Below, piece by piece: positions 1 through 36,870 of a stretch of 36,870 bases of DNA (positions within the stretch are counted from its first letter, which is position 1; every line of letters starts with the position of its first letter). The translations under genes were made by a program, and so were the position numbers. The stretch is from Bdellovibrionales bacterium (GTDB lineage: Bacteria; Bdellovibrionota; Bdellovibrionia; Bdellovibrionales; UBA1609). Under the pieces are notes generated by a model that made no database searches, was not told where the DNA came from, and saw only the letters and a list, made by a program, of their open reading frames with translations. The DNA lies in NCBI GenBank assembly GCA_020628165.1, contig JAHDFM010000006.1, forward strand, positions 117,437 through 154,306. The letters run 5' to 3'.

Positions 1-121
1 TTTCAGTTTCAGTTTCAGTTTTCGATGCCTGCGCAGACTTGTTACCGAAAAATATGGTTATATTCTTATCAGTATAAATCTCACCAGTGCTAATGCTTTT
101 TAACGACAAAGCTCGTCCCAT
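1..121 (-). CDS. Partial gene cut by the window edge, N-terminal part only
   Basis: An open frame starts at an ATG at 119-121, inside the 3' end of the pseudouridine synthase gene (22 nt overlap), and runs off the window without a stop. It encodes about 40 residues: MGRALSLKSISTGEIY, then TDKNITIFFGNKSAQAS, then a Thr-Glu run. The Thr-Glu run comes from an ACTGAA hexamer repeated at least three times at the edge. Amino-acid use looks like real coding sequence, and the tight overlap suggests translational coupling to the upstream gene. In many bacteria rluD is followed by pgeF (yfiH), so this could be that gene, but too little is visible to say. Confidence 0.55.
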   Translation of the reverse strand, partial: MGRALSLKSISTGEIYTDKNITIFFGNKSAQASKTETETE

Positions 122-1101
122 TTTAAAAACTTTAAAAGTGAATCCATATCTTTAGGCCATGTGCATTTGAACAAATGCTCTTCACCAGTCACGGGGTGTT
201 TAAAACCAAGTTCTTTTGCTAATAAGCCCATGCAATTGAGTGACTTAATGCCGTCTTTCACATGCTTACTTTGAATGTTGTTTAAGCGGCGAGACGTGGA
301 GTAAATGGGATCATTGATGATCGGATGGTTGTTTTCCGTGAGATGCACTCGTATTTGATGGGTTCTACCAGTTTCTAATTGGCATTGCACTAACGAGAGT
401 CCTTTAAACTCAGCAAGTACTTTGTAGTGAGTGACGGCCCACTTTCCTTTGGCCGTGTCACCCTCATTCACCCGTTCAATGGAGTATTTCTTACGGTCTC
501 TGGGGTGTCTCACCAAATGGTTTTCAAAATGTCCTGATTTATTTTTAAAATATCCAAAGGTGATAGCTTGGTAAACACGGTGAATGCTTTTGTCTTTAAA
601 TTGTTCTGCTAGTTTTTGGTGGACAGAAGTGTTTTTAGCAACAACCACTAAGCCGGACGTGTCTTTATCTATTCGGTGAACAATGCCTGGTCTAAGTTTA
701 TTAGCACTGTCAGATAAAGAAATGTTTTTGGCAATCAAGGCATTGACGAGGCTGTCTTGAGTGTGACCAACGGAAGGATGCATAACCAAGCCGTGAGGTT
801 TGTTCACTACAAGCAGGTGCTCATCTTCAAAAACTATATCGAGTGGAAAGTTGTAGGGCTTTAGATCATCACTGTGAACTTCAGCAATAGGTAAGTTCAG
901 CACAACTTCATCAGAAAGTTGAGTTAAATAGGAAGGTTTAGCGATTTTACCGTTCACTAGGATGAGATTGTTTTTAAATAGTTTGCGTGCGTTTGAGCGA
1001 GAGCTTATTTTTTCATGCTGTAAAATAGCAATGTCGAGTCTTTGGTTTTCAAGCTCTGGTCCGATTTTTAAAAGATGCTGTTCGTAATCAGTTTCCTTCA
1101 T
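100..1101 (-). CDS. RluA/RluD-family 23S rRNA pseudouridine synthase
   Basis: The protein has 333 residues, the normal size for RluD-type enzymes. An S4-like RNA-binding segment lies at about residues 17-75 and the RluA catalytic domain follows. The catalytic signature HRIDKDTSG is at 143-150 with the nucleophilic Asp145; RTHQIRVH and the KPHGLVMHP segment are also present. These enzymes isomerise uridines in helix 69 of 23S rRNA (RluD) or other rRNA/tRNA sites (RluA/RluC). The S4 domain and the tract with HPSVGH favour RluD, but the exact target cannot be read from sequence. The start overlaps the end of the upstream HTH gene by 14 nt, so the two are probably translationally coupled. Confidence 0.92.
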   Translation of the reverse strand: MKETDYEQHLLKIGPELENQRLDIAILQHEKISSRSNARKLFKNNLILVNGKIAKPSYLTQLSDEVVLNLPIAEVHSDDLKPYNFPLDIVFEDEHLLVVNKPHGLVMHPSVGHTQDSLVNALIAKNISLSDSANKLRPGIVHRIDKDTSGLVVVAKNTSVHQKLAEQFKDKSIHRVYQAITFGYFKNKSGHFENHLVRHPRDRKKYSIERVNEGDTAKGKWAVTHYKVLAEFKGLSLVQCQLETGRTHQIRVHLTENNHPIINDPIYSTSRRLNNIQSKHVKDGIKSLNCMGLLAKELGFKHPVTGEEHLFKCTWPKDMDSLLKFLKWDELCR

Positions 1102-1687
1102 CTTGCTTGTTATAAAGAGCTAAATAAGAAGATGCAACCTTATTAGGTGGAAGTGATAAGACTTTAGCGATTTGGATCAAAAAGCCACGAGTGTAAACTG
1201 GTGCTGGAAGCACTGAAAATTCATCACTCTCTAAAGCCGTTAAATAAGTCGACTTTATTTTAGTGAGCTCAGTCATTTGTTGTATTGAAATCCCCTTTTC
1301 TTCACGAATACGGGCAATCTCTCTGCCGTTATAAACAGAAACGTTGTGTTGTTCTTTTGTTTTTATATCATTGCTATTAGTGGGGGCTGGCTTTTCTGCG
1401 ATAAAGTTTTGAATGTTATTTTGTAACAATGGTTTCACATTGCGAGCTTCATTTTTTCTCATATATATAGAGCGCAGTGAATGATTACCGAGAATGGCAA
1501 AAGCTTCTTCAACCAAAGTCTCCAAAGCATTCAATTCTTCTGTCGAGAACGACTTTTGCACATCTGGATTAGAAGGAGAATAAAGCTCTTTGGCTCTTTT
1601 GTAAGCCGCGTGGATTTCATACTGAGGGGAGTTTTCTGAAACTCCAAGAACTTCACAGTAAGTTTTTAGATCCCAATTTTCGCGCAT
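1088..1687 (-). CDS. Degenerate J-domain fused to a RodZ-type helix-turn-helix
   Basis: I start at the ATG at 1685-1687 (199 aa, MRENWDLKTYCEVLG), which has AAGGA six bases upstream. A longer frame from 1714 has no such site. Residues about 5-75 resemble a DnaJ J-domain (YCEVLGVSENSP, then AYKRAKELYSPSNPD, then EEAFAILGNHSLRSIY). The His-Pro-Asp tripeptide needed to stimulate Hsp70 is not present; YSPSNPD stands where YHPDKNP is usual. Residues about 115-190 form an HTH_25 domain of the RodZ/YfgA N-terminal kind (GREIARIREEKGIS and APVYTRGFLIQIAK). There is no membrane segment, so it is not a full RodZ. It is probably a cytoplasmic adaptor or regulator; its role is unknown. Confidence 0.75.
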   Translation of the reverse strand: MRENWDLKTYCEVLGVSENSPQYEIHAAYKRAKELYSPSNPDVQKSFSTEELNALETLVEEAFAILGNHSLRSIYMRKNEARNVKPLLQNNIQNFIAEKPAPTNSNDIKTKEQHNVSVYNGREIARIREEKGISIQQMTELTKIKSTYLTALESDEFSVLPAPVYTRGFLIQIAKVLSLPPNKVASSYLALYNKQDEGN

Positions 1688-1740
1688 AACAATCCTTGTT
1701 GAGAGTTTTAACAAACTAGCGACGTCCTGCCGCTGTTACC

Positions 1741-1770
1741 ATTCTAACAAAAAATTGTATAAAAAGTGAA
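1741..1770 (-). promoter_or_regulatory. Candidate sigma70-type promoter for the HTH-rluD pair
   Basis: On the minus strand TTCACT (1765-1770) and TAGAAT (1741-1746, five of six consensus bases) are separated by 18 bases. The site lies in the short gap between tsaB and the HTH gene. It would let the HTH-rluD pair be transcribed apart from rseP-tsaB. The prediction rests on consensus only. Confidence 0.4.
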
Positions 1771-1774
1771 GTGT

Positions 1775-2485
1775 CTATTTATTGAGTTTTAGCTTCTCTT
1801 CCGCTTCAGACCCGCGAATATAAAGGGGTAATACCTGGTTCCAATGAATGAACTCTGGACCTTTGTCTTGCAAAAATACTTTTAATAAAGAGTGAGAGCA
1901 TTTTTCAATGGGTTCATCACTCAGCAACTGACAAGAGTTCAAAAAAGTTTCATTAATAGAACTTTTGTAAAGTTGAATGGCATCCCCTAGCAGTAAAGGC
2001 CTATCTTTTAAAAAATCACTACCAATATGCTTGTGTAAATCTTGTGGGTGGCAAGCAAAAGGTTCTGATTGTTTCAACTCAGGTTTGAAATTCACAGTTA
2101 AGCCATACACCATGTTGCGAAAGGCATTATTAATAACAACAATCTTATCAGAGTGCTCTTGATATTTTACGGCAATGGGAAGAAGTGAGTTCGTGGTGTA
2201 AACATCGATATTATAAGAATAAGCAAGGGCCTTGCAAAAATTCAAAGCCACACGAATACCAGTGAAGCTCCCTGGTCCCACTCCAAGAACAACAAGGTCT
2301 ATGTCTGCCGGGTTGATGTTGGCTTCAGATATGGCCGAATTAAAATGTGAGGTAATCACTTCGCTATGTGAACGTTGCTTGTTCCAGTCAGCCTCATAAA
2401 AAGTTTGAGTGACTTTTTTGTCTGCAACTTGGAAAAGTCCAAGGCAGGCAGAGTTTGTGGATGTGTCGACGGCTAGTACATTCAT
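1775..2485 (-). CDS. tsaB: tRNA threonylcarbamoyladenosine biosynthesis protein TsaB
   Basis: This 236-residue protein is an ASKHA-fold TsaD paralogue. With TsaD and TsaE it forms the complex that makes t6A37 in ANN-reading tRNAs. The N-terminal phosphate-loop segment VLAVDTSTNSACLGLF and the family signature GVGPGSFTGIRVALNF (about residues 68-83) are clear. The length is normal. Its ATG follows the rseP stop codon directly (TAAATG), so translation is almost certainly coupled to rseP. Confidence 0.93.
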   Translation of the reverse strand: MNVLAVDTSTNSACLGLFQVADKKVTQTFYEADWNKQRSHSEVITSHFNSAISEANINPADIDLVVLGVGPGSFTGIRVALNFCKALAYSYNIDVYTTNSLLPIAVKYQEHSDKIVVINNAFRNMVYGLTVNFKPELKQSEPFACHPQDLHKHIGSDFLKDRPLLLGDAIQLYKSSINETFLNSCQLLSDEPIEKCSHSLLKVFLQDKGPEFIHWNQVLPLYIRGSEAEEKLKLNK

Positions 2486-4180
2486 TTACCATATGGGATT
2501 TATCAGATTCTTAATGTCATTGTAAAAGGAAAAAACCATCAGTGAAAGTAAAACAAACAAACCAAACTGCTGTGCCACTTGCATTTTCTTAACACTCAAA
2601 GGGGAGCCTTTAATGGCTTCGATGGTAAAAAATACAAGATGGCCCCCATCGAGAACAGGAATGGGAAGTAAGTTCAGTAAAAATAAGTTCACTGAAATCA
2701 AGCCCATCATTTTGAGAAACAAATCAAATCCAGATTTAAAAGAATCTCCGGCCACTTTCCCAATTGTGATTACTCCCGTGATATTACGAGTGGAAACCTG
2801 GTTAGTGACTAATTTGTAGATGCTGATTGAAATGAGCTTGGTCCAATTGATGGTCTCATTAAAGCCATAAGTTAAGGCCTTAACAGGATTGTTGGATTGC
2901 ACCTTCACAGAAGCCGCAGGGGCGTACGTAGCTTCTGGGTATATGCCTACAGTGAAGCGGTTCTCGTCTTGCATTTTGCGGTTCATGAGTTGTGTCATTT
3001 GAGGCGTTAAAGCAATGCTTTGAGGCTCATCATGGCGACCATAATCAGGGTTGCTGTTTGATACTGACAGAGTTAATTGTTTATCTTCTGGTTTAAAAGA
3101 TTTGATATTATTTAAAATATCTTCCCACTTTTTTATAGCAACTCCGTTGATCGAGTTGATCTTATCACCTGGTTTCAGGCCGGCTTGCTCTGCAGGGGAG
3201 TCTGGAACAACACCCAAAATGTAGTTATTCGTTTTTTCAATTCCAATGGAGTCCATAAAAGAGTCGCCATTGATGGCATAGTTAGATTTTAGTGTAACCG
3301 TTCTCTTAGGGGCCTCGCCAGTCTGAGCGTACTGTTGAACTACAAGGTTGATCGGTGAATTCTGATGTTTAATAAGAAGTGGCTCTATATCGCGCCAAAA
3401 ATTAACTTTATCACCGTTGATCTCAAGAATTTGATCTAAACTTTTTAAGCCAGACTCTTGAGCGATGCTATTATTTTTAACTCCAATAAGAGACATTTTG
3501 CTCAATATGGAAAGGCCTTCGATCTTCCCCATATACTCATCAATGCTAAAGAGTTTCTCATTTTTTTCTCGAGGAATGTTCACTTTGAAAGTTTTTTCGC
3601 TGCCATCAGTGCGCTTCACTTTAAAGTTGAGATCCTTCAAATAATTTTTAGTGATTTTATTATCAACATCCAACCAACTTTCAACGGGCTTGTTGTTGAC
3701 GTGGGTGATGGTGTCACCTGATCTAAAGCCAATGAGATGAGCTTCTGTGCCTTTTTTTATGTCACCAAGCACACTGGAGGGAGCTCTGTACCCCACAATC
3801 AAAATCAAAGCAAAAATAGGAATGGCGATAAAGAAGTTCATCAATGGGCCAGCAAGAACAATCCAAATTCTTTGCCCGACAGGTTTATGGAGGAATGAGT
3901 ACTTTTTTTCTTCCTCGGGGACATCTCCAGTTGGGTCATCACCAAACATTTTGACATAGCCACCAAGAGGTATCATGGCAAGCTTGTAAGTTGTATCACC
4001 GCGAGTGAATTCATAAATGCTCTTACCAAAACCAAGGCTGAACACTTCAACTCGAACACCAAAGTATTTGGCCACTAAAAAATGACCCAGTTCATGAATA
4101 AATATCAATGTCCCCATTAATAAAATAAAGGGGCCAATGTAAGATAAACCAGATGTAATAAAGCTAATTAATGTTTCCAT
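2486..4180 (-). CDS. rseP: RseP-like site-2 zinc metalloprotease (M50)
   Basis: This is an inner-membrane intramembrane protease that in other Proteobacteria cleaves anti-sigma factors and signal-peptide remnants. The zinc motif HELGH is at residues 29-33 in the first transmembrane helix. It is followed by LVAKYFGVRVEVFSLGFG and IPLGGYVKMFGDD. Two periplasmic PDZ domains follow (SGLKSLDQILEINGDKV and AGLKPGDKINSINGVA). A C-terminal NLLPIPVLDGGH motif supplies the third zinc-ligand region. At 564 aa it is about 110 residues longer than E. coli RseP; the extra sequence lies in the PDZ region. It ends one base before tsaB begins. It is separated from cdsA by 237 bp in which dxr, the usual neighbour, is missing. 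No strong Shine-Dalgarno sequence precedes the start. Confidence 0.93.
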   Translation of the reverse strand: METLISFITSGLSYIGPFILLMGTLIFIHELGHFLVAKYFGVRVEVFSLGFGKSIYEFTRGDTTYKLAMIPLGGYVKMFGDDPTGDVPEEEKKYSFLHKPVGQRIWIVLAGPLMNFFIAIPIFALILIVGYRAPSSVLGDIKKGTEAHLIGFRSGDTITHVNNKPVESWLDVDNKITKNYLKDLNFKVKRTDGSEKTFKVNIPREKNEKLFSIDEYMGKIEGLSILSKMSLIGVKNNSIAQESGLKSLDQILEINGDKVNFWRDIEPLLIKHQNSPINLVVQQYAQTGEAPKRTVTLKSNYAINGDSFMDSIGIEKTNNYILGVVPDSPAEQAGLKPGDKINSINGVAIKKWEDILNNIKSFKPEDKQLTLSVSNSNPDYGRHDEPQSIALTPQMTQLMNRKMQDENRFTVGIYPEATYAPAASVKVQSNNPVKALTYGFNETINWTKLISISIYKLVTNQVSTRNITGVITIGKVAGDSFKSGFDLFLKMMGLISVNLFLLNLLPIPVLDGGHLVFFTIEAIKGSPLSVKKMQVAQQFGLFVLLSLMVFSFYNDIKNLINPIW

Positions 4181-4417
4181 CGTTAAATACTATCAATATT
4201 TCATATTGAATTTAACAAATAAGATGAAAATCACAGACAATTTAACAATGGTCTAGATGAGAATTGACAGCACTCATGTCACTGAGGCTATTTGTCACTC
4301 AACTAAGATTCATTTAAATATGAACTGTATTGTAGGTTAAAAATGCTGAATGAAAGGTCAACAGACTTAAAGAGAGCTATAAAAATATCATAGAGTTGGC
4401 TGAATTTTGAAGAACTA

Positions 4418-5227
4418 CTAAACAAGAAATAAGTAGTATATGGCATAAAAGGTAGGTGCCACTAAATAAAGCCCATCCAAGCGGTCAAGCACGCCACCGT
4501 GCCCTGGCATAATGCTTCCGCTATCTTTCACTTGTGCAGTTCGTTTGATCATTGACGCAAAGAAGTCACCGCATTGTCCGGATAAAGAGCACAGCAAGCC
4601 AATAACAATAGCCATCGTAATGCCTGTCAAATTTAAAGAGTGATGCAAAAGCAGATAGGAAAACAGACAGGTTCCAAAAAGTCCGCCAAAAGACCCGGCA
4701 ATGGTCTTACTTGGTGAAATGTTAGGTAAGATTTTCTTTTTTCCAAATAAACGACCAAAAGCGTAAGCAAAAACATCGTTGGCAAAAGTAAGGGCTAGCA
4801 TGCTTACAAAGAGTGATAGACCGATGTCTTTCACAGATAATATTTTTAAAACAAAGAAAGGTAAAACTAAGGTGTATATAAAACCCGTCAGCAATTTACT
4901 TATCGTATTGAACTGAAGTTGTGTGTCTACATTGTCGCGATAATAAAACAACACAAAAATAACGATGCATAAAAGGGCTAAGTAAATGAACGGAGATAAG
5001 CTTAAGGTGAAAAAGGCTGTTAAAAATATCAAACACAGTCCATTAAAAAAATAGAGGACCGTTTTTTGCTCTTTGAAAAACATGCGGCCATATTCATTCA
5101 CGCCGAGCATTATGGCGATCAAACTTAAATACATTAGGCCAGTGATATTAAAAAAATAATAAATTCCAGCAACAGCAAAAATAAAAGCCAGGGCTGACAT
5201 GATTCTGACCTGTAAATTTTTATCCAT
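4418..5227 (-). CDS. cdsA: Phosphatidate cytidylyltransferase CdsA
   Basis: CdsA converts phosphatidate and CTP to CDP-diacylglycerol, the precursor of membrane phospholipids. The protein is a chain of about seven or eight hydrophobic helices. Near the C-terminus it carries the family signature KRTAQVKDSGS followed by PGHGGVLDRLDG. SPSKTIAGSFGG lies upstream of it. I take the ATG at 5225-5227 (MDKNLQVRIM, 269 aa). It overlaps the uppS stop by 8 nt, as expected for coupled genes; the longer frame to 5272 would overlap uppS by 53 nt. A 237 bp gap follows before rseP. Confidence 0.93.
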   Translation of the reverse strand: MDKNLQVRIMSALAFIFAVAGIYYFFNITGLMYLSLIAIMLGVNEYGRMFFKEQKTVLYFFNGLCLIFLTAFFTLSLSPFIYLALLCIVIFVLFYYRDNVDTQLQFNTISKLLTGFIYTLVLPFFVLKILSVKDIGLSLFVSMLALTFANDVFAYAFGRLFGKKKILPNISPSKTIAGSFGGLFGTCLFSYLLLHHSLNLTGITMAIVIGLLCSLSGQCGDFFASMIKRTAQVKDSGSIMPGHGGVLDRLDGLYLVAPTFYAIYYLFLV

Positions 5228-5957
5228 ACAGATTATTACTTTCTCGTGTCGGAGTTGAAGGAACTTTCCCAAAGCGGCGGTTTCTACCTAAGTACTCGGC
5301 GATGGCGAGATCAAAGTCATTTGTTGAAAAGTCTGGCCAGCATTTTTCAGTGAAGTAAAATTCGCTGTAAGCGGATTGCCATAAAAAGAAATTAGACAGT
5401 CGTTTTTCATTACTCGTGCGTATGATTAAATCTGGATTAGGAAGAAAAGCTGATTGTAAATACTTAGATATGAGCTCTTGGTTAATGTCATCACCAGAAA
5501 TCTTGCCTTCTTCCTTTAAGGCTATGATTTTTTTGAAGGCATGCAAAATATCCTGCTGCCCGCCATAGTTGAGTGCAAAGGTTAAATTTAAACCATCCAA
5601 TTGCTGCGTATTTCTTTTTGTGTCTGTGATAAGCTCTTGCACCTCAGGAGGAAGTTCACTCACATCACCAATGGTATTAAATTTTATATTGTTATCTACT
5701 AGAGTCTTCATCTCTTTTTTGAGGTGCTTAATAAGAAGTGACATCAAAAGAGAAACTTCATTTTTTGGGCGTTGCCAGTTTTCAGTGCTGAACGCAAAGA
5801 GAGTCAAATTTTTTATTCCCGATTGAGCACAGTGCTTAATAATATTATAGGCCACCTTGGCACCACGAATGTGACCGTACACTCGGTTGTGTTTTCTGGC
5901 ATTGGCCCAACGGCCATTGCCATCCATAATAATTGCAATATGCTTTGGTGGGTTCAT
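5220..5957 (-). CDS. uppS: Undecaprenyl diphosphate synthase UppS
   Basis: UppS condenses eight isopentenyl diphosphates with farnesyl diphosphate to make C55-PP, the lipid carrier for peptidoglycan and O-antigen. The N-terminal motif HIAIIMDGNGRWA holds the catalytic Asp. FAFSTENWQRP and the C-terminal IRTSNEKRLSNFFLWQ block are also present. The usual RTGGE or RTSGE reads RTSNE here, a mild departure. The chosen start (MNPPKH, 245 aa) comes one base after the frr stop; the longer frame to 6023 would lie inside frr. uppP, the partner phosphatase, is at 27955. Confidence 0.94.
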   Translation of the reverse strand: MNPPKHIAIIMDGNGRWANARKHNRVYGHIRGAKVAYNIIKHCAQSGIKNLTLFAFSTENWQRPKNEVSLLMSLLIKHLKKEMKTLVDNNIKFNTIGDVSELPPEVQELITDTKRNTQQLDGLNLTFALNYGGQQDILHAFKKIIALKEEGKISGDDINQELISKYLQSAFLPNPDLIIRTSNEKRLSNFFLWQSAYSEFYFTEKCWPDFSTNDFDLAIAEYLGRNRRFGKVPSTPTRESNNLYG

Positions 5958-5958
5958 A

Positions 5959-6522
5959 TTAAATAGTGAGTAATTCTTTTTCTTTTTCAGATCCGATCTG
6001 GTCGACTTTTTTGATAAACTCATTGGTTTTATCTTGAATATCGTTCATTGCACTTTTCTGTTCATCTTCACTGATCTCTTTGTCTTTTTGTTTTTGCTTT
6101 AAAGAGTCGTTGCCATCACGGCGAGCCATGCGGATAGAAACACGTGCATCCTCAAGAATTTTTTTAATACTTTTAACAAGGTCTTTACGTCTTTCTTCAG
6201 TTAACTCAGGCAATCTTAAACGAACAGCTTTGCCATCATTCTGTGGGCTCATTCCAATATTGCTCTTAATAATTCCAGCTTCGATATCTTTAAGAACGTT
6301 GGTCTCCCAGGGAGTGATCAAAAAAGATTTAGCATCTGGGCAAGTCACTGTGGCCACTTGATTGAGTGGAGTTGGTGAGCCGTAGTAATCAACCATAACA
6401 GGGTCGAGCATAGATACTTGTGCGCGCCCGGTTCTTACTTTTTTTAATTCGTTTTGTAAGGAATCAATTGATTTTTCCATGGCCTTAGCGGCGTTTGATT
6501 TGATTTCATCAATCACTTTCAT
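5959..6522 (-). CDS. frr: Ribosome recycling factor
   Basis: The protein has 187 aa, close to the 185 aa standard. It splits post-termination ribosomes together with EF-G. Family blocks are intact: LKKVRTGRAQVSMLDPV, YYGSPTPLNQVA, IRLRLPELTEERRKDLVK-like text at about 100-118, and RRDGNDSLK. Start ATG 6522 has AAGGGGA just upstream. It sits between pyrH (13 nt gap) and uppS (1 nt gap), the classical order. Confidence 0.96.
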   Translation of the reverse strand: MKVIDEIKSNAAKAMEKSIDSLQNELKKVRTGRAQVSMLDPVMVDYYGSPTPLNQVATVTCPDAKSFLITPWETNVLKDIEAGIIKSNIGMSPQNDGKAVRLRLPELTEERRKDLVKSIKKILEDARVSIRMARRDGNDSLKQKQKDKEISEDEQKSAMNDIQDKTNEFIKKVDQIGSEKEKELLTI

Positions 6523-6535
6523 GTCCCCTTTTCGT

Positions 6536-7258
<723 letters not shown>

Positions 7259-7909
7259 CTACTTGTTGAGTTGAGCCGCGACTTCTTCTGCGAAGTTTTC
7301 CTTTTTCTTTTCAATTCCTTCGCCCAGCTCCCAACGAACAAAACGTCGGATCACTAAGTTCTCACCAATCTTGGCAATCTTTTCTTGAAGAAAAGTTTCG
7401 ACAGTCATGTCTGGGTTTTTTACATACTTTTGGTTCATCAAGCACTGCTCAGCAACCCATTTTTTAATTTGACCATCTAAAATTTTATCGAGGAATTCTT
7501 CTTTTTTGCCTTCTTCAAGAGCTTTTGCTTTTAAGATCGACTTTTCTTTTTCGATATCTTCAGCAGGAAGTTCTTCTTCACGCACGCAAGCTGGGGCGGC
7601 TGCGGCGATGTGCATAGCGATGTCTCTAACAAAATTTTGGAACTCTTCGTTGCGAGCTACAAAGTCTGTTTCAGAGTTCACCTCTAATAACACGCCAATC
7701 TTTCCACCGGCATGAATGTAAGAAGTCACTAAACCTTCAGCAGCTGTACGACCAGCTTTTTTAGCTGCTTTACTAAGGCCTTTTTTACGTAACCATTCAA
7801 TGGCCTTATCAAAATCACCTTCTGATTCGGTTAAAGCTTTTTTGCAATCAAGCATTCCAGCACTTGTTTTCTGTCTCAGTTCTTTGACTGCAGCAGCAGA
7901 TATAGACAT
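7259..7909 (-). CDS. tsf: Elongation factor Ts, short form
   Basis: EF-Ts recycles EF-Tu from GDP to GTP form. The N-terminal UBA-like module (VKELRQKTSAGMLDCKKAL) and the core motif NSETDFVARNEEF (about residues 78-90), whose TDFV residues wedge into EF-Tu, are intact. At 216 aa it is shorter than the 283 aa E. coli protein and near the Thermus-type single-core length. One half of the duplicated core is probably missing or reduced. A strong AAGGAG precedes the start. It follows rpsB with a 28 nt gap. Confidence 0.95.
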   Translation of the reverse strand: MSISAAAVKELRQKTSAGMLDCKKALTESEGDFDKAIEWLRKKGLSKAAKKAGRTAAEGLVTSYIHAGGKIGVLLEVNSETDFVARNEEFQNFVRDIAMHIAAAAPACVREEELPAEDIEKEKSILKAKALEEGKKEEFLDKILDGQIKKWVAEQCLMNQKYVKNPDMTVETFLQEKIAKIGENLVIRRFVRWELGEGIEKKKENFAEEVAAQLNK

Positions 7910-7937
7910 GATTGTTTCTCCTTGTATTTTAATTAAA

Positions 7938-8879
7938 TTATGACTTTTTCTCTTCAGTTGATTCAGCAGCAGGGGATTCTGGAGCAGGCTCTTCTTTCTT
8001 TTGATTTAGCTCCATTTCAATTTCAACTTCTTCAGCTGTTCCAGCGGCAACAAACTTACGTCCTTTACTGGCCTTCTTAAACACAGCTGGTCCACCGGCT
8101 TCGCTTTGTTTGCTTTTTTCAGCCTGGCTTTCTTCTTTAGCCTGTTTTGCTGCTTGTTCTTTGCGTTCTTTTTCAATAACCACTTTTCTTTCCGCCCAAA
8201 CTTTAGCGCCTTCATTGAAAGACTCTGCAATCATATTGCTGAAAAGTTTGATAGAACGAATGGCGTCGTCATTGCCAGGTATGGCAAAGTCAATCACGCC
8301 AGGGTCAGTGTTTGAGTCAGCAATTCCAATCACTTTAATACCAAGTTTTTTAGCTTCAGCAACCGCGATGTGTTCTTTGTTTAAATCGACAACAAAGATA
8401 GCTGCAGGGTTGTCTTTCATGTCTTTGATACCGTTGAGGTAATCACATAATTTTGTGTATTCTTTGTCGAGTTTAGCTCTTTCTTTTTTTGAAAAGAAAT
8501 CGAGCTCGCCTTTTTCTTTCATGCGCTCAATTTTTCTAAGTCGATCGATGCTTGACTTGATTGTTGAAAAGTTAGTGAGCGTTCCTCCGAGCCATCTTTT
8601 AGTCACGTAGTATTGACCACATTTTTCAGCAGCTTCTTGGATAGGAACAACAGCTTGTTTTTTTGTTCCTACAAAAATCATACGTCCACCGTTAGCAGAC
8701 ATTTCTTTAACGAATTCAGCTGCTTTTTTAGCTTTTACGACTGATTTTTGTAAATCGATGATGTGTATTCCGCCGCGTGCAGAATATACATAAGGTTTCA
8801 TTTTTGGATTCCATCTGTGTGTTTGGTGTCCAAAATGAACGCCAGCGTCCAACATATCTTTCATGGTAATTTGTGCCAT
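7938..8879 (-). CDS. rpsB: 30S ribosomal protein S2 with a long C-terminal extension
   Basis: Residues 1 to about 235 are standard S2: DMLDAGVHFGHQTHRWNP, FVGTKKQA, RWLGGTLTNF, VVDLNKEHIAVAEA, and GIADSNTDPG. The remaining 75 or so residues are low-complexity and rich in Lys, Glu, Ala and Gln, making 313 aa against 241 aa in E. coli. The tail probably lies disordered on the 30S surface. The gene has its own promoter (8969-8997) and a leader that can form a pseudoknot (8888-8946). It heads the rpsB-tsf-pyrH-frr-uppS-cdsA cluster. AGGT just upstream of the ATG is the nearest ribosome-binding sequence. Confidence 0.96.
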   Translation of the reverse strand: MAQITMKDMLDAGVHFGHQTHRWNPKMKPYVYSARGGIHIIDLQKSVVKAKKAAEFVKEMSANGGRMIFVGTKKQAVVPIQEAAEKCGQYYVTKRWLGGTLTNFSTIKSSIDRLRKIERMKEKGELDFFSKKERAKLDKEYTKLCDYLNGIKDMKDNPAAIFVVDLNKEHIAVAEAKKLGIKVIGIADSNTDPGVIDFAIPGNDDAIRSIKLFSNMIAESFNEGAKVWAERKVVIEKERKEQAAKQAKEESQAEKSKQSEAGGPAVFKKASKGRKFVAAGTAEEVEIEMELNQKKEEPAPESPAAESTEEKKS

Positions 8880-8887
8880 ATCGACCT

Positions 8888-8946
8888 CTCTGGTTATACC
8901 TCCTCACGTTTTTGAGCCTGTTAAGGACCAGAGTATGTAACGTGAG
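8888..8946 (-). promoter_or_regulatory. rpsB leader RNA with a potential H-type pseudoknot
   Basis: Read as minus-strand RNA, CUCACGUU (8946-8939) pairs exactly with AACGUGAG (8910-8903), 8 bp. The loop segment CUCUGGU (8933-8927) pairs exactly with ACCAGAG (8894-8888), 7 bp, which lies 3' of the first stem. The two helices cross, so together they make an H-type pseudoknot with connecting segments of 5, 16 and 8 nt. The 8 nt segment contains GAGGU, part of a strong Shine-Dalgarno-like AGGAGGU. The second helix ends eight bases before the rpsB ATG. Known rpsB leaders in other bacteria mediate feedback by S2; that role here is inference. Confidence 0.6.
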
Positions 8947-8968
8947 TGCGTAGTTAATAATTAAAATG

Positions 8969-8997
8969 GGTATAGCACAGCACATTGCACTGTGCAA
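8969..8997 (-). promoter_or_regulatory. Promoter of rpsB-tsf cluster
   Basis: On the minus strand TTGCAC (8992-8997) and TATACC (8969-8974) are separated by 17 bases. They are four of six bases or better against both sigma70 consensus boxes. The site lies about 90 bp upstream of rpsB, downstream of the preceding gene's stop. The transcript would start near 8962 and include the whole pseudoknot. Confidence 0.6.
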
Positions 8998-9025
8998 ATC
9001 TAAAAATGACAATAATTACGGTGTT

Positions 9026-10087
9026 TTAAGCTTGTGTTTCGAGGCTATTGAGATGTTCTATGGTTTTTTGACTCATATCAAAAGTGGCGTAAAGACCATG
9101 TTCCTTCGATAGGAGGGGAGAGGCTAAGATAAGATTTTCAACGCCCTTCAATTCTCCAAAGTTTTTAAAGTCAAAATCAAAGAAGCCGTGAGTTTCATTG
9201 ATCACAAATACTTTTTCAAATTCGATGTGATCGTAAAAATCAGGGTATGCCCGTTTGATTTGTTTCTTTAAATTTTTAAAGTGACTGCCGACGTATTCAA
9301 TGTCTTCGCATTGGTCTGATGGCATTAAAGTGATCCATTGTGAAAAGATCTTGTCTTCTTTGTTTTTCCAAAAATATCCCAGGCATGGTTCATAATCAGT
9401 TTTGTTTCCCATTAAGAAATGCAATTCATCTTTGAACGCAAGTTCTTCATTATGTCGGTAAAGCACTTGTAAGGTGCTGAGGGCTTTTTGTTTTTTAACT
9501 TTTTGTTTGAACTTAGCTGGTAGAAGGCTGTGATCAATCAGTTGCAACAGTCCACTCGGCGGATTGCAAAAAATAAATTTGTCGGCAAAATATTTTTTTT
9601 GTCCGTTAATAACAAGATGATCTACTTTCTTGTCGACCACGTGAATTTCAGTGACGTCAGCGTTATTAATCAAATCACCAGTGAATGATTCTAGCAAGTG
9701 CTGTTGAATTTCATATTTGTTTTTGTTCAACGACAAGCGATCACTTTCGTTGTACCAAGTGAGGTCATCGATGGTTTTAAAGTCTTTGTCGCCAAAACCA
9801 AGAAAGTCACATAATTTGCCGGAATCTACAGTTTTAGAATTATTTTCTTGTGAACTACTTTCAATTGAAAAATTAAAATTGGTATTGAACCAAACAATAT
9901 GTTGATTCCAGTCTTTTTTAGCTGGTGTGTACTCAAATTCACCAGAGTATTCATGAGTTGATTTGTAGTCACTCTGACGATCGTACAACAAGGCCACTTT
10001 GTGATCCTTGGCTAAGAAGTTGGCAATAGAAAGCCCGGTGCTGTTGTTTCCAATGACGAAGTATTTATAAGTGTTCTTTGTAGACAT
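9026..10087 (-). CDS. Rossmann-fold, FAD/NAD-binding-like protein, function unknown
   Basis: The 353-residue protein begins YFVIGNNSTGLSIANFLAKDHKVALLYD. This has the beta-alpha-beta layout of a dinucleotide-binding domain with the glycine motif altered to GNNSTG, plus an acidic residue after the second strand. A second piece near the middle (KKYFADKFIFCNPPSGLL) and the C-terminal LILASPLLSKEHGLYATFDMS resemble the FAD-binding ends of amine-oxidase or UDP-galactopyranose-mutase-like flavoproteins. This is fold-level resemblance only. No signal peptide is seen. It is the last gene of the galU-priA block, 61 nt after the CFI-box gene. No Shine-Dalgarno sequence precedes its ATG. Confidence 0.6.
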   Translation of the reverse strand: MSTKNTYKYFVIGNNSTGLSIANFLAKDHKVALLYDRQSDYKSTHEYSGEFEYTPAKKDWNQHIVWFNTNFNFSIESSSQENNSKTVDSGKLCDFLGFGDKDFKTIDDLTWYNESDRLSLNKNKYEIQQHLLESFTGDLINNADVTEIHVVDKKVDHLVINGQKKYFADKFIFCNPPSGLLQLIDHSLLPAKFKQKVKKQKALSTLQVLYRHNEELAFKDELHFLMGNKTDYEPCLGYFWKNKEDKIFSQWITLMPSDQCEDIEYVGSHFKNLKKQIKRAYPDFYDHIEFEKVFVINETHGFFDFDFKNFGELKGVENLILASPLLSKEHGLYATFDMSQKTIEHLNSLETQA

Positions 10088-10148
10088 AAATTTATATCAA
10101 CACTCATTTATATAATGATCAAGAGAAATGAACGTTGAAGCGCAAGGA

Positions 10149-11057
10149 TTAGAGGATAGGGTCGATGATCCAGCAAAAGACAATGAGCGCTACTTTTAAA
10201 AAATATTTGACAGTCGGCAGGCTTTTGATTTTAGCGCTGAAGCTAGGGGAATGTTGGTAGTAAACATAAACCAACTTACGACCGAGATGAGATTTTCTTA
10301 AAAACTGATCGCGAAAATTTCTTAGCACTGCAAGCTCAACAGCATCGTTATTGTCAAATACGGTGGTAGCAACAAAGCAACTGCTCTTTCTGTTCTTGGC
10401 TTTTTGAAATAATTTTTTAAAAACATCTTTATTTTTACTTTCGCCCTCTAGGCGTTTGATCTTTCTGAGTAATGAGCCTTGACCACGGCTGTAAGAGAAA
10501 AACTCAACCAATGTATCACACATATTTTTTAAGCGAGCCGTGCCCGGTTCAAATTTGTCATAAATAAAAATGAGATCACAATACAGACCACACAACAAAG
10601 TGGACTCTTGTTTACGATGCTGTTCTGGAATCATATGAGGCCTTAGGCCTTCATCGCCACGATTGTAAACGGCTTCTAAGATGGCAATATATTCTTCAAA
10701 ATACTTTCGCGCTTCTGAATATATTTTTTGTGACATTAAGGCACGACCTGTTTTTAAAACTTCAATTTTTGTGGACCACTTATCAAGAAGTTCTTGTAGT
10801 CGTTGTTTTTTTTCAGCCTTCATGCGACCCACTTGCGTGATCTGATCTTTTAAAAGTATAAAGCAATCACTGCAGGTAGATTCATAAACGAATTCTTTAT
10901 TGGACTCTTCAAGTGCAGACTTAGTGAAAGCATCTATCATAACTAAATCAAATGTTTCACATTTGCACATAGGACATTTGCCAAATTCAATGTCAGTATC
11001 TTCTAACTTGAAGTCGGGGACAAAGTCTTCAGCAGTGTCTGTCTGTTTTTTGCTCAT
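10149..11057 (-). CDS. Zinc-ribbon protein with C-terminal CFI-box
   Basis: Residues 28-65 hold CPMCKC and CSDC, spaced like a zinc-ribbon pair. A Lys-rich helical middle follows. Residues about 227-273 (SCFVATTVF, LAVLRNFRDQFL, LGRKLVYVYYQHSP) match the CFI-box C-terminal module, whose hallmark is C-F-I/V-A-T-A/T, then LR-FRD-L, then GR-YY-SP. A hydrophobic stretch (VALIVFCWII) ends the protein, so it may be membrane-anchored at its C-terminus. The module's function is not established. The gene starts seven bases after priA stops. Confidence 0.65.
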   Translation of the reverse strand: MSKKQTDTAEDFVPDFKLEDTDIEFGKCPMCKCETFDLVMIDAFTKSALEESNKEFVYESTCSDCFILLKDQITQVGRMKAEKKQRLQELLDKWSTKIEVLKTGRALMSQKIYSEARKYFEEYIAILEAVYNRGDEGLRPHMIPEQHRKQESTLLCGLYCDLIFIYDKFEPGTARLKNMCDTLVEFFSYSRGQGSLLRKIKRLEGESKNKDVFKKLFQKAKNRKSSCFVATTVFDNNDAVELAVLRNFRDQFLRKSHLGRKLVYVYYQHSPSFSAKIKSLPTVKYFLKVALIVFCWIIDPIL

Positions 11058-11064
11058 CCCTATA

Positions 11065-13068
11065 TTACATCATGTTAAGTGGGTCGATGTCGACCAAGAC
11101 TTTCACTTGAGAATCAAAAATATTTTTTTTATTCGCCAGTAAGTACTGACAATAGTGCTGTAAGTGACTGTATTGTCGACTGGTCACAATCATTTGATGA
11201 CGAAATCTATTTTTTAGTCGGTAAAAGGGAGCCTGACCTGGGCCTAGTATGCGTAAGTTTTCTGGGTGTTTTTCAATATACTTCTGGTTGAAGTGCTGAA
11301 GTTTTGTTTGTGAGGATTGTAATTTGTTCGGGTGATTTGATGAAAACTTAACAACAGCTAGCTTACCGTATGGAGGGTAGTTCAGTTTTTCTCTGACGTT
11401 AAGTTCACTTTCACAAAAACCTTTGAAGTCATTTTTTAAAGCATGCACGATGCTTGGGTGTTCGGTATTGTAAGCTTGTATAATCACCTTTCCTGGATCA
11501 TCGGCGTTGCGACCAGCGCGTCCACTAACTTGAGTGATCAATTGGAAACTGCGTTCACTGCTGCGAAAATTGGGCAAGTTAAAACCAACATCGGCAAGGA
11601 CTAAGCCAACTGTTTGTAAGTTTTTAAAATCTAAACCTTTCGCAATCATTTGAGTGCCAATCAAAATGTCAATTTCATTGCTTTCCATACGATTGATGAT
11701 GTCTTCTAGTTGATGGCGATTAATGACTTTATCGCGATCTACTCGCTCTACTCTGGCGTCTGGAAAAAGTTCAGAAATGTCTTTTTCTATTTTTTCTGTA
11801 CCAAGACCAAGGGGTTTGATTTCTAAGCTGTCACAGCTTGGACAGTTGTCCGTGTATTGTTCTGTGTATTCACAATAGTGGCACACAAGATCTGATTTGT
11901 TATGCAGGGTGAGGGAAATTTCACAGTTTGGGCACATATAGACAAAGCTGCAGTCGGGACAAACTACTGATTGAGCAAGGCCTCTGCGATTTAAAAATAA
12001 AGCTGTTTGTTTAGAGTTTTTTAAACTCATGTCTATGGCTGAGTGTAAAGATTCACTGAGCCAAAAAGGTAAGTCCACGTTTCCACGATTTTCACGTTCT
12101 TTTTTTAAATCGATGACTTTCATTTCAGGCATGTTTTGTTGATGAACTCTTTGACTCATTTCGTGATACTGAAACTTACCAGAAACAGCATTTTTGTAAG
12201 TCTCTAAAGAGGGCGTTGCAGACCCCAAAACAATAGGGCAGTCATGAATTTTAGCAAGCATAATAGCCGCATCTCTGCCGTTGTATTTGAGTTTTTCATC
12301 CTGCTTGTAACTAGATTCGTGCTCTTCATCGATGATGATAAGACCAATATCTTTAACCGGACAAAATAGGGCGGAACGAGCACCTATAAGAATTCGCTTT
12401 TTTTTGTCGTAGGCAGACCACCACTGATTGGTTTTTTCTCTTGCCGTAAGTTGTGAATGAATAATAGCGACATCATCTGGGTAACGAGCAGCAAAGCGGT
12501 TTAATAATTGGGGAGTGAGCGATATTTCAGGCACAAGCACAATGGCTGTTTTATCTTGATTCAAACAGTTCTCAATAAGTTTTAAGTAAACTTCTGTTTT
12601 TCCTGAACCAGTCACACCGTGTAGCAGGTGAACATTGAATGAGTTTATCTTACTAATGTCATCGATTACTTTTTTTTGTTCGTCCGTGTATGAAGGAGCA
12701 TGTGATTGAGTTATTTCTGGTACGACAACGTGCTTGGTCTTGCGGCCGTGCTTTTTTAGCGGTGGGTATGCGAGATCTAAGACAACTCCCAGAGGGTAAA
12801 AGTAATATTTTGACAACCATTGACACCAGCTGATGAATTTTTGGTTGAGTTGTGGTCGCGTTTCAGAAATACATTGAACTTTTTTAAGTTCGTACTCAGC
12901 CTCTTTGAAGGCCTCTTTACCTAGCACAATCCCATTGACCTTGCGTTTGCCGAGTGGAACTTCGACAGCTGAGCCGACAGGTAGGTTTTCGATGTCACAA
13001 ACATAACTGAGTGAGTTATCTATGGGAGCATTGACAGAAACACTAACGATGTAATCTTGTTTTTGCAT
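11065..13068 (-). CDS. priA: Primosomal replication protein N' (PriA helicase)
   Basis: PriA is the 3'-5' helicase that reloads the replisome at collapsed forks. From N to C it has a DNA-binding domain, Walker A GVTGSGKTE (about 151-159), DEEH (about 247-250), and a zinc-binding insert with eight cysteines (CPDC, CPNC, CHYC, CPSC). Helicase motifs GTEKIEKDI, GTQMIAKGLDF and QVSGRAGR follow. At 667 aa it is slightly shorter than E. coli PriA. The start is either ATG 13068, sharing one base with the upstream stop (TGATG), or the in-frame GTG just before it at 13071. I prefer the ATG. Confidence 0.95.
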   Translation of the reverse strand: MQKQDYIVSVSVNAPIDNSLSYVCDIENLPVGSAVEVPLGKRKVNGIVLGKEAFKEAEYELKKVQCISETRPQLNQKFISWCQWLSKYYFYPLGVVLDLAYPPLKKHGRKTKHVVVPEITQSHAPSYTDEQKKVIDDISKINSFNVHLLHGVTGSGKTEVYLKLIENCLNQDKTAIVLVPEISLTPQLLNRFAARYPDDVAIIHSQLTAREKTNQWWSAYDKKKRILIGARSALFCPVKDIGLIIIDEEHESSYKQDEKLKYNGRDAAIMLAKIHDCPIVLGSATPSLETYKNAVSGKFQYHEMSQRVHQQNMPEMKVIDLKKERENRGNVDLPFWLSESLHSAIDMSLKNSKQTALFLNRRGLAQSVVCPDCSFVYMCPNCEISLTLHNKSDLVCHYCEYTEQYTDNCPSCDSLEIKPLGLGTEKIEKDISELFPDARVERVDRDKVINRHQLEDIINRMESNEIDILIGTQMIAKGLDFKNLQTVGLVLADVGFNLPNFRSSERSFQLITQVSGRAGRNADDPGKVIIQAYNTEHPSIVHALKNDFKGFCESELNVREKLNYPPYGKLAVVKFSSNHPNKLQSSQTKLQHFNQKYIEKHPENLRILGPGQAPFYRLKNRFRHQMIVTSRQYSHLQHYCQYLLANKKNIFDSQVKVLVDIDPLNMM

Positions 13069-13922
13069 CACCTAAACACTGTGTAAAATGTTTCAAGAGC
13101 GTCCGACTTGAAATCTTTGCTATTGCTTACACTCAATAATGTGTTTTGATTTAGTTCTTTTATAGCTTGATTGTTAGAAATTGAAGTGACTGACACAGTG
13201 TTAATATAATAAGTGTAGTTTTGCCATTGTATGACTTGCTCGCTTGGATGATACAATTTTTTTCCATATGACTTATAATCTAAAAGTTTAATAACGCCCT
13301 TGTCGTTGATCCTAATTTTATTCACTTTAAAATTATTAGCACTTACCCAAAGGGTCGGGTTGATATTTCCACTCATAGAAGGTTGTCGAGTAAGGGCATA
13401 AGAAACCTCACCACTACTTCTTGCAAGGTGAGTGTTAGGGTCTTTCATGTACTTTGCACCATTTTCTTGAGATGGCATTCGTATGGACACATCAGGCTGA
13501 GGCGGCAAGATGTTGTAAAATTGCAAATATTTTTTAAAACCACCTGGAGTTCTTGAGTATAAGAGTGGAGCATAAAAAGAGGCCGGCGTTTTTGAACTCG
13601 ACAAAGAGTTGCCGTTCACAGTGAATCTGCTTTGTCCCTTATAAAGAAAACTTGTGCTGACCTGGTTGGCAAGTAGGTCTTTGCCTGAGACTTGAATTTT
13701 AATTTCATCGCCATTTTTTATATAAAGAGTTTCGCGCACGGAGTAACTAACACCCGTTAACTGATCTTTAACTAAGATGTCTTGCACCACTTTGATAGGC
13801 TTTTCACCGCGACTGCGAGTGACTTTGTTGGTGATGGTTTGGAGCTTTGGTATGTAAGCAAAACATGGTGTCGCTACAAAACTTAATGCCAATAGAATTA
13901 TTGAAATCATTTTCATATTCAT
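13068..13922 (-). CDS. Secreted protein of unknown function
   Basis: The 284-residue protein has a clear signal peptide: MNMKMISIILLALSFVAT then PCFA, with cleavage likely after Ala23. The mature part is rich in beta-forming residues (SVRETLYIKNGDEIKIQVSG, TSFLYKGQSRFTVNG) and has no Cys. It may be a periplasmic beta-rich protein, perhaps LolA/LolB-like in architecture, but I see no diagnostic motif. GGAAG lies five bases before the ATG. It sits between galU (9 nt gap) and priA (1 nt overlap), so it is cotranscribed with them. Confidence 0.7.
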   Translation of the reverse strand: MNMKMISIILLALSFVATPCFAYIPKLQTITNKVTRSRGEKPIKVVQDILVKDQLTGVSYSVRETLYIKNGDEIKIQVSGKDLLANQVSTSFLYKGQSRFTVNGNSLSSSKTPASFYAPLLYSRTPGGFKKYLQFYNILPPQPDVSIRMPSQENGAKYMKDPNTHLARSSGEVSYALTRQPSMSGNINPTLWVSANNFKVNKIRINDKGVIKLLDYKSYGKKLYHPSEQVIQWQNYTYYINTVSVTSISNNQAIKELNQNTLLSVSNSKDFKSDALETFYTVFR

Positions 13923-13931
13923 AAAAACTTC

Positions 13932-14807
13932 CTAAAGTTTGAGTTCACTCAAATATTTTTTAACTTTGTCTTGCAGCTCAGGATGTCTCAAGGCAAATTC
14001 GATGTTTGCCTGTATATACCCAAACTTATCACCTGCATCGTAACGAAGGCCAGCAAAAGTTATAGCTTCTAGACCTTCTTTTTGCGCTAGAAGCGTCTGA
14101 GCGTCAGTGAGTTCGATTTCACCCCTTTTACTGGGTTTTATGTTTTCGAGGTGATCAAAAATTTTGGCAGAAAATACATATCGCCCTGGAAGTGCATACT
14201 GCGATGGGGCTTGATCTGGGTTCGGCTTTTCAACAACGTCGAGCACTTTAAAACGGTTAGGGCCGAGTTCTTCCATTTTAATGATTCCGTATTTTTGCAC
14301 GTCCTCCATAGAAACATGCATGACGGCCACAGTAGAAACGTTATTGGCACCGGCGCTGTCGATGAGTTGTTTTGTAACGGTGGGTGTGTTGTCGTCGGTG
14401 TACATGATTTCATCGCCAAGGAGGACGGCAAAGTTTTCATCGCCAACCACAGGTTTTGCACAATGAACTGCATGTCCTAAGCCAAGCGCGACCTTTTGGC
14501 GAACAGTGATAATATTGCACATATCTTTAAGATGAATGATTTTATTTAACAAATCAGTTTTATTGTCTTTTACAAGCCTTGCCTCAAGCTCGTAAGACAC
14601 ATCAAAGAAATCCTCAATGGAGTTTTTGCCGCGTCCTTGAATAAGGATGATGTCTTCGACCCCTGCTTTGACCGCCTCTTCAATGTTGTAAAGAAGGTTA
14701 GGTTTATCAACAATGGGGAGCATTTCTTTAGGTATAGTCTTGGTAACAGGTAAAAAACGAGTTCCAAGTCCGGCGACGGGTATGACGGCTTTTTTAACTT
14801 TAAACAT
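13932..14807 (-). CDS. galU: UTP-glucose-1-phosphate uridylyltransferase GalU
   Basis: GalU makes UDP-glucose for cell-surface polysaccharides and nucleotide-sugar metabolism. The nucleotide-binding signature AVIPVAGLGTRFLPVTKTIP followed by KEMLPIVDKP is at residues 7-36. VVEKPNPDQAPS and GLRYDAGDKFGYIQAN are also typical. The length of 291 aa is standard. There is no Shine-Dalgarno sequence: ATTATTCTAACTCT precedes the ATG and an in-frame TAA lies just upstream, so no longer start exists. A -10-like box ends seven bases before the ATG, suggesting a leaderless mRNA. Confidence 0.95.
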   Translation of the reverse strand: MFKVKKAVIPVAGLGTRFLPVTKTIPKEMLPIVDKPNLLYNIEEAVKAGVEDIILIQGRGKNSIEDFFDVSYELEARLVKDNKTDLLNKIIHLKDMCNIITVRQKVALGLGHAVHCAKPVVGDENFAVLLGDEIMYTDDNTPTVTKQLIDSAGANNVSTVAVMHVSMEDVQKYGIIKMEELGPNRFKVLDVVEKPNPDQAPSQYALPGRYVFSAKIFDHLENIKPSKRGEIELTDAQTLLAQKEGLEAITFAGLRYDAGDKFGYIQANIEFALRHPELQDKVKKYLSELKL

Positions 14808-14813
14808 AGAGTT

Positions 14814-14843
14814 AGAATAATCATATATTTACCACCTAGTCAA
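14814..14843 (-). promoter_or_regulatory. Candidate galU promoter placing the mRNA start at the ATG
   Basis: On the minus strand TTGACT (14838-14843) and TATTCT (14814-14819) are 18 bases apart. The -10 box ends seven bases before the galU ATG at 14807, so transcription would begin at or next to the start codon. It is a consensus match only, but it fits the missing Shine-Dalgarno sequence. Confidence 0.4.
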
Positions 14844-15033
14844 AGGCCTTAAGCTGACCTAAATATATAAAATAATTAGGATCTGTTGCCAGTGTGCCTA
14901 TCCATATACGGGTGCTGAGCGCTTTGAATTTGTGATTGAAATTTTATTTTCAAACGTCAAAATCAGTTTGGCCTCATCTCCAGGTCAAATTAAAATTTCA
15001 AATGCAGTAAAAACTCACCTTATCTCTTGGCAG

Positions 15034-15062
15034 GTCAAAGTGCTTTGACAGCGAATCATAAT
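15034..15062 (+). promoter_or_regulatory. Inverted repeat and -10 box upstream of the large lipoprotein
   Basis: GTCAAAG (15034-15040) and CTTTGAC (15043-15049) form a perfect 7-bp inverted repeat with a two-base centre. CATAAT follows at 15057-15062. The dyad would cover the -35 and spacer region, where no good -35 box exists. That fits a site for an activator or repressor. Two further dyads lie upstream (TTGAAA/TTTCAA near 14938-14954, AAATT/AATTT near 14988-14999), and the string GTCAAA occurs four times between 14839 and 15040. The remainder of 14844-15033 shows nothing I can name. Confidence 0.4.
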
Positions 15063-15153
15063 GTATCAAACTGAGATAAAGGTTTGGTTCCCTGTTATTA
15101 AATTGGTTGTTGGGGCAAAATTGCTTATAATAAAAGGTACCTGGGGGATATGG

Positions 15154-16464
15154 GTGCCAAAAAAGAGTTTATTAAATATTTTTAAATCGTATTCAAATTA
15201 CTTTCTAATCACACTGACGTTATTCACTTGCATTATTTCGTTTCAAAACTGCACGATGCAACTGGATCAAGAGCAGATTGAGTCATCATCAACGGCTCAA
15301 AGTGACCCTTCACCTTTTGCCTATAATTTTGAAATTGATCATTTAGCAGTTATGACGTGTCCGAACTCAAGCCTGAATCAGCGTTATGGTGGTTTTACCA
15401 TAAAGTGGGGAGCCTATAGAAATGGTCTTGCCGTTAATAAAGGTGGGCTAGGGTTTTCTCAAGAGTGGCTCAATAAAAATGGTAACTATCAACAGCAAGC
15501 AATGGCAACACTTCTTAATAACAGTATAAAGAATAAAGATCTTTATTTAGTTTCTGGGTACTTTAAAACAAATAGATTAAAAGACGGCATTCTGGCCAGT
15601 GTTTGGAACTCAACTCAGGACAACACCTTCATGCACAGTAACCCTAAAAGTATGCCCATAGATTCTTATAGGCATCAACTGATTGAAGCCGTAGACAGCA
15701 AACACAGCTACTTTTCTAGGATTCCAGTTTCTAGTAATGGAACTAAGAGTCGTCTTGAGGGGCATTTACACCGAGATAATTTACCCTCCATAAATCTAAA
15801 CTCCAACGATACCTTTACTGAAACAATGAGCAATTATCGTAATTTCGGATCTCGATTGCACATTGGATTTTCGAAAGGTGATAAAATTGATGGCGCTAGT
15901 TTTTTCTTGTTAAATTCAGACGGTGATTATCAAGACTCATCTGCTGTTGGATACTCTTACTGGTTGGATTACCACAAAGTGGGAGCTAGTGATCGTTATT
16001 TAAAATCAGTGCAAGAACGTGACACTTTGACAGGACAGAACACATCATCGAATTGGAATTGCCCGCAAGATCTACGTTTTATGATCATTGATCGCAGAGA
16101 CCTGGGTAAGTCTACAACTCCTACTTTCCAGCCAACACAGATCAGTTCTGCTGCTATTGCCGGCAACCGCGTTTTACAAACAATCACAAATATTATTGAT
16201 CCAGCCTACTGGGACATAGACTTCAGCAACAAACGCATCGTTCGCAAAATTAGTGAGAACAATTCTTACTGTTATAATAAGAGTAATTACATTGCCAAAA
16301 CAAACGAAGGCGTGCAGGTGAACTTTGATCTTATCGTTGTGGATTACAATCAAAGTAGCTGCTTGAGCTATCCCAATAATATCAAAGAAGGCAATCGAGT
16401 TGGTAATCGCAACCTTGTCGAGCATCACGTTTGCCCACACTATGTCAGTATCTGCTTTAGATAA
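15154..16464 (+). CDS. Large predicted lipoprotein of unknown function
   Basis: I start at GTG 15154, preceded by GGGGGA with a five-base spacer, giving 436 aa. The frame is open back to an ATG at 15061, but that start has no ribosome-binding site and would put 31 non-secretory residues before the signal peptide. From the GTG the protein reads VPKKSLLNIFKSYSNYF, then a hydrophobic stretch, then ISFQNC. This is a signal peptide with an atypical lipobox (FQNC), so Cys about 33 would be lipidated. The mature part is Asn/Ser-rich with four or more Cys (CPNSSLNQRYGG, WNCPQDLRF, NSYCYNKSN, CPHYVSICF). No known domain is recognised. It converges on the rlmD-like gene with only nine bases between stops. 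Confidence 0.65.
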   Translation: MPKKSLLNIFKSYSNYFLITLTLFTCIISFQNCTMQLDQEQIESSSTAQSDPSPFAYNFEIDHLAVMTCPNSSLNQRYGGFTIKWGAYRNGLAVNKGGLGFSQEWLNKNGNYQQQAMATLLNNSIKNKDLYLVSGYFKTNRLKDGILASVWNSTQDNTFMHSNPKSMPIDSYRHQLIEAVDSKHSYFSRIPVSSNGTKSRLEGHLHRDNLPSINLNSNDTFTETMSNYRNFGSRLHIGFSKGDKIDGASFFLLNSDGDYQDSSAVGYSYWLDYHKVGASDRYLKSVQERDTLTGQNTSSNWNCPQDLRFMIIDRRDLGKSTTPTFQPTQISSAAIAGNRVLQTITNIIDPAYWDIDFSNKRIVRKISENNSYCYNKSNYIAKTNEGVQVNFDLIVVDYNQSSCLSYPNNIKEGNRVGNRNLVEHHVCPHYVSICFR

Positions 16465-16473
16465 AAAGAATTG

Positions 16474-17574
16474 TTAAATTTTTGAAAACACGAAAAGAGT
16501 TTCCGTATGATAAGTTTGCGGAAACATATCAAAACCATAAACTCTTTCAACATCAAACCCAAGTTTTAGTAATATGCCAGCATCACGAGTCATGGTGGCT
16601 AAATCACAGCTAATGTAAGCTATTTTTTTTGCATGCTGTACGTTGTGCAACACAGATGCATCGCAACCAGAGCGAGGAGGATCTAGAATCACCAAAGAAC
16701 TTTCGTCAGCTTTATTTTTTTGAAAATACCGTTCGACCTTGTCGTAAACAAATTCAATATTTGTGTTCTTGGTTTGAGCTAGTTGAATATTTTGTTTGCT
16801 ATAGTCAATTCCAACAATAGGTGTTTTTTGAAACTGTTGTTGCACTGGGATGGTGAAATTGCCAGTTCCGCAATAAGCATCATAGATGCGCGTGAAATTT
16901 TGGTTTTCTATTTGCTCAAGAACCTTTTCAATGAGCATGGAGTTAACAGAGTTGTTCACTTGTGAAAACACATTGTGTTGGTGCTTTTCTTTAATGGGGT
17001 AAACTTTAGCTTTGTTATCTGTGGTCACAGAAAATTCATAACGGCCGTTTTTAATCTGTGTTGTGCGAAATTCATTTATTTGGGCGTTGATTTCTTTTTT
17101 AGCAATCAAGCATTTATCAATGTCAATGAGATCATGAGAGTTTCGTTTGTAGTAGCCAACTTTACCATTTTGCACATTCAGCTGAATGCGATTTCGATAG
17201 TGAAAAGTTTCATGACTTTTTATAAATTCTAAGGGGGTCTGTAAATTGAGTTTGTCGAGAGCACTTTTAACAAATTCATTTTTTTGTAGAACTTGTTCAT
17301 TATAGTTGATGTGTTGCCACTGGCAGCCGCCACAGTCATTGAAGTATTTACAAGGTGGTTCAGTGCGCAGAGAACTTTGGCTGATGATTTCAACAAGCTC
17401 TGCTAAAGCATAATTTTTTTTAACTTTCGTAAGGCGAACTCTCACTTGGTCTTGAGGTGCGGTGATCCCTTCAACAAAAACGACAAAATTAAAATGGCGC
17501 CCGAGACCTCGGCCGCCATTGTAAGTGAGTTTCTCAATTTTTAGATCTATCAGATCATTTTTTGAGAGTTTCAA
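16474..17574 (-). CDS. RlmC/RlmD/TrmA-family rRNA (uracil-5-)-methyltransferase with [4Fe-4S] site
   Basis: SAM-dependent m5U methyltransferase of the RumA family, which modifies 23S rRNA. A TRAM-like RNA-binding domain covers residues 5-60. Cys75, Cys81, Cys84 (CKYFNDCGGC) and Cys155 are placed as the iron-sulfur ligands of RumA. The SAM-binding and catalytic parts follow: DAYCGTGNFTIP, VGIDYSKQNI, LVILDPPRSGCD. The catalytic Cys323 lies in AYISCDLATMTRD. At 366 aa it is compact, near RlmC size. RlmD versus RlmC cannot be decided here. It starts five bases after ndk ends. Confidence 0.88.
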   Translation of the reverse strand: MKLSKNDLIDLKIEKLTYNGGRGLGRHFNFVVFVEGITAPQDQVRVRLTKVKKNYALAELVEIISQSSLRTEPPCKYFNDCGGCQWQHINYNEQVLQKNEFVKSALDKLNLQTPLEFIKSHETFHYRNRIQLNVQNGKVGYYKRNSHDLIDIDKCLIAKKEINAQINEFRTTQIKNGRYEFSVTTDNKAKVYPIKEKHQHNVFSQVNNSVNSMLIEKVLEQIENQNFTRIYDAYCGTGNFTIPVQQQFQKTPIVGIDYSKQNIQLAQTKNTNIEFVYDKVERYFQKNKADESSLVILDPPRSGCDASVLHNVQHAKKIAYISCDLATMTRDAGILLKLGFDVERVYGFDMFPQTYHTETLFVFSKI

Positions 17575-17579
17575 ATAAC

Positions 17580-18005
17580 TTATACGTTACAGATTTCGTT
17601 TTTTTCAAAAAATAAGCTCAATTCTCTTTCAGCACTTGTTGGTGAGTCACTGCCGTGAACGGCATTTTCACCAACACTGTCACCCCACTCGGCTCTGATT
17701 GTGCCAGCAGCTGCATCTGAAGGGTTTGTGGCACCCATAATCTCTCTGTTTTTAGTGATGGCATTTTCTCCGTGAAGAGCCATAAGCATTACTGGAGCTG
17801 ATGTCATGAATTCAACAAGCTCATCAAAGAAAGGGCGTTCTTTGTGCTCAGCATAGAACTCCTCAGCTTTTTCTTTTGAAAGATGAGAGATTTTAGCAGC
17901 TGCAATTTTTAACCCATTGCTTTCGAACTTGTTAATAATGCCACCGATGGCATTTTTTTTCATAGCGTTAGGCTTGATGATACTGAATGTAGTTTCCATA
18001 GACAT
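17580..18005 (-). CDS. ndk: Nucleoside diphosphate kinase
   Basis: Ndk moves the gamma-phosphate of ATP to NDPs through a phospho-histidine. The 141-residue protein has [12 protein letters not shown] at the N-terminus, REIMGATNP at about 87-95 and the active-site NAVHGSDS with His117. Start ATG 18005 (MSMETTF) has AAGAGG seven bases upstream, a better spacing than the second Met. It lies between a lipoprotein gene and the rlmD-like gene in an apparent three-gene operon. Confidence 0.96.
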
Positions 18006-18027
18006 AATTTTGACCTCTTATTTAGTG

Positions 18028-18552
18028 TTAATAAATTACTTTTACTTCTTTTAAATCATTATTTTTTAAAGCATGTTGTTTTTTGAAGTGACTGATAGCT
18101 GGCAAATAAAAATCAGCATCTAGTGGATCTAAAAAAACGTCACTTGAAGTAGTTTTTGAAAAACTAATTTTTGGTAAGATCACAACATTTACTTTGCCGG
18201 GTTGAGTTTTAAAAGCGATGCTTTTATTGAGTTCAATTAAGCCATGGCTCGTGCCCCAAACATTAATACCACTCATGGCATAGGCACTGTTTGCCTTTAA
18301 GTAGACGAGGACTCCCTTAGATAAATCAAAACTTGTTGGAACTCTAACGTTGGTTCTTTTGGCATTGCCATCAAAGAAGTAGATTTCATGTCTTGGAGTG
18401 TATTCAAACAAGCGGTTATCAATATTGTAAACAAGTAAAACGGGTACTTTTTCGTCAGAAATTTTTAGAGGTTGGCTAGAGTCAGAGACTTTTACATTGG
18501 TGCCACAAGAGACTGTTATCAAAGTAAAGATAACAACTGATATAAATTTCAT
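18028..18552 (-). CDS. Small predicted lipoprotein, unknown function
   Basis: The 174-residue protein starts MKFISVVIFTLITVSCGTN, a short signal peptide with lipobox TVSC and lipidated Cys16. The mature part appears beta-rich (VPVLLVYNIDNRLFEYTPRHE, then VLVYLKANSAYAMSGINVWG), and no family was recognised. It is the first gene of the lipoprotein-ndk-rlmD operon, 22 nt before ndk. AAGGAG precedes the ATG. Confidence 0.7.
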   Translation of the reverse strand: MKFISVVIFTLITVSCGTNVKVSDSSQPLKISDEKVPVLLVYNIDNRLFEYTPRHEIYFFDGNAKRTNVRVPTSFDLSKGVLVYLKANSAYAMSGINVWGTSHGLIELNKSIAFKTQPGKVNVVILPKISFSKTTSSDVFLDPLDADFYLPAISHFKKQHALKNNDLKEVKVIY

Positions 18553-18739
18553 AATTTCTCCTTATAATATAATGAATTACAAGTTTTGCTCTCATGGGGC
18601 AAGTTATTTTTAAGTTATTAATATTATTATTTATTTTTAGTTGTTATGGCACCTCTTCATACTTAAATGTAGTTTGTGTTGAATTATATTTAATGACAAT
18701 AGCTGAACCCGATAAACATATAAATAATGTCTATTAAAA

Positions 18740-18811
18740 GTCTCATATTGAAATTGAGTGTTATACTTTGATCATGTGCTAAAATTTTGTCTTTGAGCTG
18801 TCTCATGTTGA
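18740..18811 (+). promoter_or_regulatory. Pair of GTCTCA-N2-TTGA boxes upstream of coiled-coil lipoprotein 1
   Basis: GTCTCATATTGA occupies 18740-18751 and GTCTCATGTTGA 18800-18811, 60 bp apart start to start. The second is 105 bp before the start of the lipoprotein at 18905. The same 12-base pattern occurs twice, 59 bp apart, before the paralogue at 20128. I found it in this pattern nowhere else in the window. A binding site for a shared regulator is the likely meaning. The rest of the 18553-18904 gap is AT-rich and otherwise featureless to me. Confidence 0.5.
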
Positions 18812-18904
18812 TTCTTATTTTCGCTTGTATTCAAAGTATTTGGCTCTAGGCTTTGGCACTTTATTTGTAACCTAAATCAATAAATTTTTAATATAGGGGA
18901 GTGT

Positions 18905-19555
18905 ATGAAAAATTTATTATTGGTGGGTGCCATATTTATATCAGCGATGGTTTTTGTTGCGTGCAATGATAATGACAATAAATATCAGTCTAAAAAAGGA
19001 CCGACAATTGATATCAGTATAAAAGACATTGTAGGTAAACTTAAAATAGATGATAAATCAGTTGATGAATTTAAACTGACATTAAAAAAGCAAAAGCTTG
19101 AAAAAGAGTTAGAAGACCTTGAAACAGAGCGAACAGTTATAAAAACTGAACTCACTGAAACAGTTGAAAAGCAAGGGGAAGCTGAGGTTGCTGCTGCTGA
19201 AGCTCAAGAATTAGCAAAAGCTGAAATTGCAAAGGCTAGATTAAATGGTCAATTTCGTTCAGACATTCATACAATCAATGAAGAAAATAGTGACCTTGCA
19301 GATGTTAGGTTGCGAGTCTCTGAACTAGTCGCAGATTTAAATTTTCTGGACCATAAAATTAGATATAAAACTGTCGAGATTAAACTTGTTGAGAGTCAGT
19401 TGGGAATTATTCACAACGAGAGAGTTCTTAACTCGGGTGAATTTAAAGACTCTGAGACGATTCGTCGTCTTCAGGAAAAAATCAGTAACTTTGAATCAGA
19501 TATTAATGAGTTAAATTTCAAGCTCCACGCAGATAGAGAAGTTGAAGAAATTTAA
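18905..19555 (+). CDS. Coiled-coil lipoprotein, paralogue 1
   Basis: The 216-residue protein begins with a lipoprotein signal peptide (MKNLLLVGAIFISAM then VFVAC, Cys20). Almost the whole mature part is heptad-rich, charged helix (LKKQKLEKELEDLETERT, then long Glu/Lys/Ala stretches). It therefore probably forms an extended coiled coil in the periplasm, anchored to a membrane. It is clearly related to the gene at 20128. They share the signal-peptide start, a SELV-x4-NFLD-x-K block, and a C-terminal KL-x3-R-x-x-E. No conserved C-terminal Lys such as Lpp uses for peptidoglycan linkage is seen. A GGGGAG ribosome-binding site is five bases from the ATG. Role unknown. Confidence 0.75.
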   Translation: MKNLLLVGAIFISAMVFVACNDNDNKYQSKKGPTIDISIKDIVGKLKIDDKSVDEFKLTLKKQKLEKELEDLETERTVIKTELTETVEKQGEAEVAAAEAQELAKAEIAKARLNGQFRSDIHTINEENSDLADVRLRVSELVADLNFLDHKIRYKTVEIKLVESQLGIIHNERVLNSGEFKDSETIRRLQEKISNFESDINELNFKLHADREVEEI

Positions 19556-19563
19556 GAAAAAAA

Positions 19564-19649
19564 GTCTTAATTAAGACCTCACGAGCCTGCGCCACCAAGA
19601 GCGATTGCAAATAATCATTCGCTCATTAATAGGTCAGCGTAGGTTTTTT
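19564..19649 (+). terminator. Composite stem-loop region ending in T6 after lipoprotein 1
   Basis: Three structures follow the stop codon. GTCTTAATTAAGAC (19564-19577) is a perfect palindrome. CCTGCGC (19586-19592) can pair with GCGTAGG (19637-19643), and GAGCGA (19599-19604) with TCGCTC (19619-19624) inside it. TTTTTT follows at 19644-19649. The nested stems plus T-run look like a terminator with an unusually large, branched hairpin, or the 3' end of a small RNA. The remainder of the gap up to 19942 is AT-rich with nothing I can identify. Confidence 0.45.
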
Positions 19650-19942
19650 ATTTATTTAAACGTATAATCTTCTTCCACTGTCTTTTTTCTAAACTTGAGT
19701 CAGTGTCCTCAATAACTACCTAGACAAATTACATATCAAAACAGTTGAATGCCTTTATGCCACTTCTCCTGGGCCTTATAGCAATGTTTTACCATCATAA
19801 TTAGACCTTTTTATGAGAGGTTTTTAATTGTATTTGATATAGATTCATATTTAATTTTCATTCAATAGAAATCTCTGTATTAAGCTAGCAATAGTAAATA
19901 CAGAAAAAAATACTTAACGACTTAAACCTTATGGTTATATTC

Positions 19943-20013
19943 GTCTCAAATTGAGTTGACCTTTTAAACTGTAAACACTCGCACAATTAATAATGACACT
20001 TGTCTCAGATTGA
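19943..20013 (+). promoter_or_regulatory. Pair of GTCTCA-N2-TTGA boxes upstream of coiled-coil lipoprotein 2
   Basis: GTCTCAAATTGA lies at 19943-19954 and GTCTCAGATTGA at 20002-20013, 59 bp apart. The second is 126 bp before the lipoprotein start at 20128. Only the two central bases vary among the four copies in the window. A weaker third copy (TTTCAGGTTGG, 20049-20059) may exist. Spacing near six helical turns would put both sites on one DNA face. Confidence 0.5.
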
Positions 20014-20127
20014 ATCTACAAATTTTGATTATGGCTAATATAACTCTATTTCAGGTTGGCACTCCTTTTGTATTACAGTTCTATGTATTTAAAAAAAATA
20101 AATAACAATATAAAAGGGGAAATAAAT

Positions 20128-20772
20128 ATGAAGAACATTTTTTTGGCCACGGCTTTATCATTAGCAACAGTAGTTTTCGTCGCTTGTAATAGTAGTGATA
20201 GTAAGAAGAAAAACAATACAAGCGCTAAGTCTAACAACGTTCCAACCGTAGTCTCTGAGAAGTTAAATGCAGCTACAAAAGAGGTGAACTTACAGGTTGA
20301 GCGAGACAAGTTACAGGAGCAGTTAGATGAGTTGCAGGCTGATAGAAAAGCGATCGCGACGGAATTAATGCAATTGGCTGATAATCAAGACGAAGCTCAA
20401 AACAATGCTCAAAAAGCAAAAGCCTGGGCTAGATACAAGGAGTTAACTCAGCAACAAGCAAACCTTGGTGATAAAAAAGACATAGATATGGCTGAAGCTA
20501 TTCTTGAAGATTATAAAGCTCAAATCTCTGAGTTAGTGAATGAAATGAACTTTTTGGATCTTAAAGTTAAAAGAAAGAAAATGGAAATTGAAGTGATTGA
20601 TTCTAAAATATCTATTTTAGACAAAGAGCAATTCATCGCTGAAAAAATTCCTGCTAACAACTCTGCGAGTAACGAAGTGAGAGATGAAATTGATAAGTTA
20701 AAAGGTGTTATTAGTGATCTTGAGCACAAATTAACAATTGATAGAGATATTGAGAAGCCAGAAGATATTTAA
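20128..20772 (+). CDS. Coiled-coil lipoprotein, paralogue 2
   Basis: I take ATG 20128 (MKNIFLATALSLATVVFVAC), preceded by AAAAGGGGAAA. A frame opening at 20056 would add 24 non-secretory residues. The protein has 214 aa with a lipobox Cys at 20. An Asn/Ser/Lys-rich linker is followed by about 170 residues of charged heptad helix (QLDELQADRKAIATEL, QISELVNEMNFLDLKVKRKK). It is homologous along its length to the protein at 18905, about 570 bp upstream. Both probably arose by tandem duplication and share promoter boxes. A strong bidirectional terminator follows. Confidence 0.75.
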   Translation: MKNIFLATALSLATVVFVACNSSDSKKKNNTSAKSNNVPTVVSEKLNAATKEVNLQVERDKLQEQLDELQADRKAIATELMQLADNQDEAQNNAQKAKAWARYKELTQQQANLGDKKDIDMAEAILEDYKAQISELVNEMNFLDLKVKRKKMEIEVIDSKISILDKEQFIAEKIPANNSASNEVRDEIDKLKGVISDLEHKLTIDRDIEKPEDI

Positions 20773-20793
20773 TAACGGATGCTTTTCTAAAAT

Positions 20794-20825
20794 AAAAAAA
20801 GGTGGCCTAATGAGCCACCTTTTTT
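20794..20825. terminator. Bidirectional intrinsic terminator
   Basis: An A-run (20794-20800), GGTGGC (20801-20806), a seven-base loop, GCCACC (20814-20819) and a T-run make a perfect hairpin. It is flanked by A/T tracts on both sides. It serves the coiled-coil lipoprotein on the plus strand and sucD on the minus strand. Confidence 0.9.
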
Positions 20826-20852
20826 ATTTCTAAAGAATTAAATATTTTTTGA

Positions 20853-21722
20853 TTATTTTAAACTATTTTGAAGAGTCACTCCGAGATCACCAGGGCTTTT
20901 AGCAATATGGCAACCGGCTGCTTCTAAAGCTTCAAACTTAGCTTCGGCAGTTCCTTTGCCACCACTAATGATCGCACCAGCATGACCCATGCGTTTGCCG
21001 GGAGGCGCTGAAGCACCAGCAATAAAAGCGGTCACAGGTTTTTTAAACTCTCTTTTGATGTACTCAGCCGCTTCTTCTTCAGCCGATCCACCGATCTCAC
21101 CAATCATGATCACGGCATCTGTTTCATCGTCTTTGTTATAGAGTTCTAAAACATCAATAAAGTTTGTGCCGTTGACTGGGTCTCCACCAATTCCAACACA
21201 AGTGCTTTGTCCTAAGCCAAGGGCAGACAGTTGACCAACAGCTTCGTAAGTTAAGGTTCCAGAGCGTGACAACACACCAATGCGACCTTTCTTGTGAATG
21301 TGACCTGGCATAATACCAATCTTACATTCACCCGGAGTGATCACACCTGGGCAGTTAGGACCAACCAGGCGAGTCTTTTTGCCCTTCATGTATTTGGCAA
21401 CTTTCACCATGTCGAGAACGGGGATACCTTCAGTAATACAAATAGCTAAATCTAATTCAGCATCAACGGCTTCCATGATGGCGTCAGCTGCAAATGGAGG
21501 TGGTACGTAAATAACAGTTGCGTTCGCTCCTGTTTTTTCAACAGCCTCTTGAACGGTGTTAAAGACGGGGAGGCCAACGTGCTCGGTTCCACCTTTTCCT
21601 GGAGTCACACCACCGACCATTTTAGTGCCATAAGCCATGGCTTGTTCCGTATGGAAGGTGCCTGTTGAACCCGTTAAACCTTGGCACAATACTTTCGTGT
21701 CTTTGTTAATCATAATGGCCAT
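20853..21722 (-). CDS. sucD: Succinyl-CoA synthetase alpha subunit
   Basis: This subunit binds CoA and carries the phospho-histidine of the TCA-cycle step that makes succinate and ATP/GTP. The CoA-binding N-terminus ([17 protein letters not shown]), [12 protein letters not shown] and the active-site [13 protein letters not shown] with His247 are intact. The length of 289 aa matches E. coli. The start at 21722 shares a base with the sucC stop (TAATG) and has AAAGGAGG upstream. It is the last gene of mdh-sucC-sucD. Confidence 0.97.
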
Positions 21723-22891
21723 TACGCACCTCCTTTAACAGCATCTACAATTTTTTTAGCAGCATCGTTGAGGTCGTCTGCCGGAATAATATTTAAACCA
21801 CTGTCGGCTAATAACTGTTTGCCTTTTTCAACGTTGGTTCCTGCAAGTCTCACAACAAGGGGAACATCAAGTCCTAATTCTTTTGTGGCTGCAATCACAC
21901 CTTCGGCGATCACATCACACTTCATGATGCCACCAAAGATATTGACCAAAACGCCTTTCACGTTCGGGTCATTTAAAATCAATTTAAAAGCGTGAGTCAC
22001 TTTCTCTTTGTTAGCTCCACCGCCCACATCTAAAAAGTTAGCAGGCTCTGAACCGTGCAACTTAATGATGTCCATAGTGGCCATAGCAAGTCCGGCTCCG
22101 TTCACTAAGCAACCAATGTTGCCATCGAGCTTAATGAAGGCAAGATCATATTTACTGGCTTCAATCTCAGCAGGATCTTCCTCAGTTAAATCGCGGTACT
22201 CCATGATCGCCGGTTGACGGTAAAGAGAGTTAGAGTCAAAATTCATTTTAGCATCGAGAGTGATCACATCACCTTGCTTGGTTTCAACAAGTGGGTTGAT
22301 CTCAGCGATCGAACAGTCTTTAGCAACAAAGGCGTTGTACAAACCAATGAATGACTTTACGGCTTTGTTAACCACTTTTCCTTTCATTCCGATGGCAAAA
22401 GCAAGCTGTCTTGCTTGGAATGGAAGAAGTCCTGTTGTTGGATCTATCACAACTTTGTGGATGAGCTCTGGAGTTTTATCAGCGACCTCTTCGATGTCCA
22501 TGCCGCCTTCAGAGCTGGCCATCATCACTACAGAGTCTGTAGCTCGGTCAACAAGTGCAGCAACGTAGTATTCTTTTGCAATGTCACAACCTTGCTCGAT
22601 AAATATTTTATTCACTTTCTTGCCTTCTGGGCCTGTTTGGTGAGTCACCAACTGCATGCCAAGGATGCTTTGAGCGTGCTCTTTAACTTCATCTAAAGAT
22701 TTAGCAAGTTTAACACCGCCACCTTTGCCACGCCCACCGGCATGGATCTGAGCTTTTACAACCCATATATCACCACCCATGTTTTTGGCAGCAGCCACAG
22801 CTTCATCAACTGTGTCGGCGACTTTGCCTTTCAACGTGGTGATATTAAAATTTCTCAAGACTTCTTTCGCTTGATACTCATGTATATTCAT
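21722..22891 (-). CDS. sucC: Succinyl-CoA synthetase beta subunit
   Basis: ATP-grasp subunit that binds nucleotide and succinate. Starting at ATG 22891 ([21 protein letters not shown] seven bases upstream) it has 389 aa, one more than E. coli SucC; a longer frame to 22915 is not supported. [53 protein letters not shown] and [13 protein letters not shown] are the family blocks. It lies 89 nt after mdh and overlaps sucD by one base. Confidence 0.97.
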
Positions 22892-22980
22892 TTCGTTTCT
22901 CCTGTGGTGAAGCAAAGAGTTTTAAAGTTCTTTGTCACCAATTAAGTCGTTGTCTTTTTAAAATTTAATTAATCAAAAAT

Positions 22981-23952
<972 letters not shown>

Positions 23953-23971
23953 TTAATAATTTCAAAAACTT

Positions 23972-24017
23972 GACCATTGTTTGGTCGTTGTTTACAACCC
24001 TCAACTGGGTTTGTAAA
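23972..24017 (-). promoter_or_regulatory. Two inverted repeats upstream of mdh
   Basis: GACCA-TTGTT-TGGTC occupies 23972-23986. TTTACAACCC (23991-24000) pairs with GGGTTTGTAAA (24007-24017) around a six-base centre with one bulged base. They lie 50-95 bp upstream of mdh, where its promoter must be. A weak promoter (TTGAGG, 17 bases, AACAAT on the minus strand) overlaps both. They may be operators for a regulator of the TCA operon or RNA hairpins in its leader. Confidence 0.4.
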
Positions 24018-24123
24018 TCTTCAAAATTTAAATTTATCTATATATATGTCTTTTTATTCCAGATGAGTATGTCTTATATTCTGCGCTAAGCTGAAATCAG
24101 CCGAATCTAGTTCTTTGGCGAGG

Positions 24124-24167
24124 ATCTTGTTTGTTGATGCGATATAGACTCAACAAGATGAGTCTAT
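24124..24167 (+). other. Two mutually exclusive hairpins in the mdh / beta-barrel gap
   Basis: ATAGACTCA (24144-24152) pairs perfectly with TGAGTCTAT (24159-24167) around ACAAGA. Alternatively ATCTTGTT (24124-24131) pairs with AACAAGAT (24152-24159), which uses the loop of the first hairpin. The gap 23923-24386 otherwise holds the mdh repeats, a TATAAT at 24315-24320 without a clear -35, and TTTGCGCAAA near 24364, just before the next gene's ribosome-binding site. Confidence 0.35.
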
Positions 24168-24386
24168 GCTGGAGATGTTTTGATCAACCAATAAAGACAG
24201 GTCCTTAGCTTTTATAACTTATATTCGAGAGCTTTCTTGTTTTTAATACACTTAAATAATTAGGCCCTAAGAACAGTTCATGGCTGAAAGAATACTCTTC
24301 AAGTTCAAATTTTATATAATGAAAAAAGGCATTTAAACACGCTCAGAGCCGAAGTATTGTTGCTTTGCGCAAAAGGGGAGTTTTGT

Positions 24387-24977
24387 ATGAAGTTATTATT
24401 AGCGATTCTCATCATGTTACCATTGAGTTCTCAAGCTTTGATTCTGTTAGAAAACAAATCTGGAAGGTACTCAACACGAACAAAAATTCCAAACTTCGAT
24501 CAGGCACAAAGAATGAAGCGACAAAGACGAATAGGTCTTGGGCTTTCAGCAGCTGGTGTGCACGGGCTCCTTGGTGGAAACTTGGAGTTAAATTTAAAAC
24601 CTGAGCTCAGCCTGATGGGTGGTTTTGGTTTGTCGAACTCATTCTATAGTTTTAACACCCAGATCAAAAGAAGCTTATATGGAAATGACATTACACCATA
24701 TATGGCTCTTGGCTACGCTCACTGGTCAAACAGTAGTGATGACCCAGTTGAAGACACCATTCCTAGTTTCCTCGGCAAAAAATTCCTGAGTGATAATGAA
24801 ATTTCATCGGGTGAATTTTCGGAAAACTTACTGTATGTCAGCCTTGGCTTACAGTTTTATCAACTGACTGGTGAGTGGATTGGCTTGAGTCTTTACGCAG
24901 AACTCATTGGTGTTATGGACATTGATGATACTCAGGTGGCGCCGACATTTTCTCTTGGTTCGACTTACTACTTCTGA
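24387..24977 (+). CDS. Small outer-membrane beta-barrel-like protein
   Basis: The start at ATG 24387 has AAAGGGGAG six bases upstream; a frame from 24357 is not supported. The 196-residue protein has a signal peptide (MKLLLAILIMLPLSSQA). Alternating-residue strands follow: RRIGLGLSAAGVHGLLGGNLE, LSLMGGFGLSNSFYSF, ITPYMALGYAHWS, NLLYVSLGLQFYQL, WIGLSLYAELIGV, FSLGSTYYF. It ends in a C-terminal Phe, the usual outer-membrane barrel signal for BAM. About eight strands fit an OmpA/OmpW-sized barrel. Function unknown. Confidence 0.7.
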   Translation: MKLLLAILIMLPLSSQALILLENKSGRYSTRTKIPNFDQAQRMKRQRRIGLGLSAAGVHGLLGGNLELNLKPELSLMGGFGLSNSFYSFNTQIKRSLYGNDITPYMALGYAHWSNSSDDPVEDTIPSFLGKKFLSDNEISSGEFSENLLYVSLGLQFYQLTGEWIGLSLYAELIGVMDIDDTQVAPTFSLGSTYYF

Positions 24978-24996
24978 TCTTTTCGCGTTTCTTGTG

Positions 24997-25173
24997 AGTG
25001 AATTCGGAGTTGGGTGCTGGCACCCAAAGTCGGCGAATGTTTCTTCCCGTTCTCAGGCAGCCATGGGCAGCAACGCTCGCCGGTGGCGAGCATCGCACCC
25101 ATGGAACTGCGTGCGGGATGCAAACATTCACCGTCTTTTAGTGTTCATTTTTTTTTTTTTTTTTGAATTCACT
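24997..25173. repeat. GC-rich nested inverted-repeat element
   Basis: Outer arms AGTGAATTC (24997-25005) and GAATTCACT (25165-25173) are perfect complements. Inside, 25026-25081 and 25085-25138 form an imperfect inverted repeat over about 55 bases. Matching blocks are CGG, GAATGTTT/AAACATTC (25035-25042, 25122-25129), CCCG/CGGG, GCAG/CTGC, CCATGGG/CCCATGG (25061-25067, 25098-25104) and GCTCGCC/GGCGAGC (25075-25081, 25085-25091) around GGT. A separate hairpin TTGGGTGC-TG-GCACCCAA sits at 25010-25027. A run of 17 T follows at 25148-25164. By my count 73 of 120 bases in 25011-25130 are G or C, against an AT-rich genome. It looks like a REP/MITE-type element or structured RNA. Confidence 0.7.
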
Positions 25174-25660
25174 TCAGTGCACTTTGGGGTTTTGATCTTA
25201 CCGTAGTTTTTGGCTTGGTGGGGTATTTGTGTTTTCGTTTTTGAACTTATTTTTCATTTTTTGCCCTTATTATGTATATGTGCTTTTTTTGATTTAAATT
25301 CTTTTAAATATTTTTGAACATTATAGGTTTGTTTATTTGTTTAGATATTTTGTTGAAACTATTTGGTTTGTTAGGTTTTCTTATTAGTTCGGAAATTATC
25401 AATTTTTGGGATTATCTATTTTTTGGTTGTGTTGGGTTAGATAGAAAACTTTTTGGCATGTATTGTTCTAAATTTAGATGGGCAAAACTTTCATTTATTT
25501 GATGAATCGAATTGGAGATACTCTAACTTATATTAAGGCCATACTTAGTTTAGATAGAACTGACTTTATTTTTTTCAATCAATTGATTAATAGTTGTTTT
25601 CTTTTTATGGGACTTCATCGGTACAGAGGGAATATGCTTTGGGTCTGGTGGTTTTTGGGT
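25174..25660. other. Non-coding, T/G-biased stretch
   Basis: About 490 bases between the GC-rich element and the histone-gene terminator. The plus strand is dominated by T and G with long T runs, and A and C are scarce, so base skew is strong. Short frames of 62-67 codons exist but lack ribosome-binding sites and have unusual Phe/Leu composition. I see no promoter or family match. Confidence 0.4.
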
Positions 25661-25693
25661 AAAAAAAACCCCTTATCGTGAAATAAGGGGTTT
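25661..25693 (-). terminator. Intrinsic terminator of the histone-like gene
   Basis: On the minus strand AAACCCCTTAT, a six-base loop, and ATAAGGGGTTT form a perfect 11-bp hairpin followed by a run of T (plus-strand A-run 25661-25668). It lies about 30 bp after the histone-like gene's stop. Confidence 0.9.
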
Positions 25694-25723
25694 GCTAATC
25701 TTAAGTTGAATAATACGTCCGTA

Positions 25724-26074
25724 TTATTTCTTTCTTTTTTTAGTAGCTTTACGCTTAGTTGTTTTTTTCTTAGCTTTCTTTTTAGTAGCTTTTTTCTTTG
25801 CAGCCTTCTTTTTAGTGGCTTTCTTCTTAGTAGCTTTCTTTTTAGCTTTTTTCTTAGTGGCTTTCTTTTTAGTCGCCTTCTTTTTTGTCTTGCGCTTAGT
25901 TGTCTTCTTTTTTGCTTTTTTTCTAGTCGCTTTTTTCTTTGTAGCTTTCTTTTTAGTTTTGCGCTTCGTAGTTTTCTTTTTAGCTTTTTTGCGAGTTACT
26001 TTTTTCTTCGTCGCTTTCTTTTTTGTTTTTCTTTTCGTGCTTTTTTTAGCAGCTTTTCTTTTTTTCTTTGCCAT
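25724..26074 (-). CDS. Lysine-rich histone H1-like DNA-binding protein
   Basis: The 116-residue protein is built almost only of Lys, Ala, Thr and Arg, with one Ser and one Val. This is the composition of bacterial H1-like tails (Hc1/Hc2, AlgP, PhaF-type KKATKK repeats). A 23-residue unit beginning KKKATKKK and ending KTTKRKT occurs twice in tandem at residues 18-40 and 41-63 with one change (Val/Ala). A third, more diverged unit follows. There is no globular domain, so it should bind and compact DNA by charge alone. AGGAGG lies six bases before the ATG. The gene has its own promoter and a strong terminator, which fits high, separate expression. Confidence 0.85.
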   Translation of the reverse strand: MAKKKRKAAKKSTKRKTKKKATKKKVTRKKAKKKTTKRKTKKKATKKKATRKKAKKKTTKRKTKKKATKKKATKKKAKKKATKKKATKKKAAKKKATKKKAKKKTTKRKATKKRKK

Positions 26075-26129
26075 TTATATCCTCCTAAGATGATGACTTA
26101 AAATGTTTTCAAAGTTGTCTACATCCCTA

Positions 26130-26157
26130 AGTTTACCTGTATGACTATATTCGTCAA
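26130..26157 (-). promoter_or_regulatory. Candidate promoter of the histone-like gene
   Basis: On the minus strand TTGACG (26152-26157) and TAAACT (26130-26135) are 16 bases apart. This is about 55 bp upstream of the start. Consensus match only. Confidence 0.4.
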
Positions 26158-26226
26158 TAAAAAGTTTTCACTTAAGTAAAAAAAGAGCTTTTTTTTGCAC
26201 ATCACTTTTTCAAAGGAGAATGAGCT

Positions 26227-26979
26227 ATGTTTTTTATGGTTTTTTTACAGACGGTGTTCGTGTTTTGTATTTTTATTCGCATTGCGAATTTTGTTTTTAA
26301 AAAATGTTTTTTTAAGACTCAAAAAATGACAAAAATTGGCATTTCTGTCGCATGCTTTTACTTTTTAAATTTTATTTTTTTTCTAAAAACTCAGTTCAAA
26401 GCAATCTACTTTTTTAATTTATTAATTCCAATATTACTTTTATTTTCGATTTACTTTTATAAAGTGAAAACACGCGAAAGCCGCTTAACTAAAGACTTTT
26501 ACAATTACTTAATCACTGTGAGTATAGCTATGAAAGTGGGGCAATCGTTTAGAAGTGCTTTGCAAAACTCATTGATGAACCTAAAGGAGGAGCATCGTGT
26601 GATTGTTTCAGCAATCATTGACTCTGTTGTTTTTTCACAACAACCAAACCTAGACCTTAAGAGCTCCTTCGAACAAGAAATCCATAGAGAAATTAGTAAA
26701 ATTGATGAGAATTCACACCGCTCACTCTACCGCTTGAGTTTATGGATGCGACAGATTGAAAAAAGATTCGAGTTTCGACATAAGTCCGGACAAATTTTGA
26801 GTCAGCTCTATATACAGGTCGTTTTGCTTTCCCTGATGTATTTTGCACTGTTCATATTTACTGTACGCAATTATGGCTTGCGCGAGCACGTGGAGATCAT
26901 TTTTTACTCCCTTGTTCTTTTTGCTATTGGTTTGGTTGTTTCATTTTTCTTGGGAAGGAAAATCAAATGGAAGTTTTAA
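26227..26979 (+). CDS. TadB-like membrane protein (type II secretion F domain)
   Basis: The 250-residue protein has about three hydrophobic segments in residues 1-76. A cytoplasmic helical domain follows at about 85-185 (DFYNYLITVSIAMKVGQSF then RSALQNSL), resembling the LxxLAxxLRAGxSFxxAL pattern of T2SF/GspF-TadB proteins. Two more membrane segments lie near 190-245. The layout matches TadB of Flp/Tad pilus systems, though sequence conservation is weak. AAAGGAGAATGAGCT precedes the ATG. It overlaps the next gene by 13 nt. No TadA-type ATPase or pilin lies beside it here. Confidence 0.55.
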   Translation: MFFMVFLQTVFVFCIFIRIANFVFKKCFFKTQKMTKIGISVACFYFLNFIFFLKTQFKAIYFFNLLIPILLLFSIYFYKVKTRESRLTKDFYNYLITVSIAMKVGQSFRSALQNSLMNLKEEHRVIVSAIIDSVVFSQQPNLDLKSSFEQEIHREISKIDENSHRSLYRLSLWMRQIEKRFEFRHKSGQILSQLYIQVVLLSLMYFALFIFTVRNYGLREHVEIIFYSLVLFAIGLVVSFFLGRKIKWKF

Positions 26980-27398
26980 CTGACTCTTACAATTTTTTGA
27001 ACGAACTTGTTTTCGCTTTAGAGGATGGGCAAAGTTCATACAATTTTGTAGAAAGCTATGTGGAAGTCAACACAAACGCTTGGACACAAAAATTGTCACA
27101 GTTTATTTTCAAGTACAAGTCGAACTCTGTTACTAATGACGATTTTCAAAGCATTGTAAACCCCTATGAAAAGGCCATTTTACAGCTACTCATAAAATCT
27201 TTTGAGGGCGATCCGGTGAGTGAAGAACTTAAAAAAATTGAAAATCAATACTTCCTGGCTCATCAAAAAAACTTAGATCAACACATATTGAAGTTGCCTT
27301 ATTTAAACATGCTACCACTTTTTATTTTTTTGTTTCCTGCTTATTTAACTTTATTGCTTGGACCCATTTTTAGAGAACTGTTGAGGTCATTACAATGA
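26967..27398 (+). CDS. Short TadC-like membrane protein
   Basis: The protein has 143 residues. An N-terminal soluble helical part (NELVFALEDGQSSYNFVESY) is followed by a single long hydrophobic block, LPYLNMLPLFIFLFPAYL then TLLLGPIFRELL. That block closely recalls the C-terminal end of TadC (LP-x-K-x2-FPL-x2-F-x-FPA, LLGP). At about half the usual TadC length it looks like a reduced partner of the TadB-like protein. It overlaps both neighbours (13 nt and an ATGA), so the three genes are translationally coupled. Confidence 0.5.
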   Translation: MEVLTDSYNFLNELVFALEDGQSSYNFVESYVEVNTNAWTQKLSQFIFKYKSNSVTNDDFQSIVNPYEKAILQLLIKSFEGDPVSEELKKIENQYFLAHQKNLDQHILKLPYLNMLPLFIFLFPAYLTLLLGPIFRELLRSLQ

Positions 27399-27793
27399 GC
27401 CAGTTTTGTTTATTAATTTTGGTTCCTTTATGTCTTGCTTTTAATTTCGAACAAGAAATTAAAAAGTGGGAACTCAATTCGAATAACATACAAATTCAAC
27501 AAATTTATGCCAGAGACCAACTTATTTTGAAACAGGCCTTGTGCCAAAAAGAGCTTAATCAAAAAGCATTTCCATACTTTTGTCTTAAGTTTCAGTACTT
27601 GTTGAACCATTTTTTTGAGAAACAACTGAATTTTAAAAGAAGAGAAATAAATAAATTGTGTTTGGACGGTGTCGGCTTGGTTTCTAGCATTGAAAAATTA
27701 GAGACTGTCTTGGGTTGGTTCGATACAGAAAGTGAGTGTTCAGAAAAAGTAAAGCTGCGTTTAAAAATTTTAAAATATAAAACAGGAATTTAA
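27395..27793 (+). CDS. Small exported protein of the TadB/TadC-like operon
   Basis: The 132-residue protein has a short N-terminal signal peptide (MSQFCLLILVPLCLAF). A mostly helical, charged mature part with four Cys follows (ALCQKEL, FPYFCLKF, KLCLDGVG, ESECSEKV). Disulfides in the periplasm are plausible. It begins within an ATGA overlap with the TadC-like gene, so it belongs to that operon and may be its secreted or accessory component. No family recognised. Confidence 0.55.
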   Translation: MSQFCLLILVPLCLAFNFEQEIKKWELNSNNIQIQQIYARDQLILKQALCQKELNQKAFPYFCLKFQYLLNHFFEKQLNFKRREINKLCLDGVGLVSSIEKLETVLGWFDTESECSEKVKLRLKILKYKTGI

Positions 27794-27940
27794 AAAAAAT
27801 AGAGATTCATGTGTGACAGCGCCTATCTCACTTAGTTAATGGTGTGAACTTTTGCATCGTTCAGTGAATGTCAATAGATAGCATGAGGTCATCATGATTC
27901 AATCTCACAAGAATAACTTTTGGTGTTTTATAACTTTTGT

Positions 27941-27957
27941 TATACGCTTAATTAATG
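27941..27957 (+). promoter_or_regulatory. -10 box adjacent to the uppP start
   Basis: TATACG (27941-27946) ends eight bases before the uppP ATG (27955-27957). No clear -35 and no Shine-Dalgarno sequence are present. The spacing would put the transcription start at or next to the ATG, as for galU. Confidence 0.3.
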
Positions 27958-28791
27958 AGTTTCGTTGAGCCAATTTTATTAGGTATTATTCAAGGGTTAA
28001 CCGAGTTTTTGCCGGTCTCTAGCTCAGGTCATTTGGCTCTAGTAGCAAATATATTTAAAACTGCAAAGCAAAGCTTGTTATTTGAAGTGGGCGTTCATTT
28101 TGGCACTGTTTTAAGTATTCTTTTTGTTTACAGAAAATTAATAAAAAAATGGCTCAAAGAGCTGTTGAAAAGTTTAAAGTTGGCTCAAAAAAATGACGGC
28201 TTACGTTTGTTTTTATTAATTACAGTTTCAGCAATGCCTGCTGGGATATTGGGGCTTTTGTTAAAATCATACATTGAATCAGCCTTTTCAAATTTGTTGG
28301 TGGTTGGAGTTTGTTTTTTAATCACTGGTGTTTTATTGTATTGGACAGAAAAAAAAGTTGATAACAATCAAGAAGAAGAATTTTCAGATTTTGACAACTT
28401 AGCATCAACCCAAGAAATCAGTTATAAACAGGCATTGATTGTAGGTTGGGCGCAAGCCTTCGCCATCTTACCGGGCATTAGTCGTTCAGGTTCAACGATA
28501 GCAGTGGCTCTTTCTTTGGGGGTTTCTAGAAAAGCAGCTGCCATGTTTAGTTTTTTAATGTCCATACCAGTGATAGTAGGGGCCACCTTGCTTCAACTTT
28601 TACAAGTTGATTATTTATCTGTAGATGAATCAAAGAGTTTGGTGTTGGCAATTTTAGTCTCATTTGTTTTTGGGTTGATTGGTTTGTACTCCATTCTTCA
28701 CTTTGTGAAAAAGGCAAAGCTCAGCCGATTTAGTTGGTATTTGTGGGTTTTAGGTGTATTATCTATAAGTTACCATTTTTTGGGAGGGTAA
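27955..28791 (+). CDS. uppP: Undecaprenyl-diphosphatase UppP (BacA)
   Basis: An integral membrane phosphatase that recycles C55-PP to C55-P for peptidoglycan synthesis. The two catalytic motifs are GLTEFLPVSSSGHL near residue 14 and PGISRSGSTIAVA near 173. Seven or eight hydrophobic helices span its 278 aa. The start agrees with family members, yet no ribosome-binding site precedes it (TATACGCTTAATTA then ATG), so a leaderless mRNA is likely. It complements uppS at 5220. Confidence 0.95.
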   Translation: MSFVEPILLGIIQGLTEFLPVSSSGHLALVANIFKTAKQSLLFEVGVHFGTVLSILFVYRKLIKKWLKELLKSLKLAQKNDGLRLFLLITVSAMPAGILGLLLKSYIESAFSNLLVVGVCFLITGVLLYWTEKKVDNNQEEEFSDFDNLASTQEISYKQALIVGWAQAFAILPGISRSGSTIAVALSLGVSRKAAAMFSFLMSIPVIVGATLLQLLQVDYLSVDESKSLVLAILVSFVFGLIGLYSILHFVKKAKLSRFSWYLWVLGVLSISYHFLGG

Positions 28792-28792
28792 T

Positions 28793-28981
28793 ATGGATGG
28801 CGAACTGAATCGTGAACAAATACTTTCATACTTGGCAGAAGAGCTCATCAAACCGGAGCCACAGGTCGAACTGGTAAAGGATTACATGACTCAAGTTGGC
28901 CTCAATTACAGCGAAGACCCAGTTGAAAGAATCAACCTCGTTTTACAAGCCCTTCATTTCGAAGACCCTCATAAAAAGTAA
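28793..28981 (+). CDS. Small acidic protein, unknown
   Basis: 62 residues (MDGELNREQILSYLAEELIK at the start), acidic and helical, without membrane segment or signal. It starts one base after the uppP stop with GGAGGG upstream, so it is coupled to uppP. Coding use looks genuine. Function not recognised. Confidence 0.6.
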   Translation: MDGELNREQILSYLAEELIKPEPQVELVKDYMTQVGLNYSEDPVERINLVLQALHFEDPHKK

Positions 28982-29033
28982 TTTTCTTAGTAAAATACCT
29001 ACGATAGACCCTGTAAAATCGACATTTTTATAG

Positions 29034-29061
29034 TTGAATTGCAAATTATTGTCATTATATA
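29034..29061 (+). promoter_or_regulatory. Candidate promoter of the PLP-enzyme gene
   Basis: TTGAAT (29034-29039) and TATATA (29056-29061) are 16 bases apart, about 45 bp before the start codon. A TATATA/TATAAG ladder (29056-29065) allows spacers of 16 to 20. Consensus match only. Confidence 0.4.
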
Positions 29062-29104
29062 TAAGTAGTGAAAATAGATTCAATTCGTCTTTAAAGGTGC
29101 ACTT

Positions 29105-30256
29105 ATGGAAAATAAAAATTTAGGATTTGAAACGAGAGCTATTCATGCAGGTCAAAAACCCGATCCAACAACGGGTGCGATCATGACGCCGCTTTATTTA
29201 ACGTCAACGTTTGTACAGTCTTCTCCTGGAGAGCACACAGGTTATGAGTACAGCAGAACTTCCAACCCAACCCGCAAAGCGTACGAAGATTGCATAGCTA
29301 GTTTAGAGTCTGGTAACCACGGCTTTGCCTTCGCATCTGGGTGTGCGGCCTCAACCACTATCATGCACTTGTTAAAAGCCGGTGATCACGTTGTTACATG
29401 TGATGACATGTATGGTGGAACGTTTCGATTGTTTGATAAAGTGATTCGCAATAATGGAATCGATTTTTCGTTTGTTGATTTAACCAATGCTGAAAATTTT
29501 AATGGTGTGATCAAAGACAACACCAAAATGGTTTGGATCGAAACTCCGACCAACCCTATGTTAAAGCTTGTTGATATCAAGAAAATTGTATCAATTGCTA
29601 AAGCTAAGGGAATTCTTGTTGTGGTTGATAACACGTTTATGAGCCCATACTTTCAAAGACCACTTGAGCTCGGCGCAGACATTGTTGTTCATTCAGCCAC
29701 TAAATTTATTAATGGTCACAGTGACATTGTTGGTGGTGTTATTGTTGTTAACGATGATCAAATCGCAGAAAAAATTGCTTTTTTAAGTAACTCCATGGGG
29801 CCGGTGTCTTCTAACTTTAACGCTTTTATGTGCATGCGCAGTTTAAAAACACTTCCACTAAGAATGAAAGCTCATCAAGAAAACGCCAAAGAGGTTGCCA
29901 AGTTTTTGGTGAATCACGACAAGATTGAAAAGGTCATATACCCTGGCTTAGAAAGTCACCCTCAATACGCTCTTGCTCAAGAGCAAATGCATGGTTTCGG
30001 TGGCATGATCAGCTTTGAAATGAAAGGCGGCTTAGCTGAGGCGAGAACTTTCCTAGAAAAAGTGCAAGTGTTTGCTTTGGCAGAAAGTCTTGGGGGAGTG
30101 GAGTCATTGATCGAGCATCCAGCGATTATGACCCATGCAAGTGTTCCGAAAGAAACGCGAGAGCAATTAGGTATCACTGACGGGTTTGTTCGCTTAAGTG
30201 TAGGTGTAGAAACACTCGATGATTTGATCAAAGACTTAGAGCAAGCCTTAAGCTAA
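29105..30256 (+). CDS. Trans-sulfuration PLP enzyme (cystathionine gamma-synthase/lyase family)
   Basis: Cys/Met metabolism PLP-dependent enzyme of 383 aa. It begins FETRAIHAGQKPDPTTGAIM and has EYSRTSNPTRKAYE, FASGCAASTTI, WIETPTNPMLKLVD and VVDNTFMSPYFQRP. The PLP-binding HSATKFINGHSD carries Lys200. The C-terminal SLGGVESLIEHPA, HASVPKE and VRLSVGVE are typical. It could be a cystathionine gamma-synthase (metB), gamma- or beta-lyase, or methionine gamma-lyase; the sequence alone does not decide, though the motifs lean to gamma-synthase/lyase. Its stop overlaps the convergent secreted-protein gene by 4 nt. Confidence 0.9.
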   Translation: MENKNLGFETRAIHAGQKPDPTTGAIMTPLYLTSTFVQSSPGEHTGYEYSRTSNPTRKAYEDCIASLESGNHGFAFASGCAASTTIMHLLKAGDHVVTCDDMYGGTFRLFDKVIRNNGIDFSFVDLTNAENFNGVIKDNTKMVWIETPTNPMLKLVDIKKIVSIAKAKGILVVVDNTFMSPYFQRPLELGADIVVHSATKFINGHSDIVGGVIVVNDDQIAEKIAFLSNSMGPVSSNFNAFMCMRSLKTLPLRMKAHQENAKEVAKFLVNHDKIEKVIYPGLESHPQYALAQEQMHGFGGMISFEMKGGLAEARTFLEKVQVFALAESLGGVESLIEHPAIMTHASVPKETREQLGITDGFVRLSVGVETLDDLIKDLEQALS

Positions 30257-32340
30257 CGCTCTTGACATAAAGAGTTGTGAAAACGACAGGCAACTCTTTT
30301 GTAGGAGAAAGTTCCGTCATCTAGATTTTTCTCCTCATAAGTTTTGATGCTTACATTGTTATGGTCATTTAAGTTGGGGCTGGAGATTAAAAAGATAAAT
30401 TTATCCAAACGACTGTCGAAATACACCTTATCGATATTGCCAGAGATGCTAGTCGTGCTTTGTTTAAAATGAGCGTTCTCAGCTCGGTCGTGTATGTAGT
30501 ATTCAACTCTAGTGTACCAATCGAGAGCTTCAAAGCCGTGTTCATTGACGATTTCAGTTAATATATCCGTGTAATCATAAGAAGTGAGTTGACTCAATCT
30601 AAGATACGCCGTCGACATTCTGTTATGGCTAAAGCCAGAGTACAGACCTAGTGTAACCCCTGTATGGATTTTTTCAGCACCATACTCAAACAGTGGAAGA
30701 GAAACTCCATCATTATTAACGACAGTTGCAAAATTTGACAGCATGAATGGAAACTTTAAAAAACGTTGTTCAATAAATTTAATTTGTTGAATCACAAATT
30801 GATCAACATTTCGGTTATGGTCTTCAAAATAATAAAGATATTCGACGGCTCCATCTTCATAAATGAGATAAGCATTGAAGTAATGGTTGCTTTGAGGAAA
30901 CTGCCCACCATCAGTAGTTACAGTTCTATTTAAAATTGGTAAAATTTGCTTCAATGGCTTTTGTGTGATTTTTTGTAATGTGTCGATGGGCTCTAAACTT
31001 TCACCTATAAAAATCAACTGACCTTCAGATTCGTAAAATAACAAATTCTCTGTAGGATGCTTAAAGAGCCGACTGACCTGTTTTCTGTGAGCTTTTTCGA
31101 AAGTCATTACCTCAATTGGGTCTTTGGTGGCTAAATCAAGGTAGTTGATACTTACAAAAGTAAAATCATCTTTTCTAAAATAAGCGATGCCATTGTGGGT
31201 TGTGTAATCGATAAATTCAAAATGCACAGTAAAGTCATAGCTTTGTTTTCTAGACTCATTTTTGTTGTCCCAAAAAAATAAGCATTTGTCTTTTTTACTA
31301 TAAAAAGAAAGTAAGTGCCCAGGGTGGTCGTATTGAGATTGGGTCAAATCATATTTTGAGAAGTTAATCTCATTACGGCTTTTACATCCGGGTTCAAATA
31401 AGGCGTCGGGTCGAGTCCAATTGTCTTTAGTCATCTGACATCGACCCATTTGGAGAGTCACTAAAAATTCGGCAGAAAGGCTGTATTGTTTAGTGTTTTC
31501 TATTTCTAATAAGCCAAAAATTTCATGAATTACGAGCAGGTGCTTTGACTCAAGTTGGTTTGACCACAGCGCTCTATCAAAAAAGATTAAGTTTTGACTA
31601 GGGACATTGGCCCCAGGTTTCCTTTCGCCATTGATTAAAATTTGATTGGTCACATGATTATTATCATCGATGTAAATATAAACAATTTTATCGTCAGGAT
31701 TAATTATGACGTATTTTAGTTCTTTAATTTTGGCTTCAAATTCCTCAAAGGTAAAACCAAATTTTTCAAAGCACTCTTCTTTTAGACGACTAGCTCTTGA
31801 GACAAGATCAGAAAAAATAACAGACAGCTCAGAACCGATGTCATCTCCACCGTTAAGAACAGTGTCACCACCATCAGAGCCTGAGTCTAATTTTTCGAGC
31901 TGAAAAATTTCCCAGTTATTATATTTTTTAGGTAAAATTATTTGTAGATGAGGATTGTCACCGGGGAGAGGTGTTTTGGGTGCTTCATTTGTCTTTAAAG
32001 AATCATTACTGTGTTCTTCAAGAGGTATGATTTGTAGATGTGGTTTGTCATCAGTTTGAGGTGATATTGGTATCTCTTCTGATTTAAAAAGGGAGTCTAC
32101 GTTCTCCTCTGGCAAAAGTATTTGAAAATTTAGGTTGTTAGCAGGTTGGGGGACAATGAGTTTGTTTTTTGAGACGGAGAGGTTGTCTTTAGATTGAATG
32201 TGACAGGTGTTTGATGCTAGGCAAACAGTCCAATTCACTTTATCAACGACAACTTGTGCCAACGAATTGCTAGCACATAAACTAATAAAAAGAAGGATTA
32301 AAAATCGATAGGTCACTTGTTGTTTTCTTCTTCTGAACAT
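30253..32340 (-). CDS. Large secreted protein with a tandem repeat, paired with a TIGR02147-type regulator
   Basis: The 695-residue protein has a signal peptide (hydrophobic YRFLILLFISLCASNSLA). About residues 65-140 hold three related units, each with an NFQILLPEE or HLQIIPLEE/HLQIILPKK core and a Ser/Pro/Asp-rich linker. The rest is beta-rich (for example FVTLQMGRCQM, YFRKDDFTFVSINYLD) with no family recognised. It may start at ATG 32340, which lacks a ribosome-binding site, or at GTG 32316, which overlaps the regulator stop as GTGA and still encodes the signal peptide. Coupling to the regulator upstream is clear either way. Confidence 0.7.
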   Translation of the reverse strand: MFRRRKQQVTYRFLILLFISLCASNSLAQVVVDKVNWTVCLASNTCHIQSKDNLSVSKNKLIVPQPANNLNFQILLPEENVDSLFKSEEIPISPQTDDKPHLQIIPLEEHSNDSLKTNEAPKTPLPGDNPHLQIILPKKYNNWEIFQLEKLDSGSDGGDTVLNGGDDIGSELSVIFSDLVSRASRLKEECFEKFGFTFEEFEAKIKELKYVIINPDDKIVYIYIDDNNHVTNQILINGERKPGANVPSQNLIFFDRALWSNQLESKHLLVIHEIFGLLEIENTKQYSLSAEFLVTLQMGRCQMTKDNWTRPDALFEPGCKSRNEINFSKYDLTQSQYDHPGHLLSFYSKKDKCLFFWDNKNESRKQSYDFTVHFEFIDYTTHNGIAYFRKDDFTFVSINYLDLATKDPIEVMTFEKAHRKQVSRLFKHPTENLLFYESEGQLIFIGESLEPIDTLQKITQKPLKQILPILNRTVTTDGGQFPQSNHYFNAYLIYEDGAVEYLYYFEDHNRNVDQFVIQQIKFIEQRFLKFPFMLSNFATVVNNDGVSLPLFEYGAEKIHTGVTLGLYSGFSHNRMSTAYLRLSQLTSYDYTDILTEIVNEHGFEALDWYTRVEYYIHDRAENAHFKQSTTSISGNIDKVYFDSRLDKFIFLISSPNLNDHNNVSIKTYEEKNLDDGTFSYKRVACRFHNSLCQER

Positions 32341-33098
32341 GGGTAGAGCTGAACATTGAGTTTATAGATCGCATCCTTATTACCGGTGGCCATTAAAGAA
32401 ACTAACTGTTTGTGAAAGCTACGTATGAGCTTTTGTGCTTTTTCATAGTTTTCTTTGTTGCAGGCAAAAACGGTGGATGTGAGATCTCTTTTTTCTGTAG
32501 GGAGATCTTCAATTTTATCGATAGCTTCCTTTAGAGAGGCTCTGTGGTACTTGCGTATGGTATTATTGGTCTTGCAATCTGTAGATTGATAATAGTGTTT
32601 AATTGCTTGTGAATTTTTACTAGGGTCAATGTCTCCATTTTCTACAAGATACTTTAAGACCAGTTCCACCTGAGATTTCTCGGCCTTCAGTTTTCCACAG
32701 ATCCATTCAGCATTTAATTGGAATTCTACAGTGTCACTGATTGCTCGAACTTTAAAATAGAGGTCTGAACTTAACAACTGATCGAGTTCATGATTATTAA
32801 TTATTTTATAAGAACTGAAGTTTTTAAAATAATGATCAAAAATAAAGTTTTCATTATCTGAACTGTCAGAATACATAATTTTATTGAGATCATTTTCTTC
32901 AACTTGGAGCGTGTTTAAAATGCACATAGCTTTTTCTCGAGAAACTTGTCTTTTGCCTGCAATGATTTGAGAAAGGTTGCCAGAATTCATATTTAATTTG
33001 TTGGCAAAAGAACGCATGGAGTACTTTTGGTTGCGCAGCTGTGCAGACTTTAAGTATCCTTTTAAAAAATGGCTTAACTGCATTTGATAGTGCTTCAT
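32313..33098 (-). CDS. TIGR02147-family regulator with N-terminal XRE-like HTH
   Basis: The 261-residue protein opens with LSHFLKGYLKSAQLRN, then an HTH (SMRSFANKLNMNSGNLSQII then AGKRQVSREKAMCIL). A middle domain follows with AEWICGKLKAEKSQVELVLKYLVENGDID, a winged-helix-like piece. The C-terminal part has YHRASLKEAIDKIEDL and RDLTSTVFACNKENYEKAQKLIRSFHKQL. This order fits the TIGR02147 (DUF4423-type) proteins, which are numerous in Bdellovibrio-like and Fibrobacter-like genomes. Its 3' end overlaps the secreted-protein gene, suggesting one transcript and perhaps local regulation. Confidence 0.8.
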   Translation of the reverse strand: MKHYQMQLSHFLKGYLKSAQLRNQKYSMRSFANKLNMNSGNLSQIIAGKRQVSREKAMCILNTLQVEENDLNKIMYSDSSDNENFIFDHYFKNFSSYKIINNHELDQLLSSDLYFKVRAISDTVEFQLNAEWICGKLKAEKSQVELVLKYLVENGDIDPSKNSQAIKHYYQSTDCKTNNTIRKYHRASLKEAIDKIEDLPTEKRDLTSTVFACNKENYEKAQKLIRSFHKQLVSLMATGNKDAIYKLNVQLYPCSEEENNK

Positions 33099-33612
33099 AG
33101 ACTCTCTATTACTCTTAGCAAGAAGTGTTTGTAAATATCAGTTATAATAAAAAAGTTATGAGAATTTAGCCATTTAACGCTCTTGGATTGTAAATTAAAT
33201 AATTCACTCAAATTTAAAGAGACCAATTTAGTTCATAATATTAAGGAGTTAAGTTGAGTCAAAAGGAGCTGTTCAGAACTTTGACAGTTCACTTCATTAA
33301 AAATTGGGCTTTTAAAATCACAAAATTCAACAATTTTAGTTTTTAAACAAAGTGATTCAAAAATATGAAGCACAAAAATAAATGCACATCAAAAAAAACT
33401 TCATCTTATGAGAAGAAACACCATCCGGAACAAAGAGATATCGCCGTTAGCAAAGAACTGTCATCCTGAGCAAAGCGAAATACCTAATCGTAGAAGCAAA
33501 TAACTACAAAGCACATCCAGTGGTTCAATTAATTGTAGCAGTTTGTTAGTTCAAATTTTTGACTCCATAAAATAATCTTTGTACTCAATGCATGAATTCT
33601 TAGGAGGGATCC
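33099..33612. other. Intergenic stretch with no gene
   Basis: 514 bases between divergent genes. It is AT-rich, contains two related short repeats (33421-33484), and shows no frame with a ribosome-binding site. AGGAGGGATCC at 33602-33612 belongs to the lipoprotein that follows. Confidence 0.6.
33421..33484 (+). repeat. Two copies of an ATCC-TGAGCAAAGCGAA-like repeat
   Basis: GTCATCCTGAGCAAAGCGAA (33460-33479) and the diverged CCATCCGGAACAAAGAGA (33421-33438) are related, 40 bp apart. The second strongly resembles a short intergenic repeat, GTCATCCTGAGC followed by GAAGCGAAGG, that recurs in many unrelated bacterial genomes. The first copy is decayed. Confidence 0.4.
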
Positions 33613-34167
33613 ATGCAAAATAAAAAAATAAATTTAATTGTCATTTTACTGTTCATACAATTAGCAGCAGCTTGTTCTTCGATAAAAAAATACAGACCAG
33701 ATAAACACACAAAAGATAAACCAAAAGCCTATTTAAAAATTGATGGCAGTAAAACTGCTTGGAGCAATTACGTCATGGGGTTTGGTTCGCACCGAATGTC
33801 ACATTTACATATCAAACAAAAAGACAAAGAAAAAGATTGCTATCATTATCTAGGCACAGTGAGTGTTAAGAGAAATAAAAGCTCTAAAAACTTACCGATT
33901 CCATCTGATGGTGATATTTATCTTAAGTTTCAACGAATCGTTGAAAAATCAGGTTCAAATTACAGAAAAATTGATACCACAGATAGTTTTTTTGAATTCA
34001 CGCCAGTGACCGGAAAAAATTATTCTGTTCAGTATGACGATAAAACAAAAGGAATGGAGTCCATTCGTTTTCTAGGTTCAAAAATAGAAGATGGCACTCC
34101 TCAGTCCGTGGAGAATTTTTTTGATAAAGCGAACAAAAAAAAGTACGACAATGAGTGTAAGGGGTAG
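33613..34167 (+). CDS. Predicted lipoprotein, unknown function
   Basis: The 184-residue protein has signal peptide MQNKKINLIVILLFIQLAA then AC, lipobox AAAC with Cys21. The mature part is basic and beta-rich (YLKIDGSKTAWSNYVMGFGS, GDIYLKFQRIVEKSGSN), and no family was seen. AGGAGGGATCC precedes the ATG. It is followed three bases later by a second lipoprotein gene. Confidence 0.7.
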   Translation: MQNKKINLIVILLFIQLAAACSSIKKYRPDKHTKDKPKAYLKIDGSKTAWSNYVMGFGSHRMSHLHIKQKDKEKDCYHYLGTVSVKRNKSSKNLPIPSDGDIYLKFQRIVEKSGSNYRKIDTTDSFFEFTPVTGKNYSVQYDDKTKGMESIRFLGSKIEDGTPQSVENFFDKANKKKYDNECKG

Positions 34168-34170
34168 GTT

Positions 34171-34653
34171 ATGAAATTATATTTAACAAGTTTAGTAGCT
34201 ATCCTGCTCACCGCATGTATGAGTCCTAACCACACCAACGAAAGTTTTCATGAGACATTTAAACGCAATAAGATAGACGCAAAAATCTACGAAAATCATG
34301 AAGAGCTCACAGGTTACTTACAAGCCAAAGGTCATCAGTGTTTTTCTAAGATGGAATATCGAACCAACGGCAATACTGGTTTTGATATGTCTTCAAAAGT
34401 AGAGGTACAAAACAACTCGGCCACACAAAGTGTGATCGAGTACAAACTCAATACGAAGTATAAAAACAGTTTTGGCATTAAAACGCCAGATGCCAATTCA
34501 TTCATTGCTATAGCTAGTATAAAGGCAGAAAGTCCAAGCTCATCAAACTTGAGCGCTGTCTGTCGCAATAAAACAGTTTGCAATGCTATCAAGTTATGGG
34601 CCTTAAAAGAGCACGATGGTTGTCCAACTGAGTATCATGTTATGAAAAAATAG
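34171..34653 (+). CDS. Predicted lipoprotein, unknown function
   Basis: 160 residues with a lipoprotein signal (MKLYLTSLVAILLTAC, Cys16). The mature part has three more Cys (QCFSKM, AVCRNKTVCNAI) and ends HDGCPTEYHVMKK, so disulfides are likely. It follows the previous lipoprotein by three bases, with AAGGGGTAGG upstream; the two form an operon ending at the bidirectional terminator 34747-34775. Confidence 0.7.
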   Translation: MKLYLTSLVAILLTACMSPNHTNESFHETFKRNKIDAKIYENHEELTGYLQAKGHQCFSKMEYRTNGNTGFDMSSKVEVQNNSATQSVIEYKLNTKYKNSFGIKTPDANSFIAIASIKAESPSSSNLSAVCRNKTVCNAIKLWALKEHDGCPTEYHVMKK

Positions 34654-34746
34654 TGATTGTTTGTATAGTTTAGAAGTTATTTTTGTTGAGCGAAGCCTAC
34701 AAATTTTAAGAGGTTACATCAAGTAATTATGTTTGAGTGAGTTATC

Positions 34747-34775
34747 AAAAAAAGCACTCATAACAGAGTGCTTTT
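34747..34775. terminator. Bidirectional intrinsic terminator
   Basis: AAAAGCACTC (34750-34759), loop ATAACA, GAGTGCTTTT (34766-34775): a perfect hairpin flanked by A and T tracts. It separates the lipoprotein pair from the convergent exported-protein pair. Confidence 0.88.
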
Positions 34776-34800
34776 AGTGAATATGTATATGTCATGTTAA

Positions 34801-35301
34801 TTAAATTCGAGTAGGAACTCCACGATGGAGTTTTAGAACATCACCAAGGAATTCATTCAGTTCCTTGACGATGGGCTTTTGAATAACTTTTCCATCGTTA
34901 TCATACAAAGTGCATTTTAATGATAACTCTGTGTTACTTTCGTTTATATATAAATTAATATAAAACAAACCTTCATTTGGATAATCTTTGTAAATGTTGA
35001 CACTTTTAACGTAGAGGTTTCTTGAGTCACTAATATATCTTTCTTTGCTAGAAGGGTTAATGATTAATGTGCAGTTACTTTGATCGTCATCGGTTGCATC
35101 AATAAGACCAACTGGAGACGTGTTTGCTGGGATGTAAAAATTATTTTTAAATACAAAATAACTGCCTGATCCAACTTGGTCTAAAGAATAATTATCCCAA
35201 CCAATCTGACTGTCTGCTGCTCTTAAGATCTCGGCATCAAAGCTAGCATAAACGCTAAGGTTAAAAAAAATGGCTGTCATTAATAAGAGTGTTGTTTTCA
35301 T
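34801..35301 (-). CDS. Exported protein, tandem paralogue A
   Basis: 166 residues with signal peptide MKTTLLLMTAIFFNLSVYA. The mature part shares with the next gene YSLDQVGSGSYF, IPANTSPVGLI, DDDQSNCTLII and LNEFLGDVLKLHRG. It appears beta-rich with two Cys. AAAGGAATAG precedes the ATG, 15 nt after its paralogue. Function unknown. Confidence 0.72.
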   Translation of the reverse strand: MKTTLLLMTAIFFNLSVYASFDAEILRAADSQIGWDNYSLDQVGSGSYFVFKNNFYIPANTSPVGLIDATDDDQSNCTLIINPSSKERYISDSRNLYVKSVNIYKDYPNEGLFYINLYINESNTELSLKCTLYDNDGKVIQKPIVKELNEFLGDVLKLHRGVPTRI

Positions 35302-35316
35302 TTTCTATTCCTTTAT

Positions 35317-35805
35317 TTAAATTTCTGAAATTGAACCACGTTTAAGTGATAGTTTACCGCTCATAAAATTATTTAAGTTGATAACATTCATGTTATCAAA
35401 CAAGGGATTGCCCTCATAAATATCACAGTAAATTTCTGTTATATTTGTTGATTGGAATGGATCGAGTGTAAAAGTAAAGCTGAGGGAGTTTGAGAATCGA
35501 TTGTATTTAAAAGTCGTGAAGTATTTACTTCTAAGTTTTCTGATGATGCGTTCAACAGTCGATGAAGTTATTGTGAGCTCACAATAACTTTGATCTGTTT
35601 CTGTGGGCTCAACAATAGTTACTGTGCTTTTGTGAGGTGGGATGTAAAGGCTATCTGTAAAACTAAAATAACTATTATGACCAACTTCATCAAGTGAGTA
35701 AAGCTCCCACTCTGACTGGCTCACACTACTTTTTAAAATACTCTGTTCAGCTAATAATTGTGCGTTTGCAAACAATGCAAACAAGATAATGAAAATTGAT
35801 TTCAT
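35317..35805 (-). CDS. Exported protein, tandem paralogue B
   Basis: 162 residues, signal peptide MKSIFIILFALFANAQLLA. It is homologous to the gene at 34801: YSLDEVGHNSYF matches YSLDQVGSGSYF, TETDQSYCELTI matches DDDQSNCTLII, and both end with a LNNF/LNEF and L-KRG/LHRG block. GAGGGGGACGA precedes the ATG. It is the first gene of the pair. Unknown function. Confidence 0.72.
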   Translation of the reverse strand: MKSIFIILFALFANAQLLAEQSILKSSVSQSEWELYSLDEVGHNSYFSFTDSLYIPPHKSTVTIVEPTETDQSYCELTITSSTVERIIRKLRSKYFTTFKYNRFSNSLSFTFTLDPFQSTNITEIYCDIYEGNPLFDNMNVINLNNFMSGKLSLKRGSISEI

Positions 35806-35823
35806 TCGTCCCCCTCTTTTTTT

Positions 35824-35851
35824 GGTATAAGCTTGATATACAGAAGTTGAA
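35824..35851 (-). promoter_or_regulatory. Candidate promoter of the exported-protein pair
   Basis: On the minus strand TTCAAC (35846-35851) and TATACC (35824-35829), 16 bases apart, just upstream of the ribosome-binding site. Consensus only. Confidence 0.4.
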
Positions 35852-35899
35852 CCTTGAGAGGTACTGAAATTGTATTAAATAAATTTGGGAGAATTTGAA

Positions 35900-35975
<76 letters not shown>

Positions 35976-35995
35976 AACTCATTAATTGGAATGCA

Positions 35996-36024
35996 TTTTT
36001 ACTGCTAACTCCCTTAGGAGTCAA
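35996..36024 (-). promoter_or_regulatory. Candidate promoter of tRNA-Phe
   Basis: TTGACT (36019-36024) and TAAAAA (35996-36001) on the minus strand, 17 bases apart. The transcript start would lie about 13 bases before the mature tRNA 5' end. A short dyad (ACTCC-GGAGT) lies in the spacer. Confidence 0.5.
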
Positions 36025-36111
36025 ACCTTCACCTCAAAACATAGGGCGTTATCGCTCATTGTGGCTTTTTTATGATTTGAGGGCCTTGTTAGGCTCTGTT
36101 GACGTTATAGC

Positions 36112-36870
36112 CTAGAGATTATTCAAATCTGAGAAGGCCTTTTCAAGGCGGTTTGAAAACTCACCTTCGGCAAGTCGCAACCATTTTCTTGGGTCGTAGT
36201 GCTTTTTATTGGGCTGATCGTCACCATCTGGGTTGCCAATTTGGCCTTGTAAGAAGTCTTTTTTGTTTTGGTAGTAAGATTTTACACCATTCCAGAAAGC
36301 CCACTGGAGATCGGTATCAATATTCATTTTTATTACGCCGTAGCTGATGGCTTCTGAGATTTCTTCTTTAGAAGATCCTGACCCACCGTGAAAGACAAAG
36401 CGCACCGGCTTTTCAGTCGTGGCATATTTGTCTTGAACATATTTTTGAGAGTTATCTAAAATTTTAGGGATGAGTTTAACGTTTCCAGGTTTATAAATTC
36501 CGTGCACGTTGCCGAAACTAGCTGCAATGGTAAAGTTGGATCCAACTTTGAGGAGCTCATTGTAGGCATAGGCAACATCTTCAGGCTGAGTGTAAAGCTT
36601 AGAGTTATCGATATCAGTGTTATCGACTCCATCTTCTTCACCACCAGTGATACCGAGCTCTATCTCGATACCAATGTCCATGGTTTGCATGCGCTTGAAG
36701 TACTCGACACAAGTTTCAATATTTTCTGACAGGCTTTCCCCAGAGAGGTCTAACATATGTGAACTGAATAAAGGCTTACCATTGAGTTTATGAAATTTTT
36801 CACTGGCATCTAACATGCCATCAATCCACGGCAAGAGTTTTTTAGCCGCGTGATCGGTGTGAATCACAGT
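36112..36870 (-). CDS. fba: Class II fructose-bisphosphate aldolase, N-terminus outside the window
   Basis: Zinc aldolase that splits fructose-1,6-bisphosphate in glycolysis. The frame is open at the window edge; the leftmost visible codons read TVIHTDHAAKK, the HTDHCAKK zinc-ligand block of E. coli-like FbaA. The first in-frame GTG at 36867 is an internal Val, not a start. GIEIELGITGGEEDG, FGNVHGIYKPGNVKL, FHGGSGSS and VIKMNIDTDLQWA are typical of the class IIA enzyme of about 355 residues, so roughly 100 N-terminal residues lie outside. No clear terminator follows. Confidence 0.95.
   Translation of the reverse strand, partial: TVIHTDHAAKKLLPWIDGMLDASEKFHKLNGKPLFSSHMLDLSGESLSENIETCVEYFKRMQTMDIGIEIELGITGGEEDGVDNTDIDNSKLYTQPEDVAYAYNELLKVGSNFTIAASFGNVHGIYKPGNVKLIPKILDNSQKYVQDKYATTEKPVRFVFHGGSGSSKEEISEAISYGVIKMNIDTDLQWAFWNGVKSYYQNKKDFLQGQIGNPDGDDQPNKKHYDPRKWLRLAEGEFSNRLEKAFSDLNNL

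What the first reader, a model, noticed from the sequence alone, without database searches (positions are those of the whole stretch)
24997..25173. GC-rich, deeply nested inverted-repeat element in an AT-rich gap
Six arm blocks and outer arms complement each other around a GGT loop, over 177 bases, at about 61 percent GC in the core. Complementarity kept in blocks with changed connecting bases suggests compensatory or structural constraint, as in REP/BIME or MITE elements or a stable RNA. A T17 run sits inside the right outer arm. No transposase is near. It could be mobilised in trans, act as a convergent-gene terminator, or be a structured RNA.
Basis: seen in the sequence. Interest (0 to 1): 0.7.

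Follow-up and report, generated by a model that had tools for sequence, protein, structure and literature searches.

The report
Dispersed long-hairpin element with conserved cap
The 177-base palindrome is one of about 20 scattered copies of a mobile-element-like DNA hairpin family found across one class of Bdellovibrio relatives; its tip is conserved while its two arms differ from copy to copy yet almost always match each other, which makes it a good system for studying how long hairpins arise and are kept.

Summary
Window 24997-25173 folds far better than shuffles (DNA z -6.5, RNA z -5.7). It is not single copy: the genome holds about 20 dispersed relatives. A conserved ~64-nt cap (25050-25113) sits on complementary arms. 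All 44 pairs taken together covary strongly (28 pairs changed on both sides, 0/500 shuffles).

A cap model finds the family in 33 of 144 genomes of the class Bdellovibrionia and almost nowhere else in the phylum. In relatives the arms reach 129 bp, often perfect, with copy-specific sequence. Two sibling species keep the flanking genes here but lack the element, so it is best read as an insertion. One relative shows terminal inverted repeats plus 9-bp target duplications. In another, copies flank RAYT-type HUH transposase genes. Neither partner is universal.

Best reading: a non-autonomous mobile hairpin repeat, REP/MITE-like but matching neither definition, whose arms change in concert, probably through template switching. 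It favours gaps between convergent genes and may act as a terminator secondarily. No dedicated transposase and no transcript were shown for this genome.

The parts
24997..25173 (+). whole element as reported: outer arms, linkers, inner arms, cap
   Evidence: absent from the same locus in two sibling species
24997..25005 (+). left outer arm AGTGAATTC (copy-specific in this genome)
25165..25173 (+). right outer arm GAATTCACT
25010..25027 (+). left linker with a small hairpin TTGGGTGC/GCACCCAA
25026..25049 (+). left inner arm, variable between copies, complementary to 25114-25138
25114..25138 (+). right inner arm
25050..25113 (+). conserved cap: CTCRRACA-type motif (25052-25060), P2 stem (25061-25067/25098-25104), P3 stem-loop (25075-25081/25085-25091), GAACTS motif (25104-25109)
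25148..25164 (+). T17 run in the right linker; T6 or longer in 8 of 19 copies, A6 on the left in 0 of 19
24357..24977 (+). upstream gene, ORF without Pfam match; its stop codon lies 20 bp before the element
25724..26074 (-). convergent lysine-rich, histone H1-like ORF
25666..25693 (-). intrinsic terminator of the convergent gene; a like one is at the same place in a sibling species

Best explanation
It is one copy of a class-wide family of non-autonomous, mobile-element-like DNA hairpins in Bdellovibrionia. Shown: about 20 dispersed copies in this genome; a conserved cap on long copy-specific arms; absence from the same locus in two sibling species; enrichment between convergent genes; arms that change together. 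Inferred: the cap is what a mobilising protein recognises in trans; copies insert or survive mostly at gene 3' ends; the arms stay matched because template switching across the folded arms copies one arm onto the other; in this genome the hairpin plus T-rich right linker can also terminate transcription of the upstream gene. The mobilising enzyme is not known. One relative points to a cut-and-paste (DDE-type) transposase and another to a RAYT-type HUH transposase.
For: Dispersed copies. Covariation: 28 of 44 pairs changed on both sides, covariation score 0.492 against 0.144 shuffled, 0/500. Spread: 33/144 class genomes; 20 class genomes and 1 other among 369 phylum genomes at the stricter cutoff. 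Insertion: mdh, porin-like and histone-like gene order kept in two siblings, gap 128 and 224 bp against 747 bp here, no element. Mobility: 9-bp TSD, 56/63 matching bases against 35.6 shuffled, p=0.0005, in relative G027. RAYT linkage in G036: 5 of 8 genes of one Y1 clade have a whole or half element within about 250 bp, 0 of 4 other Y1 genes; one gene is flanked on both sides. Convergent gaps 27/62 against 71/313 background, p=0.0008. Concerted arms: both-sided over one-sided differences about 40 in G021 against 0.3-0.6 expected if sites were independent. Template switching is known to create and maintain perfect stems (PMC8794818).
Against: No TSD at a fixed offset in this genome. The RAYT clade of G036 is absent from G000, G003, G021, G027, G008, G016 and G018, and some element-bearing genomes gave no Y1 match at all (G004, G016, G018). 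No autonomous partner with the AACTGGCC ends was found in G027. The two closest G000 copies differ by four one-sided changes and no paired ones, so correction is not immediate and selection on pairing remains possible.
Confidence: 0.7

Rival explanations
1. A structured RNA (sRNA or 3'-UTR motif): the cap is a protein- or ligand-binding RNA and the arms are selected for pairing.
For: Strong covariation and conserved unpaired cap bases. In this genome mismatches are A.C 25 against G.T 1 apart from one invariant T.G, which would be wobble pairs on the minus strand.
Against: No Rfam family matches. No one-sided (wobble) intermediates on the plus strand. The A.C excess is not significant when other genomes are pooled (32:21, p=0.17). 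Copies sit in all gene orientations including divergent gaps. Perfect arms up to 129 bp exceed what most RNAs need.
Confidence: 0.2
2. A REPtron-type system: the elements are unusually long REPs moved as single strands by RAYT (TnpA-REP).
For: RAYT genes in G036 are flanked by elements; REPs also prefer 3' ends (PMC3733652); 10 of 11 element genomes against 17 of 29 others have Y1 genes.
Against: The G036 RAYT clade is absent from most element-rich genomes; no Y1 hit in G004, G016, G018; 9-bp TSDs in G027 are not expected from HUH Y1 enzymes; no GTAG or CGTC tag.
Confidence: 0.25
3. A MITE moved by a DDE transposase through terminal inverted repeats; the hairpin cap is cargo.
For: G027 copies have TIRs [GC]AAACTGGCC and 9-bp TSDs, with internally deleted versions.
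Against: TIRs and TSDs were found only in G027, with like ends in G036; in this genome the outer arms differ in every copy and no TSD shows.
Confidence: 0.3
4. A bidirectional transcription terminator that has been duplicated within the genome, without transposition.
For: Placement just after stop codons, enrichment between convergent genes and T-rich right linkers.
Against: The convergent gene keeps its own terminator; copies also lie in divergent and antisense contexts; class-wide conserved cap motifs are not needed for termination.
Confidence: 0.15

Closest known systems
REP / BIME / REPIN with RAYT (TnpA-REP)
   Same: Dispersed intergenic palindromes near 3' ends; in one relative they flank RAYT-type genes
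   Different: 150-200 bp rather than 20-40 bp, no GTAG/CGTC tag, copy-specific perfect arms, about 20 copies, no universal RAYT partner
TIR repeats of TIRtrons / TIRYT (Di Nocera 2013, PMC3733652)
   Same: Inverted repeats unrelated to REPs that flank tyrosine transposase genes and also occur alone
   Different: No GGGGWSAS motif seen; conserved cap with long variable arms was not described in the text read
MITEs
   Same: Non-autonomous, TIRs and 9-bp TSDs in relative G027
   Different: No shared TIR or TSD in this genome; conserved part is the centre, not the ends
Perfect hairpins kept by template switching (PMC8794818)
   Same: Concerted change of both arms
   Different: Here in a dispersed bacterial repeat family with a conserved cap

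Membership tests
REP | Dispersed intergenic palindrome in many copies | tested here: met
REP | 20-40 nt hairpin with GTAG or CGTC tag at its foot | tested here: not met
   177 bp element; no such tag at either end (by inspection)
REP | Cognate RAYT gene flanked by the element | tested here: inconclusive
   met in G036; that clade is absent from this genome; the Y1 gene of this genome has no element nearby
MITE | Shared terminal inverted repeats | tested here: inconclusive
   met in G027 and G036; outer arms are copy-specific in this genome
MITE | Target site duplication | tested here: inconclusive
   9 bp in G027, p=0.0005; none at fixed geometry in this genome
MITE | Autonomous partner with the same ends | tested here: not met
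   none seen among the flanks examined of 23 end sequences in G027; search limited to 1.5 kb flanks and to ORF inspection
Known structured RNA family (Rfam) | Match to a covariance model | tested here: not met
Structured RNA in general | Discrete transcript | not testable with these tools
   no RNA-seq available
Intrinsic terminator | Stable stem followed directly by a T tract | tested here: inconclusive
   T17 begins 10 nt after the inner stem; long stem not flagged by the scan; T6 runs in 8 of 19 copies
Retroelement / retron | Reverse transcriptase in the genome | tested here: not met
   no PF00078 match in G000, G003, G021, G036, G125

The most novel reading that the evidence does not exclude
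A new class of hairpin mobile element in which only the cap moves and the long arms are made afresh at each site by fold-back (snap-back) copying of the neighbouring DNA, giving unique perfect arms in every copy.
Probability: 0.15. Interest if true: 0.85.

Novelty: new variant of a known kind. Interest (0 to 1): 0.58.

Why it matters
It adds a class-wide, apparently undescribed small-repeat family with an unusual design: conserved centre, hypervariable but matching arms. It gives a natural data set of over 100 hairpins to test how long palindromes arise, are kept perfect and are tolerated in bacteria, and hints at two different transposase types having been linked to one hairpin family. It also warns that strong 'covariation' in an intergenic hairpin need not mean a functional RNA.

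Tried and rejected
Rfam match: none. Plasmid or phage origin: no match; none in IMG/VR with the cap pattern. Reverse transcriptase partner: absent from several element-rich genomes. RAYT as universal mobiliser: rejected by distribution. Minus-strand folding bias: striking in this genome but not general, so not used as a main argument. Arms as inverted copies of upstream coding ends: only a few overlaps, the clearest in L256, about 10 codons of a tatC-like gene; not enough to support snap-back. Orthologous element positions between genomes: none found among sampled copies. The AT-rich gap 25174-25660 is not itself repeated in the genome apart from a weak 53-bp hit. An integron attC site was considered from memory: conserved part is the tip rather than the base, and copies are scattered singly; not formally tested.

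Full report
Observation. The nested palindrome at 24997-25173 is real. It folds at z -5.7 as RNA (24975-25200) and z -6.5 as DNA (24997-25173), with 0 of 200 shuffles as good. The T17 run is in the right linker, not in the arm.

It is a repeat family. The window lies on contig C19 of a 3.19-Mb draft genome. A DNA search gave 14 copies at 72-87% identity, and a covariance model gave 20 strong ones. Aligned, the copies share a cap of about 64 nt with nearly invariant motifs (CTCRRACAG, GGGCAGC, GCTCGC, GCGAGC, GCACCC, GGAACT) on inner arms that vary in sequence. Of 44 consensus pairs, 28 show changes on both sides; the covariation score is 0.492 against 0.144 when shuffled, and partners slid by 1 to 3 columns give 0.08-0.13. 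The window copy scores lowest of the 19 best copies, so it is a diverged member.

Architecture. About half of the copies in this genome also have an outer inverted repeat, roughly 20 nt outside the inner arm, different in every copy. The right linker carries T6 or longer in 8 of 19 copies, whereas A6 on the left occurs in 0 of 19.

Relatives. A specific cap pattern found in the GTDB collection occurs only in Bdellovibrionota, and not in IMG/VR. A cap model hits 33 of 144 genomes of the class. At a stricter cutoff it hits 20 class genomes and one other among 369 of the phylum, the last a marginal hit. Every example inspected is a long hairpin; 23 have perfect arms of 40 bp or more, the longest 129 bp.

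Concerted arms. In G021 one subfamily has left arms only 52% identical between copies on average, while arms within all its copies are about 98% complementary (1420 of 1455 pairs). Between copies, paired positions that differ on both sides outnumber those that differ on one side by about 40 to 1 in G021 and by 1.6-6.8 to 1 in G000, where independence predicts 0.1-0.6. The closest G000 pair is an exception, with four one-sided changes. DNA template switching is known to create and maintain such stems (PMC8794818). Flipped central segments between G027 copies fit the same kind of event. Selection on pairing cannot be excluded.

Mobility. In two sibling species the flanking genes of this locus are conserved, but the gap is 128 or 224 bp instead of 747 bp and holds no element; loss in both siblings is possible but less simple. 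Sampled copies are not at the same positions in different genomes. In G027 copies are bounded by [GC]AAACTGGCC and 9-bp direct repeats, 56 of 63 bases matching against 35.6 expected. In G036, 5 of 8 genes of one Y1 transposase clade have a whole or half element within about 250 bp, one of them on both sides; 0 of 4 other Y1 genes do. That clade is missing from most element-rich genomes, and reverse transcriptases are missing from several. The general mobiliser is therefore unknown.

Placement. Of gaps with an element, 27 of 62 are convergent against 71 of 313 background gaps (p=0.0008). Copies also occur in tandem and divergent gaps.

Here. The element starts 20 bp after the stop codon of an upstream ORF. 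The convergent histone-like gene keeps its own terminator at 25666-25693. A terminator role for the upstream gene is plausible and untested.

Limits. ORF calls are mechanical. Genomes are mostly drafts, and elements often sit at contig ends. CM matches to the arms-heavy model R1 could include unrelated long hairpins, so spread is quoted from the cap model R2. R2 was built from members found earlier, and its E-values are rough. The minus-strand wobble excess in this genome (25 A.C to 1 G.T) is unexplained and not general. The literature library is partial, so 'undescribed' is only as good as that search.

Noticed in passing
L128, L169, L064: In three genomes of different genera a copy lies directly downstream of a flagellin gene, within or beside a flagellin cluster, although the copies belong to different subfamilies.
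   Followed up: no
G000:C48:48133-49253 (L152) and G000:C53:84404-85455 (L148): Two pairs of elements in inverted orientation about 0.8-0.9 kb apart; the C48 pair encloses AT-rich DNA without long ORFs.
   Followed up: partly
L284 (G003:C67:7600-7824): At the position matching this locus a sibling species carries a different hairpin between two copies of ATCACCCTAACATTCGCTTTGCTCATTACGG, possibly another repeat family.
   Followed up: no
window 25724-26074: Very lysine-rich histone H1-like repeat protein with many partial DNA matches elsewhere in sibling genomes, and no Pfam match.
   Followed up: no
A2 / G000 copies: Excess of A.C over G.T mismatches in the arms of this genome only, with one invariant T.G pair next to the cap.
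   Followed up: partly
G021 contigs (JAGRAG01): Many contigs of this draft end inside or beside an element, so long hairpins appear to break assembly.
   Followed up: no
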